DNA of 64,000 nt, taken from assembly GCA_018969015.1 (NCBI GenBank), contig JAGWZE010000001.1, positions 62,001 to 126,000 on the forward strand, in the 5' to 3' direction. The stretch comes from Alphaproteobacteria bacterium. Its GTDB lineage: Bacteria > Pseudomonadota > Alphaproteobacteria > Caulobacterales > Aquidulcibacteraceae. Position 1 is the first letter of the stretch, and every line of letters starts with the position of its first letter. Position numbers and translations under genes: made by a program. The notes beneath the pieces were generated by a model, which was not told the origin of the DNA, did not search any database, and saw only the letters and a list, made by a program, of their open reading frames with translations. Shown here in pieces: positions 1 to 64,000 of the stretch.

Positions 1-208
1 GGCTGAACACCAGTCCTTCGGGGGCCACGTCCAGGCGCCAGCCGGGCTCGGCGCCGGTCGCGGTGATGCGGCCCTCGAGCGACAGCCCGGTCGAGGCCGG
101 CAGGGCGATCGGCCCAGGCGTCGCCGCCGGGGCCTCCTCGCGCTTTTGAGGCCCGCAGGACGCGACGAGCACGGCGGCGGCCAACCCTGCACTCACGATG
201 ATGCGCAT
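1..208 (-). CDS. Putative COG3650-like lipoprotein, C-terminus beyond window
   Basis: The first 69 codons of a minus-strand gene are visible; the rest lies before base 1. The start is the ATG at 206-208. The N-terminus is a lipoprotein signal peptide: Met-Arg, a hydrophobic run, and a lipobox LVASC with the Cys at about residue 18. A short Ala/Pro linker follows. The stretch after it (LEGRITATGAEPGWRLDV) resembles the G-x-EPxW start of COG3650-type envelope proteins. It would be anchored in the outer or inner membrane facing the periplasm. It diverges from the DMT transporter gene across about 190 bases. The family call is tentative because only the first third is seen. Confidence 0.6.
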   Translation of the reverse strand, partial: MRIIVSAGLAAAVLVASCGPQKREEAPAATPGPIALPASTGLSLEGRITATGAEPGWRLDVAPEGLVFS

Positions 209-397
209 GCACGCCTCCCGCCCGCTCGGGGCCGGCCCAGCCAAACCGCAAGCCGTCGCGCGCTGCAAGAGGGCGTACGCCGCATTGACCCGCGCCGCGG
301 ACAGTTCGAGGATCATCCGGGCGACGGGGGATCCGGTTCGCCCGCGCTTCCGCCCGCCTTGCTTCCCGGGACTTCGCCCGCTGCCGGACCATTCCAC

Positions 398-1297
398 GTG
401 ACTGTTTCCCGTCTTTCTCCCAACGCCCGCGGCGCGTTGTGGATGCTCGGCTCCGCGGCCTCCTTCACCGTCATGGCGGCGTGCCTGAAGATCCTGGCGT
501 TGAAGCACTATCCCGAGAGCCAGATGGTGTTCGCGCGGTGCGCGGCCGGGCTCATCGCGATCGCGCCCTTTCTTCTAACGGCGAGCCGCGGGACGATGCG
601 GATCGTGCGGCCGTGGCCAGTGCTGATCCGCTGCTCGTTCTCGACGATCGGCTTCTTCGCGGGCTTCTACGCCTTCGCCCATCTGCCGCTCGCCCAGGCG
701 CAGGCAATTTCGTTCTCGCGCGTGCTGTTCATCGTCATCCTCGCCGCCTGGATGCTGAAAGAGCGCGTCGCGTGGCGGCGCTGGACCGCCGTGGGCATCG
801 GCTTCGTCGGCGTGCTCGTGATGGTGCGGCCGACGACGGCGACGTTCGATCTCGCCGCGCTGCTTGGCGTCGCCTCCGCGTTCTTCTTCGCCGTCGCGAT
901 CGTGACCGTGAAGGACCTCACGCGCGACCACTCCACACTTGCGCTCGTGGTCTACACCAACGCCTTTACGACCATCGCCGGCCTGCCCTTCGCCTTCATG
1001 GCCTGGACGACGCCGACCTGGGGCGACGGGCTCGTGTTCCTGCTGCTCGGATTTTCGGGCGTCGCGGCGCAGAGCTGCTACGTGCGCGCGTTGGGCCACG
1101 GCGAAGCGTCCGTGGTCGGATTGGTGGACTATGTGCGCCTGCCGCTTGCGGCGATCATGGGCCTCATCCTGTTTTCGGAAGCGCCGGACATCGCCACGAT
1201 GGCGGGCGCGGCCGTGATCATCGGCGCGACCGGCTACATCACCTGGCGCGAAAGCCGCATGGGCGCACAGAAAAACGACGAGCCCGCGCCGGCCTGA
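398..1297 (+). CDS. DMT-family (EamA) permease
   Basis: A 299-residue inner-membrane protein with about ten hydrophobic segments in two EamA repeats, the usual architecture and length of drug/metabolite exporters (RhaT/YdcZ superfamily). The frame stays open upstream to 146, but that part is Arg/Pro-rich and unlike a membrane protein. The GTG at 398, just before SRLSPNARGALWMLGSAAS, gives the normal family length; ATG 443 is an alternative. Substrate cannot be told from sequence. It ends convergently with the YhhN-like gene 30 bases downstream. Confidence 0.88.
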   Translation: MTVSRLSPNARGALWMLGSAASFTVMAACLKILALKHYPESQMVFARCAAGLIAIAPFLLTASRGTMRIVRPWPVLIRCSFSTIGFFAGFYAFAHLPLAQAQAISFSRVLFIVILAAWMLKERVAWRRWTAVGIGFVGVLVMVRPTTATFDLAALLGVASAFFFAVAIVTVKDLTRDHSTLALVVYTNAFTTIAGLPFAFMAWTTPTWGDGLVFLLLGFSGVAAQSCYVRALGHGEASVVGLVDYVRLPLAAIMGLILFSEAPDIATMAGAAVIIGATGYITWRESRMGAQKNDEPAPA

Positions 1298-1327
1298 GTT
1301 ACGTCGACATGAGTCAGGCCGGCATGG

Positions 1328-1978
1328 TCATGTCGGCCGATCGAGGAAGGCGAGCGTGATCAAGAGCTGGGCCGCATAGTAAAGGCCCCACACGGCGCGA
1401 TCGGACCAGCGGCGCTGCGGCGCGTCCTTCGGCCATGCGAACAGCTCGAACGACAGAATCGCATCCGACGCGAGAAAACAGATCGCGCCGAGCGCGGCGA
1501 TCCACAGCACCGGCGGCAGTCCGATGGCGAGCAGCGTCATCACGACGATCACGCCGATATAGACGAGCACCGGCAGGCGCATCGCGCCGAGCGAGGGATA
1601 AAGCCGGCGTGTCAGCACGACCGCCGCGCCGACGACCGCAAGTTGCGCCACGATCGCGAGCCAGTTCAGGCCGAGCCCGCCGCCCGCGAACAGGAACAGC
1701 ACGATGTAGACGAGGTGCCCGATCAGGAAGGCGCCGATGCCCCGCTGCAGATCGGCCTCCGTGCCGCGCGCCAGCAGCGCATCGCCGACCGCGCAGAACG
1801 CGAGCGCCGCCGCAAGCAGCCAGGGGCCGTCTTCGACCAGCACCACAACCGCCAGGAACGCGACCGAAAGCGCCTTCACGGCGGTGCGCGTCGTCGAAGG
1901 CGCGCGGCGCAGGAAGGCGAAGGCGTAAGCCGCCGAGAACGCCAGCGACACCGCGCCGTAGAACAACCCGAACTGCAT
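1328..1978 (-). CDS. YhhN-family lysoplasmalogenase-like membrane protein
   Basis: A 216-residue polytopic membrane protein of the YhhN/TMEM86 family. The family's acidic signatures are visible: FCAVGDALLAR at about residues 72-82 and FLASDAILSFELF near 170. Characterised members hydrolyse the vinyl-ether bond of lysoplasmalogens; bacterial members are mostly untested, so the activity is inferred. The start is the ATG before QFGLFYGAVSLAFS, because the upstream extension (to 2125) is Arg/Gly-rich. It faces the DMT gene tail to tail and shows no operon partner. Confidence 0.82.
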   Translation of the reverse strand: MQFGLFYGAVSLAFSAAYAFAFLRRAPSTTRTAVKALSVAFLAVVVLVEDGPWLLAAALAFCAVGDALLARGTEADLQRGIGAFLIGHLVYIVLFLFAGGGLGLNWLAIVAQLAVVGAAVVLTRRLYPSLGAMRLPVLVYIGVIVVMTLLAIGLPPVLWIAALGAICFLASDAILSFELFAWPKDAPQRRWSDRAVWGLYYAAQLLITLAFLDRPT

Positions 1979-2181
1979 GCCTGCCCGCTGACCTCCGGCG
2001 CGCGACCAGCGCCGCGCCCGGCCCAAGCTTAACAAGCAATTCACGTTGCGCATCCCCTCCCGCGCGGGCCCGCCCCGGCCCGGGCGGGGCGCCCCAGCGT
2101 CAGGCGCCCTCACGGCGCCCTTCACCGCACGGGCCGCGCTCGCTATGCACGGCGCACGGACATCATCCCGGAGGGAACCCC

Positions 2182-2964
2182 ATGAAACTCGGTCCTCACA
2201 TTTCGGCGGTCGTCACCGGCGGCGCGTCGGGTCTCGGCGAAGCCACCGCGCGCGCTTTGGCGGCGGAAGGCGTGAAGGTCGCGATCTTCGACCGCAACGC
2301 GGAAGCGGCGGAACGCGTGGCCAAAGAGATCGGCGGCATCGCCTGCGTCGTCGACGTGACGAGCGACGAGAGCGTGGACGCCGGCTTCGCGAAGGCCCGC
2401 GCGGCCATCGGCCAGGAGCGCATCCTCGTGAACTGCGCCGGCACCGGCAACGCCGTGAAAACCGCCTCGCGCAGCAAGGACACGGGCGAGATCAAGCACT
2501 TCCCGCTCAACCAGTTCGACATGATCATCCAGATCAATCTGGTCGGCACGTTCCGCTGCATCGCCAAGAGCGCGGCCGGCATGCTGACGCTGCCGCCGCT
2601 GCCGGAAGGCGATCGCGGCGCGATCGTGAACACGGCCTCGGTCGCGGCGGTGGACGGCCAGATGGGTCAGGCGGCCTATTCGGCCTCCAAGGGCGGCGTC
2701 GTTGGCATGACGCTGCCGATCGCGCGCGACCTCTCGGGCGAAGGTATCCGCGTCAACACGATCCTGCCGGGAATCTTCAACACGCCGCTGATGAACGCCG
2801 CGCCGCAGGCGGTGAAAGACGCGCTGGCCGCCTCCGTGCCGTTCCCGAAGCGCCTCGGCCTGCCGGACGAGTACGCGTCGCTGGCGCTGGAAATGATCAA
2901 GAACGGCTACTTCAACGGCGAGTCCGTCCGTCTCGACGGCTCGATCCGCATGGGCCTGCGCTGA
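2182..2964 (+). CDS. SDR oxidoreductase, HSD10/3-hydroxyacyl-CoA dehydrogenase type
   Basis: A 260-residue classical short-chain dehydrogenase. The NAD(P)-binding motif TGGASGLG is at residues 12-19, NCAG at 84-87, and the catalytic set is Ser153, Tyr166 and Lys170 (YSASK). An Asp in IFDRN at the end of the second beta strand favours NAD(H). The arrangement resembles 3-hydroxyacyl-CoA dehydrogenase type 2 (HSD17B10), which acts in branched-chain and fatty acid breakdown; the substrate is inferred only. A GGAGGG ribosome site precedes ATG 2182. The gene stands alone and ends 10 bases from the convergent response regulator. Confidence 0.9.
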   Translation: MKLGPHISAVVTGGASGLGEATARALAAEGVKVAIFDRNAEAAERVAKEIGGIACVVDVTSDESVDAGFAKARAAIGQERILVNCAGTGNAVKTASRSKDTGEIKHFPLNQFDMIIQINLVGTFRCIAKSAAGMLTLPPLPEGDRGAIVNTASVAAVDGQMGQAAYSASKGGVVGMTLPIARDLSGEGIRVNTILPGIFNTPLMNAAPQAVKDALAASVPFPKRLGLPDEYASLALEMIKNGYFNGESVRLDGSIRMGLR

Positions 2965-2974
2965 TCGACTGACC

Positions 2975-3505
2975 CTAGAACGGGCTCTTGGGCGGATCGT
3001 CGTCGCGATCCGTCTCGCGCCGCGACGGGCCTTCATACGTGGACTCGGACCGCCGGCGGCGGTTCGGGCCCACATAGGCCGTCGCCTTCACGAACGAGCG
3101 CGGCGCCATCAGCGCGGACTCGATGCGCGCGCACAGCGCCTTGGCCGAGATCGGCTTGGCCACGAACTCCGTCACCCCGGCGTCGCGGGCGGCGAGCACG
3201 TGCCGACGCTCGGAATGGCCCGTCATCATGATGACGGGGACCATCGGGCATGGGCTATCCCCCGCCCGGCGGAGCAGGCGGACGAAATCCAGGCCGTCCA
3301 GCGTGTCCATACGGTAGTCGAGGATGATGATGTCGGCCGGGCGCGAGCGCAGCAGCTCGAACGCCGCGGCGCCGTCCCCGCACTCGCGGACATCCATGCA
3401 GCCGAGGCTGCGCAGGATTGTGTTCACGATCGTACGCATGTGGTGGTTGTCGTCCACCACCATCGCGCTGATGTGTTGCAGCGGAAGGTCTGAAGCCGAA
3501 GCCAT
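2975..3505 (-). CDS. Stand-alone CheY-like response regulator, copy 1
   Basis: A 176-residue protein with a receiver domain (about residues 12-130) and no DNA-binding output domain. The phospho-acceptor is Asp63 (IILDYRMD), with the acidic pair Asp18-Asp19, Thr95 and Lys117 completing the active site. The tail is basic (GPNRRRRSES) then acidic and Pro-rich. It has a very close paralogue in this window at 56323-56853: the receiver core is nearly the same, the tails are not. No histidine kinase lies next to it. It probably acts in a phosphorelay or through protein contacts; its partners are unknown. Confidence 0.92.
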   Translation of the reverse strand: MASASDLPLQHISAMVVDDNHHMRTIVNTILRSLGCMDVRECGDGAAAFELLRSRPADIIILDYRMDTLDGLDFVRLLRRAGDSPCPMVPVIMMTGHSERRHVLAARDAGVTEFVAKPISAKALCARIESALMAPRSFVKATAYVGPNRRRRSESTYEGPSRRETDRDDDPPKSPF

Positions 3506-3589
3506 GCTGCCGGTATGGCTCGGCTAAGTTAATTTTTTGCGCTTGCGAGTGTAATCGGTCGATCACCTGCGGTGATTGGCCACAACTCG

Positions 3590-4111
3590 CTATTTCGCAG
3601 GTGGTTGAACGATTTTACTTTGCAGGTTTGAGATCACGTCTCGCGCATCGAACGCGTTCGGATCTTCGGCCGGCTTGCGCCCCTTGTAGAGAACGACTTC
3701 GGCGTTCGCGGTGTAGCGCGTCACCTCGGAAATCGTGTCCGTCGTCCAGAAGGGATCATAAAGCGGCCGCCAGCCCCAGCGCGGCGAATAGTAGTTCCAG
3801 TAGGGCGCGAAGCCGTACCGCGCGGGCGACGGCGTCGTGTAGAGCTGGCGCTTGGGATCGACCGCCCGGTTCACGACGACGAAATAGTCGTAGCCGTTCT
3901 GCACCGTGAGTTCGGCCGCCCGATACAGAAGATTGGTCTCGACCGCGTCGCGCTCGGTGAGCGTGTTGCCGCTGAACGAGAGCGAATAGCGGTTGGACTC
4001 GATCCGGCTCTCGGCGTAGCCGTAGCCGCCTTTGAGCGCGGGTTGATAGGGGGTCGCCGTCGCGCATGCGGCCAACGCGGCCGCCGCGACCAGGGCGAGA
4101 ATGCGCCGCAT
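3590..4111 (-). CDS. CC0125/CC1285-type lipoprotein
   Basis: A 173-residue envelope lipoprotein. The signal peptide MRRILALVAAAALAAC ends in a clear lipobox (LAAC, Cys16), followed by the YQPALKGGYGYAESRI stretch typical of the family named after Caulobacter CC0125/CC1285. The middle is rich in Tyr/Trp/Pro (YWNYYSPRWGWRP). Upstream in-frame sequence to 4507 is antisense to the next gene and not protein-like, so ATG 4111 is the start. Function is unknown for the family. The gene diverges from the secreted protein at 4193, with about 80 bases between the starts. Confidence 0.85.
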   Translation of the reverse strand: MRRILALVAAAALAACATATPYQPALKGGYGYAESRIESNRYSLSFSGNTLTERDAVETNLLYRAAELTVQNGYDYFVVVNRAVDPKRQLYTTPSPARYGFAPYWNYYSPRWGWRPLYDPFWTTDTISEVTRYTANAEVVLYKGRKPAEDPNAFDARDVISNLQSKIVQPPAK

Positions 4112-4192
4112 GGCCTTACTCCTGCCGTTGTCCCTCGCGAGAGCGAATATGGGGCGCGGCGCCGGCGCCGTCGAGAGAGGGTTGAGACTGAA

Positions 4193-4585
4193 ATGAAGCG
4201 TGGAATCCTCGTGGCCGCGGGCTTCGCATTGCTCTTGGCGCCGCTGGCGGGCGCGCAATCGACCGGCCCGACCCTGCCGGAAATCCAGAGCGCGGCGAAG
4301 CAGTCGCAGGCGGCCTGCGTGAAGAAGGGCGAAGCGGCGCCGGTCTGCGCGTGCGGCGTGGGCCTCGCCTACGCGAAACTCGATCCGCGCGTATTCGTGG
4401 CGGCGCCGAAGATCGATCCGCTGCTCGACGAAAAGGACCCGCTGAAGAAGATCATGGGCGTCGCCGCGATCGCCCAGGAGAGCGGGCTTTCCGCCACGGA
4501 CGTGCAAAAGGCCGTCGATGCGGTGAAGGCCAACCGCCAGGCCGTGAAAGAGGTGTGCACGCCGCTGGGGCCGCCGAAGAAGTGA
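4193..4585 (+). CDS. Small exported protein of unknown function
   Basis: A 130-residue protein with a Sec signal peptide (MKRGILVAAGFALLLAPLAGAQS, cleavage expected after AGA). The mature part is about 108 residues, largely helical in character, with cysteines in AACVKKG, VCACGVG and EVCTPLG that could form disulfides in the periplasm. I do not recognise the family. Start is ATG 4193. It faces the usg gene tail to tail and shares its upstream region with the lipoprotein at 3590-4111. Confidence 0.72.
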   Translation: MKRGILVAAGFALLLAPLAGAQSTGPTLPEIQSAAKQSQAACVKKGEAAPVCACGVGLAYAKLDPRVFVAAPKIDPLLDEKDPLKKIMGVAAIAQESGLSATDVQKAVDAVKANRQAVKEVCTPLGPPKK

Positions 4586-4603
4586 CGCGCGGCGCCCGTC
4601 CGC

Positions 4604-4870
4604 TCAGTGCAGCGTGAACTCGCGGCCGAACCGCAGCTTCGCCGGCGCGATCTCCTCCGATCCCGCGATCCGGACGGAGTGGATCACCGCCTCGATCTCG
4701 CGCTTCCAGTAGTCGAGGAACTGCGCAATGCGCGGATAGCGCGGCGCCAGGTCCAGCGTCTGCCAGACGAAGCTTTGCAGCAGACGGGGATGGTCCGGCA
4801 TGTAGTAAAGGACCTCGGCTGTGGTCAGGCGCCAGCCGTCGAGCTGACGGCGAAGATCGGTGTCGGCCAT
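4604..4870 (-). CDS. usg: Usg-family protein
   Basis: An 88-residue protein that matches Usg from end to end: LTTAEVLYYMPDHPRLLQSF in the first third, LAPRYPRIAQFLDYWKRE in the middle, and an LH C-terminus. Usg is a small alphaproteobacterial protein first noted beside tryptophan genes; its role is still unclear. No trp genes lie nearby here, so the usual neighbour gives no help. The start is the ATG at 4868-4870, preceded by AAGGAGCG. Confidence 0.88.
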   Translation of the reverse strand: MADTDLRRQLDGWRLTTAEVLYYMPDHPRLLQSFVWQTLDLAPRYPRIAQFLDYWKREIEAVIHSVRIAGSEEIAPAKLRFGREFTLH

Positions 4871-4988
4871 GGACGCTCCTTGACGCGCGCACAGCGACGC
4901 ACGCGCAAGGAAAGGCTGCCGCAGATCGGCAAAATGTCAATAATCTCAATTTGTTAGCAGCAGGCCCCGGCGGCTGACGCCAGCGCGC

Positions 4989-5639
4989 CTAGGCTGGAGC
5001 AAGCCGGTGCGCCAGGATCAGCGCCGCAGCGGCCAGCAACAGCAGACCGACCACCGCCATGAAGCCGCGCCGGAACCGGGCGTTCTCCATCTGCGCGCTG
5101 AGGGCGCCGCCCGCGAGCCCGTAGGACGACATCGAGACCACGTCCATCGCGATGGTCGTCGCCGCGAACACAGCGAGCTGCGCCGGCAACGGGCGGGCGG
5201 GATCGAGGAACGGCGGCAGCACGGCCGTGAAGAACAGCACCGCTTTCGGGTTCGCGATCTGCACGGCGAAGCCGTCGCGGAACGCCTGCCCCGGCTTGGC
5301 GGCCGCGACGGCCTTCAGGCCATCGTCGCCGCCGATCGCCGCGCGCAGCGCCGAGACGCCGAGCCACGCGACATAGAGACCGCCGGCGATCGCGATCCAG
5401 CGGAACTGCTCGGGAAACGCCGCGACGAGCGCGCCAAGGCCGAGCGAGGCGGCGGCGAACCAGACCATCGTGGCGAGGTTCATGCCGGCGACGCCCGCCA
5501 GCGCCGCGCGTGCGCCGCGTTGCAGCCCCGTCGCGACCGAGAACAGGTTGGCTGGCCCCGGCGTCCAGGCGAGCAGTATCATCGCGCCCAGGAACAGGAC
5601 GTAAGTGTGCGGATCGACGGGAAAGGACGTGGGCGTCAC
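4989..5639 (-). CDS. LysE-family amino-acid exporter
   Basis: A 216-residue inner-membrane protein with about six hydrophobic segments and the LysE/RhtB start (FLGAMILLAWTPGPANLFSV), where the TPGPAN motif is the family hallmark. Length is normal. Members export amino acids or related small molecules; the substrate is not predictable. It starts 36 bases after the hydrolase at 5676-6545 on the same strand and might be read on from the mpl-like/hydrolase genes. Confidence 0.9.
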   Translation of the reverse strand: MTPTSFPVDPHTYVLFLGAMILLAWTPGPANLFSVATGLQRGARAALAGVAGMNLATMVWFAAASLGLGALVAAFPEQFRWIAIAGGLYVAWLGVSALRAAIGGDDGLKAVAAAKPGQAFRDGFAVQIANPKAVLFFTAVLPPFLDPARPLPAQLAVFAATTIAMDVVSMSSYGLAGGALSAQMENARFRRGFMAVVGLLLLAAAALILAHRLAPA

Positions 5640-5675
5640 GTCAGGCGCTCCGGATGCGGACGAACACGCAGACGC

Positions 5676-6545
5676 CTACAGGAAGGCCGCCAGCGCCGCG
5701 AGCGTTTCCTCAGGCTTTTCCTCCGCGACGAAATGGCCGCACGCCACCTTGGCGAAGGTGAGATCACGCGCCTGCCCGGCCCATGTCGCCGGCACGTCGA
5801 AAATCGCGCCGGTGGATTGCGAGGTTTCACCCCACAGAACGAGCGTCGGCGCCGAGATCGGATGATCGGCGTCCGCCGCGTCGTGCTCGAGATCGACGCC
5901 GGCGCCGGCGCGGTAATCGGCGCACATCGCGTGGAACGCGTCGGCGCCGCCATTGGTCTTCACCATGGCCTCGATCGCGGCGGGATCATCGCCCGCCATG
6001 CGGCACGCGAGACGCACATAGACGCCCGCCTGCGGCCCCATCAAAAGCTCGGGCCCCGGCGCCGGCAGCGTGAGGAAGAACCAGTGCCAGAGATTGCGCG
6101 CGGCCTCGCGCGTGACGTTGCCGTAGATGTGCGCCGTGGGGACGATATCTAGGATCGCGAGCTTCTCGATCGCATCCGGATGATCCTTCGCGAGGCGGCG
6201 CGACACGCGCGCGCCGCGGTCGTGGCCGACGAGACGGAATCGCTTGAACCCGAGCGCGCGCATCAGCCCGACCTGATCCGCGGCCATGCGGCGTTTCGAA
6301 TAGTCCAGCGGCGACGTTGCGGCGGGCTTGTCGCTCCAGCCATAGCCGCGCAGGTCAGCGCAAACGACGGTGAAGCGCTCGGCGAGCTTCGGCGCGATCT
6401 TGCGCCACATGACGCAGTTCTGCGGGGCGCCGTGCAGCATCAAAAGCGGCGGCCCCGCGCCGCCGATCACGGCATGGATGCCGACGCCGTCGACCGTGAC
6501 GCGTTCGGCGCGGAACCCGGGAAAGAACGCCAGTGCCTCGCTCAT
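5676..6545 (-). CDS. Alpha/beta hydrolase resembling fluoroacetate dehalogenase
   Basis: A 289-residue cytoplasmic alpha/beta hydrolase. Numbered from MSEALAFF, all residues known to matter in fluoroacetate dehalogenase can be placed: nucleophile Asp109 with Arg110 and Arg113 (GHDRGAR), Asp133 (LAILDIVPT), the halide pocket His154, Trp155 and Tyr211 (LWHWFF, ADYRAG) and the base His271 (CGHFV). The spacing is within a few residues of the Rhodopseudomonas enzyme. Such enzymes hydrolyse haloacetates to glycolate; related family members act on other haloacids or epoxides, so the substrate is inferred. GGAGG ahead of ATG 6545 decides the start over one seven codons upstream that would overlap the Mur ligase gene. 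Confidence 0.85.
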   Translation of the reverse strand: MSEALAFFPGFRAERVTVDGVGIHAVIGGAGPPLLMLHGAPQNCVMWRKIAPKLAERFTVVCADLRGYGWSDKPAATSPLDYSKRRMAADQVGLMRALGFKRFRLVGHDRGARVSRRLAKDHPDAIEKLAILDIVPTAHIYGNVTREAARNLWHWFFLTLPAPGPELLMGPQAGVYVRLACRMAGDDPAAIEAMVKTNGGADAFHAMCADYRAGAGVDLEHDAADADHPISAPTLVLWGETSQSTGAIFDVPATWAGQARDLTFAKVACGHFVAEEKPEETLAALAAFL

Positions 6546-6546
6546 C

Positions 6547-7944
6547 TCAGCCTCCGAACTTTGCATCGAGCAGCGCGGGCGCGGTGTCGGCGAGCCCGTC
6601 CAGCGGCCCGGACGACAACAGCAGAACCACCTCGTCGCCCTTGAGCTGCGCCAGCGCCTCGAGCACCGCGGCGCCGTTGGCCATCGGCGCGACGTCCACG
6701 CCCGCCGCCTGCACGCAGCCCACGATCTCGCCCTGGCTCAACTGCGCGTGGCTCCCCGCCCCATGCGTCGGCGGCGGCATCAGCAGCACGCGCGCAACGC
6801 CTTCGAACACCGTGGCGTACCAGTCGCGCGCCTGGGCGTTCCGCCAGGAGAACGTGTGCGGCTCGAACACGACGACGAGCGGCCGCGATGGGAAATGCAG
6901 CTGCACGGCCTCGATGGCGGAGCGCGCCTTCTCATAGGACGATCCGAACCCCTCATAGGCGGGCACGCGCGATGTTGCCGTCTTCTTGTCGAGCCGCCGG
7001 GCGACGCCGCGAAACGCCGGCAGCGCGGCCTGAAGATCCGCCGGCGTGACGAGCCCACGCGCGAGCAGCAGCGCCGCCGCGCCGACGATGTTCTCGACAT
7101 TGTGCAGCCCGAGCAGCTGCGTCGCGAGCGGGATACGCGCGCCATCGGGCGTGACGAGCGTGAAGTGCGTGGTTTCGCCGATCGCGATGTCGACGCCGCT
7201 ATAGCCCTCGCCTTCGCCGAGCCCGTACCACGTGATGCGCCGGCTGGCCGCGAGGCGCAGGATCGGTTCGTATTGGCGCGCGCAGACGAGGAGGCCATCG
7301 GCGGGCGTGAGCGCGATCAGCTCCGCGAACGGCGCTTCGTAGCTCTCCATCGTCGGGAACATGTTGAAGTGGTCGTGCACGATCGAGGAGATCAGCGTGT
7401 GCGCGGGGTGATAGAGTACGAACTTGGAGCGCCGATCCTCGGGCGAGATCACGTACTCGTCCCCTTCCAGGATCATCTGCGCGTCGCCGCCCCAATGGCC
7501 CGTCGTCGGCAGATCAAGCGGCACCGCACCGATGAAGTAGCCGGGATCGCGGCCGGCCGCGCGCAAGAGATAAGCGATCAGCGCGGTGAGCGAGGATTTG
7601 CCGAACGAGCCGGCGACGACGATGTTCTCACGGCCCTGCGTATGCGCGGCGAGAAACTCCGGAAACGTCACGCAGCGCACGCCGCGGCGGCGCAGCTCCG
7701 CCGCCTCGGGATTTTCCGCGCCGCCGAGCTTGGCGCTCGCGCCGATCACCGCGACGTCGACATCCGCGGGAATGTTCGGCGCATCGAAGCGCGTGGCGTA
7801 GCGCACGCCGAGGCGATCGAGATACGTCGACACCGGCGGAAACACGCCCTCGTCCGAGCCGCTGACGCGCCAGCCCTGCGATACGAGGATCGACGCGAGC
7901 GCGGAAACGCCCGCGCCGGCGATGCCGAGGAAATAGACGTGCAC
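6547..7944 (-). CDS. mpl: Mpl-like Mur ligase (muropeptide recycling)
   Basis: A 465-residue Mur ligase with the N-terminal Rossmann domain (MHVYFLGIAGAGVSALA), ATP-binding central domain and C-terminal domain. Mpl re-attaches the L-Ala-D-Glu-mDAP tripeptide to UDP-MurNAc during wall recycling. The Mpl-like signatures are EGDEY...RRSKFVLY and HNVENIVGAAA. The P-loop is unusual: GSFGKSS at residues 112-118 instead of the canonical GTHGKTT. No other mur genes are nearby. The downstream hydrolase begins right after its stop codon, so the two are probably co-transcribed. A related ligase with another substrate is possible. Confidence 0.8.
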   Translation of the reverse strand: MHVYFLGIAGAGVSALASILVSQGWRVSGSDEGVFPPVSTYLDRLGVRYATRFDAPNIPADVDVAVIGASAKLGGAENPEAAELRRRGVRCVTFPEFLAAHTQGRENIVVAGSFGKSSLTALIAYLLRAAGRDPGYFIGAVPLDLPTTGHWGGDAQMILEGDEYVISPEDRRSKFVLYHPAHTLISSIVHDHFNMFPTMESYEAPFAELIALTPADGLLVCARQYEPILRLAASRRITWYGLGEGEGYSGVDIAIGETTHFTLVTPDGARIPLATQLLGLHNVENIVGAAALLLARGLVTPADLQAALPAFRGVARRLDKKTATSRVPAYEGFGSSYEKARSAIEAVQLHFPSRPLVVVFEPHTFSWRNAQARDWYATVFEGVARVLLMPPPTHGAGSHAQLSQGEIVGCVQAAGVDVAPMANGAAVLEALAQLKGDEVVLLLSSGPLDGLADTAPALLDAKFGG

Positions 7945-7984
7945 CGCTGTTTGCCTCCACGTCTTCGAGACTTCAGTCCGCGAG

Positions 7985-8088
7985 CCCTCCCCCAGCGGGG
8001 GAGGGTTGGGAGGGGGAGATCCGTGCTGCGAGGTCGAACCGCAGATGCACCCCTCTCCCCACCCCTACCCCTCCCCGCTGGGGAGGGG
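7985..8088. repeat. GC-rich palindromic intergenic repeat, family B (inverted pair)
   Basis: The gap between the Mur ligase and argG holds two facing units. The first is a palindrome of CCCTCCCCC and GGGGGAGGG arms followed by TTGGGAGGGGGAGAT. The second, at 8051-8088, ends in CCCCTCCCCGCTGGGGAGGGG. A near-identical single unit occurs inverted at 18631-18667. This looks like a REP-type mobile palindrome and may form hairpins in transcripts leaving the flanking genes. Confidence 0.8.
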
Positions 8089-8106
8089 TTCAACCGGGCC
8101 GCGCCC

Positions 8107-9357
8107 CTACTCGTTCTTCCCCGCCTTGCGATCGCGCCACGCGGCGATGCGCAGGCGCAGCGCGTTGAGCTTGATGAAGCCTTCGGCGTCGGCCTGGTTG
8201 TAGCCGCCGGCGGCGTCGAAGCCGACGAGGTCCTTGTTGTAGAGCGAGTACGGCGAGGCGCGGCCCTGCACGTACACGCCGCCTTTGTAGAGCTTCAGCG
8301 TGACTTCGCCGGTGACGTCGTCCTGGCTCGCGTCGATCGCGGCCTGCAGCATCTTGCGCTCGGGCGTGAACCACATGCCGTTGTAGATGAGGCTCGCATA
8401 GCGCGGCATCAGCTCGTCCTTCAGGTGCATCGCGCCGCGGTCGAGCGTGATGCTCTCGATCGCGCGGTGCGCCTGCCACAGGATCGTGCCGCCGGGCGTT
8501 TCGTAGAAGCCGCGGGACTTCATGCCGACATAGCGGTTCTCGACGAGATCGAGCCCGCCGACGCCATGGCGCGCTCCAAGGCGGTTCAGCTCGGTGAGCA
8601 CCGCGGCCGGCGAAAGCGCCTTGCCGTTGACGGCGACGGCGTCGCCTTCCTTGAACTCGACCTTGATGATCTCGGCCTGATCGGGCGCCTCTTCCGGCGT
8701 GATCGTGCGGCGATCCGAGCGCTTGCTCACTTCGTCCGGCACCGGACGATCCGGATCCTCGAGCGCGCGTCCCTCCGACGACGTGTGCAGAAGGTTCGCG
8801 TCGATCGAGAACGGCGCCTCCTGCTCCTTGCCCTTGGCGATCGGGATGCCGTGCTGCTGGGCGTAGGCGATCAGATCGGGGCGGCCCTGGAAGCTCCATT
8901 CGCGCCACGGCGCGATCACCGTGACGTCCGGCTTCAGCGCGTAGTAGCTCACCTCGAAGCGGACCTGGTCGTTGCCCTTGCCCGTCGCGCCGTGGCAGAC
9001 GGCGTCGGCGCCGACGAGATTGGCGATCTCGATCTGGCGCTTGGCGATCAGCGGTCGCGCGATCGAGGTGCCGAGCAGGTACTGGCCCTCATAGAGCGTG
9101 TTGGCGCGGAACATCGGGAACACGAAATCCCGCACGAACTCCTCGCGCAGGTCGTCGATGAAGATGTTCTCCGGCTTGATGCCCATGGCGAGCGCCTTGT
9201 CGCGCGCGGGGCCGAGCTCTTCGCCCTGGCCGAGATCGGCGGTGAAGGTCACGACCTCGCACTGGTAGGTCTCCTGCAGCCATTTCAGGATGATCGAGGT
9301 GTCGAGCCCGCCCGAATAGGCGAGCACGACCTTGTTGACCTTGCGCTGCGTGGACAT
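8107..9357 (-). CDS. argG: Argininosuccinate synthase
   Basis: A 416-residue enzyme that joins citrulline and aspartate with ATP to make argininosuccinate, the seventh step of arginine synthesis. The ATP-pyrophosphatase P-loop AYSGGLDTS lies at residues 13-21. The later signatures [10 protein letters not shown]-like ([15 protein letters not shown]) and the [11 protein letters not shown] stretch are intact, and length is normal. The start is the ATG before [10 protein letters not shown]; an upstream start at 9390 adds only a poor leader. GGAGGGAAGTGCACGG precedes it. It is monocistronic, bounded by a repeat on one side. Confidence 0.97.
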
Positions 9358-9421
9358 TTTCCGTGCACTTCCCTCCCCGGCGCGGCTCATTCGCGCCCGG
9401 GGCGAGCGGCCTATAGCGCGC

Positions 9422-9838
9422 TCAGCGCCGCTGCGCGAGGCGCCAATAGACGAAGCCGGCCAGCGCCCCCGCCAGAAGCGGCACGAGGAGGATCACGCCG
9501 GGATCGGGCAGGCCGACGGGATCGCGCGCGCGGGCGAAGATCAGCGCGCGCACCCCCATCAGGATTGCGAACGCCGTGACCGCAGCGAAGAGCATATCTG
9601 CAGCCGGGCGGGGCGGGGATAAATGCCGCGCCGCGGCCGTCGCGAGCGGCACGAGAACCGCGCCGCCGACCAGCGCCAGCACCGCGCCGACGCCCGCAAG
9701 CACCAGCCAGACCCAGCCGAGGAACGGCCACTCGACATAGCCGAACGCCATCACGAGGCCGACGCTCAGAGTCGCCCCCGCCGCGGCACCGGTGAGCGCG
9801 GCGGCGGTCCAGGCGAGCGCGGGGCGGACGATGGCCAT
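9422..9838 (-). CDS. Small integral membrane protein, unknown function
   Basis: A 138-residue protein with four hydrophobic segments (about residues 8-33, 42-68, 82-101 and 113-131) separated by short polar loops, ending in a basic RLAQRR tail, which suggests both the fold and the positive-inside rule. I do not recognise the family. It lies between argG and a periplasmic protein gene, both on the same strand, with 20-65 base gaps. Confidence 0.72.
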
Positions 9839-9858
9839 GCCTCCGGCTTAGGCGGCGC

Positions 9859-10422
9859 TCAGCGCTCCGGCAAGGGCTGGGGGACGTAGTCGGGCGAGGT
9901 TTCGGGGAGGCGCTCGGGCGACCTCGGCGCGAACAGCTGCGGCGGCGCCGATCGCGCCGGCTCCGACGCATCGATGGGCGCAACCCGGAACGCCTGCGCG
10001 ACGTGGGCCGCGCCGGCCGCGTCGAGGCTGAACTTCGTCTCGCAATGCAGGACCGCCACCGGCGCGAACGGCGAGGGCGCGCCCTGCGCGTCGGCGCCGC
10101 CGAGCCGATAGACGACCGCGATCGAGTCCGCCCTGCCCTCCACCGCGCCCGCCGCCAGCGCGACGCGGACCGCCGCGGCGCCGGCTTCCCTCAGCTTCGC
10201 CTCGGCGACGCCGGCGGCGGCGGCGTCAACCGGCAGCGCGCCGCCGAAATCCGTGCGGATCACCTGAACGGTCCCGCTCTGCGCCGCGCCGAGGCGATAG
10301 ACGGCGTTGACCTGCCCGCTCATCGAATAGGCCCCGGCCGGCGTTTCGGCGTGCGCCTTGGGCGCGAACGCCGTGACGGCGACGGCGGCGGTGATCAGGG
10401 CTCCGGCAGTGAGGACTTTCAT
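9859..10422 (-). CDS. Exported protein of unknown function
   Basis: A 187-residue protein with a Sec signal peptide (MKVLTAGALITAAVAVTAFAPKAHAE, cleavage after AHA). The mature part is Ala/Gly-rich, contains one Cys (LHCETKFSL), and ends in a Pro/Ser/Arg-rich tail. A mature periplasmic protein is likely. No family was recognised. The upstream part of the frame (to 10578) has no protein character, so ATG 10422 is used. The gene is 20 bases upstream of the four-helix membrane protein and may form an operon with it. Confidence 0.7.
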   Translation of the reverse strand: MKVLTAGALITAAVAVTAFAPKAHAETPAGAYSMSGQVNAVYRLGAAQSGTVQVIRTDFGGALPVDAAAAGVAEAKLREAGAAAVRVALAAGAVEGRADSIAVVYRLGGADAQGAPSPFAPVAVLHCETKFSLDAAGAAHVAQAFRVAPIDASEPARSAPPQLFAPRSPERLPETSPDYVPQPLPER

Positions 10423-10581
10423 GGCGGCTCTCCATGTGAACGCGGTGGAGAGTGACGCGGCTCGGCTGCGCCAAGATGGCGCGCGGCGCCGGTTGTGTGT
10501 CGCGGCTGAAATCAAGGTGACATGAAAGCGGGAGACGTCGGCCGCGATGGCCCCTCGTCCGATGTCGCTGCATCGCATGCA

Positions 10582-10701
10582 TCATTCCGGGGCGGCCAAA
10601 GGCCGAACCCGGAACCCAGGAGACTGGGCCGGCCGGCGTTCACGGCGTGATGCACGTGAACCTGGGTTCCGGGTTCGCGCGTTCCGCGCGCCCCGGAATG
10701 A
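10582..10701. repeat. Long palindromic intergenic repeat, family D
   Basis: The 327-base gap at 10423-10749 holds a long imperfect inverted repeat. Its outer arms are exact: TCATTCCGGGGCG at 10582-10594 and CGCCCCGGAATGA at 10689-10701. Inner arms GAACCCGGAACCCAGG and CCTGGGTTCCGGGTTC also pair. The layout is that of chromosomal intergenic repeats scattered in alphaproteobacteria. It sits downstream of kup and upstream of the exported-protein gene. No gene is seen in the remaining bases. Confidence 0.85.
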
Positions 10702-10749
10702 CGCCACGGATGGTGTCGCTCAAAAGTCCGGCGTCGGCGTTTTTCTGCC

Positions 10750-12753
10750 CTACACCATCACCTGATTGCCCAGCTCCACGGCGCGACCGGACGGGATGTG
10801 GAAGAAGTCCGTGGCGTTAGTGGCGTTGCGGGCGAGGTAGATGAAGAGGTGGTCCTGCCAGAGCGGCATGCCGCTCTTTTCGCTCGGCACGACGGTGCGG
10901 CGCGAGAGGAAGAACGACGTCTTCATGATGTCGAACTTCAGGCCCTGCTTGCGCGTGCGCGGGGACGTCAGCGCCTTGACGACGTTGGGCGTCTCCATGA
11001 AGCCGAAGCTCAATGTCACGCGCTTCACGTCCGGCAGATAGTCCTCGACCTTGACGCGATCGGCCTCGTTCACGCGCGGCTGCTGGATCGTGTTCACCGT
11101 CAGGATGATGATCTGCTCGTGCAGGACCTGATTGTGCTTCAGGTTGTGCATGAGCGCCGCCGGCGTGACGTTGGGATCGGCGGTGAGGAAGATCGCGGTG
11201 CCGCGCACCCGCGTGGGCGGATGCAGCGCCAGCATCTCGAACAGCTTGTCGAGCGGCTCGTCGCGGCGCGTCTGTTCCTGCAGAAGGCGCGTGCCGCGGA
11301 CCCACGTCCAGATCACGGTGACGAGCGCGAGCGCCAGCAGCAGCGGCACGAAGCCGCCCTGGAACAGCTTCAGCATGTTCGACGAGAGGAACACCGCCTC
11401 GATCACGAAGAACGGCGCCACGATCAGCGACGCCAGCCACACCGGCTGCTTCCACAGGCGCCAGATGATGATGAACACCATCAGCGTGCTCATCATCATT
11501 TCGCCGGTGATGGAGATGCCGTAGGCGGCGGCCAGCGCCGTCGAGCTCTGGAACGTGACCGTCAGGAACAGGACGCCGACGAGCAGCATCCAGTTGACCT
11601 GCGGCATGTAGACCTGACCGAACTGCGTCTCGCTCGTGCGGCGGATCTCCATGCGCGGCAGGAGGCCGAGCTGGATGGCCTGTTGCGTCAACGAGAAGGC
11701 GCCCGAGATCACGGCCTGGCTGGCGATCACGGTGGCGACGGCGGCGAGCGCGATCAGCGCGATCCGTGCCGGGCCGTCGGGCGCAAGCAGGAAGAACGGG
11801 TTGTCGGCCGACTCGGGCACGGAGAGCACGAGCGCGCCCTGGCCGAGATAGTTGAGCGTCAGGCAGGGCAGGATCAGCGCCAGCCACGCCGCGCGGATCG
11901 GCTTGCGGCCGAAATGGCCCATGTCGGCATAAAGCGCCTCGGCGCCGGTGACAGCGAGGAACACCGAGCCGAGCACGACGAAGCTCAGGAACTTGTGGTC
12001 GATGATGAACGTGAGCGCGTGGTGGGGCGACAGCGCCTCGATGATCGTCCAGTCGTCCGTCAGCAGGCGCCACAGCCCGAGCCCGCCCATCGTCAGGAAC
12101 CAGATGGCCGTGATCGGGCCGAACCAGCGGCCGATGCGCCCCGTCCCGCGGCTCTGCACCAGGAAGATGCCGATGAGGATCCCGATCGCGATCGCGAGCA
12201 CGATCTCCTGTGTGACGTAGGGCCTGATGGCCTCGACCTCGCGGATGCCCTCGACCGCGGACATGACCGAGATCGCCGGCGTGATGATGGCGTCGCCGTA
12301 GAACAGCGAGGCGCCGACGATGCCGATGACGAACAGCCAGGGCGTGCGACGGCCAAGGGCGCGTTGCGCCAGCGCCATCAGCGAGAGCGTGCCGCCCTCG
12401 CCCTTGTTGTCCATCTGCAGCACGAGGACGACGTATTTCAACGTCACAACGAGCATCAGCGCCCAGAAGATCAGGGAGACGATGCCGATCACCTCGGCGC
12501 GGGTGGCGGCGGTGCCGTCCATCGCGACGTGGTGGAGCGACTCCTTGAACGCGTAGAGCGGGCTCGTTCCGATGTCGCCATAGACGACGCCGATCGAGCC
12601 GAGCATGAGCGCCCAGAACGAGCCATGACTCCCCGTGGGGCCGTGGCCAGTGGCCCCGCCATGCGCACCAGGTTCAGAGTGGGAAGCGGCCGCGCCCGTG
12701 GCGTCGGATCCGGAGGGCTTGGGCGCCTCGGCGTCAGCCTGCGCCATCGGCAT
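10750..12753 (-). CDS. kup: Kup low-affinity potassium uptake protein
   Basis: A 667-residue potassium/proton symporter. After a polar Gly/His/Ser-rich N-terminus of about 45 residues comes the family core (LMLGSIGVVYGDIGTSPLYAF, residues 50-70), about twelve transmembrane segments, and a C-terminal cytoplasmic domain ending in ELGNQVMV. Length is slightly above the E. coli protein because of the N-terminal extension. Two starts are possible, ATG 12753 and ATG 12747; an AAGGA is better spaced for the second. It is a single gene. Confidence 0.95.
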   Translation of the reverse strand: MPMAQADAEAPKPSGSDATGAAASHSEPGAHGGATGHGPTGSHGSFWALMLGSIGVVYGDIGTSPLYAFKESLHHVAMDGTAATRAEVIGIVSLIFWALMLVVTLKYVVLVLQMDNKGEGGTLSLMALAQRALGRRTPWLFVIGIVGASLFYGDAIITPAISVMSAVEGIREVEAIRPYVTQEIVLAIAIGILIGIFLVQSRGTGRIGRWFGPITAIWFLTMGGLGLWRLLTDDWTIIEALSPHHALTFIIDHKFLSFVVLGSVFLAVTGAEALYADMGHFGRKPIRAAWLALILPCLTLNYLGQGALVLSVPESADNPFFLLAPDGPARIALIALAAVATVIASQAVISGAFSLTQQAIQLGLLPRMEIRRTSETQFGQVYMPQVNWMLLVGVLFLTVTFQSSTALAAAYGISITGEMMMSTLMVFIIIWRLWKQPVWLASLIVAPFFVIEAVFLSSNMLKLFQGGFVPLLLALALVTVIWTWVRGTRLLQEQTRRDEPLDKLFEMLALHPPTRVRGTAIFLTADPNVTPAALMHNLKHNQVLHEQIIILTVNTIQQPRVNEADRVKVEDYLPDVKRVTLSFGFMETPNVVKALTSPRTRKQGLKFDIMKTSFFLSRRTVVPSEKSGMPLWQDHLFIYLARNATNATDFFHIPSGRAVELGNQVMV

Positions 12754-12889
12754 TTATCCTTGGCATCCGGCCCCGCGGCCGACATAAGCCCGCGCCATTA
12801 CTCCTATTCCCCGCGCCCGGCAATGCGGCTCGCTCGGGGCGCGCTTGCCCGCGACGCAGGGTCGCTTCGGGTTTTCCCTGGCGCGATGG

Positions 12890-13108
12890 TCAGAAATCGA
12901 CCGCGATGCCCTTCCGCTCCCAGTCCCCGAACCGGGTGGGTTCGGCCCCGGCCGGCCCGCCCTTCTCGGGCGGCTGGGCGGCGGCGGCCTCGGCCTCCCG
13001 CGCCCGCCGCTCGGCCGCCTCGGCCAAGGCCCGCTGCGCCTCCGGGCTCAGGACCTTGGCCGGGCGATCACCTTCGCTTGAGACGGCCGCAGCCGGCTTG
13101 TCGGACAT
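12890..13108 (-). CDS. SDHAF4-like (DUF1674) succinate dehydrogenase assembly factor
   Basis: A 72-residue protein with a low-complexity Ala/Glu/Arg-rich middle and the DUF1674 signature at the C-terminus: FGDWERKGIAVDF. The mitochondrial homologue SDHAF4/Sdh8 binds the flavoprotein subunit of succinate dehydrogenase during assembly; the bacterial role is inferred. No sdh genes are nearby. It diverges from htpX with about 70 bases between starts, where both promoters must lie. Confidence 0.87.
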   Translation of the reverse strand: MSDKPAAAVSSEGDRPAKVLSPEAQRALAEAAERRAREAEAAAAQPPEKGGPAGAEPTRFGDWERKGIAVDF

Positions 13109-13179
13109 CTGGCGGCTACTCCGCGCGACCTTACATCTAGGCCCGTCATATAGGCCGCGAGTGGCCCCGTGAGGAGACG

Positions 13180-14100
13180 ATGAACCACGCCAAGACCTTC
13201 ATGCTGCTGGCCGCCATGACCGCCCTGTTCGCGGGCGTCGGCTACCTGGTGGGCGGCGTGGGCGGCATGGCCGTCGCGTTCGGCGTCGCCGTGCTGATGA
13301 ACGGCTTCGCCTACTGGAACGCGGACAAGATGGTTCTGGCGCACTATCGCGCCCAGCCGGCGGACGAAAACCACCCGAACCCGGTGGTGAAAAACTACGT
13401 CCGGGACACGATCGAGCTCGCGCAGCGCGCCAACATGCCGGTCCCGAAAATCTACATCATCGACCAGGCGCAGCCGAACGCCTTCGCGACCGGCCGTGAT
13501 CCGAACAACGCCGCCGTGGCCGCGACCGTCGGCCTGCTGCAGATGCTCGACCGCGACGAAATCCGCGGCGTGATGGCGCACGAGCTGGCGCACGTGAAGA
13601 ACCGCGACACGCTGACGATGACCGTGACGGCGACGATCGCCGGCGCGATCGGCATGCTGGCCAACTTCGCGATGTTCTTCGGCGGCCGTGACGAGAACGG
13701 CCAGCCGACCAACCCGATCGCCGGCCTCGCGCTGATGATCATCGCGCCGCTCGCCGCGTCGCTGGTGCAGATGGCGATCTCGCGCTCGCGCGAGTACGAG
13801 GCGGACCGCATCGGCGCCGAGATCGCGGGCGATCCGACCGCGCTCGCCCGCGCGCTCGAGAAGATCGAGCTCTACGCGCAAGGCCGCCTGAACATCGACG
13901 CCGAACGCAACCCGGCGACGGCGCACATGTTCATCATCAACCCGCTCGCGGGGAAAGGCGCCGACAACCTGTTCTCGACGCACCCTTCGACGCGCAACCG
14001 TATCGCCAAGCTGCTCGATCTCGTGCGCGGCGGCGGCGTCCGCCCGCGGTCGGCCGGCGGCACGTCCGTGCCCGTCACCGACGCGGGGCCGTGGCGGTAA
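13180..14100 (+). CDS. htpX: HtpX membrane zinc metalloprotease
   Basis: A 306-residue M48-family protease for quality control of inner-membrane proteins. Two N-terminal membrane segments (about residues 5-45) precede the zinc site HELAH at 134-138. The third ligand is the first Glu of SREYEAD (Glu205). Two more membrane segments lie between about 148 and 200. GAGGAGACG precedes ATG 13180. Length is normal, with a somewhat extended C-terminal tail. It diverges from the DUF1674 gene and is followed by a long repeat. Confidence 0.95.
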
Positions 14101-14132
14101 GCGCCGGGAGCGACCGCACAACGTTCGTGCGT

Positions 14133-14257
14133 CACCCCTCATCCGGCGCGTTCCGCGCCACCTTCTCCCACAAGGGGAGAAGGACCACTGCGGCGACCTT
14201 CTCCCCTTGTGGGAGACGGTGGATCGCGGGCGGAGGCCGCGAGACCGATGAGGGGTG
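14133..14257. repeat. Palindromic intergenic repeat, family C
   Basis: Between htpX and rsmB lies an inverted repeat bounded by CACCCCTCAT (14133-14142) and ATGAGGGGTG (14248-14257). Inside are the paired arms CTTCTCCCACAAGGGGAGAAG and CTTCTCCCCTTGTGGGAG, which can also pair with each other. It is a typical alphaproteobacterial intergenic palindrome. It may act as a bidirectional hairpin after htpX, but there is no T-rich tail. Confidence 0.85.
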
Positions 14258-14328
14258 TCGGCACAAAGCGCCGCAACCTCCGCCGCCCCGGCCCTTGCCT
14301 CCGCACCGGAAACCGGCCACACGCGCGC

Positions 14329-15576
14329 ATGACTTCCGCCCGCCGCGCGGCCGCAGCGCTCGTCAGCGCCGTCACGGATGACGGCCGCACGCTCGACGAC
14401 GCCCTCGCCGCCACCGCCAGCTACGCCGCGCTCGACGGCCGCGACCGCGCCTTCGCGCGGGCGATCGCGTCCGCGACGCTGCGGCGGCTCGGCGGGATCG
14501 ACGCCGTGCTGGCGCAATTCATGGCGCGCCCGCTCGGCGATGCGGCTTCGGTCCCGCGGGCGATCCTACGGACCGGGGCGGCGCAGCTCCTCGCGCTCGA
14601 CGCCGCGCCGCACGCCGTGGTGTCCGAGGCCGTCGCGCTCGCCCAGTCGAGCCGCTCTGCACGGCCCTTCGCGGGCCTGATCAACGCCGTGCTGCGCAAG
14701 GTGGCGACGCAGGGGCGCGCCGTGGTCGACGCCGCGCCGCCCGGCGCCGACCTCCCGGACTGGCTGTTCGCGCGCTGGCGCGCCGCCTACGGCGCCAAAG
14801 CCGCCGCGATCGCGCTGGCGCTGCGCGACGAGCCGCCGATGGACCTGACGGTGAAGACCGACGCCGCCGGTTGGGCGGCGCGGCTGGGCGGCGCGGTGGG
14901 GCCGACGGGCGGCGTGCGCCTGCCGCCCGGCGCGCGGGTTACCGAACTCGACGGCTTCGCCGAGGGCGCATGGTGGGTGCAGGACGCCGCCGCGATGCTG
15001 CCGGCCTTGATGCTGGGCGACGTGTCCGGCCAACGCGTGGCGGACCTGTGCGCCGCGCCGGGCGGCAAGACGCTGCAGCTCGCCGCGGCGGGCGCCCGCG
15101 TGACGGCGCTCGACATCGCCGAGTCGCGGCTCGCGCGCCTGCGCGACAATCTCGCGCGCACGCAGCTTTCGGCAGAGGTCGTGTGCGCGGACGCCTGCGT
15201 GTGGCGCCCGACCGAGCCGTTCGACGCCGTGCTGCTCGATGCGCCCTGCACCGCGACCGGCACGCTCCGGCGCCATCCCGACGCCGCCTGGCTGCGCCGC
15301 CCGACGGACATTGCGACGCTGACGACGATCCAGAGCGAACTGCTCGTCGCCGCGCGCGACATGACGCGTCCCGGCGGCGTGATCGTGTACGCGGTGTGCT
15401 CGCTCGAGCTGGAAGAAGGGGAAGCGATGATCGAGGTCGCGCGCGGGCTTGGGCTGACCGTCGAGCCGGCGCCCGAAGACTCGCCGGCGCGCGCCTTCGC
15501 CTCCGCCGACGGCGCCGTGCGCACGACGCCCGCCGACGACATGGATGGATTCTTCGCGGTCCGGTTGCGCCGCTGA
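14329..15576 (+). CDS. rsmB: RsmB-type 16S rRNA (cytosine-5) methyltransferase
   Basis: A 415-residue SAM-dependent RNA methyltransferase. The N-terminal NusB-like domain (about 1-130) is followed by the Rossmann methyltransferase domain with the SAM motif DLCAAPGGKT. The two catalytic cysteines are Cys307 (DAPCTATG) and Cys357 (YAVCSLE), as in m5C enzymes. The start is ATG 14329 (TSARRAAAALVSAV); upstream in-frame sequence is the repeat. rpe follows 75 bases downstream, and the rsmB-rpe-heparinase order is probably an operon. Confidence 0.92.
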   Translation: MTSARRAAAALVSAVTDDGRTLDDALAATASYAALDGRDRAFARAIASATLRRLGGIDAVLAQFMARPLGDAASVPRAILRTGAAQLLALDAAPHAVVSEAVALAQSSRSARPFAGLINAVLRKVATQGRAVVDAAPPGADLPDWLFARWRAAYGAKAAAIALALRDEPPMDLTVKTDAAGWAARLGGAVGPTGGVRLPPGARVTELDGFAEGAWWVQDAAAMLPALMLGDVSGQRVADLCAAPGGKTLQLAAAGARVTALDIAESRLARLRDNLARTQLSAEVVCADACVWRPTEPFDAVLLDAPCTATGTLRRHPDAAWLRRPTDIATLTTIQSELLVAARDMTRPGGVIVYAVCSLELEEGEAMIEVARGLGLTVEPAPEDSPARAFASADGAVRTTPADDMDGFFAVRLRR

Positions 15577-15651
15577 CGCGCACACCAAGTGCGACGACCC
15601 ATGCGTCGCACTCGCCTTGCGCGGGCGCCGCCGCCCTGTTACCCCCGACTC

Positions 15652-16311
15652 ATGGCGAACGTTCTCATTGCGCCGTCGATCCTGTCCGCGGATTTCGCGC
15701 GTCTGGGCGAGGAAGTCGCAGCCGTGGAAGCGGCCGGCGCCGATCTGATTCATGTCGACGTGATGGACGGCCATTTCGTGCCGAACATTACGATCGGACC
15801 CATGGTCGTTAAGGCGATCAAGCCCTACGCCAAGCGGCCCATGGACGTGCACCTGATGATCTCGCCGGTGGATCCCTACATCGCCGCGTATCGCGACGCC
15901 GGCGCCGACATCCTCTCCGTGCACCCGGAGGCGGGACCGCATCTGCATCGCACGCTCCGCGCGATCCGCGAGTCGGGCGCGAAGGCCGGCGTGGTGCTCA
16001 ATCCGTCGACGCCGGTCGAATCCGTCGAATGGGTGATGGGCGACGTCGACCTGATCCTCGTCATGTCGGTCAATCCGGGGTTCGGCGGCCAGAGCTTCAT
16101 CCCGAGCCAGTTGCGCAAAGTCGAGCGGCTGCGCCGCATGATCGACGACAGCGGACGCTCGATCATTCTCGAGGTCGATGGCGGCGTGAATGCGCGCACC
16201 GCGCGCGACTGCATCGAGGCCGGCGCGACGGCGCTCGTGGCCGGCGCAGCGGTGTTCTCGGGCGGACCGTCCGCGTACGCCGACAACATCGCCGCGTTGC
16301 GCGGCGGCTAG
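15652..16311 (+). CDS. rpe: Ribulose-phosphate 3-epimerase
   Basis: A 219-residue TIM-barrel enzyme that interconverts ribulose 5-phosphate and xylulose 5-phosphate in the pentose phosphate pathway. Family signatures are intact: [10 protein letters not shown] at residues 6-15, [12 protein letters not shown] with the catalytic Asp, [10 protein letters not shown] for phosphate binding, and LEVDGGV with the second Asp. The start is ATG 15652 ([10 protein letters not shown]). Six bases separate its stop from the next start, so translation is probably coupled. Confidence 0.97.
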
Positions 16312-16317
16312 CGGCCG

Positions 16318-18024
16318 ATGCCCGCCGGCGCGTCTCCCCCCGCGTGGCGTACGCTGTTGTCCGCGGCCTCCGACGAGTGGCGCGCGACACCCTTCTACCG
16401 TCTGATGCTTGGCGGCGCCGATCCCGACCGGATCGGGCAATGGGGGCGTGATCCGCGCTGCGGCGACGCGGCGCGCGGCGCCGATCTGGCCGCGGGCTTG
16501 TGGCGGATCGGCAGCGAGCGGCTGTCGGGCGCGCAGGCGATCCCGTGGAGCGCGCCGGCGCCCTCGCCGCATTTCAAGGCGCGGCTGCACGGCTTCGGCT
16601 GGCTCGCCGATCTCGCCGCGACCGGACCGACCGCCGACGGCGCGATCGCCGACCTGATCCAGAGCTGGGTGCTCGGCTTCGGCGAGTGGCACCCCGAAGC
16701 CTGGGCGCCCGAGCTCGTGGCGGAGCGGCTGTTCGCCTGGATGTGCCACGGGCGCGCGGCGTTCGAGGGCGGCGACGTCGCGGTGCGGCCAGCCCTGATG
16801 AAAAGCTTCGGCCGGCAGGCGCGGCATCTGCAGCTCGCGGCCGGCGACATCCGCGATCCGCTGGCGCGCATCAAGGCCGGCGCAACGCTCGTGATGGCGG
16901 GCTGCACGGGGATGCCGGACGGCGAGCGTCTCGCCGATCTTGGCGTGGAGATCCTCGAAGAGGCGGCGGCTTCCCAGTTCTTCCCGGACGGCGGCCACGG
17001 CGCGCGATCGCCGGAGGCGCTGATGGACGCGCTCGCCGACTTCACCGCGGCGGACGACAGCCTCGCGCGCTATGGCCTGGAAACGCCGCGCCTGGTGCGG
17101 GATCTCACGCCGCGGCTCCTGGCGATGCTGCGCTATCTCTCGCTCGGCGACGGTCGCCTCGCGCAGTTCAACGGCGGCGGGCCGGGCGATGCAGCGACTC
17201 TGCGCGCGCTGCTGGCGGAGCAGGACGAAGGCCGCGCGTTCCGCATCGCGCCGCAATCGGGGTTCCACCGGCTCGCGGCGGGCGACTCGGTGCTCGTGAT
17301 GGACACGGGCGCGGCGCCGGCCGCCGCCTATGGCGACCGCGCGCACGCGGGCTGTTTGAGCTTCGAATTCTCCAGCGGCGCCGATCGGCTGATCGTCAAT
17401 GTCGGCTCCGCGCGCGATCTGTTGCCGAGCTGGCGCGCGGCCGGGCGCGCGACCAACGGCCATTCGACGCTGATCGTCGACGATGCGCTCTCGGCGGCGT
17501 TCGAGACGACGCGTCTCGGCCGGGCGGCGGCGCGCCCTGTCGGTCCGCCGGGCGTGCATGCGCAGCGGATCGACGACGACGACGGCGCGCGCATCGACGC
17601 GCAGCACGAAGGGTATCGCGCGGACTACGGCCTCGTGCATCGGCGCAGCGTGTTTCTCGACAAGACGGGGATGACGCTGCGCGGGCTCGATGCGCTGGCG
17701 CGGCCACTTGCGGCCGGCAAAGCCCCGGCGGGGGCGCCGCGCGCGCCGTTCGCGATCCGCTTCCATCTGCATCCGGACGTGCGGGCGCGTCGCATCGAGC
17801 CGACGCTCGTGCATCTCGAGACACCCGGCGGCGCCCATTGGCGGCTGAAGACCGATGCGCCCGCAGTGACGCTGGAGGATTCGATTTCGCTCTCCGCGCG
17901 ACCGTTGCCGGCGCCAACGAAGCAGATCGTGCTCTCCGGCGAGGCCGACCCGAACGGCTCGGGCGACACCGCGCCGAACCGCGTGCGCTGGGCCTTCACG
18001 CGCATCGATCCGCCGGGCGGCTGA
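16318..18024 (+). CDS. Heparinase II/III-family protein
   Basis: A 568-residue protein with an N-terminal alpha-toroid-like part and the C-terminal beta-sandwich of heparinase II/III. Visible family stretches include HEAW-like HPEAWAPELVAERLFAWM, LPDGGH-like FPDGGHGARSPEALMD, and NGHSTLIVDDALSA in the C-terminal half. Alphaproteobacteria often carry such a gene beside rsmB, usually before purH; purH is not seen here. No signal peptide is evident, so a cytoplasmic or unusual location is possible. Substrate is unknown. It starts six bases after rpe. Confidence 0.85.
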   Translation: MPAGASPPAWRTLLSAASDEWRATPFYRLMLGGADPDRIGQWGRDPRCGDAARGADLAAGLWRIGSERLSGAQAIPWSAPAPSPHFKARLHGFGWLADLAATGPTADGAIADLIQSWVLGFGEWHPEAWAPELVAERLFAWMCHGRAAFEGGDVAVRPALMKSFGRQARHLQLAAGDIRDPLARIKAGATLVMAGCTGMPDGERLADLGVEILEEAAASQFFPDGGHGARSPEALMDALADFTAADDSLARYGLETPRLVRDLTPRLLAMLRYLSLGDGRLAQFNGGGPGDAATLRALLAEQDEGRAFRIAPQSGFHRLAAGDSVLVMDTGAAPAAAYGDRAHAGCLSFEFSSGADRLIVNVGSARDLLPSWRAAGRATNGHSTLIVDDALSAAFETTRLGRAAARPVGPPGVHAQRIDDDDGARIDAQHEGYRADYGLVHRRSVFLDKTGMTLRGLDALARPLAAGKAPAGAPRAPFAIRFHLHPDVRARRIEPTLVHLETPGGAHWRLKTDAPAVTLEDSISLSARPLPAPTKQIVLSGEADPNGSGDTAPNRVRWAFTRIDPPGG

Positions 18025-18078
18025 CGCGCCTTTGGCCGCACGGCGCGCCTGCGCCTGCGGGTTCGCTCGAAAAAAGGG

Positions 18079-18164
18079 ACGCGGCGGAGAGGCGTGAGCC
18101 TGGGTCGGCCGACCCTGGGGTGCATGCGTTGGAGGTGGAGTGGCTTTCGGCCTCTCCGCCGCGT
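18079..18164. other. Strong nested hairpin, candidate small RNA or bidirectional terminator
   Basis: The 652-base gap at 18025-18676 between convergent heparinase and ahcY genes starts with a perfect 15-bp inverted repeat, ACGCGGCGGAGAGGC at 18079-18093 and its complement at 18150-18164. Inside is a perfect 14-bp palindrome, GGGTCGGCCGACCC (18102-18115). The outer stem and inner hairpin resemble a compact structured RNA. There is no T tract. No SRP, 6S, tmRNA or RNase P signature was found. From 18165 to 18513 I see no supportable gene. Confidence 0.45.
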
Positions 18165-18513
18165 TCGGCGCGCCGGTTTGGTCAACCCGGCGAGGGGCTA
18201 CTGGTCCTTCTTGGCGCCTACATTTTCAGCGCTTCGAGCGACGTTCGCGTTCCTCCTTGAGACCCGAGGCCGGAGCTCGCCCTCACCCGGCTTGAGATAG
18301 GCGCGCACACCCACACGGGGGCGACCCTGCTCTCGAGGCAGGTTTTCCCGGGTCCTGACCGCAACTCTTTCGGGCGTCACCCCGTCCAAGTCCGTTCACC
18401 GATCCGCTGCGCGTTCGTGACGTTCGCGACCGCCCTTTCGCAGCGACGGGACGAGTATGCGGCGGGATCGTCCGGGGGCGGATTAGTTTTTGGCTATCCC
18501 ACATCCGCGCGGC

Positions 18514-18610
18514 GTCATCCTCGGCGCGCCGGAGGCGCGGCGGGGATCCAGGCGTGCGGGGCTGCGGTTTCTGGATCCCCGCCTCGCACGGGGTGCGAGG
18601 CGAGGATGAC
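18514..18610. repeat. Palindromic intergenic repeat, family A, copy 1
   Basis: Outer arms GTCATCCTCG (18514-18523) and CGAGGATGAC (18601-18610) are exact complements. Inside lie GGATCCAGG and CTGGATCCC, plus a short GC-rich hairpin near each end. The same layout occurs at 23681-23772, 31093-31184 and 38269-38356. All copies are intergenic and downstream of at least one gene. Confidence 0.88.
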
Positions 18611-18630
18611 GGAGAGGTGGGTGGGCGCAC

Positions 18631-18667
18631 ATCTCCCCCTCCCAACCCTCCCCCGCTGAGGGAGGGC
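18631..18667. repeat. Palindromic intergenic repeat, family B, second locus
   Basis: This unit is the reverse complement, with one mismatch, of the first half of the repeat at 7985-8088: ATCTCCCCCTCCCAACC followed by a CTCCCCCGCTGAGGGAG hairpin. It lies right after the end of ahcY, next to a family A repeat, and could serve as the 3' hairpin of ahcY. Confidence 0.8.
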
Positions 18668-18676
18668 TTTGGGGGG

Positions 18677-20092
18677 TTAGTACCGGTAGTGGTCGGACTT
18701 GAACGGGCCTTCGGGCGTGACGCCGATATAGGCAGCCTGGTCGGGGCGCAGCTTCGAGAGTTTGGCGCCGACCTTTTCGAGGTGGAGCAGCGCGACCTTC
18801 TCGTCGAGGTGCTTGGGCAGCGTGTAGACCTTGCGCTCGTACTTCGCGTGGTTCTTCCACAGCTCGATCTGCGCGAGCGTCTGGTTGGTGAAGGACGCGC
18901 TCATCACGAAGCTCGGATGGCCCATGGCGTTGCCGAGATTCACGAGGCGGCCTTCGCTGAGAAGGATGATGCGGCGGCCGCTCGCGAGTTCGATCTCGTC
19001 GACCTGCGGCTTGATGTTCGTCCACTTGTAGTTGCGCAGGCCCGCGACCTGAATCTCGTTGTCGAAGTGGCCGATATTGCAGACGATCGCACGATCCTTC
19101 ATGGCGCGCATGTGATCGATCGTGATGACGTCCTTGTTGCCGGTGGCGGTGACGAAGATGTCCGCGCGCGGGGCGGCGTCTTCCATCGTCACGACCTCGT
19201 AGCCTTCCATCGCCGCCTGCAGCGCGCAGATCGGATCGATCTCGGAGACGAGCACGCGGCAGCCGGCCTGGCGCAGCGAGGCGGCCGAGCCTTTGCCGAC
19301 ATCGCCATAGCCCGCGACCATCGCCACCTTGCCGGCCATCATCACGTCCGTGCCGCGACGCAGCGCGTCGACGAGGCTTTCGCGGCAGCCGTACAGATTG
19401 TCGAACTTCGACTTGGTGACGCTGTCATTGACGTTGATCGCGGGGAACAGGAGCTTGCCCTCTTCCGCGAGCTTGTAGAGGCGATGCACGCCCGTCGTCG
19501 TTTCTTCCGAAACGCCGCGGATCGAGGCCGCGACTTCGCCGAACCAGCCCTTGGGCTTTTCCGCCAGCGTCCTCTTGATCAGACGGAAAAGGATCTCCTC
19601 TTCCTCCGAACCCGGCGCATCGAGGAACGCGGTATCGCCCGCCTCCGCGCGCACGCCGAGATGGATGTAGAGCGTGGCGTCGCCGCCATCGTCGAGGATC
19701 ATGTTGGGCAGGCCGCCGCCGTGCCAGTCGAACAGGCGGGCGGTGTAGTCCCAGTATTCCTCCAGCGTCTCGCCCTTGTAGGCGAACACCGGTGTGCCGG
19801 TGGCGGCGATCGCCGCGGCCGCGTGGTCCTGCGTCGAATAGATGTTGCAGCTGACCCAGCGCACGTCGGCGCCGAGCGCCTTCAGCGTCTCGATCAGCAC
19901 CGCGGTCTGGATCGTCATGTGCAGCGAGCCGGCGATCCGCGCGCCCTTGAGCGGCTGGCTGGGGCCATACTCCGCGCGCGTCGCCATCAGGCCCGGCATT
20001 TCGTTCTCGGCGAGATCGATTTCCTTGCGGCCGAAATCGGCGAGGTTCATGTCGCGGACGACGAAGTCTTTTCCGTGGGCGAGCGAGGTCAT
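18677..20092 (-). CDS. ahcY: Adenosylhomocysteinase (SAH hydrolase)
   Basis: A 471-residue NAD-dependent enzyme that splits S-adenosylhomocysteine to adenosine and homocysteine, clearing the by-product of SAM methylation. The NAD motif [10 protein letters not shown] and the family C-terminus KSDHYRY are intact, and the long form with the insert around [13 protein letters not shown] is the usual proteobacterial type. AAGGACTCCGGC precedes ATG 20092. It is the last gene of the chvI-chvG-PTS run on this strand, but a 113-base gap with a 24-bp inverted repeat separates it, so it likely has its own promoter. Confidence 0.97.
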
Positions 20093-20154
20093 GCCGGAGT
20101 CCTTGCGGGGGGATCGAGTGGGGAGCCGTCTAGCAGGATCGGGGTCTCACGGCA

Positions 20155-20178
20155 ATAAAGACATAAACATGTCTTTAT
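20155..20178. promoter_or_regulatory. Inverted repeat upstream of ahcY, likely SAM/SAH-responsive operator
   Basis: A perfect 10-bp inverted repeat, ATAAAGACAT and ATGTCTTTAT, separated by AAAC, lies 63 bases before the ahcY start. It stands out as AT-rich in GC-rich surroundings. ATATAAAG/CTTTATAT palindromes before methionine-cycle genes are known targets of ArsR-family regulators (SahR/SamR type) in Proteobacteria. The match of this site to that family is my inference. Confidence 0.6.
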
Positions 20179-20205
20179 ATGAGACGGCGCGCCCGACGCC
20201 CCGCC

Positions 20206-20490
20206 TCAGTCGCGGCCGTGGCGCAGCTTCAAGCCGATGACGAGGGCGAACTGGCAGATCGCCACGCCGTTCCAGAACAAGACGCTCGGCAAGTCCTTGG
20301 CGAGACCGTAGGCCCCCCAAAGAACCGAGCCGGCCAGCGCCATGACGAACATCGACAAGGAGACGTCCTGGGCGGACTTGGTCCGCCAGATTTTCAGGGC
20401 CTGGGGCGCGGACGCGAAGGTGCCGAAAAAGCCAGCCACGAGACCCAGCAATTCGACGGGATCGATCCCGAACGGGAGGGCGCCGTTCAT
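20206..20490 (-). CDS. SemiSWEET/PQ-loop sugar transporter
   Basis: A 94-residue membrane protein with three transmembrane segments and the PQ-loop FASAPQALKIWRTKSAQDVS at about residues 25-44, diagnostic of bacterial SemiSWEETs. These work as dimers in facilitated sugar transport. Its ATG overlaps the HPr stop codon by four bases (20487-20490), so it is translated together with ptsH. A sugar carrier between ptsH and ahcY is not part of the usual alphaproteobacterial gene order. Confidence 0.88.
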   Translation of the reverse strand: MNGALPFGIDPVELLGLVAGFFGTFASAPQALKIWRTKSAQDVSLSMFVMALAGSVLWGAYGLAKDLPSVLFWNGVAICQFALVIGLKLRHGRD

Positions 20491-20768
20491 TCGCCTTCGC
20501 CGAACTTGTCGATGACGAGAGCGGCGATGGCCTCCAGCGCCTCTTCGGCCTGCGCGCCTTCGGCGATCACTTCGATGTCCGAGCCGATGCCGGCGCCCAG
20601 CATCATGAGGTCCATCAGGGAGGTCGCGTCGGCGCTGTCGTCCTCGCGCCGCACGGTGATGCGCGCCTCGTATTTCAGGGCCAGTTCCGCAAGCTTGCGC
20701 GAGGCCCGCGCGTGCAGCCCCCGCTGGTTGACGATCGTCAGAACCCGCCGATGCCCTGCCCCCGACAT
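20487..20768 (-). CDS. ptsH: HPr phosphocarrier protein (PTS)
   Basis: A 93-residue HPr. The phosphoryl-accepting histidine is His19 in NQRGLHARAS, and the regulatory serine that HPr kinase would modify is present as Ser50 in ATSLMDLMML. In alphaproteobacteria this HPr works in the regulatory PTS rather than in sugar uptake. It lies 4 bases after the EIIA gene and overlaps the SemiSWEET gene, so all three are co-expressed. The Ser50 site is kept although no hprK is found in the cluster. Confidence 0.94.
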   Translation of the reverse strand: MSGAGHRRVLTIVNQRGLHARASRKLAELALKYEARITVRREDDSADATSLMDLMMLGAGIGSDIEVIAEGAQAEEALEAIAALVIDKFGEGE

Positions 20769-20772
20769 GGCG

Positions 20773-21177
20773 CTAGGCGCCGCCCGCCAGTTCAGCCGAG
20801 GCGATGCGGATGTAATGGCGGCCGGCGTCTTGCGCCGCCTGGGCCGCCTGGGCCAGCGGCAGACGCGCGCGCTCGACTGCGAGCTTCACCAGCATCGGCA
20901 GATTGACGCCGGCGATCACCTCGATCGCGCCTTCGTTGATGATGGAGATGGCGAGGTTCGACGGCGTGCCGCCGAACATGTCCGTGAGGATGACGACGCC
21001 GGCGCCGGAATCGACCGCGCGGACAGCCGTGAGGATGTCGCCACGGCGGGCTTCCATGTCATCGTCCGGCCCGATGGCGACGGCCTTCATCTGCCGCTGC
21101 GGGCCCAAAACGTGCTCCGCCGCCGCCACGAACTCATCCGCCAGATGGCCGTGCGTCACGACCACGACGCCGATCAT
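20773..21177 (-). CDS. PTS EIIA component, mannose type
   Basis: A 134-residue EIIA of the mannose/fructose superfamily (ManX/PtsM type). The phosphorylated histidine is His9 in VVVVTHGHLADEF, and the FGGTPSNLAI stretch of the family is present. No EIIB or EIIC is nearby, as is normal for the regulatory PTS of alphaproteobacteria. The start is ATG 21177. The 108 bases back to chvG hold no open frame for an HPr kinase. Confidence 0.92.
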   Translation of the reverse strand: MIGVVVVTHGHLADEFVAAAEHVLGPQRQMKAVAIGPDDDMEARRGDILTAVRAVDSGAGVVILTDMFGGTPSNLAISIINEGAIEVIAGVNLPMLVKLAVERARLPLAQAAQAAQDAGRHYIRIASAELAGGA

Positions 21178-21285
21178 TCGGTTCTCCCGACCCGATTCCG
21201 GGACGCAATGTACGCGTTCGCAGGCGCCAGGGAAGTGTATGCACGACGAAACGAGCAGTTCCTTTCGAACCGCGGCGCCGCGGGC

Positions 21286-22908
21286 TCACCCTTCCGCCAG
21301 CGGGAACTCCACGATGAAGCGGGCGCCAAGGCGTTGGTCGGCCTCAACCCCTTGAATATTCTCGGCCCAGATGCGGCCTTTGTAGGCTTCGACGATCTGC
21401 CGGGCGATCGACAGGCCAAGCCCCGAATTGCCGCCGAACGCCGTCCCTTTCGGGCGGTCGGTGTAGAATCGCTGGAACACGCTTTCGAGATTGGCGGGCA
21501 GGATGCCGGGCCCCTGGTCCGCCACGACGGCGCGGACGAGGCCGCCGTCCCGCCGCGAGGTGACGGCGACCTCCACGGTGACCACGCCCTGCGGCGGCGA
21601 GAACGATTTCGCGTTGTCGATGAGATTGCGGAACACCTGCCCCAGCGGCCCCTCCTGGCCGAGCACGATCGCGTTCGTCGGCGGCGGGCCCTTGAAGGAG
21701 ACGACCGGCTCGCCGTCGCGGCGTGTCTGGCCGTAGGTGTCGGAGAGGTCCGCGAGCAGCCGGCCGAGATCGACCGGGCCTGTGGCGCCGCGGGCGGTTT
21801 CGGCCTCCAGGCGCGAGGCGCGGGCGATGTCCGTGACGAGACGGTCGAGGCGGCCCACGTCCTGGGCGATGATGGCCAGGAGGCGGGTGCGTGCGTCCTC
21901 GTCCTTCACGCTGCGCGTGGTCTCGACGGCGCTACGGATCGAGGTGAGCGGGTTCTTGATCTCGTGCGACACGTCCGCCGCGAAGCGCTCGTTGGCGTCG
22001 ATGCGCTCGGCGAGCGACCCGGTCATGGCCTCGAGGGACTGGGCGAGATCGCCGATCTCGTCATGGCGGCGGCGCTGGCCGGGCAGTTCGAGCCGGGTGG
22101 CGCCGGAGAGGCGCAGCGAATCCGCGGCCTCGGAGAGACGGCGCAACGGGATCGCGATCGTCAGCGCCAGGAGGAACGAGGCCAGCACCGTCACGGCCCA
22201 GGCGCCGATGAAGAACGGCAGCATCGCCTGGCGCTCGCGCCGGATGATCTCCTCCACGTCGCCGGCTTCGACGGTGAGGACGCCGATCACCGCCTCGACG
22301 CGCTGGATCGGCAGCGAGACGCTGACCACCCGCTCCCCCAGCTCGCCGACACGCTGGCCCGCCACGAGTTCGCCGGCGGCGGCGCGGGCGCGCTCCTCCG
22401 AGGCGGTGAAATCCGGCGTCCACGGCCGGAGGCGGAAGGCGGCGATGCGCGCCAGCGCGCTCTTCACCTCGGCCTCGGCGGACTGGCGATCGCCCGTCGG
22501 CAGGCCGGGCAGCGTCTTTTGCGTGATGCGATCGGCGAGCACGTTGGTGTCGGCCACGAGCTCGCCCTGGGGCGTATAGAGGCGCACGCGCGTGGACGTG
22601 GGCAGCGCGAGGCGGCGGAGCACCGCGCGGGCGCGCTGTTCCAGCAGCTGCGGCGCCGGATCCCCGAGCGTCGCCGTCTCGGCCAGCACGTTGGCGACCA
22701 CCTCGCCCTGGATCGTCAGGCTGTCGATCTTGGCCTGGATCAGCTGGACGCGCATCTCCGACAGGAGCGACGCGCCGACGATCAGGATCAGCAGGCCGAC
22801 GAAATTGCCGAGGAAGATCCGGCGCGCGATCGGCGAAGACCAGAGCGCGCGCCAGGTTGGCTCGGGCTTTCCGAGATCAGGCTTCGTTGTATCGGTATCC
22901 GACGCCAT
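21286..22908 (-). CDS. chvG: ChvG-type sensor histidine kinase
   Basis: A 540-residue inner-membrane kinase that phosphorylates ChvI in response to acid or envelope stress. Transmembrane segments are near residues 28-50 and 228-253, flanking a periplasmic sensor domain. A HAMP domain follows, then the H-box [12 protein letters not shown] with His315, the N-box NLIDNAKSF, and G-boxes DQGPGI and GLGLSI. Its start overlaps the end of chvI by 32 bases, which suggests coupled translation. In related bacteria, exopolysaccharide and acid-response genes are under this system. Confidence 0.94.
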
Positions 22909-23572
22909 ACAAGGTCTCGATCGCGTCGAACTCGGTGTCGACTTCGCGGAACTTCTTCCGCAGGCGTTTTATGTGGCTGTCGATCGTGCGGTCGTCGACA
23001 TAGACTTGGTCGTCGTAGGCGGCGTCCATGAGCTGATCGCGGCTCTTCACGTAGCCGGGACGCTGGGCGAGCGCCTGCAGGATCAGAAACTCGGTCACGG
23101 TCAGGCGGACGGGCTCGCCCTTCCAGGAGCAAGCGTGGCGGTTCGGGTCCAGCGTGAGCTGACCGCGGACGATCGACTTGCGGTCGTTCGACTCGGTGAC
23201 GCCGGCGGCCGAGCGGGTGCGGCGCAACAGGGCCTTCACCCGCTCGTTCAGCAGGCGCTGGGAGAAGGGCTTCTTGATGTAGTCGTCCGCGCCCACCGAA
23301 AGGCCGATCGCTTCGTCGGTCTCGTCGTCTTTCGAGGTGAGGAAGATCACGGGCACGTTGGAGCTCTGGCGCAGGCGGCGGAGCACCTCGATGCCATCCA
23401 TCCGCGGCATCTTGATGTCCAGGATCGCCACATCCGGCGGGGTCTCGGCCAGGGCGGTCAGGGCCGAGGCGCCGTCGGTATAGGTCCGGACGGCATAGCC
23501 CTCCTGCTCGAAGAAGATCTTGAGGGAGGTCAGGATGTTTTCGTCGTCGTCGACGAGAGCGATGGTCGGCAT
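22877..23572 (-). CDS. chvI: ChvI-type OmpR-family response regulator
   Basis: A 231-residue regulator with an N-terminal receiver (phospho-acceptor Asp52 in ILDIKMP, Thr79, Lys101) and a C-terminal winged-helix DNA-binding domain ending in [13 protein letters not shown]. The start is ATG 23572, because the receiver begins immediately ([12 protein letters not shown]); the frame upstream to 23806 is the repeat region. First gene of the chvI-chvG-EIIA-HPr-SemiSWEET run; the promoter should lie in 23573-23680. Confidence 0.95.
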
Positions 23573-23680
23573 GGACGGGCGGGCCCTTGGATGATCGTCG
23601 AGGTCATATAGCCGCCGACGGGCCAGAGCGAAACCAAAGAGCCGGGATGGGGGGCGGGCCGCCCGTCCAACCCCGGCGCC

Positions 23681-23772
23681 GTCATCTTCGACCGAGCGGC
23701 GCGAGGTCGGAGATCCAGGGGCCATGGCGCGGGTCTGGTTCCCCGCCGCGCCTACGGCGCGCCGAGGATGAC
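23681..23772. repeat. Palindromic intergenic repeat, family A, copy 2
   Basis: Bounded by GTCATCTTCG and CGAGGATGAC, with one arm mismatch relative to the other copies. Inner AGATCCAGG and a degenerate GGTTCCCC replace the usual GGATCC pair, so this is the most diverged copy. It lies between chvI and the hemolysin-III gene. Confidence 0.8.
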
Positions 23773-23783
23773 GGAAAGCGTCG

Positions 23784-24473
23784 CTACGCCCCCGCCACCG
23801 GCGCACCCGTGACCGACCAGATCGCCACGTACTGAAGCGCCGCGCCCACGACGACGAACGCGTGCCAGATCGCCCGGCGGAACTTGAGCTGCTGGCGCAG
23901 GTAGAAGGCGACGCCGACGGTGTAGACCACGCCGCCGGCGGCCAGGAGGCCGAGCGCCAGCGGCGTCATCGACTGGGCGAGCGGCAGCACGATCGCCACC
24001 GAGAGCCAGCCGAACGCGATGTACACCAGCGACCAGAAAAGATCGGAGAGCCTGAAGAACAGCTTCCCCGACACACCGAGCAGCGCGAGCGCCCAGACGC
24101 CGGCCGTGAGCCAGCCGCTCCAAGGGGCGTGGAACTGGGTCATCGTGAACGGCGTGTAGGAGCCGGCGATCATGATGAAGATCGCGGCCTCGTCGAGCCG
24201 GCGTAGCACGCGGCGAGCCGGCGACGGGCGCGTGAGGTTGTAGATGGCGGAGGCCGTCAGCATCGCGACGAGGCACACGGCGTAGGCGGCCGCGGAACCC
24301 ACGGCGGCGGCGTGACCGATGCTCAGTGTTCGGACGAACAGCGCGACGCCGCCCACGGCGGCGAGCGCAAGCCCGATGGCGTGCACGATCCCGTCGGCCG
24401 CTTTTTCGGCCTTCGAGTCATAGTGTTCGACCAGCTCGGACGCGTCCGGCAGAAAGTGTTGGCCCCAGCCCAT
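23784..24473 (-). CDS. Hemolysin III/YqfA-family membrane protein
   Basis: A 229-residue protein with seven predicted membrane segments belonging to the HlyIII/PAQR superfamily. Signatures are [16 protein letters not shown] near residue 23, [18 protein letters not shown] at about 110-127, and [14 protein letters not shown] near the end; the Ser, Asp and three His positions typical of the superfamily's metal site are present. Despite the name, bacterial members are rarely haemolysins; a role in membrane lipid homeostasis is suspected. The gene stands alone. Confidence 0.9.
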
Positions 24474-24680
24474 GGCTTACCTCCACCCGAACGGAACGCG
24501 CGAACTAAGGCAAGTTCCGGGCAAGTTTCGAACCGGAGTCGATCCAAGCGGAACGTGTGGCGATCCGGCAACGTAGCGAAACGTCGGATGAGCGGTGATT
24601 GTCGACGTCAGTACGTGTCTTGGCGCGCTGGACGAGTTGACGCACCCGGGCGGAATTGTGCTCGGATCAAGGCGCCGGCG

Positions 24681-27506
24681 TCAGTGCGCGGCGGCCCAGG
24701 TCGGCGCGGCCTTGGCCTCGACCGTCAACGGCACGCTCAAGACCGCGGCCGGATGGGCGGCGTCCTCCATGATCCGTTTGACGAGCGCGCAGGCCGCTTC
24801 GGCTTCGGCGGCCGGCGTTTCGAAGACGAGTTCGTCGTGCACCTGGAGCAGCATGCGCGCGGAGAGGCCGGCGGCTTCGATCGCCGCGGGCAGGCGCGCC
24901 ATCGCGCGGCGGATGATGTCGGCGGCGGCGCCCTGCAGCGGCGCGTTGATCGCCTGGCGTTCGGAGAAGCTGCGTTCAGCCGGATTCTTCGACTTGATCC
25001 CCGCGACCCAGCAGCGCCGGCCGAAGATGGTTTCGACGTAGCCGTTCGCCCGGGCCGCCGCCTTCATGTGCTCCATGTAGTCGCGGATGCCGGGGAAGCG
25101 CTCGAAGTAGCGCTTGATGTAGGCGGACGCTTCACCCTGGTCGATGCCCAGATTGTTCGCGAGCCCGAAGGCCGAGATGCCGTAGATGATGCCGAAATTG
25201 ATGGCCTTGGCCTGGCGGCGCACCATCGGATCCATGCCCTCGATCGGCACGCCGAACATTTCGGAGGCCGTCATCGCATGGATGTCGAGGCCGTCCAGGA
25301 AGGCCTGCTTGAGCTGCGGGATGTCGGCGACGTGCGCCAGGAGCCGCAGCTCGATCTGCGAATAGTCCGCCGAGATCAGGAGATTGCCCGGCTCGGCCAC
25401 GAACGCCTCGCGGATGCGGCGGCCCTCGTCCGTCCGGATCGGGATGTTCTGCAGGTTGGGATCGGATGAGGAAAGCCGGCCCGTCGTGGTGGCGGCGAGC
25501 GCAAAGCTGGTATGGACGCGGCCCGTTTCGGGATTGATCGCGTCGCGCAGGGCTTCGGTATAGGTGGAGCGCAGCTTCTGCAGCTGGCGCCAATCGAGCA
25601 GCACGCGCGGCAGCGCGTGGCCCTGCGCGGCGAGCTCTTCGAGGACGCTGGCGTCGGTGCTCCAGGCGCCGGTCTTGGTTTTCACGCCGCCGGGCAGGCC
25701 CATCTCGCCGAAGAAGATGTCGCCGATCTGCTTGGGGCTGCCGAGATTGAAGGGCTTGCCCGCGAGCTTGTGCGCCTCCTCCTCCATGGCGCCCATGCGC
25801 TGCGCGAACTCGCCGGACATGCGCGAGAGCTCATGGGGATCGACCTTGATGCCGGCGCGCTCCATGGCGGCGAGCACGTGCGGCATCGGGCGTTCGAGCG
25901 TCTCGTACACGGTGCGCAGGCGCTCCTGCGCGAGGCGCGGCTTGAGACGGCGCCACAGGCGCAACGTGACGTCGGCGTCCTCGGCGGAATAGCGCGTGGC
26001 GGCCGGGATCGGCACGTGATCGAACGTCACCTGCGATTTGCCCGAGCCGGCCACGTCCGTGAAGCCGATCGGCTTGTGGCCCAGATGGCGCTCGGAAAGC
26101 TCGTCCATGCCGTGCGCGTGCAGGCCGGCGGCGAGCACGTAGGAGATCAGCATCGTGCAGTCGATCGGCGCGACCTCGATGCCGTGGCGATGGAAGATGG
26201 TGAGGTCGTACTTGATGTTCTGTCCGACCTTGAGAACGGCCGGGTCTTCCAGAAGCGGCTTGAGCGCGGCGAGCGCCTGGGCGAGCGGGATCTGTTGCGG
26301 CGGCGGTTCGGCGGGCGCAGCGCCTTCGCCGAAGAGATCGCCGCCCCCGACGGCCGCCTTGGCGACGTGGCCGAGCGGGATGTAGCACGCGTCGTTCGGA
26401 CCAAGCGCGAGCGAGACGCCGACGAGGCCCGCGCGCATGCCATCGAGGCTCGTGGTTTCGGTGTCGACGGCGACGACGCCGGCCGCGCGGGCGCGCGCGA
26501 TGTAGGCGTGGAGCGCGTCGATCGTGTCGATGGTGACATAGGCGGCGTAATCGATGGGCGGCTCGTCGCTCGGGGCGCCGGCGGGCTTGGGCACGACGGC
26601 CTCGGGATCGGCGGCGATGTGTTCGCGCACGCGGCGGCCGAGCGTGCGGAACTCCATCTCGTCGAGGAACTTCAAGAGCACGCCGTCCTCGAAGTCGCGC
26701 ACGGCGAAGCGGTCCAGCGGCTCCTCGACGGCGACGTCGTCCTTCAGCGTGACGAGCTGCTTGGAGATGCGGATCTGCTCCGCGTACTGAATGAGCGTTT
26801 CGCGGCGCTTCTGCTGCTTCACCTCGGACGCGCGCTCGAGCACGGCCTCGAGCGAGCCGTAGGTGGTGATGAGTTCGGCCGCGGTCTTGGGGCCGATGCC
26901 GGGCGCGCCGGGCACGTTGTCGACGCTGTCGCCCATGAGAGCCTGCACGTCGATGACCTTGTCGGGCGTGACGCCGAACTTCTCCAGCACCGCTTCGGGG
27001 CCGAGCGGTTTCTGCTTCATCGGATCGAACAGCTCGACCTGCCCGTCGACGATCAGCTGCATGAGGTCCTTGTCGGACGAAACGATCTTCACGTTCGCCC
27101 CGGCCTCGCGCGCCTGGCGCGCGTAGGTGGCGATGAGGTCATCGGCCTCGAAGCCTTCCATGTCGATGGCGGGGACGCCGAACGCGCGGGTGGCCTCGCG
27201 GATCAGCGCGAACTGCGGGACGAGATCTTCCGGCGCCGGAGGGCGGTGCGCCTTGTACTCGGGGTAGAGCTCGTTCCGGAACGTGGTTTCCGAGCGATCG
27301 AAGATGACGGCCAGATGGGTGGGCCGTTCCGCCGCCTTCATGTCGTTCAGGAACTTCCACAGCATGTTGCAGAAGCCCTGCACGGCGCCCACGGGCATGC
27401 CGTCCGAGGCGCGGGTGAGCGGCGGCAGCGCATGGTAGGCCCGGAAAATATAGCCGGACCCGTCAATCAGATAGACGCGGGAGGTCGCGGTGACGGGTTG
27501 GGTCAT
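24681..27506 (-). CDS. polA: DNA polymerase I
   Basis: A 941-residue three-domain enzyme for Okazaki-fragment maturation and repair. The N-terminal 5'-3' exonuclease (about 1-290) starts with VYLIDGSGYIFRAYHAL. The 3'-5' proofreading domain is active-looking, with DTETTSLDG, QNIKYDLTIF and YSAEDADVT. The polymerase domain carries DYSQIELRLLAH, RRQAKAINFGIIYG and QVHDELVFE. The start is set at ATG 27506; a GTG at 27524 adds six residues. The gene is monocistronic. Bases 24474-24680 downstream show no gene. Confidence 0.97.
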   Translation of the reverse strand: MTQPVTATSRVYLIDGSGYIFRAYHALPPLTRASDGMPVGAVQGFCNMLWKFLNDMKAAERPTHLAVIFDRSETTFRNELYPEYKAHRPPAPEDLVPQFALIREATRAFGVPAIDMEGFEADDLIATYARQAREAGANVKIVSSDKDLMQLIVDGQVELFDPMKQKPLGPEAVLEKFGVTPDKVIDVQALMGDSVDNVPGAPGIGPKTAAELITTYGSLEAVLERASEVKQQKRRETLIQYAEQIRISKQLVTLKDDVAVEEPLDRFAVRDFEDGVLLKFLDEMEFRTLGRRVREHIAADPEAVVPKPAGAPSDEPPIDYAAYVTIDTIDALHAYIARARAAGVVAVDTETTSLDGMRAGLVGVSLALGPNDACYIPLGHVAKAAVGGGDLFGEGAAPAEPPPQQIPLAQALAALKPLLEDPAVLKVGQNIKYDLTIFHRHGIEVAPIDCTMLISYVLAAGLHAHGMDELSERHLGHKPIGFTDVAGSGKSQVTFDHVPIPAATRYSAEDADVTLRLWRRLKPRLAQERLRTVYETLERPMPHVLAAMERAGIKVDPHELSRMSGEFAQRMGAMEEEAHKLAGKPFNLGSPKQIGDIFFGEMGLPGGVKTKTGAWSTDASVLEELAAQGHALPRVLLDWRQLQKLRSTYTEALRDAINPETGRVHTSFALAATTTGRLSSSDPNLQNIPIRTDEGRRIREAFVAEPGNLLISADYSQIELRLLAHVADIPQLKQAFLDGLDIHAMTASEMFGVPIEGMDPMVRRQAKAINFGIIYGISAFGLANNLGIDQGEASAYIKRYFERFPGIRDYMEHMKAAARANGYVETIFGRRCWVAGIKSKNPAERSFSERQAINAPLQGAAADIIRRAMARLPAAIEAAGLSARMLLQVHDELVFETPAAEAEAACALVKRIMEDAAHPAAVLSVPLTVEAKAAPTWAAAH

Positions 27507-27651
27507 GTCGGGGTCTCGAAACACCAGGCGGCGGGCGAGCCAGTCCTAGCGAAATCGCCTCGCAGCCGAAAGCGCATGCCGCCGCCGCCACATGGCGCCC
27601 AACTTGAAGCCGGATCCGAAGATCCTGCGTTGAGGTGATCGGCGTTCAACC

Positions 27652-28362
27652 ATGAGCCTGCCCACACCCCAAACCGTCCTGCGTTGGCACATGCTGGCCA
27701 TCGCCCTGGTGTGCGCCCCCGCCATCGCCGACGTGGCGCTGCAACTCAACCACCCGCACTTCGGCTGGCTGCACGGGACGCGCACCGCGTTCAATCTGGA
27801 CGAGGAGATGAACGTGCCCTCGTTCTTCTCGGCGTCGGGGTGGGTGGTTCTGGCGGGCGCGGCGGCCTGGCTGACGCGCCTGTCGACGGCGGTGCAGACC
27901 CGCTTCACCTGGGCGCTGGCGACCGTTGCGGCCCTGTTCCTGGGCGCGGACGAGCTGTTGTCCTTTCACGAGAACATCGCCGGTCTGGTGGGGATGACCA
28001 GCGCGACCGGGTTCGTGTGGCAGGCCTGGGCGGCGGTGTATGGCGCGGCCGCCCTGGCGGGCTGCGCCGCTGCGGCGCCGGTGATCTGGAAAATGGCGCC
28101 GCGCGAACGGACGTTCCTGGCGCTGGGCGCGCTCGTGTTCCTGACGGGGGCGATCGGATTCGAGGCGATCGGCGGGATGCTGGTCGCCGACCTGCCCTAC
28201 GGCGAAATTCGCGAGAACGCGCCGACCAGCTACCGCATCGCGGTGATCTTCGAAGAGTCGCTCGAGATGATCGGGCTCGCGCTCTCGCTGCGCGGGATCT
28301 TTGGCCAGGCGGTCCTCGTCAGTGCAGAACGGCGGGCGCGATCCACAGCCCTACAGCGGTGA
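27652..28362 (+). CDS. Uncharacterised membrane protein with conserved acidic/His motifs
   Basis: A 236-residue protein with about six membrane segments. Charged residues unusual for such a protein recur near the membrane: FNLDEEMNVPSFFSA (Asp50, Glu51, Glu52), ADELLSFHE (Asp100, Glu101, His106, Glu107), GFEAIGG (Glu171) and FEESLEMIG (Glu201, Glu202, Glu205). I recall the same pattern from unannotated membrane proteins of several phyla, but no function. The arrangement could bind metal; this is inference. Its last 44 bases overlap the convergent SLC13 gene. Confidence 0.75.
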   Translation: MSLPTPQTVLRWHMLAIALVCAPAIADVALQLNHPHFGWLHGTRTAFNLDEEMNVPSFFSASGWVVLAGAAAWLTRLSTAVQTRFTWALATVAALFLGADELLSFHENIAGLVGMTSATGFVWQAWAAVYGAAALAGCAAAAPVIWKMAPRERTFLALGALVFLTGAIGFEAIGGMLVADLPYGEIRENAPTSYRIAVIFEESLEMIGLALSLRGIFGQAVLVSAERRARSTALQR

Positions 28363-29746
28363 GCACGACCAGCGCGGCGAGGTTCACGAACAGGCCGCGC
28401 CGCATCATGCCGGCGACGGTCGTCTTGCCGGTGGCGTAGGCGACGGCGTTCGGCCCGGTCCCGGCCGGCATCATGAACCCGCACGAGGCCGCAATGGCGG
28501 CCGGCACGATCAAGGCGACGGGCGGCGCATCGAGCGCGACGGCGAGCGCGGCCAGGACCGGCAACAGCATGGTGATGGTGGCGACGTTCGACATGAACTC
28601 CGTCAGCAGGATCACGAGCGCCGTCACCGCCAGCACGACGACGATCGGCGGAAGCCCGGCGAGCGCGCCGAGCGCCTCGCCCAGCGCGCCGGCAAGGCCC
28701 GTGCGCTCCATCGCCTCCGCGAGCGAGATGCCGCCGCCGAACAGCAGGATCACGCCCCAGGGGATGCGCTGCGCCTCGGCCCAGGTGACGAGCGGGCGTC
28801 GCTCGCCGCCGCCCGCCGGCAGCACCATCATGGCGATCGCGCCGGCCATGACGATGCTCATGTCCGTCACGCCTTTCAGGCCGAGATCGCTGCGCAGGAA
28901 CTCACCCGCGACCCACAAGGCGATGACGACGGCGAACACGCCGAGCACGCGGGCTTCCGGCGCGCGCATGGGCCCGAGCGCGTCACGCTCGCGGCGGATC
29001 TCCACCGCGGCGCCGGCGGCGCGGCCGCCGGCCTCGATCCCGAACGAGACGATCAGCCAGCACAGCGGGATCAGCGCGAGCATCGCCGGCAGGCCGAGCA
29101 TCATCCAGTCCGCGAAGCCGACGGCCTGCCCAGTGTGCTCCTTCAGATAGGACATCGCGATGAGGTTGGTGGGCGTGCCGATCGGCGTGGCGATGCCGCC
29201 GATCGAGGCCGCGTAGGCGACGCCAAGGACCATGGCCTGCGCGAAGCCCTTGCGCTCCTCGCCCATCGTGGCGGCCACGGACAGCGCGATGGGCGTCATC
29301 ATCAGGGCGGTGGCCGTGTTGGAGATCCACATCGAGATGAACGCCGTCGCCATCATGAAGCCGAGCAGGATGAGGCGGGGGCGATCGCCGCTGAAGGCGA
29401 GCGCGTTGAGGGCGATGCGCGCGTGCAGACGCCAGCGCTCGATCCCCTGGGCGAGGATCGAGCCGCCGAGCAACAGAAGCACGATCGGATTGGCGTACGG
29501 CGCGGCGGCCTGCCGCTCGTTGCCCGCGCCGAGCAGCGGCAGCGCGACCAGCGGCAGAAGCGACGTCGCGGCGATCGGGGCGGCCTCGGTGGCCCACCAG
29601 ATCGCCATCCAGACCGCGAGGCCCGCGACGCGCTGCGCCTCGGGCGGCAGGGTCCCGATCGCGGGGCCGAACGCGATGGCGGCAAAGGCCAGGGGGCCGA
29701 GCCAGAGGCCGATCGTCTGGGCGGGCGTGCGGGGCGAAGCGGTCAT
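28319..29746 (-). CDS. SLC13/DASS-family anion transporter
   Basis: A 475-residue inner-membrane protein with about eleven hydrophobic segments. The two sodium/substrate clamp signatures of the divalent-anion:Na+ symporter family are present: FISMWISNTATALMMTP at about 131-147 and LTEFMSNVATITMLLP in the second half. Substrates in this family are C4-dicarboxylates, citrate or sulfate; which applies here is unknown. The 3' ends of this gene and the plus-strand membrane protein overlap by 44 bases. Confidence 0.92.
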   Translation of the reverse strand: MTASPRTPAQTIGLWLGPLAFAAIAFGPAIGTLPPEAQRVAGLAVWMAIWWATEAAPIAATSLLPLVALPLLGAGNERQAAAPYANPIVLLLLGGSILAQGIERWRLHARIALNALAFSGDRPRLILLGFMMATAFISMWISNTATALMMTPIALSVAATMGEERKGFAQAMVLGVAYAASIGGIATPIGTPTNLIAMSYLKEHTGQAVGFADWMMLGLPAMLALIPLCWLIVSFGIEAGGRAAGAAVEIRRERDALGPMRAPEARVLGVFAVVIALWVAGEFLRSDLGLKGVTDMSIVMAGAIAMMVLPAGGGERRPLVTWAEAQRIPWGVILLFGGGISLAEAMERTGLAGALGEALGALAGLPPIVVVLAVTALVILLTEFMSNVATITMLLPVLAALAVALDAPPVALIVPAAIAASCGFMMPAGTGPNAVAYATGKTTVAGMMRRGLFVNLAALVVLTAVGLWIAPAVLH

Positions 29747-29857
29747 GGGCGGACCTTAGCCGGAACCGCAGCGGCATGGTAAGGAGCCGCGCGAAACGGG
29801 GGAGCGGCCGGCAACTTGGTCGCGGGCCCCTCCATGGCCGAGGGACGGAGCAAGGGC

Positions 29858-31066
29858 ATGAGCCTGAAATCGATCGACGAACTGCCCATGGTGACGTTCG
29901 CCGATCTCTCGGAGACGGGCGAGAGCCCCTATTCCTACGTATCGCGGTACCGGGACATGGCCCCGCTGGCGCGCATGCCGTTCGGCGTCATCGGCTGGCG
30001 GCATCGGCACATCGAGCGCGCGATGAGCGAGCACACGCGCCAGATGGAGACCGAGCTGAAGATGATGCAGGGCATCACCTCCGGCCCGATCTATACGTTC
30101 AACGAACGGGCGATGCTGTTCCTCAACGGCGACGCCCACATGCGCCGGCGCCAGCCGATTTCGCGCACGTTCGCCTTCAAGCTCATGGACGCCATGCGCG
30201 GCGAGTCGGCGCGGCTGACGCGCGAACTCGTGGCGGCGCACAAGGGCAAAGGCCCGTTCGATTTCGTGTCCGAGATCGCGGCGCAGATCCCGGCCCGGAT
30301 CATCGCCTCGATCCTGGGCGTGCCGCAGGCCGACCTGCCGATCTTCCTGCGCTGGGTCGACGACACCGCCGCGGCGCTCGGCTTCATCGACGCGGCGCGG
30401 CGCGAGACGATCGAAGCGAGCATGACCGCCTTCGACGCCTACGTGGCCGGCCTCGTGGAGGAGCGGCGGCGCGCGCCGAAAGAGGACTTCCTCACCGCCT
30501 TCACCAAGGCGATCGGCGAGGACGAGGCGCTCGACGACATCGACCTGCGCACGCAGGTGATGGGCCTGATCCTGGCCGGCTCCGACACCACCCGCAATTC
30601 GCTCTGCATGACGCTCACGGCCTTGTGGGAGCATCCCGAGCAATGGCGCGCCCTGTGCGCCGATCCCGATGGATTGAAGAAGGCGGCGGTCGACGAGGGG
30701 CTGCGCTACGAGCCGGTGATCTCGGGCCTGCCGCGGTTCGTGACGAAGGACCTCGAGGTCGACGGCTGGCTGATCCCGGCGGGCACGCTGTTCTCGGCCT
30801 CGCTGATCGGCGCGCTGCGCGATCCGGACGTCTATGCCGATCCGGACAGCTTCAACATCTTCCGCACGGACCACCCGCGCTGGCATCCGGTGTTCGGCGC
30901 CGGCGCGCATCGCTGCGCCGGGGAGGCCCTGGCGCGCGCCGAGCTGGAAGAGACGATCGCCGTCATCGCCCGCGAGGCGCCGAACGCGCGGCTCGCCGGA
31001 CCGCGACCGCGGCTGCAACCGGGCGCGATCCGCAAGGTCGATCAGATGGTGGTGGATCTGGGGTGA
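29858..31066 (+). CDS. Cytochrome P450
   Basis: A 402-residue soluble bacterial P450 (from MSLKSIDELP). The I-helix oxygen-activation motif is AGSDTT, the K-helix ExxR is EGLR, and the heme loop FGAGAHRCAGEALAR carries the thiolate ligand Cys353. All key residues are intact. GGAG precedes ATG 29858, while the longer frame would need TTG 29816. No ferredoxin or reductase gene is adjacent, so electrons must come from partners elsewhere. Substrate is unknown. A family A repeat follows. Confidence 0.93.
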   Translation: MSLKSIDELPMVTFADLSETGESPYSYVSRYRDMAPLARMPFGVIGWRHRHIERAMSEHTRQMETELKMMQGITSGPIYTFNERAMLFLNGDAHMRRRQPISRTFAFKLMDAMRGESARLTRELVAAHKGKGPFDFVSEIAAQIPARIIASILGVPQADLPIFLRWVDDTAAALGFIDAARRETIEASMTAFDAYVAGLVEERRRAPKEDFLTAFTKAIGEDEALDDIDLRTQVMGLILAGSDTTRNSLCMTLTALWEHPEQWRALCADPDGLKKAAVDEGLRYEPVISGLPRFVTKDLEVDGWLIPAGTLFSASLIGALRDPDVYADPDSFNIFRTDHPRWHPVFGAGAHRCAGEALARAELEETIAVIAREAPNARLAGPRPRLQPGAIRKVDQMVVDLG

Positions 31067-31092
31067 CCGGCAGGAACCAGCGCGGCCGGTAC

Positions 31093-31184
31093 GTCATCCT
31101 CGGCTCGCCCTGCGAGCCGGGGATCCAGAGACCTTAGCGCCGCCATCTGGATCCCCGCCGCGCCGGTGGCGCGGCGAGGATGAC
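31093..31184. repeat. Palindromic intergenic repeat, family A, copy 3
   Basis: Arms GTCATCCTCG (31093-31102) and CGAGGATGAC (31175-31184) are exact complements, with GGGGATCCAGAG and CATCTGGATCCCC forming the inner pair. It fills the space between the convergent P450 and zf-CHCC genes, where it could serve as a shared 3' hairpin. Confidence 0.88.
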
Positions 31185-31196
31185 GGCAGGCTCGCG

Positions 31197-31391
31197 TCAA
31201 TGCCCGTGGCCGCCGGCGCCGGCCTGCAGCACGAAGCGGCGGTCGCAATAGAGGCATTCGACGAAGTCGTCCTCGCCCATGTCGTAGAACACGACGGGAT
31301 GGCCGAGCGCGCCGCCGCCGCCATCGCATTTCACGCGTTTGGACGTCACCACGATGATCTCGGGGGCGGGCGGCGGAACGGGGTCGCTCAT
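31197..31391 (-). CDS. zf-CHCC zinc-finger protein (NDUFS6-like)
   Basis: A 64-residue protein with the zf-CHCC pattern: Cys in VKCDGGG, His in LGHPVVFYDM, and the pair ECLYCDRRFVL. The same zinc site is found in the NDUFS6/13-kDa accessory subunit of mitochondrial complex I, present in alphaproteobacteria as a small separate protein. It probably associates with complex I, though no nuo genes are nearby. It ends in GGHGH. It diverges from the ABC ATPase gene. Confidence 0.9.
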   Translation of the reverse strand: MSDPVPPPAPEIIVVTSKRVKCDGGGGALGHPVVFYDMGEDDFVECLYCDRRFVLQAGAGGHGH

Positions 31392-31556
31392 GACAGGGCC
31401 AATGCTCTCGGGGCCAACCAGGGAGAACCGGGGCGGCGGCGGTTTGCGTTCGCCCGATCGAGCCCGTACCTAGAGCGCATCGCTCCGGCGTGCAACGCGC
31501 CGGGACGCCCCCCTCGCCGCGGCTTCCCCTCCGCCTCGCTCTTCCGGTGTTCCGCC

Positions 31557-32507
31557 ATGCGCGCCGATACGTCCCTTCCCGCCTTCGCCATCGAAGCGCG
31601 CGGTCTCGAAAAGACCTACAAGGCCAGCGCCCGCCTGCCCGCCAAGCAGGCCCTGAAGGGGATCGACCTCGCGATTCCCCGCGGTTCGTTCTTCGGCCTG
31701 CTCGGCCCCAACGGCGCCGGCAAATCGACGTTCATCAACATCTTCGCCGGGCTCGTCGTGAAGACGGGCGGGCAGGCCTCCGTCTGGGGCTTCGACATCG
31801 ACAAGTCCCCACGCGAGGCGCGCGGGGCGATCGGCGTCGTGCCGCAGGAAATCAACATGGACCCGTTCTTCACGCCGTCCGAGAGCCTCGAGCTCCAGGC
31901 CGGCTATTACGGGGTGCCGAAATCGGAGCGCCGCACGAAGGAGATCCTCGAGGCCGTGGGCCTGTGGGACAAGCGCGACGCCTATGTGCGCACGCTCTCG
32001 GGCGGGATGAAGCGGCGGCTGCTGGTGGCGAAAGCGCTCGTGCACACGCCGCCGGTGCTGGTGCTGGACGAGCCGACGGCGGGCGTCGACGTCGAGCTGC
32101 GCCGCTCGCTGTGGGCCTATGTGCGCGAGCTTCACGCCCAGGGCGTGACGATCGTTCTCACCACGCACTATCTCGAAGAGGCGCAGGAGCTCTGCGACAC
32201 CATCGCGATCATCAACCACGGCCAGGTGATCGCCTGCGAGCCGACGGAACAGATCCTGCGCCGCCTGGACCGCAAGACGCTCGTGATCCATCCGCAGCAC
32301 CCGCTCACCGCGGCGCCGGCGCTGGAGGGCGTGGAGACGACGCTGCGCAAGGACGGCGCGCTCGCGGTGGGCTATCGCGCGGCGGACCTCACCGTCGAGG
32401 CGATCCTGGAGCGGGTGAAGGCGGCGGGGATCGCCATCCGCGACCTCGCCACCGAGGAGCCGGACCTCGAGGACGTGTTCGTCGCGCTTACGAGCTCGGC
32501 GGCTTGA
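31557..32507 (+). CDS. ABC-2-type transporter ATP-binding protein
   Basis: A 316-residue ATPase. Walker A is GPNGAGKST, the ABC signature LSGGMKRRL, Walker B VLVLDEPTAGVD and the switch His lies in TTHYLEE. After the core is a C-terminal extension of about 80 residues ending in EPDLEDVFVALT, as in CcmA/NatA-like exporters. The partner permease, usually next to it, is absent; the next gene is convergent and overlaps by 20 bases. The start is ATG 31557. The transported substrate is unknown. Confidence 0.92.
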   Translation: MRADTSLPAFAIEARGLEKTYKASARLPAKQALKGIDLAIPRGSFFGLLGPNGAGKSTFINIFAGLVVKTGGQASVWGFDIDKSPREARGAIGVVPQEINMDPFFTPSESLELQAGYYGVPKSERRTKEILEAVGLWDKRDAYVRTLSGGMKRRLLVAKALVHTPPVLVLDEPTAGVDVELRRSLWAYVRELHAQGVTIVLTTHYLEEAQELCDTIAIINHGQVIACEPTEQILRRLDRKTLVIHPQHPLTAAPALEGVETTLRKDGALAVGYRAADLTVEAILERVKAAGIAIRDLATEEPDLEDVFVALTSSAA

Positions 32508-33429
32508 GGCGACGACGGCGCCACCACCGCGCGCCGAACCAGATCGCCGGACCGAGCACCAGCGCCCAGGGCGCCGCATAGGCGACGAACGTGATCACGT
32601 CGGCCACGCTTTCGCCGACGCGCCCGAGAAACCGGGATCCGGCGTTTGTCACGGGATCGAACGTGTTCCGCGTCACGATCACGGGGCTGCTGCGATAGGC
32701 GATGTCGAGCTTCGACATGTCGACGCGCTGGCGCATCACCGCCAGCTGGGACTGCGCGGAGTCGATTTCGCCCTGCACGCGCGCGAGCTCGCGCTCGGTC
32801 TCCAAAAGGTCGGACAGCTTGCCCGGGCGCTCCCGGAGCAGCTGTTGCAACCGATCGCGCAGCGTCTTCTGGGCGCGCAACCGGGCTTCGACATCGACGA
32901 TCTCGCGCGTGAGATCCTCCGCGCTGACGCTCGTGGATATGATGCGTCCGTTTGCGGCCTTGGCCTGGGCGGCGAGGCCGGCGCGGAACGCTTCGAGCCA
33001 TTTGGGTTCGGCGCGCAGCGTCAGCATCGCCGTGACGTCGTCGTCGCTCTCGGATTGGACGGAGGAGCCAAGCACCATGCAGCGCGCCGATCCCGCCGCG
33101 CGGCATGCGGCGACGTGGGCGTCCATCAATGGCCTGATCTGGCGCCCCGGGGCTTCGATCTCGGCAGTGTAGTCATACGCCAGCAGCAGCGCGCCGGGCG
33201 GGAGTGCGGGCGCGCCGGCTTCGGCGGCAGGCGCTGCGGCGGCGTCGGCGGGCGCGCCCGCGCCCGCCGCGACCGGCGCGGGGGCGACAGCTTCCATCGC
33301 CGGGCTTTCGGCGACCATCGCACGTTCGGACTTCGGCGCCTGGCCGCAGGCGGCGAGGGCGAGCGCGACGAACGCGCACACCGTCAGCGCGAGCGGGGTT
33401 CGGGCAAAGGCAGGCGACCGGCGCGGCAT
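32488..33429 (-). CDS. DUF4349 lipoprotein
   Basis: A 313-residue envelope protein. A signal peptide with lipobox LAAC (LALAACGQ) is followed by an Ala/Pro-rich linker of about 50 residues, then the DUF4349 domain with two coiled-coil stretches (LTREIVDVEARLRAQKTLRD, then ERELARVQGEIDSAQSQLAV) and a C-terminal transmembrane segment (ITFVAYAAPWALVLGPAIW) with a basic tail. It would be tethered at both ends. The start is ATG 33429. Function is unknown. The 3' end overlaps the ABC ATPase gene by 20 bases. Confidence 0.85.
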   Translation of the reverse strand: MPRRSPAFARTPLALTVCAFVALALAACGQAPKSERAMVAESPAMEAVAPAPVAAGAGAPADAAAAPAAEAGAPALPPGALLLAYDYTAEIEAPGRQIRPLMDAHVAACRAAGSARCMVLGSSVQSESDDDVTAMLTLRAEPKWLEAFRAGLAAQAKAANGRIISTSVSAEDLTREIVDVEARLRAQKTLRDRLQQLLRERPGKLSDLLETERELARVQGEIDSAQSQLAVMRQRVDMSKLDIAYRSSPVIVTRNTFDPVTNAGSRFLGRVGESVADVITFVAYAAPWALVLGPAIWFGARWWRRRRLKPPSS

Positions 33430-33546
33430 GAGGCATCCTCCGGAGCCGGAGCTTAGCCGGGAACACGGCGACATTGCGGTCTCGTCATTCGCGGCCTCGT
33501 CTTTGGGCGGTCTTGTCATCGGCGCGCGCGCGGGCATGGTGCGCGC

Positions 33547-34383
33547 ATGTCCTTCGTCACGCGGTTCGCCCCGTCGCCCACGGGCTATCTCCATCGCGGC
33601 CACGCCTTTTCCGCATGGACGGCGCATGACGCGGCGCGCGCGGCGGGCGGGCGCTTCCTCCTGCGGATCGAGGACATCGACGCCGGCCGGCGCCGGCCAG
33701 AGTTCGACGCCGCAATCGAAGAGGACCTCGCCTGGCTGGGCCTGACTTGGGACGGGCCGGTGCGGCGCCAATCGGCGCACATGGCGGATTACGCCGCCGT
33801 GCTCGACCAGCTGATCGCGCGCGGCCTCGTCTATCGCTGCTTCAAGACCCGCAAGGAGCTGATGGCCGGGATCGAGAACGCGCCGCACGGCCGCGGCGAC
33901 GTGGTGCGCAGCGCGCCGCTGCCGGCCGCGGAAGAGCGCACGCTGATGGAAGATGGCCGCCCCTATGCGTGGCGACTGTCACTCGACGCCTGCCGCGCCG
34001 CGCTGGGGCCGGCTTGGACGGATCTGGACTTTCAGGCGGATGGCGCGCGCGTGCGGGCCGAGCCGGAGCGTCTGGGCGACGTGGTCGTCGCGCGCAAGGA
34101 ATTCCCCACGAGCTACCACCTCGCAAGCGTGCACGACGACGCGCTGCAAGGCGTCACGCACGTGATCCGCGGCGAGGATCTGCGCGAGGCGGCGCATCTG
34201 CACGTGCTGCTGCAGGCGCTGTTCGGCTGGCCGACGCCGGCCTACCGCCACCATCCCCTGATCCTGGACGCCGAGGGGCGGCGCCTCGCCAAGCGCGACG
34301 CCGCCGAAACGCTGCGCGCCCTGCGCGCGACCGGGCGCACGCCGGCCGACATCCGCGCGTCGCTGAGGCTGCCCGTTCTGTAA
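33547..34383 (+). CDS. gluQ: Glutamyl-Q tRNA(Asp) synthetase
   Basis: A 278-residue paralogue of glutamyl-tRNA synthetase without the anticodon-binding domain. It attaches glutamate to queuosine in the anticodon of tRNA-Asp. The HIGH-type signature is FAPSPTGYLHRGHA at residues 6-19; the KMSKS equivalent is RRLAKRD near residue 250. The short length and missing C-terminal domain separate it from GltX. The cluster for zinc usually seen in this family is not evident. The start is ATG 33547. Confidence 0.93.
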   Translation: MSFVTRFAPSPTGYLHRGHAFSAWTAHDAARAAGGRFLLRIEDIDAGRRRPEFDAAIEEDLAWLGLTWDGPVRRQSAHMADYAAVLDQLIARGLVYRCFKTRKELMAGIENAPHGRGDVVRSAPLPAAEERTLMEDGRPYAWRLSLDACRAALGPAWTDLDFQADGARVRAEPERLGDVVVARKEFPTSYHLASVHDDALQGVTHVIRGEDLREAAHLHVLLQALFGWPTPAYRHHPLILDAEGRRLAKRDAAETLRALRATGRTPADIRASLRLPVL

Positions 34384-34434
34384 TCCGAACCGAAGGCGGT
34401 GATCGTCGTTATGCCTCAACCCAGGAGGCGCGAG

Positions 34435-34887
34435 ATGAAGCACCGCACACTTGAAGACCTTCTCGTCGAAGCCGACGTCGCTGTCGCGACGCCACTGACG
34501 CGGCGGGAAAAACTGACGCGTTGGGCCGACCTGTTGGCGAGCCTGAACCTCAAAAGCCTGTCGACCCTGCCGAGCGTGGAATACATGCCGAAGCCGGAAC
34601 GCCTCGGCCTGCGCAAGGAAAATTCTGCGATCAGCGTGGCGTTCGCGGATCCCGTGCTGCGCAATGCCGGGCTGCGCGACGACACCTATGGCGCAGCGCT
34701 CGAGTTCTTCGAGCTGTCGCATGGCCAACTGCACCGCCTGACCTGCCGCTGCCATTACGGCGTGTCGGCGCCGGCGGAGCGCGTGTCGCGCCGCGTGCGC
34801 GGCCTGTCGACGAGCCTGATGACACGCGTCAACGACGTGGCGTCGCGCCTCGTGACGGCGACACGGGCCCTGTTCGCGCCCGTCTGA
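34435..34887 (+). CDS. Conserved hypothetical protein, soluble
   Basis: A 150-residue protein with no signal peptide or membrane segment. AGGAGG at 34423-34428 sets ATG 34435 as the start. The middle has a short segment FFELSHGQLHRLTCRCHYG with two cysteines and two histidines that could bind a metal, and the C-terminal third is Arg/Ser-rich and amphipathic (RVSRRVRGLSTSLMTRVNDV). I do not recognise it. It follows gluQ by 52 bases on the same strand. Confidence 0.7.
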   Translation: MKHRTLEDLLVEADVAVATPLTRREKLTRWADLLASLNLKSLSTLPSVEYMPKPERLGLRKENSAISVAFADPVLRNAGLRDDTYGAALEFFELSHGQLHRLTCRCHYGVSAPAERVSRRVRGLSTSLMTRVNDVASRLVTATRALFAPV

Positions 34888-34917
34888 CGCCGCGCGCGTC
34901 GGCGCGAAGCGACGACG

Positions 34918-36099
34918 TCAACGCGGATCGCGTGGTGCGTCAGGGAACTGGCGCACGATGCCGCCGAGCCAATCGCCGAGGGCGTCCCAGGCGCCCCGGC
35001 GATCGTCGAAGCGGCCGAGCCGCACGATCACGAGATCCTTGGACGGCACCACGAGGATCACCTGGCCTTCGTGGCCCTGCGCGGAAAACGCATCGACGGG
35101 CCCGCCGACGATGAGCGACCGCAACGGCGCGCCCGCGCCTTTCGCGGGCGTCAGCCACCAGCCGGCGCCGTAGGTGTCGATGTTCTTCACGGGCGTCGGC
35201 GTGCGCGCATAGTCGACCCATTTGCGCGGCACGACCTGCTTGTCGTCCCACCGCCCGCCGCGGAGGTACAACAGGCCGAAGCGCGCGAAGTCCTGCGCGG
35301 TTGCGTACACCAGCGAGCCGCCGAGGAACGAGCCGGTCCCGTCGAACTCCGGCTGCGCGCTCGTCATGCCGATGGGGCCGAACAGCGAGGCGCCGAGCCA
35401 TGCGGCGGTTTTCTCGCGGCGCGCGTCGGCGTCGTCGCCCGGCGCGATCACGCGCGCGAGCGAGGCGCCCACCATGTTGATGCCGCAGGTGTTGTAGTTC
35501 CACCGCGCGCCGGGCTTCGCCGCGGTCGGCAGGCTGGCGCACCAGCGCGCGACGTCGAGCCGTCCGGGGCCGTACAACTGGCGCGCGGCGTCGCTCTCGG
35601 CCACGCTTGGCGCGTTGATCTCCACGTACTTCTGGCCATCGACCATGTTGAGCCATTGGCGCCAGGTGATGGCGGCGCGCGGATCGCCTTTCGGCCACAG
35701 CCAACCGCCCATCGGCGCGTCGGGATCGAGCTTGCCCTGCGCGGCCGCCACGCCGACGGCGGCCTGCGTGATGGATTTCGCCATCGACCACGAGACGAGG
35801 CGCGTCGTCGCGGAATAGCCGGGCGCGTACTTCTCCAGCACGATGCGCCCGCCCTGCACGATGACGACGGCGCGCGTCTCGCCCATCAGCGGATCGGGGT
35901 TGCGCGTGGTCTTCTCGATCGCGTCGGCGATCGGGGCGATGTCGACGCCGACGGCAGGGCCGACCGACCACTCGAACGTGGGCCACGCCGCGCCGCTTGG
36001 CTGCGACGGGTAGGCGGTCAAAGCGTGGGCGGCCGGCGCGAGAAGAACCGCAAGCGCGCCCGCCAGGCCGACCGCTGCTGCGCGCAGCCCAAATCCCAT
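34918..36099 (-). CDS. Exported serine hydrolase, class C beta-lactamase fold
   Basis: A 393-residue secreted or periplasmic hydrolase with a Sec signal peptide (MGFGLRAAAVGLAGALAVLLAPAAHA). The SxxK nucleophile motif is S105-M-A-K108 (VSWSMAKSIT) and the second motif Tyr is Tyr202 (RWNYNTCG). The sequence fits the esterase/6-aminohexanoate-dimer-hydrolase-like branch rather than true AmpC. Substrate unknown. It is convergent with the hypothetical gene at 34435. Confidence 0.9.
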   Translation of the reverse strand: MGFGLRAAAVGLAGALAVLLAPAAHALTAYPSQPSGAAWPTFEWSVGPAVGVDIAPIADAIEKTTRNPDPLMGETRAVVIVQGGRIVLEKYAPGYSATTRLVSWSMAKSITQAAVGVAAAQGKLDPDAPMGGWLWPKGDPRAAITWRQWLNMVDGQKYVEINAPSVAESDAARQLYGPGRLDVARWCASLPTAAKPGARWNYNTCGINMVGASLARVIAPGDDADARREKTAAWLGASLFGPIGMTSAQPEFDGTGSFLGGSLVYATAQDFARFGLLYLRGGRWDDKQVVPRKWVDYARTPTPVKNIDTYGAGWWLTPAKGAGAPLRSLIVGGPVDAFSAQGHEGQVILVVPSKDLVIVRLGRFDDRRGAWDALGDWLGGIVRQFPDAPRDPR

Positions 36100-36150
36100 G
36101 GCGAATTCCTCAGAAAAATCTAAGCTGGCGCGAACCTACGGGAGACAGGC

Positions 36151-36462
36151 GTGGCGATCAAACCTTGGGTGTTCGCAGCGGCGGCGGCGGGCGTCGCGGC
36201 CTTGGGCGGCTTGGGCTGGCTGGCGACGAAGCAGGCGGCGTACGCCAACATCGCGGTGGGCTACGCGGCGAAGCAAACCTGTTCGTGCCTCTATGTGAGC
36301 GGCCGGACGGTGGCCTCGTGCCTCGAGGATTTCCCGGCCGACGCACGCGCGCAGCTCAAGATCGAACCGCAGGGCGACGGCGTCGCGGCGAGCGCGCTGA
36401 TGGGCGCGTTCTCCGCCGAGGCCGTGCACGAGGACGGGCTGGGGTGCCGTTTGGTGAAGTGA
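36151..36462 (+). CDS. Small membrane-anchored protein, unknown function
   Basis: A 103-residue protein with one N-terminal hydrophobic segment (about residues 6-24), which is either a signal anchor or a non-cleaved signal, then a periplasmic part with Cys-rich KQTCSCLYVSGR and two further cysteines (ASCLED, LGCRLV) that may form disulfides. The start is the GTG at 36151 after GGGAGACAGGC. The family is not recognised. It diverges from the serine hydrolase gene. Confidence 0.68.
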   Translation: MAIKPWVFAAAAAGVAALGGLGWLATKQAAYANIAVGYAAKQTCSCLYVSGRTVASCLEDFPADARAQLKIEPQGDGVAASALMGAFSAEAVHEDGLGCRLVK

Positions 36463-36469
36463 GGGCGCG

Positions 36470-36907
36470 CTAGAGGAACGGCGTGCGCGGATTGGAGATG
36501 ATCTTCCTCCGCAGCACCTGCCCCGCGCCATAGACGCAGCGCACGAGGAGCCAGGCCCCGAGCGCGAGCTTGGCGTACCACGACGCCGCGATCAGGAACG
36601 GAAGGAACGTCAGAAGCGAAAGCAGCGTCCAGAAGGCGCCGGTGATGACGATCGTGCGCAGGCCGAACTCGTGGTGGGACCGAATCCAGGCGGGGCCCTC
36701 GTCGCGGCGGCCCGCCGCGATCACCACGGCGGCGATGCCGAGCGCGAAGCCGGCGAGGTCGGCGAAGGGCCGCCCGGACAGGAACAGCGCGAACGCGCCG
36801 ACGCCAAGGGCGTAGACGGCCAGCGCCGGACCGCGCAGGTCCGGGCCTTTGGGGGCAGGCGGGCGCCGAGGCCCGGGAAATCTGGTGACGTTGTTCGGCT
36901 GCGACAT
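36470..36907 (-). CDS. Small integral membrane protein (DUF4870/COG3671-like)
   Basis: A 145-residue protein from MSQPNNVTRF. A Pro-rich polar N-terminus of about 28 residues precedes four hydrophobic segments. The central stretch AWIRSHHEFGLRTIVITGAF resembles the helix pair of small conserved membrane proteins of the DUF4870/COG3671 type. An alternative start at 36946 adds 13 residues. Function unknown. It converges with the small protein at 36151, 7 bases apart. Confidence 0.72.
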   Translation of the reverse strand: MSQPNNVTRFPGPRRPPAPKGPDLRGPALAVYALGVGAFALFLSGRPFADLAGFALGIAAVVIAAGRRDEGPAWIRSHHEFGLRTIVITGAFWTLLSLLTFLPFLIAASWYAKLALGAWLLVRCVYGAGQVLRRKIISNPRTPFL

Positions 36908-37062
36908 GGACGCTTCTGGACCCGGGCCGCGCAGGGGCGCGGCCATCTCTCTCGTCTAACCCAGCGCGGGCGACTTGGGCGCCCCGGTTCGCCGATTCGG
37001 CCCCGTCCGGGTCGTGGTCCTGAGAAGTGTTTGTTCGCCCGTCGGGTGGACCGGGTCGCAAA

Positions 37063-38232
37063 ATGAGGTATGTGGGGCCGATCGAACGCCCAGGAGCCCG
37101 CGTGGTCCCCGCCCCGCCCGACGAAGATCCCAAGCGCATCATGATCGTCACCGACGCCTGGGAGCCCCAGGTGAACGGCGTGGTGCGGACGCTGTCGCGG
37201 GTCACGGCGGAACTGCGCGCCATGGGCTGCGAGGTCGAGATCGTCTCGCCGTCGGACGGCTACAAAACGGTTCCGCTCATTACATACAGCGAGATCAAGC
37301 TGGCCTTGTGGGCGCGCGACAGCGTGGAGGAGCGGTTCAAGAGCTTCGCGCCGGACGCCGTGCACATCGCGACCGAAGGCCCGCTGGGCTGGTTCGCGCG
37401 CAATGTCTGCCTGGAGCACAAGTTCCCCTTCACGACGAGCTACCACACGCAGTTCCCCGAATACGTGCATGCGCGCTTCTGGTGGATCCCGCTGATGGCC
37501 GGCTATCGCTATATGCGCGCCTTCCACGACAAGAGCGGCCGAGTGATGGTGGCGACGCCGACCATGATGACCATGCTGCAGCGGCGCGGGTTCAAGAACA
37601 TCACGGCCTGGAGCCGCGGCGTCGACACCGAGATGTTCCACCCCGACAAGCGCGGGATCGACGGCGGCGTCTATCCGGATCTGCCGCGGCCCGTGTTTGT
37701 GTATGTCGGCCGCGTGGCGGTCGAGAAGAACATCGAGGAGTTCCTCGCGCTCGATCTGCCGGGAACGAAGGTGGTGGTGGGCGACGGGCCGCAGCGCGAA
37801 GACTTGATGGCCAAGTACCCCGAGGCGGTGTTTCCCGGCGCCAAGTTCGGCGACGAGTTGGCGCGCTATTTTGCCGACGCCGACGTGTTCGTGTTCCCCA
37901 GCCGCACCGACACGTTCGGTCTCGTCATTCTCGAGGCGATGGCGACGGGAACGCCGGTGGCCGGCCTCGTCGCGCCCGGCCCGCAGGACATCATCCCCGG
38001 CTCGGGCGCGGGCGCCGTGAACGACGATCTGGCGATCGCCTGCCGCGAAGCGCTGACGATGGATCGCGTGGCCACCCGCGCCTATGCGGAGAAATTCTCG
38101 TGGCGCGCCTGCGCCGAGGAGTTCCGGCGCAACCTGCAGCCGCTGCCGAAGCCGGAGAAGAAGCGCTTCTGGCGCCGCCTCAAGCTGCGCGGCCTGCGGC
38201 GCAAACGGAAAGCGCCGATCCCGTCGCTGTAG
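37063..38232 (+). CDS. GT4-family glycosyltransferase
   Basis: A 389-residue GT-B enzyme. The N-terminal acceptor domain opens with IMIVTDAWEPQVNGVVRTLS, like sulfolipid- or mannosyl-lipid synthases. The C-terminal donor domain carries VFVYVGRVAVEKNIEEFL and the E-x7-E motif in SRTDTFGLVILEAMATGTPV. The basic C-terminus KKRFWRRLKLRGLRRKRK suggests contact with the inner face of the membrane. The acceptor is probably a lipid or glycan, which is inference. The ATG at 37063 is used; GTG 37027 would add 12 residues. Confidence 0.92.
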   Translation: MRYVGPIERPGARVVPAPPDEDPKRIMIVTDAWEPQVNGVVRTLSRVTAELRAMGCEVEIVSPSDGYKTVPLITYSEIKLALWARDSVEERFKSFAPDAVHIATEGPLGWFARNVCLEHKFPFTTSYHTQFPEYVHARFWWIPLMAGYRYMRAFHDKSGRVMVATPTMMTMLQRRGFKNITAWSRGVDTEMFHPDKRGIDGGVYPDLPRPVFVYVGRVAVEKNIEEFLALDLPGTKVVVGDGPQREDLMAKYPEAVFPGAKFGDELARYFADADVFVFPSRTDTFGLVILEAMATGTPVAGLVAPGPQDIIPGSGAGAVNDDLAIACREALTMDRVATRAYAEKFSWRACAEEFRRNLQPLPKPEKKRFWRRLKLRGLRRKRKAPIPSL

Positions 38233-38268
38233 GGGTGAGCGAGGCGAGGTCTTGAATGCGCCGCGCCC

Positions 38269-38356
38269 GTCATCCTCGGCCGAGCACAGCGAGGTCGGGG
38301 ATCCAGAGGTCGGGCTGGGATTCTGGATCCCCGTCGCCTGCGGCGACGAGGATGAC
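38269..38356. repeat. Palindromic intergenic repeat, family A, copy 4
   Basis: Arms GTCATCCTCG (38269-38278) and CGAGGATGAC (38347-38356), with GGGGATCCAGAG and TTCTGGATCCCC as the inner pair. It lies between the convergent glycosyltransferase and pstA genes. The family is best preserved here and at 31093. Confidence 0.88.
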
Positions 38357-38379
38357 GCCGGCTGGCGGGTGAGTTCTCC

Positions 38380-39396
38380 CTACCAGCGGATCTTCTTGCG
38401 CATGCGATAGCGCAGCCAAATCGCCGTTCCGTTGAGAAGCAGCGTGATGATCAGCAGCACGATGCCGGCCGCGGCGGCGTTCTGCTGGAACTCCGCCTCG
38501 GGGCGACCCGTCCAGTTGAACATCTGCATGGGCATGACGGTGAAGAGCTGGTTCAGCCAGCCCTGATCGCCGAACGGCATCCAGGACGCGAGCATGTCCC
38601 CGCTCGTCAGGATGTGTTCGTTGCCCGCCTCGTCATAGACCGGCATGCCGACATCACCCGGACCGATGAACGGCAGGAAGGCCACGAACGTGGGCACGCC
38701 GATGACGATGAGCGGCGCCGTTTCCCCGAGCGCGCGCGACAGGCCAATGATGACGCCGGTGACGACGCCCGGCGTCGCATAGGGCAGCACGTGATGCGAC
38801 GTGGTCTGCCACTTCGTGGCGCCGACCGAGAGCGCGGCTTCGCGGATGCCCTGCGGCACGCCGCGCACCGCTTCGCGCGTCGCGACGATGATGACGGGCA
38901 GGATCAGCAGCGCAAGCGTGAGGCCGGCGGTGAGGACTGTCTGGCCCATCTTGAACTGGTAGACGAAGAGACCGAGGCCCAGCAGGCCGTAGACGATCGA
39001 CGGCACGCCCGCGAGATTGTTGACGGTGATCTCGATGACGTCCGTCACCGGATTCTTCGGCGCGTACTCTTCGAGATAGATCGCGGCCATCACGCCGAGC
39101 GGAATGGCGATCAGCGCCGTCGTCACGATGACGAGGATCGAGCCGACCCACGCCGAGAGGATGCCCGCGGTGGCGGCGTCCGGCGACGGGAAGCTCAGGA
39201 AGAACTCCGGCGTGAGCTTGCCCTGCGCGCGCAGGAACAGGCCCGTGACGAGCGAGGCCAGCACCGCAAGGCCGATCGTGGTGGCGAGCAGGCCCCAGAA
39301 CACGAACGTGGAGTCCGCGAACTTGCGGCGCTCCAGATTCTCCGGCGCGGTGAACGTCTCGCGCGCGGCGGGGGGCGCTTCGGCGGCGGACATCAA
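38380..39396 (-). CDS. pstA: Phosphate ABC transporter permease PstA
   Basis: A 338-residue inner-membrane permease of the high-affinity phosphate importer. Six membrane segments are visible, with the EAA-loop region AVRGVPQGIREAALSVGATKW for contact with PstB. A longer polar insert occurs between residues about 245 and 285 (GDVGMPVYDEAGNEHIL), facing the periplasm. It overlaps pstC by four bases (ATGA). pstB and phoU do not follow; the next gene is convergent. Confidence 0.95.
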   Translation of the reverse strand: MMSAAEAPPAARETFTAPENLERRKFADSTFVFWGLLATTIGLAVLASLVTGLFLRAQGKLTPEFFLSFPSPDAATAGILSAWVGSILVIVTTALIAIPLGVMAAIYLEEYAPKNPVTDVIEITVNNLAGVPSIVYGLLGLGLFVYQFKMGQTVLTAGLTLALLILPVIIVATREAVRGVPQGIREAALSVGATKWQTTSHHVLPYATPGVVTGVIIGLSRALGETAPLIVIGVPTFVAFLPFIGPGDVGMPVYDEAGNEHILTSGDMLASWMPFGDQGWLNQLFTVMPMQMFNWTGRPEAEFQQNAAAAGIVLLIITLLLNGTAIWLRYRMRKKIRW

Positions 39397-40301
39397 TAGG
39401 CCTCGCGATATTTGCGGTTGAGCCAGAAGGCGACGAGGTTGAACACCAGCGTCAGCGCCAGGAGCGAGAGCCCCGCGGCGTAGATCGAGTAGTACTCGAG
39501 CGACTTGTGGGGCAGATCGCCTTTCGCGACCTGCGCGATGTAGGCGGTGATCGTCGCGGCCGGCTGTGTCGGATCGAGCGTGAGGTTGGGCTGCTGGCCG
39601 CCGGCGATGGCGACGACCATCGTCTCGCCCACCGCGCGCGACATGCCGAGCACGAAGGCGCCGGCGATCCCGGAGAAGGCCGCGGGCGTGACCACGCCGA
39701 ACGCCGTTTCGAGCCGCGTCGCGCCCATGGCGAAGGCGCCTTCGCGCAGCGCGTTCGGCACCGCGCGCATCGCATCTTCGGAAACCGAGGCGATGTAGGG
39801 AATGATCAGGATGCCGATGACGAGGCCGGCCGAGAGGATGTTGAAGCTCGGCAGGTCGGGAATGATCTGCTTGAGCATCGGCGTCACGAATTGCAGCGCG
39901 AAGTAGCCGAAGATGACGGTAGGCACGCCGGCCAGAAGCTCGAGGATCGGCTTGATGGTTTCACGCGCCCGCGGACTCGCGAACTCGGAAAGATAGATCG
40001 CCACGAGGAGGCCGACGGGGACGGCGAGGGTCAGCGCCACGAGCGTGGCGACGAGCGTTCCCGCGAGCAGCGGCGCGATCCCGTAGCGCGGGTTCTCGAA
40101 GAGCGGCGTCCATTCCGTGTCGGTCAGGAAGGTGCTGATCGGCACCTGCGCGAAGAAGTGGAACGAGCCTTCCAGGAGGACGTAGAGGATCGCCGCCGTG
40201 ATGACGATCGACGCCGCAGCGGCGACGAACAAGACAGCCTCGATCGCGGCTTCGCCGATGCGAAGCTGGCGTTTCGTGAAGTCCCTCGGCTTGCCCGCCA
40301 T
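39393..40301 (-). CDS. pstC: Phosphate ABC transporter permease PstC
   Basis: A 302-residue partner permease with six membrane segments and the EAA-type loop AMRAVPNALREGAFAMGATR. The family signature ELLAGVPTVIFGYFALQFV is at about residues 121-139. The N-terminus is polar (MAGKPRDFTKRQLRIGEAA). Translation is coupled to pstA. Between it and pstS is a terminator-like hairpin, so it should be expressed at a lower level than pstS. Confidence 0.95.
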   Translation of the reverse strand: MAGKPRDFTKRQLRIGEAAIEAVLFVAAAASIVITAAILYVLLEGSFHFFAQVPISTFLTDTEWTPLFENPRYGIAPLLAGTLVATLVALTLAVPVGLLVAIYLSEFASPRARETIKPILELLAGVPTVIFGYFALQFVTPMLKQIIPDLPSFNILSAGLVIGILIIPYIASVSEDAMRAVPNALREGAFAMGATRLETAFGVVTPAAFSGIAGAFVLGMSRAVGETMVVAIAGGQQPNLTLDPTQPAATITAYIAQVAKGDLPHKSLEYYSIYAAGLSLLALTLVFNLVAFWLNRKYREAY

Positions 40302-40326
40302 CGCGGCCTCTCCAGATCAGGAACGC

Positions 40327-40355
40327 AAAAGAGGCGGTCGCGCGGACCGCCTCTT
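40327..40355 (-). terminator. Intrinsic terminator/attenuator between pstS and pstC
   Basis: Read on the minus strand: an 11-bp stem, GAGGCGGTC paired with GACCGCCTC plus flanking A-T pairs, a short CGCGC loop and a TTTT tail. It sits 18-46 bases after the pstS stop. It probably stops most transcripts after pstS, or stabilises the pstS mRNA end, giving excess binding protein over permease. Confidence 0.78.
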
Positions 40356-40372
40356 CGCGCATGTCGACCAGC

Positions 40373-41407
40373 CTATTGCTGGACGGTCTTGACGAGCTTG
40401 CGGCCCAGGACTTCCTCGATCGAGGCGCCGATGTCGGCCTTGCCGCCGAAGGCGGTGCCGGCTTCGCGCTTCGTCACGCGCTGCTGATAGACCGCGTAGG
40501 CGTTCGCCGGCAACGGCACGTAGCCCGTCTTGGTGACGTAGGTCGAGGCGTTGGTGAGGTAGTGGGTCACGAAATCGGCGACCGGCTTTTTCTTCAGCGA
40601 CGCGACGTTGACGTAGATGAAGACCGGGCGCGCGAGCGGGACGTACTTGCCCGCCTTCACGGCGTCCGCCGTCGGGTACACGGGGCCCTGGCCGGCATTC
40701 ACCGCCAGGGCGCGGACCTTCGTCTTGTTCTGCTCGTAGTAGGCCATGCCGAAATAGCCGAGCGCGCCTTTGTCGCCGGCGACGCCCTGCACGAGGATGT
40801 TGTCATCCTCGGACGGCGTGTAGTCGGTGCGCGACGACTTCGCGACGCCCACGACCGCTTCGGTGAAGTAGTCGAACGTGCCCGAGGCCGTGCCCGGGCC
40901 GTACAGCGTCAGCGGGAGATCCGGATAGTTCGGCCCCAGCTGCTTCCAGTTCGTCAGACGACCCTGCGCCTGCGGCTGCCAGATCTTGCGCAGATCGGCG
41001 AGCGAGATTTCCTTCAGCGGGTTCGCCGGATTGACGACGACCGAGAGCGCGTCGAACGCGATCGGAACCTCGACATACTGCACGCCGGACGTGGCGCACG
41101 CCGCCATTTCCGACGCCGTGATCGGGCGCGAGGCGTTCTGCACGTCGGTCTCGCCGCGGCAGAATTTACGGAAGCCGCCGCCGGTGCCCGATTCGCCGAC
41201 CGTGACGCGCACCCGGCCGCCCATCGACGCCTGGTAGCCGCCGGCCGCGGCCTCGGTGATCGGGTAAACGGTGGACGAGCCGTCCGAGATGATCGTGAAG
41301 ACGCCGCGGCTCGCCTGGGCGTGCGCGGCGGACGAGAAGCCGAAAATCGCGAGGGCCGACGCGGCGATCGCCGCAGCCTTGCCGAACGTGCGAAGAGTAA
41401 TGGTCAC
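40373..41407 (-). CDS. pstS: Phosphate ABC transporter substrate-binding protein PstS
   Basis: A 344-residue periplasmic phosphate-binding protein with a Sec signal peptide (MTITLRTFGKAAAIAASALA..., cleavage after AHA). Phosphate-contact stretches are DGSSTVYPI near residue 42 and ESGTGGGFRKF near 72, with GPGTASGTFDYF further on. The start is a GTG at 41405-41407, chosen because AGGAGG lies six bases before it. A Pho box lies about 106 bases upstream. Genes pstC and pstA follow past the terminator-like hairpin. Confidence 0.95.
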   Translation of the reverse strand: MTITLRTFGKAAAIAASALAIFGFSSAAHAQASRGVFTIISDGSSTVYPITEAAAGGYQASMGGRVRVTVGESGTGGGFRKFCRGETDVQNASRPITASEMAACATSGVQYVEVPIAFDALSVVVNPANPLKEISLADLRKIWQPQAQGRLTNWKQLGPNYPDLPLTLYGPGTASGTFDYFTEAVVGVAKSSRTDYTPSEDDNILVQGVAGDKGALGYFGMAYYEQNKTKVRALAVNAGQGPVYPTADAVKAGKYVPLARPVFIYVNVASLKKKPVADFVTHYLTNASTYVTKTGYVPLPANAYAVYQQRVTKREAGTAFGGKADIGASIEEVLGRKLVKTVQQ

Positions 41408-41512
41408 GGGAAGCCTCCTGATGCCCGCCCCCGGAGGGCGGGCGCGTGCCGGGAGCCGCTGACGCGCTCCCTTGCCCCGCGCAGGCACATAGAACGGCCG
41501 CGTTTAACCGAC

Positions 41513-41541
41513 GCGACAGTTCGATGACAGATTTGCGACAA
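41513..41541 (-). promoter_or_regulatory. Pho box upstream of pstS
   Basis: Reading on the minus strand there are three 7-mers, TTGTCGC, CTGTCAT and CTGTCGC, with 4-base spacers, giving an 11-bp period. The middle and last match the PhoB consensus (CTGTCAT, 4 bases, CTGTCAT) with two mismatches in the last. The position before pstS and near a phosphate-type porin makes PhoB control of pstS very likely. Confidence 0.82.
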
Positions 41542-41552
41542 CGCGAGCTTGA

Positions 41553-41581
41553 ACGAAGAGCGGCGGGCCGAAGCCCGCCGC
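41553..41581 (-). terminator. Intrinsic terminator of the porin gene
   Basis: On the minus strand, GCGGCGGGC and GCCCGCCGC form a 9-bp stem around a TTCG tetraloop (41560-41581), followed by TCTTCGTT. It begins 8 bases beyond the porin stop and abuts the Pho box of pstS, so it insulates pstS from read-through. Confidence 0.75.
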
Positions 41582-41588
41582 CGTGTGG

Positions 41589-42956
41589 TTAGAAGTCGTA
41601 CTGGGCGCGGAACTGCAGCACGTCGGACGAACCGTCTCGCCGCGTGGTGGCCGTCACGTTGCCGCCGCGCACGTCGGACGTGGCGTACTGGCCCGAGAAC
41701 TTCACGAACTCCACCGGTTGCCACGCGACGACCGCACCGACCGTGCTCTGCACGCCGCCACAGACGGCCGAGCCCGCCGTCGACGTCGCGCCGGTGATGC
41801 AGGCGCCGCCGCCGTCCTTGAGGTCGAGCACGTCGTAGCGCACGCCGACCTGCCACAGCCCCGGCCCGCCCTGATCCAGCGGACGCTTGGGCGCCAGGCG
41901 ACGGAACTCGCCCTGACGCAGCGTGCGCGACTCGCCGGTGATCTGCCAGAAGGCGTCCACGAAGCCGCCCTGGAAGGTGTAGTCGCGACCGGTGAGGAAC
42001 TGCGTCGCGTTCAACGTCGCGTACTCGGCATGAACGCCGATGGGACCGCGGATATAGGCGAACTCGCCCCACAGCGTCGTATCGTCGATGAAGCCGGCAT
42101 TGTTGAACGCCGTGGCGTTGCCGAGCGTGCCGGTCTGGAGGCCGGTGTTCAGTACGGCGTTGGCGAAGTTGCTGCCGGCCGGCCGCGCCGAATAGTTCAG
42201 CAGGGCGTCGTCACGCTGGTCGCGATAGCGGATGCCGGCGCCCAGATGGAGAATGTGTGCGCCGGACGGCGTCACCTCGAAGATCGGCGCATAGGTGCCG
42301 CGCGCGCCGATGGCATAGGCTTCCGAACCGTTCGACGACGCGGTTCCCGGCGTTGCGCGGCCGGGCGTTTCGGAGGTGTTGATCGAATCCCCGAAGGCGC
42401 CGACGTCGAACGTCCACTGGGGCCCGGCCATTTTCCACGTCAGACCGAAACGGCGCTCGCCGAGCGCGAAGGCGTTGGCGTAGGCGGCGCGCTCGTTGAA
42501 GAGGTTGACCGGATCGGAGGTGACTTCATCGAGAACGGCGATCGTCTTCTGGTTGCCGAGGACCAGGGATCCCTTCTTGCCCACATATTCGAGGAACAGG
42601 TCCTGCCACTGCGACGTGCCGCGGTTCAGTTCGATTTCCGCGCGGTAGCGGAACTTGGAGCTCATCTTGCCTTCCGCCCCGAGGCGGACGCGGCGGGATG
42701 CGGTGCGCTGGAAGTCTTCGTCTGCGGTGGCGCCCTGATAGTCCGACTGGACGCTGTAGGCGTCGACTTGGACGCGACCGCGGACCTTGAATTCGAACGC
42801 CGTATCGCCGCTCGTGAACCGCGGCGAGGGCGAAAAGCTGGGCGGCGGCGGTGGCGGCGGCGGAGGCGGCGGAGAGGCGGCCTGGGCGGCGCTGGCCCCG
42901 GCGGCGACGGCCAAGGCGGCGAGTGCTGCGCCACGGAACGGATTGATGACCCGCAT
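41589..42956 (-). CDS. Phosphate-selective porin O/P-type outer-membrane porin
   Basis: A 455-residue outer-membrane protein of the OprO/OprP type. Signal peptide to about residue 27 (AAQA), then a run of eleven prolines after AASP, then the barrel, ending in the outer-membrane signature Phe (FRAQYDF). The AFEFKVRGRVQVDA and SSKFRYRAEIELN strands match the family start. The start is ATG 42956 with GAGGT; an ATG five codons upstream is an alternative. The link to phosphate is supported by pstSCA next to it. Its upstream region holds a degenerate Pho-like repeat. Confidence 0.88.
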   Translation of the reverse strand: MRVINPFRGAALAALAVAAGASAAQAASPPPPPPPPPPPSFSPSPRFTSGDTAFEFKVRGRVQVDAYSVQSDYQGATADEDFQRTASRRVRLGAEGKMSSKFRYRAEIELNRGTSQWQDLFLEYVGKKGSLVLGNQKTIAVLDEVTSDPVNLFNERAAYANAFALGERRFGLTWKMAGPQWTFDVGAFGDSINTSETPGRATPGTASSNGSEAYAIGARGTYAPIFEVTPSGAHILHLGAGIRYRDQRDDALLNYSARPAGSNFANAVLNTGLQTGTLGNATAFNNAGFIDDTTLWGEFAYIRGPIGVHAEYATLNATQFLTGRDYTFQGGFVDAFWQITGESRTLRQGEFRRLAPKRPLDQGGPGLWQVGVRYDVLDLKDGGGACITGATSTAGSAVCGGVQSTVGAVVAWQPVEFVKFSGQYATSDVRGGNVTATTRRDGSSDVLQFRAQYDF

Positions 42957-43031
42957 TTCGATACCTCGCAACGAGACTATCTCCAGCCCGGCCTAATCGC
43001 CGGCAAGGCTGGGCACTCCTACGTCCGCCGG

Positions 43032-43059
43032 ATGACGGCCGGCGACGGTGATGCGACGG
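43032..43059 (-). promoter_or_regulatory. Degenerate Pho-box-like repeat upstream of the porin gene
   Basis: On the minus strand three 7-mers occur, CCGTCGC, CCGTCGC and CCGTCAT, starting 11 and 10 bases apart. They differ from CTGTCAT in one to three positions but keep the core GTC and the spacing of the pstS Pho box. The site is about 76-103 bases before the porin start. It could be a low-affinity PhoB site. Confidence 0.42.
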
Positions 43060-43079
43060 TTCGATAACCATTGCGTTAA

Positions 43080-43455
43080 AGGCCTGCGACCGGCCGCCTT
43101 GCGCCTAAAAGGCCCCGCAAAAGCCGATGCCCGGCACGCGGCCGGCGCGCATTTGGGGCGGGCGGGGCCCGGGGCGAATTTTTCTCTTTACAAGCCGGGC
43201 AGTGCTCCCTATTTCGCGCTTCACCGGCGGACCTGGAAACAGCGTCCACTAACGTACCCCTCGGCCCAGGCCACACGGGACCGACCCTCCGGAAGGAAGG
43301 CACGGCCCCGGCGTAAGCTCCCGAACGAGCCCCCTCAGGGCAGACGACGGCGAAGGGTGCGGACCTGACATAGGCATGTCCGACTAACGCCGGCCTGGGT
43401 TTGAAATCGCTGCACGGGATTGACCGCGCAGCCTCGTTTCGAGGGGGAGCGCCGG
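43080..43455 (+). other. Long leader of the decarboxylase gene, candidate speF-type RNA
   Basis: The 499-base gap at 42957-43455 holds no gene. The half nearest the decarboxylase would be its 5' leader. Ornithine decarboxylase genes in alphaproteobacteria are often preceded by the conserved speF RNA motif, so this is where it should be sought. Visible elements are a small hairpin (CGGAC and GTCCG, 43360-43382) overlapping a three-codon open frame Met-Ser-Asp at 43376-43387, and an AT-rich patch at 43178-43191. I cannot confirm the motif by eye. Confidence 0.35.
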
Positions 43456-44718
43456 ATGGATTCCATCCACACGCCCGCTTTCGCGACTCCGGCAGACGCC
43501 GTTCGCGCTCTGGCCCCGGAAGGGCCGGTAGCGATTGCGCGTCCGCACCGCGTGAAAGCCGCGGCCGATTGGTTCAAAGCCAATCTGCCGGCCGACATCT
43601 TCTACGCCGTCAAGGCGAACCCTTCCTCCTGGGCGCTCGATGCGCTCTGGGCGGCTGGCGTTCGCGGGTTCGACGTCGCCTCGGAAGCCGAGGTGAAGCT
43701 CGTCGCCGAGCGGTTCGGGCCGGAGGCGAAGCTCGCCTTCATGCACCCGGTGAAGTCGCGCCGCGCGATCGGCCGCGCCTACCACGACTACGGCGTGCGC
43801 ACCTTCGTGCTCGACTGCGAAGAGGAGCTCGCGAAGATCCTCGACGAAACGAACGGCGCGAAGGACCTCACGCTGATCGTGCGCCTCGCCGTCTCGAACG
43901 ACGGCGCGTCGCTGCCGCTCGCCGCCAAGTTCGGCGCGACGCCCGACGTCGCCGCCACGCTGCTGCGCAAGGCGCGCGGCGCGACGGAAGAGCTCATGGG
44001 CGTGTCGTTCCATGTCGGCTCGCAGTGCATGCGCCCGGTCGCCTACACGGCGGCGATGATGGAGGCGAACCGCGCCATCATCCGCGCCGGCGTGCTCGTC
44101 GACGTCGTCGATGTCGGCGGGGGCTTTCCGGCCCGCTATCCCGGCATGGAGCCGCCGCCGATGGACGCGTACGTCCGTGAGATCACGGCGGCGTTCGAAC
44201 GCATGTTCGTCGCGCAGAACGCCCAGCTGTGGGCGGAGCCCGGCCGCGCGCTCGTCGCGGAAGCCGGCTCGATCGTCACGCGCGTCGACCTGCGCAAGGA
44301 CGACGCGCTTTATCTGAACGACGGCGCCTACGGGAACCTGTTCGACGCGACGCACGTGAAGTGGCCCTTCCCGGTGAAGCTGCTGCGCGACGGCGGCTCG
44401 GCCGCCAAGACCGCGCCGTTCCGCTTCTACGGCCCGACCTGCGACTCGATCGACGCCGCCCAAGGCCCGTTCGAGCTGCCGGCCGACGTGCGCGAAGGCG
44501 ATCACATCGAGATCGGCATGCTCGGCGCGTACGGCGTGGCGATGGCGACGCGCTTCAACGGCTTCGGCGACACCGCGACGGTGCTCTCGGCCGATGCGCC
44601 GTGGCCGTCGATGTTCGGCGCGGCGGAAGCCAAGCCGGCCGTCGATCAGGTCGCGGAGCAGCCGGGCGTCGTGCGCATGGCCGACCGCAAGCGCTCGTCC
44701 AAGCCGCGCCGGAAGTAA
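43456..44718 (+). CDS. PLP-dependent ornithine/lysine decarboxylase
   Basis: A 420-residue fold-type III (alanine-racemase-like) decarboxylase, making putrescine from ornithine (or cadaverine from lysine). The PLP lysine is Lys53 in FYAVKANP. The substrate-face cysteine is Cys329 in GPTCDSID; VGSQ, VDVGGGFP and EPGRALVAEA for PLP-phosphate binding are intact. The start is ATG 43456, preceded by GAGGGGGAGC; the basic C-terminal tail KRSSKPRRK is unusual. The gene lies two genes upstream of a deoxyhypusine-synthase-like enzyme, so a polyamine route is likely. A strong terminator follows. Confidence 0.92.
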   Translation: MDSIHTPAFATPADAVRALAPEGPVAIARPHRVKAAADWFKANLPADIFYAVKANPSSWALDALWAAGVRGFDVASEAEVKLVAERFGPEAKLAFMHPVKSRRAIGRAYHDYGVRTFVLDCEEELAKILDETNGAKDLTLIVRLAVSNDGASLPLAAKFGATPDVAATLLRKARGATEELMGVSFHVGSQCMRPVAYTAAMMEANRAIIRAGVLVDVVDVGGGFPARYPGMEPPPMDAYVREITAAFERMFVAQNAQLWAEPGRALVAEAGSIVTRVDLRKDDALYLNDGAYGNLFDATHVKWPFPVKLLRDGGSAAKTAPFRFYGPTCDSIDAAQGPFELPADVREGDHIEIGMLGAYGVAMATRFNGFGDTATVLSADAPWPSMFGAAEAKPAVDQVAEQPGVVRMADRKRSSKPRRK

Positions 44719-44736
44719 TCCTGCCCATCTTCGGCG

Positions 44737-44780
44737 ACGGCCGCGCGGGGGCGCTCTCCCCCCGCGCGGCCGTTTCTGTT
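44737..44780 (+). terminator. Strong intrinsic terminator after the decarboxylase gene
   Basis: A 14-bp stem, ACGGCCGCGCGGGG at 44737-44750 and CCCCGCGCGGCCGT at 44760-44773, followed by TTCTGTT. It lies 18 bases after the decarboxylase stop and just before the Uma2 start, so the two genes are separate units. Confidence 0.85.
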
Positions 44781-44791
44781 AGGTTCTCCCC

Positions 44792-45355
44792 ATGAACGCG
44801 CCGACCCTCAATCTGGCCCGCTTCAACACCGCCGAGTTCGAGCGGATGGCGCGGACGGGTGCGTTCGGAAGCCGGCGGGTCGAGCTGCGCCGGGGGCTGA
44901 TCGTCGAAATGAACGCCGAACACATGGCGCATGGACGGGTAAAGCACCGGCTGGGGCTGGCGTTGCAATCCGCTTTGGAGCGCGCACAGAGCACATTGTC
45001 ACTCTGGACAGAAGGGTCTGTCAGCTTTGGCGGCGACTTCGAGCCGATGCCGGACATGATCATCTGGGACGAAGCAACGGTGACGGACCTGCAGCGCCCC
45101 ATCCCCGGCGATCTCGTTAAGCTGATCGTGGAAGTCTCAGATTCGACGCTGCCGGATGATGTCGGCGGCAAGCTGGCCGAGTATGCGGCGGCAGGGCTCG
45201 CGGAATACTGGGTGGCGGACGTGAAGAACCGCCGCATCATTCGCCACGCGGAACCTGTTGGCGATACCTACGCCCTGCGCGAGATCACGCCGTTCGGCGA
45301 GACCATCACGGCCCTCACCTTCCCCCTCACGGTGGACACCGCCGCCCTCGCTTAG
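44792..45355 (+). CDS. Uma2-family PD-(D/E)XK nuclease-fold protein
   Basis: A 187-residue Uma2-family protein. The fold's acidic core is visible as PMPDMIIWDEA (Asp), KLIVEVSDST (the E-x-V of the catalytic motif) and the conserved GKLAEYAAAGLAEYWVAD helix-strand. The catalytic Lys is placed in GGKLAEY. Uma2 proteins are abundant in cyanobacteria and of unclear function; there is no partner toxin or restriction gene here. It is only 19 bases past the terminator and 134 bases before the deoxyhypusine-synthase-like gene. Confidence 0.9.
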   Translation: MNAPTLNLARFNTAEFERMARTGAFGSRRVELRRGLIVEMNAEHMAHGRVKHRLGLALQSALERAQSTLSLWTEGSVSFGGDFEPMPDMIIWDEATVTDLQRPIPGDLVKLIVEVSDSTLPDDVGGKLAEYAAAGLAEYWVADVKNRRIIRHAEPVGDTYALREITPFGETITALTFPLTVDTAALA

Positions 45356-45488
45356 AACACTGGCATAAAACTTTGCATTGCATGGCCGGCGATTTGCCGC
45401 CATTGCGAGCGCCGATCGCGCGTGGGCGGAGCGTCCGCGCGATGGCAATCCTCCCGACGCCGCCGACCCTGGACCAGGACTGACCACG

Positions 45489-46568
45489 ATGGCCAAGACC
45501 AAACTCCAAGCGGCTGGCAAGCCGAAGAAGAAAGACAACCGCAAGGCGGAGCTGCTCTCCTCGCCGGTCGAGCATATCGACATCACGCGCATCGACGGCC
45601 GCGCGCTGATCGACGCCATGGGCAAGATGAGCTTCACCTCGCGAGACACCGCGCGCGCGGCCGAAATCCTCAACATGGCGCTCACGGACAAAGAGTGCTC
45701 CGTGTGGCTGACGATGGCGGGCTCCACCGGCGCGGGCGGCTGCCTGCACGTGTGGCGCGACATGGTCGAGTACAACATGGTCGACGCCGTCGTTTCGACG
45801 GGCGCGTCGATCATCGACATGGACTTCCTCGAAGCGCTCGGCTTCCGCCACTACCAGGCGAAGGAGATCCCGGACGATCGGGTCCTGCGCGACCTCTACA
45901 TCGACCGCATCTACGACACCTATATCGACGAGGAAGAGCTCCAGCACGTCGACCACACGATCTACGAGATCGCCGAGACGCTGGAGCCGCGCCCCTATTC
46001 GTCGCGCGAGTTCATCTTCGAGATGGGCAAGTGGCTTGCGGCCGGCAACGCCAAGAAGAAGGACAGCCTGATCCAGCGCGCCTACGAGAAGGGCGTGCCG
46101 ATCTTCTGCCCGGCGTTCTCCGATTGCTCGGCAGGCTTCGGCCTCGTGAAGCACCAGGTCGAGCGCATCAAGGCGAAGAAGCCCTACGTGACGATCGACT
46201 CGGTCGCGGATTTCCGTGAACTGACGGAGATCAAGCTCGCGGCCGGCGCGACGGGCCTGTTCATGGTCGGCGGCGGCGTGCCGAAGAACTTCGCGCAGGA
46301 CACCGTCGTGTGCGCGGAAATCCTCGGCCACGACGACGTCGAGATGCACAAATACGCCGTGCAGATCACGGTCGCGGACGTGCGCGACGGCGCCTGCTCC
46401 TCCTCCACGCTCAAGGAAGCGTGCAGCTGGGGCAAGGTGGACGTGACCTACGAACAGATGGTGTTCGCCGAAGCGACCACCGTCGCGCCGCTGATCGTCT
46501 CCGACGCCTACCACCGCGGTTCGTGGAAGAAGCGCAAGGCGCGCAACTGGGCGAAGCTGTTCAAGTGA
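45489..46568 (+). CDS. Deoxyhypusine-synthase-like enzyme
   Basis: A 359-residue NAD-binding enzyme of the deoxyhypusine synthase superfamily. Bacterial members lack eIF5A as a target and make homospermidine or related polyamines. The NAD-side stretch MAGSTGAGG at about residues 76-84 and the active-site Lys316 in SWGKVDV (SWGK as in the human enzyme) are intact. A Lys-rich leader (KPKKKDNRK) precedes the fold. Together with the decarboxylase upstream, it suggests putrescine conversion to homospermidine. The exact product cannot be read from sequence. Confidence 0.9.
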   Translation: MAKTKLQAAGKPKKKDNRKAELLSSPVEHIDITRIDGRALIDAMGKMSFTSRDTARAAEILNMALTDKECSVWLTMAGSTGAGGCLHVWRDMVEYNMVDAVVSTGASIIDMDFLEALGFRHYQAKEIPDDRVLRDLYIDRIYDTYIDEEELQHVDHTIYEIAETLEPRPYSSREFIFEMGKWLAAGNAKKKDSLIQRAYEKGVPIFCPAFSDCSAGFGLVKHQVERIKAKKPYVTIDSVADFRELTEIKLAAGATGLFMVGGGVPKNFAQDTVVCAEILGHDDVEMHKYAVQITVADVRDGACSSSTLKEACSWGKVDVTYEQMVFAEATTVAPLIVSDAYHRGSWKKRKARNWAKLFK

Positions 46569-46630
46569 CGGCGACGCCGTGATCCTGGACGCGGTGAAAC
46601 GCGGCCGGGATCCAGGGAGCGCGCTGCCTA

Positions 46631-46742
46631 TGCTCCCCCGCGTGCGGGGGAGCTGGCGCGCAGCGCCTGAGGGGGGCGTGGCGATCAATCACCACGCCCC
46701 CCATCGGCCCTTCGGGCCACTTCCCCCGCACGCGGGGGAAGA
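46631..46742. repeat. Palindromic intergenic repeat, family E
   Basis: Three nested hairpins occur in 112 bases: GCTCCCCCGCGTGCGGGGGAGC, the pair GGGGGGCGTGG and CCACGCCCCCC around GCGATCAATCA, and TTCCCCCGCACGCGGGGGAA. A degenerate GATCCTGG...GGATCCAGG unit lies just before, at 46580-46610. It separates the polyamine gene from the sigma-factor cassette. Confidence 0.82.
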
Positions 46743-46754
46743 TGCCGCATCGCC

Positions 46755-47105
46755 TCACATCTGCAGCACCGGCCGCACCTCCACCGCGCCGCGTGTGGCG
46801 GCGGGGCATTTCGCGGCCCAGTCGAGCGCGGCGTCGAGGCTTTCGGCTTCGATCAGGAAGAAGCCGCCGAGCTGTTCCTTGGTTTCCGCATAGGGACCGT
46901 CGGCGACGACGCGCTTGCCGTTGCGGATCCGGAGCGTCGTGGCGGCGTGCGGCGGCGTCAGCCCCGCGCCGCCGGTGACCGCGCCGGCTTGCGCGAGCGT
47001 CGCGTTGTAGGCGCTGTAGGCGCCCCAATATGCTCCGGCCGTCGAAGGATCCTCGCGCTCGGCGAACTCGGCCGGCGTTTCATAGACGATGATGGCGTAC
47101 TTCAT
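46755..47105 (-). CDS. YCII/DGPF-domain protein, copy 1
   Basis: A 116-residue YCII-family protein (MKYAIIVYETP start, DGPYAETKEQLGGFFLIEAES in the second half, the DGPF signature). Such proteins occur next to ECF42-type sigma factors and are thought to sense or detoxify an unknown small molecule. It lies 36 bases downstream of the sigma factor gene on the same strand. The second copy lies upstream. Confidence 0.92.
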   Translation of the reverse strand: MKYAIIVYETPAEFAEREDPSTAGAYWGAYSAYNATLAQAGAVTGGAGLTPPHAATTLRIRNGKRVVADGPYAETKEQLGGFFLIEAESLDAALDWAAKCPAATRGAVEVRPVLQM

Positions 47106-47141
47106 GGCTGTCTCCTTGATCCGGAAGCGCGGCTTCCGGCG

Positions 47142-48416
47142 TCATGACGAGCCGCCGTCGCGGACTTCGACATTTTTCCGCAGCGCTGATTGCCGGCCCT
47201 CGAGAAAACTTTTCGTCGCCGCGTCCGGCGCCTGCGCGATGGCCGCCTCGTAGGCGGCGTCGGCGCCCGCGCGGTCGCCCGTTTCTTCAAGCAGTCGCGC
47301 GCGCAGCGCCCAGTAGGGCTGATAGGCGTCCAGAATTCCGGCCAGCGGCGAGAGCGCCGGCAGCGCAGCCGCCGCGCCGTCGCGACGGGCGAGCGCGGCG
47401 ACCCGGTTCAGCGCGGCGACGGGCGAGCCGCCGGTGACGGCGACGAGCCCATCATACAGCTGCACGATCGCCGCCCAGTCGACGCGGCGGCCGAAGGCGC
47501 GCGCAGCGTGGGCCGATTGGATCGCGGCCTCCAGCTGGAAGCGGCCGATGCGGCCGAGACGTCCGGCCTGGAACAAGACCCGCTCCGCTTCGCGGATGGC
47601 GGCGATGTCCCACAACGCGGTGTCCTGGGCGTCGAGTGGCACGTAGCCGCCGGCCGCGTCGCGCCGGGCGGCGCGGCGGGCGTGCAGATGCAGGATAAGC
47701 GCGCGCAGGCCGAGCGCTTCGGGATGGTGCGCGGCGAGACGGGCGAGGATCTCGCTGAGCCAAAGCGCCTCCGAGACCAGCTCGACGCGATCGGCGTCGG
47801 CGCCGGCGGCGTCGATCCAGCCATCGGCATAGGCGGCGTACACGGCGTCGAGCACCGCGCCCAGCCGATCGTCCCATTCGTCCGGACCTGGAACGTCGAA
47901 CGGAATGCCGGCGTCCTTGATCTTGCGCTTGGCGCGCACGAGGCGCTGACCCATGGCCGCGGGCTCGACGAGAAACGCCGCGGCGATCCGCTCGGCCGGC
48001 ACGCCGAGCACCGTCTGCAGCATCAGGGGCGTGCGTGCGGCGGCGTCGATCGCCGGGTGCGCGCAGGCGAACATCAGGCCCAGCCGACGGTCGGGCAGCG
48101 TCATCTCGGGCGCCCCTTCCTCGCTCGCTTCCGGATCAGGGCCGGCGAGCGCGATCTCGCGCGCGGCATGGTCGCGCGCCGTTTGTGACCTGCGGGCGGC
48201 GTCGATGATGCGGCGGCGGGCGGCGGCGAACAGCCAGGCCTCAGGATTGTCCGGAACCCCGCTTTCGGGCCAGACGCGCAACGCGGATGCAAAGGCTTCC
48301 GACAGCGCGTCCTCCGCCGCCGCGAGATCGCGCGTGCGGGCCGCGAGAAACGCCACGAGCTTGCCGTAGCTCTCCCGCGCCGCACGTTCGGCGATCGCTG
48401 CGGCGCCCGACGTCAT
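47142..48416 (-). CDS. ECF42-type RNA polymerase sigma factor
   Basis: A 424-residue sigma factor made of the sigma-2 and sigma-4 domains (about residues 1-190; AARESYGKLVAFLAARTRDL, then GVPAERIAAAFLVEPAAMGQRLVRAKRKI) plus a long helical C-terminal region with TPR-like repeats (RVAALARRDGAAAALPAL and RARLLEETGDRAGADAAYEAAI). This long form is the ECF42/COG4941 group, genetically linked to YCII/DGPF proteins. No anti-sigma factor is adjacent, which is typical for ECF42. The ATG overlaps the upstream YCII stop codon (ATGA at 48413-48416), so translation is coupled. Confidence 0.93.
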   Translation of the reverse strand: MTSGAAAIAERAARESYGKLVAFLAARTRDLAAAEDALSEAFASALRVWPESGVPDNPEAWLFAAARRRIIDAARRSQTARDHAAREIALAGPDPEASEEGAPEMTLPDRRLGLMFACAHPAIDAAARTPLMLQTVLGVPAERIAAAFLVEPAAMGQRLVRAKRKIKDAGIPFDVPGPDEWDDRLGAVLDAVYAAYADGWIDAAGADADRVELVSEALWLSEILARLAAHHPEALGLRALILHLHARRAARRDAAGGYVPLDAQDTALWDIAAIREAERVLFQAGRLGRIGRFQLEAAIQSAHAARAFGRRVDWAAIVQLYDGLVAVTGGSPVAALNRVAALARRDGAAAALPALSPLAGILDAYQPYWALRARLLEETGDRAGADAAYEAAIAQAPDAATKSFLEGRQSALRKNVEVRDGGSS

Positions 48417-48763
48417 CCGCGCTCGACGATCGGACGGACCTCGACGCCGCCATGGCGCGCCCCGGGGCACTTCGCCGCCCATTCGACCGCCTCGTCCATC
48501 GAGACGACGTTGATCAGGTAGTACCCGCCCAGCTGCTCCTTCGTGTCGGCATAGGGGCCGTCCGACACGGAAGCCCCGGCCGCCGTCACGCGCACCGACT
48601 TCGCCGTGGGTGCGGGCTGAAGTTCCGACCCGTCAACGAACTTGCCGGCGGCGATCAGCGCTTCGGTGTAGGCGCCATAGGCGCCCATCTCGCGCTCCAT
48701 CTCCGCCGGCGTCATGGCGGCCCACGTCGCGTCCGAGCCATAGATCAGGATCACTGCTTTCAT
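48413..48763 (-). CDS. YCII/DGPF-domain protein, copy 2
   Basis: A 116-residue YCII-family protein with MKAVILIYGSDATW at the start and SDGPYADTKEQLGGYYLINVVS as the DGPF region. It is diverged from copy 1 apart from the signature but has the same length. The start is ATG 48763; the longer frame to 48895 is Arg/Gly-rich and unlikely. It is the first gene of the three-gene cassette, so the promoter should lie in 48764-48991, and it overlaps the sigma factor start. Confidence 0.92.
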   Translation of the reverse strand: MKAVILIYGSDATWAAMTPAEMEREMGAYGAYTEALIAAGKFVDGSELQPAPTAKSVRVTAAGASVSDGPYADTKEQLGGYYLINVVSMDEAVEWAAKCPGARHGGVEVRPIVERG

Positions 48764-48991
48764 TGTCGCCTCCCGGGCCTGCCGGACCACGCGCCCGGCT
48801 TCTGGACCGATGACGTCCGGCGGCCGGCCATTTCGACAGCGCCCCCGATTTTTTGCGCCGCGCCCATGTTTCCCCATGGCGTGAAGCGCGCGCAACAGCT
48901 GCGGCGCGGCGCGGCGGGGCCTGGGCGGGGCGCCGGGCGCGTCTTTGCCCTCTGAACGGTTGGTGGGAGTTTCGCGGGGGCGCGCCCGCGT

Positions 48992-50608
48992 TCAGCCGAA
49001 GCCGCCGCGCGGGCTGGCGACGTGCTCCTCGATCACGGTGTCCTCGCCCGGATCGATTTCCTGCAGCAGCACATCGTAGCCCCAGAGGTCGGCGAGGTGC
49101 TGCAGAACGCGCGGCGACTCCTCGTTGAGGGCGACGCCGTCGAGCATGCGGTGATGCAGCACGAGGCGGCGATCGCCTTCGAGGTCGACGTCGACGATCT
49201 GGATGTCGGCGTCGCGATACGCGACGTCGTACTGCCGCGAGAGGGCGCGGCGCACGCGGCGATAGCCGCGCTCGTCGTGGATCGACTCCACCATCAGCTG
49301 ATCCTCGCCCTCGTCGTCCTTGATCTGGAACAGGCGCAGGTCGCGGATCACTTTCGGGGAGAGGAACTGGGAGATGAAGCTCTCGTCGCGATAATCCGCC
49401 CAGACGTTCTTCAGCGTGCCGTACGGGTCGCCGTTGCCGGCGATGTCGGGGAACCAGGCGCGGTCTTCCTCGGTGGGCGCGACGCACACGCGCTCGATGT
49501 CCTCCATGATGGCGAAGCCGAGCGCATAGGGATTGAGGCCGCCATAGCGCTTGTCGGAATAGCCGGGCTGGAAGACGACGTTGGTGTGGGTGTGGATGAA
49601 TTCGAGGAAGGCGCCGTCGTCGATCAGGCCCTTCTCGTGCAGGCGGCGCATGATGCGATGGTGCACGTAGGTCGCGCAGCCTTCGTTCATCACTTTCGTC
49701 TGGCTCTGCGGATAGAAGTACTGCGCGATGTTGCGGACGATGCGCAGGAGTTCGCGTTGCCAGCCGGTGAGGCGCGGCGCCGTCTTTTCCAGGAAGTAGA
49801 GCACGTTCTCTTCCGGCAGCCCGAGCAGCGCGCGGCGCTTGTCGAGCGCGGTGGCCTGGCGGGTCTTGCGGCCTTTCGATGTGGGGACCGTGCGCCACAG
49901 GTCGTTGAACAGCTGCTCGCCATGCGCGCGGCGCTCGGCCTCGCGGCGCTCCTCGCTGCGCAGATCGGGGCGGCGCTTGCGCGGGTAGCGATGCACGCCC
50001 TGCCCCATGAGCGCGTGCGCGGCGTCGAGCACGCGCTCCACCGCCTCGACGCCATGGCGATCCTCGCACTGCGCGACATAGCCCTTGGCGAAGGCGAGAT
50101 AGTCGAGGATGCCGTCCGCGTCCGTCCACTGCCGGAACAGGTAGTTGTTCTTGAAGAAGTGGTTGTGCCCGAACGCGGCGTGCGCGGTGACGAGCGTCTG
50201 CATCGTCGCCGTGTTCTCTTCCATCAGGTACGAAATGCAGGGATTGGAATTGATGACGATCTCGTACGCCAGCCCCTGCATGCCCTTGCGATAAAGGAGT
50301 TCGTCGCGCGCGAAGTGCTTGCCGAACGACCAGTGCTTGTAAAAGAGCGGCATGCCGATCGAGGAGTAGGCGTCGAGCATCTGCTCGGCCGTGATGACCT
50401 CGATCTGGTTCGGATAGATGTCGAGCTTGAGCTCGTTGAGCGCGATGTCTTCGACGGCGTCGTAGATGCGCTGGAGCGTGTCGTAATCCCAGTCCGCGCT
50501 CTTGTAGAGGCGGAGATCGGCGGCGGGCGCCGAGGTTGCGGCCGTTGTTGCCTTGGCGCCGGCGCGGCTGGCGCGCTTGGTCGGGGGCGTATCGGGGTCG
50601 AGGCTCAT
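48992..50608 (-). CDS. SpoVR-family protein
   Basis: A 538-residue SpoVR/YcgB-family protein of the prkA-yeaH-ycgB operon. Family stretches include YPNQIEVITAEQMLDAYSSIGMPLFY-like regions around residue 63, CISYLMEENTATMQTLVTAHA, MNEGCATYVHHRIM and QPGYSDKRYGGLNPYALGF. The conserved His/Glu/Cys residues are intact. SpoVR proteins matter for spore cortex in Bacillus but their biochemical role is unknown. The organism shows no sporulation genes here. The ATG overlaps the yeaH stop codon by four bases. Confidence 0.94.
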   Translation of the reverse strand: MSLDPDTPPTKRASRAGAKATTAATSAPAADLRLYKSADWDYDTLQRIYDAVEDIALNELKLDIYPNQIEVITAEQMLDAYSSIGMPLFYKHWSFGKHFARDELLYRKGMQGLAYEIVINSNPCISYLMEENTATMQTLVTAHAAFGHNHFFKNNYLFRQWTDADGILDYLAFAKGYVAQCEDRHGVEAVERVLDAAHALMGQGVHRYPRKRRPDLRSEERREAERRAHGEQLFNDLWRTVPTSKGRKTRQATALDKRRALLGLPEENVLYFLEKTAPRLTGWQRELLRIVRNIAQYFYPQSQTKVMNEGCATYVHHRIMRRLHEKGLIDDGAFLEFIHTHTNVVFQPGYSDKRYGGLNPYALGFAIMEDIERVCVAPTEEDRAWFPDIAGNGDPYGTLKNVWADYRDESFISQFLSPKVIRDLRLFQIKDDEGEDQLMVESIHDERGYRRVRRALSRQYDVAYRDADIQIVDVDLEGDRRLVLHHRMLDGVALNEESPRVLQHLADLWGYDVLLQEIDPGEDTVIEEHVASPRGGFG

Positions 50609-51912
50609 GCGGGGCTCCCGGGCGCGGCGCGGGCGTCCTGGCGGGAGAACAGCTCGCGGAAGACGGGATAAATGTCGCGGCGATGGCGCACCTTGCGCAT
50701 CGCCATCGGAGCCGTGGGGCTGCGGATCAGCGAGTAGAGCCGCCACAGCGCGCTCGGCCGGTCGCCGAAGCCGGGCAAGGGATCCTCTTCCTGGCCGACT
50801 TCGAGATAGGCGTAGTATTGGCAGAGCGGCAGGACGTCGGTTTCGAGCAGCGCGGCCGTCTTTGCATTGTCCGAGGGCAGATTGTCCCCGTCGCTCGCCT
50901 GCGCGGCGTAGATGTTCCAATCGGCGACCGGGAAGCGCGCGCGCACGACGCGCAGCATCTCCTCCAGCGCCGTCGAGACGACCGTGCCGCCGGTCTCGGG
51001 GCTGTGGAAAAAGGTGTTTTCGTCCACCTCCTCGGCGTGATGGGTGTGGCGGATGAAGACGACCTCCACGCGCGGATAGCGCCGCTTCAGGAAGATGTAG
51101 AGCAGCGAATAGAACCGCTTCGCGAGGTCCTTCATGTGCTCCGTCATCGAGCCGGAGACGTCCATGAGGCAGAACATGACGGCCTGCGCGATCGGTTTGG
51201 GCGTCGGTTCCAGCCGGCGATAGCGCACGTCGAGCGGATCGATGTAGGGCACCGCACGCAGCTTCGCGCGCTTGGCGGCGAGTTCGGCGCGGAGTGTTTC
51301 GAGATCCGGCGCATCCGGCGTTTCGGCTTCGCGCAGCGCCAGTTCTGCGGCGAGAAGCTCGACCTCGTCCCGCGTCGGGCGTTTGAGCGCGAGGCGACGC
51401 GCCATCGCGTTGCGCATCGTGCGCGGCACGTCCAGCGACGAGGGTGAACCGGTGACGGAGAAGCCGGCGCGCCGGAACGTCTGGACCGCGGCGCCCGTGA
51501 GCTTGCGCTTGGCGAGATCGGGAAGCTCGAGGTCCTCGAGAAAGAGATCGAGGAACTCGTCCGCGCTGAGCACGAAACGGAATTCGTCGACGCCGTCGCC
51601 GTCCCCGCCGGCGCCGCCGCGGCCACCGCCGCCGCCCTCGGGACGATCGATCTCGTCGCCCTCAACGTACTCGCGATTGCCCGGGAGCACATAGTCGCGT
51701 ACGCCGCCTTCGCCCGAGCGCCGCATCGTCGGCTCGCGCACACCATCGGCCGGGATGGTGACCTCCCCGCCCTGCTCGACGTCCTTGATCGAGCGCGTCG
51801 CCGTGCCGGAGCGCACGGCCTGCCGCACGAGCGCACGGGCGCGGCGCAGGAAGCGCTGGCGGTTCGAAAGACTCTTCCCGCCGGGATTGAGGCGACGGTC
51901 GATGATCTTCAT
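50605..51912 (-). CDS. yeaH: YeaH/YhbH-family (DUF444) VWA-like protein
   Basis: A 435-residue cytoplasmic protein with an N-terminal DUF444 region (MKIIDRRLNPGGKSLSNRQRF), a Gly/Asp-rich loop at about residues 92-112, and a C-terminal VWA-like domain with the MIDAS motif MDVSGSM followed by the conserved HHAEEVDE and TGGTVVS. The family is always linked with PrkA kinases. In Enterobacteriaceae, the pair is involved in nitrogen-starvation response. Length is normal. Confidence 0.94.
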   Translation of the reverse strand: MKIIDRRLNPGGKSLSNRQRFLRRARALVRQAVRSGTATRSIKDVEQGGEVTIPADGVREPTMRRSGEGGVRDYVLPGNREYVEGDEIDRPEGGGGGRGGAGGDGDGVDEFRFVLSADEFLDLFLEDLELPDLAKRKLTGAAVQTFRRAGFSVTGSPSSLDVPRTMRNAMARRLALKRPTRDEVELLAAELALREAETPDAPDLETLRAELAAKRAKLRAVPYIDPLDVRYRRLEPTPKPIAQAVMFCLMDVSGSMTEHMKDLAKRFYSLLYIFLKRRYPRVEVVFIRHTHHAEEVDENTFFHSPETGGTVVSTALEEMLRVVRARFPVADWNIYAAQASDGDNLPSDNAKTAALLETDVLPLCQYYAYLEVGQEEDPLPGFGDRPSALWRLYSLIRSPTAPMAMRKVRHRRDIYPVFRELFSRQDARAAPGSPA

Positions 51913-52041
51913 TGACCCACCCTTGGGCGTTCTCTGCGCCCCGCGGCGCGCGGGAACGCGGCGCCGCGTCTTGCTCGTGCGGATATTACCACGACACCCG
52001 GCCCGCGGTCGCGCGTCGCGCGCCCGGGGTGACGTCGGGTC

Positions 52042-53982
52042 TCACCCCGCCTTCTTCACGCGCATGTACCACTCGACGAGACGCCGCACCTGACGCTCGG
52101 TGTAGCCGCGCGCCACCATGCGCGAGACGAACTCCGCGTGCTTCTTCTCGCTCTCGCCGTCCTTCTTGGTGCCGAACGAGATGACGGGCAGCAGATCCTC
52201 GACCTGGCTGAACATCCGGCGCTCGATGACGTCGCGGATCTTCTCGTAGCTCGTCCAGGACGGGTTCTTGCCGCCGTGGCTGGCGCGGGCGCGCAGCGCG
52301 AACTTCACCACCTCGTTGCGGAAGTCCTTCGGGTTGGCGATGCCCGCCGGCTTCTCGATCTTCGACAGTTCCTGGTTCAGGAGCTCGCGGTTGAGCATCT
52401 GGCCGGTGTCGGGATCCTTGAAGTCGACGTCCTCGATCCAGGCGTCGGCGTAGTCGACGTAGCGATCGAAGAGGTTCTGCCCGTAGTCGTGATAGCTTTC
52501 GAGATAGGCCTTCTGAACCTCGTTCCCGATGAACTCGGCATAGCGGGCGCCGAGCTCGGCCTTGATGAACTCGAGGTAGCGGTCCTCGGTGTCCTGCGGG
52601 AACTGTTCGCGGCGGATCGCCTGTTCGAGCACGTACATCAGGTGCACGGGATCAGCCGCGACCTCATTCGTATCGTGGTTGAACGTGGCGGCCAGCACCT
52701 TGAAGGCGAACCGCGTCGAGATGCCGTCCATGCCTTCGTCGACGCCGGCGGCGTCCTTGTACTCCTGCAGCGACCGCGCCTTGGGATCGACCTCCTTCAG
52801 GCTCTCGCCGTCATACACGCGCATCTTCGCGTACAGGCTCGAGTTCTCGTGGGCTTTCAGCCGCGTGAGGACGGAGAAGCGCGCCAGCATGTCGAGCGTG
52901 GCCGGCGCGCAGGGCGCCTGGCCGAGCTCGGAGCCGCGGATCAGCTTTTCGTAGATGCGGCGCTCTTCCGTGACGCGCAGCGCGTACGGGACCTTGATCA
53001 CGAAGATCCGGTCGATGAAGGCCTCGTTGTTCTTGTTGTTCTTGAAGCTCTGCCACTCCGCCTCGTTGGAGTGCGCCATCACGATCCCCTGGAACGGGAT
53101 CGCGCCGATGTTTTCGGTGCCGACATAGTTGCCTTCCTGCGTCGCGGTCAGCAACGGGTGCAGCATCTTGATCGGCGCTTTGAACATCTCGACGAACTCG
53201 AGCATGCCCTGGTTCGCGCGGTTGAGACCGCCCGAGTACGAGTAGGCGTCGGGATCGTTCTGCGCGTGCATCTCGAGCTTGCGGATGTCGACCTTGCCGA
53301 CGAGCGAGGAGACGTCCTGGTTGTTCTCATCGCCCGGCTCGGTCTTGGCGATGGCGATCTGCCGCAGCTTCGACGGGCGCAGCTTCACGACTTTGAATTT
53401 GGAAATGTCACCGCCGAACTCGTCGAGGCGCTTGAGGCACCACGGGCTCATCAGGCCGCTGAGACGGCGCGTGGGGATGCCGTAGCGCTCGCGCAGCATC
53501 GGCCCCATCGTCTCGGGCTCGAACAGGCCGAGCGGGCTTTCGAAGACCGGGCTGATCTGGTCCCCGGCCTTGAGCACGTAGACCGGGTAGTCCTCCATGA
53601 GCGCTTTCAGTCGCTCGGCGAGGGAGGATTTGCCGCCGCCGACGGGGCCGAGCAGATAAAGAATCTGCTTTCGCTCTTCGAGACCCTGCGCGGCGTGCCG
53701 CAGGAAGCTCACGATCCGCTCGATCGTTTCTTCCATGCCGTAGAATTCGGAGAACGCCGGATAGACCCGGATCGTCCGGTTCATGAAGATCCGCCCGAGC
53801 CGCGGGTCTTTCGCGGTGTCGATCACCTCGGGCTCGCCGATCGCCGCAAGCAGACGCTCGGCGGCGCTCGCTGTCATCATCGGATCATTTCGGCACGCGT
53901 TGAGATACTCGGTGAGCGTCATCTCCGTTTCGCGGCGTTGCTCGAACGCCCGGGAGTATGTGGTCATCAGATCATCAGACAT
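52042..53982 (-). CDS. prkA: PrkA-family serine protein kinase (YeaG)
   Basis: A 646-residue protein with an AAA-like ATPase domain and a C-terminal kinase-related region. Walker A is LGPVGGGKSS; later family stretches include MVHSNEAEWQSF-like VMAHSNEAEW and KVPYALRVTEERRIYEKL. The start is the ATG before SDDLMTTYSRA; GTG/ATG upstream to 54021 adds 13 residues and has no support. First gene of prkA-yeaH-spoVR. A 129-base gap follows before yeaH. Regulation is not visible; the promoter lies in 53983-54188. Confidence 0.95.
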   Translation of the reverse strand: MSDDLMTTYSRAFEQRRETEMTLTEYLNACRNDPMMTASAAERLLAAIGEPEVIDTAKDPRLGRIFMNRTIRVYPAFSEFYGMEETIERIVSFLRHAAQGLEERKQILYLLGPVGGGKSSLAERLKALMEDYPVYVLKAGDQISPVFESPLGLFEPETMGPMLRERYGIPTRRLSGLMSPWCLKRLDEFGGDISKFKVVKLRPSKLRQIAIAKTEPGDENNQDVSSLVGKVDIRKLEMHAQNDPDAYSYSGGLNRANQGMLEFVEMFKAPIKMLHPLLTATQEGNYVGTENIGAIPFQGIVMAHSNEAEWQSFKNNKNNEAFIDRIFVIKVPYALRVTEERRIYEKLIRGSELGQAPCAPATLDMLARFSVLTRLKAHENSSLYAKMRVYDGESLKEVDPKARSLQEYKDAAGVDEGMDGISTRFAFKVLAATFNHDTNEVAADPVHLMYVLEQAIRREQFPQDTEDRYLEFIKAELGARYAEFIGNEVQKAYLESYHDYGQNLFDRYVDYADAWIEDVDFKDPDTGQMLNRELLNQELSKIEKPAGIANPKDFRNEVVKFALRARASHGGKNPSWTSYEKIRDVIERRMFSQVEDLLPVISFGTKKDGESEKKHAEFVSRMVARGYTERQVRRLVEWYMRVKKAG

Positions 53983-54188
53983 CAGCCACGCCTCTGTCGC
54001 CGGCGCTGCCGCCCCCCGCAAGGCCAGCGCCCCAAACTACCATCCTAATGTGGATCCGCATTAAGGCGTCGGCGAGATCGCAGTTGGATTTCGTCGCCGC
54101 TATTTGGCGATTAAATGCAGAGCAGCCCGGTCAAGGTTCGCCCGGAAACGGGTCAAGGCGCACGCTTTGTGATGTGTCCGGTTCGCGC

Positions 54189-55550
54189 TTAACGCGCCGC
54201 ACTTGTTGGAGTTTCGCGGAAAGCGCGAGCATCCGAGACGAGCGCCGCGGCCGGGTTCGGCAGCAAAGTCCAGAACCGAACGGGGCCGTTCATTTTTTCG
54301 GCGCCGGCGCCTGCCGCATCGCCCGTTCCCCAGAAAACGTCACCACGCAGTGGCCCGCGACGAATGGCGCCGCCCGTATCCTGGGCGACGAGCAGGCGCT
54401 GGAAGGGCACGCCGTCGCCCGTGGCTGCATCCGCGAAGATGAGCGCGCCGTAAGGATGGGCCGTCGGATCGACGGCGAGAGATCCAAGCGCGGTGAGCGG
54501 CACGCCTTGCGCGCCTTTCGGTCCGAGCGTGGGATCGCCGATCGGTTCGAGCGCGAAAAAGATGTAGCTCGGATCGAGATCGAGCGCGGCGCGCACGGCT
54601 TCCGGCGGCTGCGTGTCCATCCAGGCGCGGACCGCGCGCTTGTTGGCGGCGGCGATGTCGCCACGCGTGCGCAATTGCCCGTAGACCGAGTTCCACTTCC
54701 AGCCGTTCTGGCTGTTGTAGGCCATGCGCATCTGCGCGCCGTCCTCGAACTGCACGCGGGCCGAGCCCTGCACCTGGGTGTCATAGACGTCGACAGGGTG
54801 CGCGTAGGCGAGAGCCGGGCGCGTGGTCACGCCGAGCGCGGCGCGCGCGGGATAGGGTTCGACGCGCTTTTCCGTGAGGCGGCCCCACACCGGCGTGCGG
54901 AACCGGCGGGTCAGTCGCTCGCCGAGCTTGTCTTTGATCACGGGCTCGAGCGGATCGGGCACGTCGTTCGCGATGCCCTTCAGCACGTCCTCGGTGATGT
55001 TGGCGGCGAGCCCCTGCTGTTCGTCGAACGCGGCGAGATCGATCGAGACCAGATCGTCCGGGCGCGGCAGGAACGGTTCGGTGAAGCCCGGCTGCGGCGT
55101 GCGACGCGCCTGGATGACCGGTTCGTAATAGGCCGTCAGCTTCGACATCTGATCGGCCCGCGCGTCGACCGCATTCGGGATGAACCAGCGCTCGAAAAAG
55201 CTGCGCGCGCCCGCGGCGTCGGGCAAGGCGGCGGCGGCGCAGGCCGGCGCCCACTCGCCCACCGTGCCGCCATAGGGAGAGAAGCGCCCGAGCTTCTGGT
55301 CGGCCGGACGGCGCACCACCGCCGCGCACGAGGCCTTGAACGCTTGCAGCGCCGGCCCGAGATCGGACTCCTTCCATCCCGGAAGCTCGGCGAACGTGAC
55401 CGGTCGCAGCGTGAAGACGGGCGGCTCCGGCTTGGGCGGCTGTGGCGTCGGAGGTTTGGTGGTGGTCGTGGCGCAGGCCGTCAGGGCGGCGGAAACGAGA
55501 ACGAGCGCGGCGGCGCGGGCCAAGGAACGAGCGGGCGGGAACACAGTCAT
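54189..55550 (-). CDS. mltA: Membrane-bound lytic transglycosylase A
   Basis: A 453-residue outer-membrane lipoprotein with lipobox LTAC (Cys26) and a Pro/Thr-rich linker. It cleaves peptidoglycan between MurNAc and GlcNAc, giving 1,6-anhydro products. The MltA domain contains LTAYYEPVIQA, and the C-terminal 3D domain has VAQDTGGAIRRGPLRGDVFWG with the catalytic Asp. A moderate insert is present relative to E. coli. The start is ATG 55550. The gene stands alone, 55 bases from msrA on the same strand. Confidence 0.94.
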   Translation of the reverse strand: MTVFPPARSLARAAALVLVSAALTACATTTTKPPTPQPPKPEPPVFTLRPVTFAELPGWKESDLGPALQAFKASCAAVVRRPADQKLGRFSPYGGTVGEWAPACAAAALPDAAGARSFFERWFIPNAVDARADQMSKLTAYYEPVIQARRTPQPGFTEPFLPRPDDLVSIDLAAFDEQQGLAANITEDVLKGIANDVPDPLEPVIKDKLGERLTRRFRTPVWGRLTEKRVEPYPARAALGVTTRPALAYAHPVDVYDTQVQGSARVQFEDGAQMRMAYNSQNGWKWNSVYGQLRTRGDIAAANKRAVRAWMDTQPPEAVRAALDLDPSYIFFALEPIGDPTLGPKGAQGVPLTALGSLAVDPTAHPYGALIFADAATGDGVPFQRLLVAQDTGGAIRRGPLRGDVFWGTGDAAGAGAEKMNGPVRFWTLLPNPAAALVSDARAFRETPTSAAR

Positions 55551-55605
55551 ACGCGCCTTATAACCGAGGCTGCGCGGCTGCGCGCCTCACGTCCGCAGGC
55601 GCGGA

Positions 55606-56217
55606 CTATTTCACGCCGCGCCAGACCTTTGCGATCCGCGCATCGCGGCCGCAGCCGTTGCGGTAGAACGCGTAGCGGACCGGGTTCTTCTCCGCGAAGT
55701 CCTGGTGGTAGCCCTCCGCCGGCCAGAACGTGGAGACGGGCACGATCTGCGTCACGATCTGGCGCTTGAGCGCCACGGCGGCGGCCGCGCGGGACGCTTC
55801 GGCGACGGGCGCCTGCGCCGGCGTGACGAACACGGCCGCGCGATAGCTTGGCCCCCGATCGCAGAACTGGCCGCCGGCGTCGGTGGGGTCGATCAGCCGC
55901 CAGAACCTGTCGACGAGCTGGCGATAGCTGATCCGCGCCGGGTCGAAGGTGACCCGCACGGATTCGTAGTGCCCCGTGGTTTCGGTCACGACCTGCTCGT
56001 AGGTGGGATTGGCGAGCGTGCCGCCGGTGTAGCCGGACACCACGTCGATCACGCCGGGAATCTTCGCGAAATCGTGTTCGGCGCACCAGAAACAGCCGCC
56101 GGCGAACACGGCCGTCTCGACGCGCGCCGGCGCGGGGGGCGCGGCCATCGCCGGCGACGCCGCGGCCATCACGACAGCGAAAAATCCAAACAGCCAGCGG
56201 GCGAAAGCGGTCATCAT
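55606..56217 (-). CDS. msrA: Exported peptide methionine sulfoxide reductase MsrA
   Basis: A 203-residue MsrA that repairs oxidised methionine (S-form). Catalytic Cys42 lies in GGCFWCAE, and the C-terminal FYRNGCG contains a likely resolving Cys189. The N-terminus is a cleavable signal peptide (MMTAFARWLFGFFAVVMAAASPAMA), so the enzyme acts in the periplasm, unlike most cytoplasmic MsrA. Electrons would have to come from periplasmic thioredoxin-like proteins. The start is ATG 56217. Confidence 0.93.
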   Translation of the reverse strand: MMTAFARWLFGFFAVVMAAASPAMAAPPAPARVETAVFAGGCFWCAEHDFAKIPGVIDVVSGYTGGTLANPTYEQVVTETTGHYESVRVTFDPARISYRQLVDRFWRLIDPTDAGGQFCDRGPSYRAAVFVTPAQAPVAEASRAAAAVALKRQIVTQIVPVSTFWPAEGYHQDFAEKNPVRYAFYRNGCGRDARIAKVWRGVK

Positions 56218-56322
56218 CGTCTCCGTTCCGCTTTACGTGGGCCGGAGCGGCGCGGTTTCACCACCACGCGTTAACAACGTTTGTGAACGCCTCCTTAAAA
56301 CGCCGCCGCCTAAAACGGGTTC

Positions 56323-56853
56323 ATGCAGACCGGCATCGATCTTCCGCTTCGCTACGTCGGCGCCCTGATCGTCGACGACAATCACCACATGCGCACGATC
56401 GTGAGCACGTTGTTACGCAGCCTCGGGTGCAAGGACCTGCGGGAATGCGGCGACGGCGCTGCGGCGTTCGAACTGCTGCGCGCACGACCAGCCGACATCA
56501 TCATCCTGGATCTGCGGATGGATACGCTGGACGGGCTGGACTTCGTCCGCCTCCTCCGCCGGGCCGCGGACAGCCCCTGCCCGATGGCGCCGGTCATCAT
56601 GATGACGGGCCATTCCGAGCGCCGGCACGTGCTCGGCGCGCGGGATGCGGGCGTCACGGAATTCGTCGCCAAGCCGTTGTCGGCCAAAGCCTTGTGCGCG
56701 CGCATCGAAGAGGTCATCGCGCGTCCGCGGGCGTTCGTGCGGGCGTCGGCCTTCACCGGGCCGAGCCGCCGCCGCCGCTCCGATCCGGGCTTCTCCGGCG
56801 AGTGCCGGCGGGCGATGAACATGGCCCCGCCCAGCGCCGAAGCCTGCGCCTGA
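56323..56853 (+). CDS. Stand-alone CheY-like response regulator, copy 2
   Basis: A 176-residue protein of the same length as the regulator at 2975-3505. The receiver positions are at identical numbers: Asp63 phospho-acceptor (ILDLRMD), Asp18-Asp19, Thr95 and Lys117. The core from DDNHHMRTIV to AKALCARIE is nearly the same, whereas the tail after GPSRRRRSD is unrelated. No kinase is adjacent; the next gene (NDUFA9-like) is convergent 15 bases away. It is a recent duplicate with a changed C-terminus. Confidence 0.92.
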   Translation: MQTGIDLPLRYVGALIVDDNHHMRTIVSTLLRSLGCKDLRECGDGAAAFELLRARPADIIILDLRMDTLDGLDFVRLLRRAADSPCPMAPVIMMTGHSERRHVLGARDAGVTEFVAKPLSAKALCARIEEVIARPRAFVRASAFTGPSRRRRSDPGFSGECRRAMNMAPPSAEACA

Positions 56854-56868
56854 CGGCGGCGCGGGGGC

Positions 56869-57849
56869 TCAGGCCGGGTGGGTCTGAAACTGCCCGTAGG
56901 GCCTAAACCGCCACAAATAGCCCGGCACGATCGCCTCGATCGTCTCGAGCGGCCCGACGCCCAGATCGGCGATCGTGCCGATCTTCGCGTCCCCGCTCTC
57001 GCCGACGACGTTGTCACGCTTGAGAAGCTCGACCTGGTCGCCCGTCAGCGGCGGTCCCGCGAACGGATACAGTTTGAAGAGCGCATCCGTGAGCCCGCCG
57101 AGCGGCTGGGCGATGGCGAACGGCAGCGGTGCGTACGGCCGCGGGCGGTCGATCGTCTTCGTGATGAAATCGAGCAGCTCGCGGAACGTGTAGACCTTGG
57201 GGCCGCCGAGTTCGAAGGTTCGGCCCTGCGCCGCGGGCTGCGTGAGGGCCGCAACGACGGCGTCGGCGACGTCCTGCACATAGATGGGCTGGAACCGCGT
57301 CTTGCCGCCGCCGATCAGGGGCAGCGCCGGCGCGAACTTCGCCATGTCGGCAAAGCGGTTGAAGAAGCCGTCCTCGGCGCCGAACACGATCGACGGACGC
57401 AGGATCGTGGCGCTTGGCGTCGCCGCCCGCACCGCCGCCTCCGCCTCCGCCTTCGTGCGCGCATAAACGGACTTCGAGCCGGCGTCGGCCCCGATCGCCG
57501 AAATATGGACGAGGCGCGTCACGGCGTGGCGCGCGGCCGCCTGGGCGATCGCCGCGGCGCCCTGGGCCTGCACGTCCTTGAAGCGCTGCGTGCCCTTCTC
57601 GTACAGCAGGCCGACGCAGTTCACCGCCGCCGTCGCGCCCTCGAGCGCCCGGCCCACGCTGTCGGGGTAGCGCAGGTTGGCCTGCACGAGCTGGATCTGG
57701 CCGACATCGCCCAGCACGCGCAGCTCATGGCCAAGGTGCGGGCGTCGCATCGGAATGCGCACGCGCGCGCCGGCCCGCGCCAGCGTCTTGACGACGTGCT
57801 TCCCGATGAAGCCCGAACCCCCGAACACGACGACAAGATCGTCCCGCAT
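56869..57849 (-). CDS. NDUFA9-like NAD(P)-binding SDR protein
   Basis: A 326-residue atypical SDR with N-terminal VVVFGGSGFIGKHVV dinucleotide motif, the HISAIGAD region and YARTKAEAE (Tyr/Lys), matching alphaproteobacterial relatives of the complex I subunit NDUFA9. The C-terminal half has GGGKTRFQPIYVQDVADAV. It probably stabilises complex I through bound NADPH; enzymatic turnover is doubtful. No nuo genes are nearby. The start is ATG 57849. Confidence 0.92.
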   Translation of the reverse strand: MRDDLVVVFGGSGFIGKHVVKTLARAGARVRIPMRRPHLGHELRVLGDVGQIQLVQANLRYPDSVGRALEGATAAVNCVGLLYEKGTQRFKDVQAQGAAAIAQAAARHAVTRLVHISAIGADAGSKSVYARTKAEAEAAVRAATPSATILRPSIVFGAEDGFFNRFADMAKFAPALPLIGGGKTRFQPIYVQDVADAVVAALTQPAAQGRTFELGGPKVYTFRELLDFITKTIDRPRPYAPLPFAIAQPLGGLTDALFKLYPFAGPPLTGDQVELLKRDNVVGESGDAKIGTIADLGVGPLETIEAIVPGYLWRFRPYGQFQTHPA

Positions 57850-58055
57850 GCCGAACGCACTCCCTGTTGGGGGTGATATGCGCAGCGCCGCCCCGATTGT
57901 CCATCGCGCGGCGCGGCGCGGCGACGCACTGCGCGAAACGGGCGCCCAGGCGAGCGCGGCGCGGCGCCCGCTGCAACCGAACCGACACAGGCGCGCAACA
58001 CCGGCGGTCGACGGTGGCCCTGCCGGCGCGCCGCCGGTCCTGCGGAGCGAGCCTC

Positions 58056-58625
58056 ATGCGCACATCCATGGTTCTCATGGCGACCCTCGCCGTTCTCGTC
58101 GCCGCCGCGACCGGCGCGGCCGACGCGCGCGACCGAACCGCCGAGCGCGGCCCGCCCGCCGGCGGCGGCGCGCCCAGCGTCGTCACCTCCGGCATGGCGC
58201 TGGTGTTCGCGTCGTTCGACCGGGACGGCGACTACGCCACGACGCGCGCCGAGTTCGAGGCCGGTGTCGCGCGCGAGACCGCCGCGGCGTTCGGCGCCAA
58301 CGCCGCCCTCAGCCCGATCGGGTTCGAGGCCTGGGCCGCCCGTGCGCTTGGCGGCCCCGCATTGGGGCCCTTCCGGTTCGCGTTCGACGCCAATGTCGAT
58401 GGCCAGATCACGAAAGCGGAGTTCGCGTCGGCCTTCGAGGCCGCATTCCGGAAGTACGACAAGGTCGGTGACGGCCGCATCACGCGCGCCGAAATGGTCG
58501 AGCCGGCGCCGCGGATGGGGCCCGACGGGCGCGGCGGCCCGGGTCGCATGCGGGGCGGTCCGCCAGGCGGCGGGCCTGGCGACGGCCCGCCTGGGGGCCC
58601 GCCCGGGGGCCCTGGCGTCTCCTGA
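58056..58625 (+). CDS. Exported EF-hand calcium-binding protein
   Basis: A 189-residue protein with a signal peptide (MRTSMVLMATLAVLVAAATGAADA). Two good EF-hand loops are visible, residues 55-66 (D-R-D-G-D-Y, Glu66) and 111-122 (D-A-N-V-D-G, Glu122). A third at 135-146 has Val instead of Asp/Asn at loop position 3 and is probably weak. The C-terminal 35 residues are almost only Gly, Pro, Arg and Met, likely disordered. The start is ATG 58056 with GGAG. Its role is unknown, perhaps periplasmic calcium buffering. Confidence 0.85.
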   Translation: MRTSMVLMATLAVLVAAATGAADARDRTAERGPPAGGGAPSVVTSGMALVFASFDRDGDYATTRAEFEAGVARETAAAFGANAALSPIGFEAWAARALGGPALGPFRFAFDANVDGQITKAEFASAFEAAFRKYDKVGDGRITRAEMVEPAPRMGPDGRGGPGRMRGGPPGGGPGDGPPGGPPGGPGVS

Positions 58626-58710
58626 CTCCGATGCCCCCGAAGCAACGCGCGGAAACGACGATCCGGCATTGACTTTCGACGCCGGGCGCCCCTAATCCCG
58701 CCCCTCCAGT

Positions 58711-58795
58711 GCCCAGATGGCGGAATTGGTAGACGCACCAGTTTCAGGTACTGGCGCCGCGAGGCGTGGAGGTTCGAGTCCTCTTCTGGGCACCA
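58711..58795 (+). tRNA. tRNA-Leu (anticodon CAG)
   Basis: An 85-base tRNA with a long variable arm. The 7-bp acceptor stem is GCCCAGA/TCTGGGC, the anticodon stem CCAGT/ACTGG holds the loop TTCAGGT with anticodon CAG (reads CUG), and the T-arm has GGTTCGAGTCC. CCA is encoded. The 3' end is followed within 200 bases by a P4-type integrase gene in the same direction, the usual layout for an island inserted at a tRNA. Confidence 0.97.
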
Positions 58796-58833
58796 TTTGT
58801 TCTTTTCGCCGGGTGCGGCGAGCTTCCCAAAAC

Positions 58834-58853
58834 TTCCTCGGAATTCCTCGGAA
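58834..58853. repeat. Tandem 10-bp direct repeat beside the integrase gene
   Basis: Two perfect copies of TTCCTCGGAA in tandem lie 39 bases past the tRNA end and 143 bases before the integrase start. Each is also nearly palindromic. Arm-type integrase-binding sites beside an attachment site commonly look like this; that function is inferred. Other short ATACCG repeats occur at 58949-58995. Bases 58626-58710, upstream of the tRNA, contain no gene. Confidence 0.55.
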
Positions 58854-58996
58854 AGCTCTGATTTTAGAGCGTTTTGGGGCGGCTTTCCGGTATCTTTCGC
58901 GTTGATGCGCCCAGAGGGCCCGCGGGTGTCCATCCCGTCAAGTTGTCGGTACCGTTTTCGGCAGATACCGCCACCACCTGATGGACATATACCGTC

Positions 58997-60241
58997 ATGA
59001 AGCTCTCTGACGCCAAGTGCAGAACCGCCCGCCCGACCGACCGCATGTACAAGCTCGCGGACGGCCACGGCCTCTACCTCCACGTCATGACCAGCGGCGC
59101 GCGGTACTGGCGGCTCGACTACCGCTTTGACGGCAAACGCAAAACGCTGGCGCTCGGGGTCTATCCGGAGGTCAGCCTCGCCGAAGCGCGCGCCGGGCGG
59201 GACAAGGCGCGCAAGCTGTTGAAGGAAGGGACGAATCCGGCACAGCAGCGGAAGATCGAGCGCATCCACCGGGCGCACGCCAACGCCAACACGTTCGGCC
59301 TCGTCGCCGACGAGTTCCTGGCGAAGCTCGCCCGCGAGAAGAAGTCGGAGGCGACCCTCTCGAAGCGTCGCTGGCTCCTGAAGGACCTGGCCTCGCCCCT
59401 CGCCAACCGGCCCATTGCGTCGATCGAGCCCGTCGAGATCCTGGCCGTCCTGCGCGACGTCGAGAGCCGAGGCCACCTCGAGACCGCGCGCCGTCTGCGC
59501 TCATCGATCGGCCAGGTCATGCGTCTCGCCGTCGCCACGGGCCGCGCCGCCAACGACCCGACGCTGGCGCTCCGCGGCGCGATCGCGACCCCCAAGGTCA
59601 CGCACCGCGCTGCCATCATCGACAGGAAGGACGCCGGCCGTCTGATGCTGGCCGTGCAGAGCTACGACCGCGTCGTCGTCCGGTCCGCGATGGAGATCAT
59701 GGCCTATTGTTTCCCGCGCCCCGGCGAATGCCGCCTCGCGCGCTGGGACGAGATCGACTTCGACGAGCAGATTTGGACCATCCCGGCCGAGCGCGCGAAG
59801 ATGCGCCGCGAGCACAAGATCCCCCTCTCACGGCAGGCGCTCGAGACGTTCACCTACCTGCGGCGTTGGGTCGGCGGAGACAGCCAACTGTGTTTCCCAG
59901 GCCAGCGCGCATGGGATCGACCGATCAGCGAGAACACGATCGCCGTCGCATTGCGGACGATGGGCTTCGGCAAGGACGAGATGAGCGCGCACGGCTTCCG
60001 GGCGCTCGCCTCGAGCCTGCTGCACGAGCGGTCGAACTTCACGTCGGAAACGATCGAGCGCGCGCTCGGGCGCCAGGACGCCAATGCCATCCGGCGCGCG
60101 TATGCGCGCGGCGCGCACTGGGAGGAGCGGGTGAAGCCGATGCAATGGTGGGCGGATTATTTGGATGGGTTGCGGGAGGATGCGGCGAGTGGGCCAACGA
60201 TAGAAGCGGGCTTGCGCCGGCGTTCGGCGATCGGGGGGTAG
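58997..60241 (+). CDS. P4-type tyrosine recombinase/integrase
   Basis: A 414-residue integrase with the N-terminal DUF4102 arm-binding domain (MKLSDAKCRTARPTDRMYKLADGHGLYLHV), a core-binding domain (about 100-190) and a catalytic domain. Arg246 (RPGECR), His332 and Arg335 (HGFR) and nucleophile Tyr369 (RRAYARG) are present. The His/Trp position three-quarters through box II, LAH in relatives, reads LGR here (Arg359). It ends in MQWWADYLDGL as in the family. No excisionase or other phage gene follows. It integrates at the neighbouring tRNA-Leu by inference from position. Confidence 0.93.
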   Translation: MKLSDAKCRTARPTDRMYKLADGHGLYLHVMTSGARYWRLDYRFDGKRKTLALGVYPEVSLAEARAGRDKARKLLKEGTNPAQQRKIERIHRAHANANTFGLVADEFLAKLAREKKSEATLSKRRWLLKDLASPLANRPIASIEPVEILAVLRDVESRGHLETARRLRSSIGQVMRLAVATGRAANDPTLALRGAIATPKVTHRAAIIDRKDAGRLMLAVQSYDRVVVRSAMEIMAYCFPRPGECRLARWDEIDFDEQIWTIPAERAKMRREHKIPLSRQALETFTYLRRWVGGDSQLCFPGQRAWDRPISENTIAVALRTMGFGKDEMSAHGFRALASSLLHERSNFTSETIERALGRQDANAIRRAYARGAHWEERVKPMQWWADYLDGLREDAASGPTIEAGLRRRSAIGG

Positions 60242-60633
60242 CCCACGAGCCTGCCGCAGTCACAGAAATTGTGCTCGTTCGAAGCGGTGCGTTGGGGGAC
60301 GCATAACGAATAACGCATAGCGCGAAGTGATCGCGCGAAGCGGATTCGAAACGAAACGGTACGATCAGGCCGGCGCTCTCCGCAACCGAGACCGCAAGTC
60401 TCGGGCGCACCGAATGGTCGATTGCTTCGCGAGGCTGCACAGCGCCTTCGTACGATTGGCGGGAGCACGCAGGTGTGTTGCGTTTGCTATGCATGCGGCA
60501 GGCGAAGAGCGATCGCGCCGCAAGAATTCGCCAAGGACTGGCGACACGGCGCGTCACACAAACTTTAACGAACCGTAAACCGCCTTGCACAGATCGCCGC
60601 TAGCACCCGCAGGGCATTCCTGGGGGTCTTCCA
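60242..60633. other. Gene-free stretch between integrase and TonB receptor
   Basis: A 392-base gap with no supportable gene. It is less GC-rich than its surroundings and contains only a small hairpin (CGAGACCGCAAGTCTCG near 60384). The AT-rich stretch ACAAACTTTAACGAACCGTAAACC at about 60557-60580 is the likely promoter zone for the receptor gene. No copy of the tRNA-Leu 3' end was found that would mark a second attachment site. Confidence 0.6.
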
Positions 60634-63030
60634 ATGCGTCTTTCAAAGTATCTCGCCGCGACGAGTCTGCTCGCGCTCGCATTCTCGGGCGCCGCACCGG
60701 CGGTCGCCGCCGCCGCCGAAACCACAGCCGACACCGCCGGCGGCGGGCTCGAAGAAGTCATTGTCACGGCGCAGAAGCGGAAGGAAAATCTGCAGGATAC
60801 GCCGATCGCGATATCCGTGTTGACGGCTGCTGGAATCGAAGATCGAAACGTCTACTCGCTCGTCGATCTCGGCGACGGCGCCATCCCGTCATTGAAGGTC
60901 GCGCCGTTCTTCTCGCGCCCCGGCGCGCTGATCATGAACATCCGCGGCATCGGCGTGCTTTCCGATTCCAACCAACCTGCGCGCGACCAAGGGGTCGGCA
61001 TCTATGTCGACGGCGTCTATATGGGCCGTCCGCAAGGGCTCGGCGTTGCGATGTACGACGTCGAAAGCATCGAAGTCCTGAAAGGCCCGCAAGGCACGCT
61101 GTTCGGCCGCAACACCGAAGGCGGCGCGGTTTCGATCACGACCCGGAAGCCGAAAGGCGAATTCGGTCTCCTCGCCAAGGGCGGCGCGTCGAGCTTCAGC
61201 GGCTACACGGGCGAATTGCACGTCGATCTGCCGAAAGTCGCGGGCTTCTCCGTAAAGCTGGACGGGGTTCTGACCGGCCGCAACGGCTGGGTCGACAACC
61301 CCTTGCCGCAAGCCGAGGACTTCGGCGGCTACGAGAAGCGGGCGTTCCGCGCACGTGTGCTGTGGGAGCCGAGCTCCAACCTCACCTTCGACTACGCCTA
61401 CGATACGGCCTATGACGCGACGACGACTCTGTATCAGCAGTTCCTCGCCCGGTATCCGGGATCTTTCACGCCCGCCGCCTCGAACACCCAGAGCACGAAA
61501 CGCATCGACGTGGCGACGATGGGCGTGCCGCAGCTCGAGAGCGTCGGCAACACCTGGGGTCATCGTCTGACGGGCGAGTGGCGCGTGACGGACGGTCTGA
61601 CGGTCAAATCGATCACGTCGTACAGGGACCTGAAGCAAGACCAGTGGGACAACGGCTCGGCGTCTCAATCGGCCGGCGCCTTCCTCCTCCCCCCCGCCGC
61701 CAGTTTCCTCAACCGAAACTTTGGTCGGTTCAGCACCGCGCTGTTCAATCAGGATCAGTTCAGCCAGGAACTTCAGCTCATCGGGGAAACCGAGCGCCTG
61801 AAGTGGGTTGCGGGCGCCTTGTACTTCCGCGAGCACGTTACCGACAACGCGCGCGCCTTCGAGACCAGCACGTTTACGGACGCCGCCGGCCTCGCAAACA
61901 CGCCGCGTGGGATCGACTATCTCGCGCAGCGAATCGATCGCGCGAGCGAGGTCACGAGCAAGAGCACGGGCGTGTTCGCCCAAGCGACATACACCCCGCC
62001 CGTTCTGAACGACGACCTTCACGTGACGGTCGGCGGTCGCTGGACGAAGGACGAAAAGACCGGCCGCATGCGGACGATCAACGGCGTGAACTTCCCCGTC
62101 GGCTCGCAAGGGCAAGTCGTGGGCGGCCTGCTGTCCCCGCCGCCGATGAACTCGTCTTGGGATCGTTTCGATCCGGTGGTGAACGTGGCCTACGACATTT
62201 CCGACGACATCATGGTCTATGCCAAGTACTCGACGGGCTACAAATCCGGCGGCGCCAATTCGCGCTCGCTGCGGTACCAGCCCTTCAATCCCGAAACCGT
62301 GGACATGACGGAAATCGGCGCGAAACTCGAGTTCTTCGACCGTCGCGCCCGCCTGAACGTCGCCGCCTATGACGGAAAGTACAAGGACATCCAACTCGAC
62401 TTCCAGGCGCAATACGTCCAGACCGATCCGGTCACGGGCGCCCTGCTGACGACGCAGCGGACGACGATTGAAACGACCAATGCGCCGGGCGAGGGAAAGA
62501 TCAACGGCTTCGAGGCCGATCTGACGTTCGCCGCGACCGACAATCTCACGCTTTCTGCAAGCTATGCGTACAACAAGGTCGACATCCCGGCTACGATCAA
62601 CCCGTTCCGTCAGGCCAACGGCCAGTTCATCACGGTCCCGGTCCCGATTTATCAGGTTTACACGCCGGAAAACTCCGCCAGCATCGCGCTCGACTACGAA
62701 CGTCCGTTCCGGAATGCGAAGATCGCGGTGCACCTCGATGGCAACTACGGCGATGGCTACTACGCCAACTACACGGACGTCGCCTATGATCCGGTGACGC
62801 GGGCCGTCACCATCAAGCAGCCGAAAGGCGACAGCTCGTTCATCGTCAACGGTCGCATTTCGCTCGCCGACATCCCGGCGGGAGGCGGCAAGGCCACGCT
62901 GTCGCTCTGGTCGCGCAATCTGCTCGACGAGGAACACGTGTTCGCCAAGTTCCTCGATCCGCGTTTTGGATACGGCGGCTTCTTCAACGAGCCGCGCACA
63001 GTCGGCGTGGAAGTCGCGGTGAAAATGTAA
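60634..63030 (+). CDS. TonB-dependent outer-membrane receptor
   Basis: A 798-residue outer-membrane active transporter. A signal peptide (MRLSKYLAATSLLALAFSG..., ending near AAA) precedes a TonB-box-like EEVIVTAQKR, the plug (about 50-160; VLKGPQGTLFGRNTEGGAVSI) and the beta barrel, which ends in FFNEPRTVGVEVAVKM. Its plug and barrel resemble the large alphaproteobacterial receptor group (sphingomonad/caulobacter type). The substrate cannot be read; no siderophore genes are nearby. A strong terminator follows. Confidence 0.94.
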   Translation: MRLSKYLAATSLLALAFSGAAPAVAAAAETTADTAGGGLEEVIVTAQKRKENLQDTPIAISVLTAAGIEDRNVYSLVDLGDGAIPSLKVAPFFSRPGALIMNIRGIGVLSDSNQPARDQGVGIYVDGVYMGRPQGLGVAMYDVESIEVLKGPQGTLFGRNTEGGAVSITTRKPKGEFGLLAKGGASSFSGYTGELHVDLPKVAGFSVKLDGVLTGRNGWVDNPLPQAEDFGGYEKRAFRARVLWEPSSNLTFDYAYDTAYDATTTLYQQFLARYPGSFTPAASNTQSTKRIDVATMGVPQLESVGNTWGHRLTGEWRVTDGLTVKSITSYRDLKQDQWDNGSASQSAGAFLLPPAASFLNRNFGRFSTALFNQDQFSQELQLIGETERLKWVAGALYFREHVTDNARAFETSTFTDAAGLANTPRGIDYLAQRIDRASEVTSKSTGVFAQATYTPPVLNDDLHVTVGGRWTKDEKTGRMRTINGVNFPVGSQGQVVGGLLSPPPMNSSWDRFDPVVNVAYDISDDIMVYAKYSTGYKSGGANSRSLRYQPFNPETVDMTEIGAKLEFFDRRARLNVAAYDGKYKDIQLDFQAQYVQTDPVTGALLTTQRTTIETTNAPGEGKINGFEADLTFAATDNLTLSASYAYNKVDIPATINPFRQANGQFITVPVPIYQVYTPENSASIALDYERPFRNAKIAVHLDGNYGDGYYANYTDVAYDPVTRAVTIKQPKGDSSFIVNGRISLADIPAGGGKATLSLWSRNLLDEEHVFAKFLDPRFGYGGFFNEPRTVGVEVAVKM

Positions 63031-63055
63031 TCGGTCAGCGGGGGAACGCTGTACA

Positions 63056-63090
63056 ACCGGCGGAGCTTTCGGGCTCCGCCGGTCTTTTTT
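63056..63090 (+). terminator. Intrinsic terminator after the TonB receptor gene
   Basis: An 11-bp perfect stem, ACCGGCGGAGC (63056-63066) and GCTCCGCCGGT (63073-63083), TTTCGG loop, then CTTTTTT. It ends the receptor transcript 26 bases after the stop. The phosphatase gene begins 30 bases later. Confidence 0.93.
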
Positions 63091-63119
63091 CGATCGAGAC
63101 CTTACGGGGAGCCCGCGAG

Positions 63120-64000
63120 ATGGCGATGTTCACGTTGCGCGCGACGACTGCGCTTGCCTTGGCGATCACGTTGATGGCGTGCGCCGCTCCGCTCCGCAGC
63201 GCCAACGAGCCCGTCGCCGCTACGCCGGCCGCCGGCATCCCTGCGGTCGCGCATCAGCGTATCCTGCCCCTTCAAGGGCAGAAAAACCTTCGCGACCTCG
63301 GCGGGTACGTGACCGCCGACGGCCGTTCGCGCGTGAAGTGGGGCGAAATCTATCGCTCCGGCGCCCTGTCGTCCCTTACGGATGACGACTATCGCGCGCT
63401 CATGCCGTTGGGGATCGCGTCGGTTGTCGATCTGCGCTCCACGGACGAACGCCGCAAGGAGCCGACGACGTGGCGCGCCGGCGCGGTCGACGCCTACGCG
63501 AAGGACTATGTATCCGACGGCGAGCGCAGCCTGTTCGCCGCGCTGATGGCGCCGGGCGCGACGCCGGAGATGGTCAAGGCCGCCATGGCCGGCTTCTACC
63601 GCCAAATGCCAGAGCAGTTCGCCGATCAGTACGCCGAAATTTTCCACCGGCTCGCCGGCCGCGACGAAGCCTTGTTGTTCCATTGCACCGCGGGGAAGGA
63701 TCGCACGGGGCTGGCCGCAGCTCTCGTTCTCATCGTGCTTGGCGTCCCGCGCGAAACCGTCCGCGCTGACTACGAGCTGACGGACCGCGCCGTCGACTTC
63801 ATGGCCCAATTCAAGGCGCAGCCGAACCCCGCACCCGAGACCGACTCCTACGCGTTCCTGCGTCGTCTGCCGCCCGAGATGGTCATGCCTCTGATGCGGG
63901 CCGATCCGGCCTATCTCGATGCTGCGCTGGCGCAGATCGAGCAGCAATACGGATCTGTCACCGCGTACGTAAAGAAGCGTCTCGGCGTGACGGACGCCGA
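63120..64000 (+). CDS. Lipoprotein tyrosine phosphatase (Y_phosphatase3), C-terminus beyond window
   Basis: At least 293 residues, open to the window end with no stop codon. A signal peptide ends in lipobox LMAC (Cys21), so the enzyme faces the periplasm. The catalytic P-loop is HCTAGKDRTG with Cys189 and Arg195, and the upstream NLRDLGGY and VVDLRSTDER regions fit the Y_phosphatase3 (MptpB/Siw14-like) family. Substrates may be phosphoproteins or phosphoinositides. It starts 30 bases after the receptor's terminator. A GGGGAGCCC precedes ATG 63120. Confidence 0.9.
   Translation, partial: MAMFTLRATTALALAITLMACAAPLRSANEPVAATPAAGIPAVAHQRILPLQGQKNLRDLGGYVTADGRSRVKWGEIYRSGALSSLTDDDYRALMPLGIASVVDLRSTDERRKEPTTWRAGAVDAYAKDYVSDGERSLFAALMAPGATPEMVKAAMAGFYRQMPEQFADQYAEIFHRLAGRDEALLFHCTAGKDRTGLAAALVLIVLGVPRETVRADYELTDRAVDFMAQFKAQPNPAPETDSYAFLRRLPPEMVMPLMRADPAYLDAALAQIEQQYGSVTAYVKKRLGVTDA

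Follow-up and report, generated by a model that had tools for sequence, protein, structure and literature searches.

The gene considered here, P0001, lies between a Mur-ligase-family gene and a LysE-family exporter gene in the window, by which we mean the whole 64,000-nucleotide stretch of DNA that was analysed. The features discussed are listed below, with residues in P0001 numbering and, in brackets, in that of RPA1163 from Rhodopseudomonas palustris.

6547..7944, minus strand: Mur-ligase-family gene (Mpl/MurC-like), upstream of P0001, from profile matches
5676..6545, minus strand: P0001, fluoroacetate-dehalogenase-family alpha/beta hydrolase of 289 aa, from the ORF, Pfam, the solved fluoroacetate dehalogenases (FAcDs) and an AlphaFold2 model
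6426..6428, minus strand: codon for A40 in the HG-x-P motif (F40), from the aligned column
6207..6221, minus strand: codons 109-113 (DRGAR), with the nucleophile D109 and, by homology, the carboxylate-binding R110 and R113, from the alignment
6147..6149, minus strand: codon D133, second Asp of the triad (D134), from the alignment
6081..6086, minus strand: codons H154-W155, halide pocket (H155-W156), from the alignment
5916..6080, minus strand: shortened segment of the cap, between W155 and Y211, lacking the gate Trp, from the alignment
5913..5915, minus strand: codon Y211, halide pocket (Y219), from the alignment
5733..5735, minus strand: codon H271, catalytic His (H280), from the alignment
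4989..5639, minus strand: LysE-family exporter gene, downstream of P0001, from Pfam and the gene order in relatives

The P0001 reading frame runs from an ATG at 6545 to a TAG stop at 5678-5676. GGAGG lies immediately 5' of this ATG, and the stop codon of the Mur-ligase-family gene ends one base before it; a second candidate ATG, at 6566, would create an overlap with the upstream gene. A decayed or non-expressed copy might be suspected from the patchy occurrence of the gene, as P0001-like matches at E<=1e-30 were found in two of 41 close relatives (the host genome itself and G016), but we give this idea almost no credence: the reading frame and the catalytic residues are intact, a ribosome-binding site and a start placed one base past the upstream stop are present, and GC3 (0.855) is just slightly lower than in the neighbouring genes (0.88-0.94).

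P0001 matches the Pfam families Abhydrolase_1 (1.8e-31) and Abhydrolase_6 and no others, and no NCBIfam model matches it at cut-off, so that automatic annotation would describe it as an alpha/beta hydrolase. In a phmmer search of the PDB the best match is Alr0039 (3qyj; 2.6e-75), followed by 9c9f, FA1 (1y37) and RPA1163 (3r3u; 6.4e-70), and identity to the solved FAcDs is 44-49% over the full length. Homology of this extent rules out a chance pattern of eight residues. Judged by these comparisons P0001 is a FAcD-type hydrolase, the whole protein falling in that family. Related enzymes of other activity, i.e., an epoxide hydrolase or a plain esterase that resembles the dehalogenases, share the fold, the NCBIfam matches are generic and far below their cut-offs, and several close PDB relatives (4b9a and others) carry the title "putative epoxide hydrolase". 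We nevertheless regard such an identity as quite improbable, because the FAcD-named chains and Alr0039 score 231-257 bits (239-257 for 3r3u, 1y37, 9c9f and 3qyj), compared with 112 bits for 7ac0, which scores highest among the soluble epoxide hydrolases from outside the family. The entries with the "putative epoxide hydrolase" title themselves score as family members (192-195 bits), three of the titles naming bound MFA, and the P0001 nucleophile is Asp rather than Ser.

All eight FAcD active-site residues that the preliminary description placed in this gene are present (D109, R110, R113, D133, H154, W155, Y211 and H271), and this octad aligns column for column with 3qyj, 9c9f, 1y37 and 3r3u. 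D109, H271 and D133 make up the Asp-His-Asp triad, with Asp as the nucleophile; H154, W155 and Y211 are by alignment the His-Trp-Tyr residues of the halide pocket; and R110 and R113 align with R111 and R114 of RPA1163. The two arginines are presumably the carboxylate binders. The octad is absent from all six of the host genome's other hydrolases that were aligned, which were drawn from 19 further matches. For characterized members of the family, the available portion of PMC11022551 describes what the triad and the His-Trp-Tyr pocket do, and gives the pocket Trp as required for C-F, but not for C-Cl, cleavage.

We consider it probable that P0001 is, in its main chemistry, an alpha-halocarboxylate hydrolase that uses the known two-step mechanism. 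With the carboxylate held by R110 and R113, D109 would attack the alpha carbon, and the halide would depart into the pocket of H154, W155 and Y211. The D109 ester would then be opened by a water molecule activated by H271 and D133, which would yield the alpha-hydroxy acid and the halide ion. From the homology, the residue positions and the fold we infer this chemistry, together with measurable activity on chloroacetate and fluoroacetate, and defluorination by P0001 in vitro seems likely.

The AlphaFold2 monomer model, based on an input alignment of 77 rows chosen from fetched sequences, has a mean pLDDT of 96.7 and a pTM of 0.94; its lowest-confidence block (residues 181-190, mean 85) falls within the altered cap segment. 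Superposition with VIA-align gives Z 45.0 for 3qyj (1.2 Å over 282 residues), 44.6 for 4nvr (titled as a putative acyltransferase), 44.3 for 9c9f and 44.1 for Daro3835 (8sdc). Modelling against the Rhodopseudomonas enzyme, as had been proposed, gives Z 43.8 and 1.4 Å for the best RPA1163 entry, while FA1 superposes with Z 43.7 and 1.3 Å. Overall, Z values to FAcD structures are 42-45, and Alr0039, the D4B enzyme, Daro3835, FA1 and RPA1163 are all fitted at 1.2-1.4 Å. The predicted fold, which shares its helical cap with RPA1163 and FA1, can be regarded as settled.

Homologues of P0001 at E<=1e-40 occur in at least 104 of 385 sampled genomes of the class, a lower bound since at most six candidates per genome were scored, and 116 of the 131 class homologues (all matches other than P0001) have the full octad. 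In the remaining 15, Trp replaces the pocket His in six, the pocket reads Y-F-F in three, and two are truncated matches that were scored as not having the full octad; two more read D-W-L-D-H-Y-Y-H, with both arginines and the pocket Trp changed, and two have a single change. The six with Trp for the pocket His (L091, L101, L121, L122, L130 and L146) form a clade that reads D-R-R-D-W-W-Y-H and has Gln at the gate. Two other homologues, L135 (G378:C37) and L213 (G411:C1), have one stop codon within the matched stretch and are possibly decaying copies or assembly errors. The genome sets overlap partly (L020 and L191 are identical). On alignment evidence the octad is the normal state of this family, which is common in the class and patchy in the host's order. 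The preliminary description had seen a complete active site in an ordinary hydrolase gene; this characterization does not hold, and since the octad comes with the family, most of the surprise is removed. A P0001-like gene is rare in the order, in which it was found in 6 of 398 genomes (E<=1e-60), and not in the class. Because about a quarter of the sampled class genomes have a homologue, most of these homologues with the full octad, an intact FAcD active site is by itself only a weak sign that organofluorines are metabolized.

Two trees were built, one with FastTree from 181 of 197 aligned rows, the other 16 having been set aside as distant or partial, and one with IQ-TREE from 78 chosen rows. 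They agree that P0001 pairs with L009 (100/100), that this pair is sister to three Y-F-F proteins (99/85), and that all five group with FA1 and two class proteins (99/86), with the IQ-TREE bootstrap not having converged. As FA1 is proven to defluorinate, the position of P0001 beside it supports the view that P0001 has kept its activity. The three Y-F-F proteins (L108, L138 and L152, from G068, G372 and G415) have these residues in place of H-W-Y and HGDP at the HG-x-P motif, and keep both arginines and the triad. They represent a natural pocket swap, likely with a new substrate, so that function appears to have shifted close to P0001.

The octad of P0001 is set in an altered second shell. At the HG-x-P position, P0001 and L009 have Ala, which occurs in none of the 150 other octad proteins (Tyr in 106, Phe in 23, Asn in 12, His in five, Trp in two, Leu in one and a gap in one). 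The gate Trp (W185 in RPA1163, W180 in FAcD-H1) is a common but non-defining trait of the family: the gate column has Trp in 120 of these 150, and P0001 lacks it. The residue opposite W185 is Met or Ala depending on the alignment, but the absence of any Trp from the P0001 cap segment is independent of the alignment and is shared by 18 of the 152 octad proteins, with P0001 and 9c9f among them. At the position of RPA1163 K181, P0001 has Ala. The spacing of the eight residues, earlier described as nearly the published one, agrees up to Trp155 and then departs from it, the short cap placing Tyr211 56 residues beyond Trp155, compared with 61-63 in four solved references. L009 has 55 residues here and 103 of the 152 octad proteins have 61, which makes the P0001 segment five residues shorter than usual.

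The same features separate P0001 from its solved relatives, all of which have the full octad. Alr0039/NOS0089 (3qyj, Nostoc sp. PCC 7120) is the closest by sequence (48.7% identity over 277 aligned residues) and, according to the available text of a review (PMC11022551), defluorinates fluoroacetate and difluoroacetate; it differs in having Tyr at HG-x-P, the gate Trp and a 61-residue Trp-to-Tyr segment. FAc-DEX FA1 (1y37, Burkholderia sp. FA1; 44.3%), the tested enzyme nearest to P0001 in the tree, has Phe at HG-x-P, the gate Trp and a 62-residue segment. RPA1163 (3r3u; 44.5%) has F40, K181 and W185 where P0001 has Ala, Ala and no Trp. The D4B enzyme (9c9f, Delftia acidovorans D4B; 45.6%) also lacks the gate Trp, having Arg there, but has His at HG-x-P and a cap segment of normal length. 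This entry is presumably DeHa4, an FAcD of strain D4B, which is an active reference enzyme in the accessible part of PMC12184663, with a Km lower than that of the gut enzyme P3 by a factor of about ten. The nearest relative is L009/L090, from a genome of the host's family (G016), which at 66.8% identity shares with P0001 the octad, Ala40, the missing gate Trp and the short cap.

The published findings on the gate are mixed. When FAcD-H1 was put through growth selections on 2-fluoropropionate, the gate residue Trp180 was kept almost exclusively, and the authors called it critical, whereas in RPA1163 smaller residues at the gate position favoured bulky substrates (both from the part of PMC12955510 at hand). 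W185 and W156 of RPA1163 sit in the substrate pocket, as stated in an excerpt of PMC11465415. The title of PDB entry 9ue2 describes the RPA1163 variant K181S/W185G/H280A together with a bulky 2-fluoro-3-aryl acid, and because of this K181S/W185G pair the lineage of P0001 and L009 partly resembles the engineered enzyme.

The surroundings of the P0001 pocket look unusually open, and Ala40, the missing gate Trp and the shortened cap make its real substrate uncertain. Given this changed second shell, we expect P0001 to be a looser and probably less efficient enzyme on fluoroacetate, with larger 2-halo acids relatively better accepted. Little difluoroacetate activity would be expected, as higher activity on that substrate has been tied to a smaller active site (Khusnutdinova et al., as cited in the available text of PMC12184663). 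More tentatively, P0001 and L009 may form a natural wide-pocket branch of the FAcDs that takes bulky 2-fluoro and 2-chloro acids. The C-F machinery would here be intact, while loss of the walls formed by F40 and W185 and shortening of the cap would give room for bulky acids, and the pocketless Y-F-F group would have moved further still toward a substrate without halogen.

The same observations are open to another interpretation, namely that the machinery was inherited and that the cellular job concerns some other alpha-substituted carboxylate, or a carboxylate-bearing ester or lactone, with dehalogenation minor or lost. This would fit the features common to P0001 and L009 (Ala40, a shorter cap and no gate Trp), the retention of both arginines in the Y-F-F sister group, and the absence of fluoride or fluoroacetate genes next to P0001; the abundance of the family in the class would also be hard to square with fluoroacetate as its usual substrate. 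Although it has some substance, we think this the less probable course, as P0001 and L009 both keep all three halide-pocket residues at 67% identity, and drift would be expected to lose W155 early. What remains of interest in P0001 is its altered second shell, along with a sister group that lacks the halide pocket. Should the open pocket prove functional, enzymes of the P0001 branch would offer a natural point of departure for the defluorination of larger alpha-fluoro acids. Together with the Y-F-F group, the branch would also offer a system for finding the residues that enable C-F cleavage.

The neighbourhood gives no pointer to fluoroacetate as the natural substrate of P0001, in keeping with the earlier remark that the gene context is silent on halogenated substrates. 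The upstream Mur-ligase-family gene, present in 8 of 31 genomes searched (the host's own counted), scores under the curated cut-offs both for Mpl (151.8 of 388.7 bits) and for MurC (183.9 of 335.1), the latter being higher. In three relatives (L224, L226 and L227) a LysE-family gene directly follows the Mur-ligase gene with no hydrolase between them, the two being separated by approximately 110 bases in L224 and overlapping by one base in L226 and L227. The P0001 gene, which separates this small conserved pair in the host, is thus an extra one in the cluster, either gained in the host or lost in the three relatives. Its homologue L009 in G016 is located elsewhere, adjoining an acyltransferase-like gene (read from the ORF) rather than a Mur-ligase gene. 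An assignment of P0001 function from gene context was rejected on these grounds.

In the fluoroacetate-growth cluster of Caballeronia S22, the dehalogenase is surrounded by CrcB, a fluoroacetyl-CoA thioesterase and an aconitate methyltransferase (PMC11812338, available portion). None of these three neighbours was found at the P0001 locus. The host genome has one CrcB match, on another contig, and a glycolate oxidase (glcD) match that is under its cut-off. A search for fluoride riboswitches gave no match in the host genome, and matches in 4 of 14 control genomes. We consider it unlikely that fluoroacetate is the physiological substrate of P0001. The sole Rfam match within the 64-kb window is a tRNA at 58711-58792 on the plus strand.
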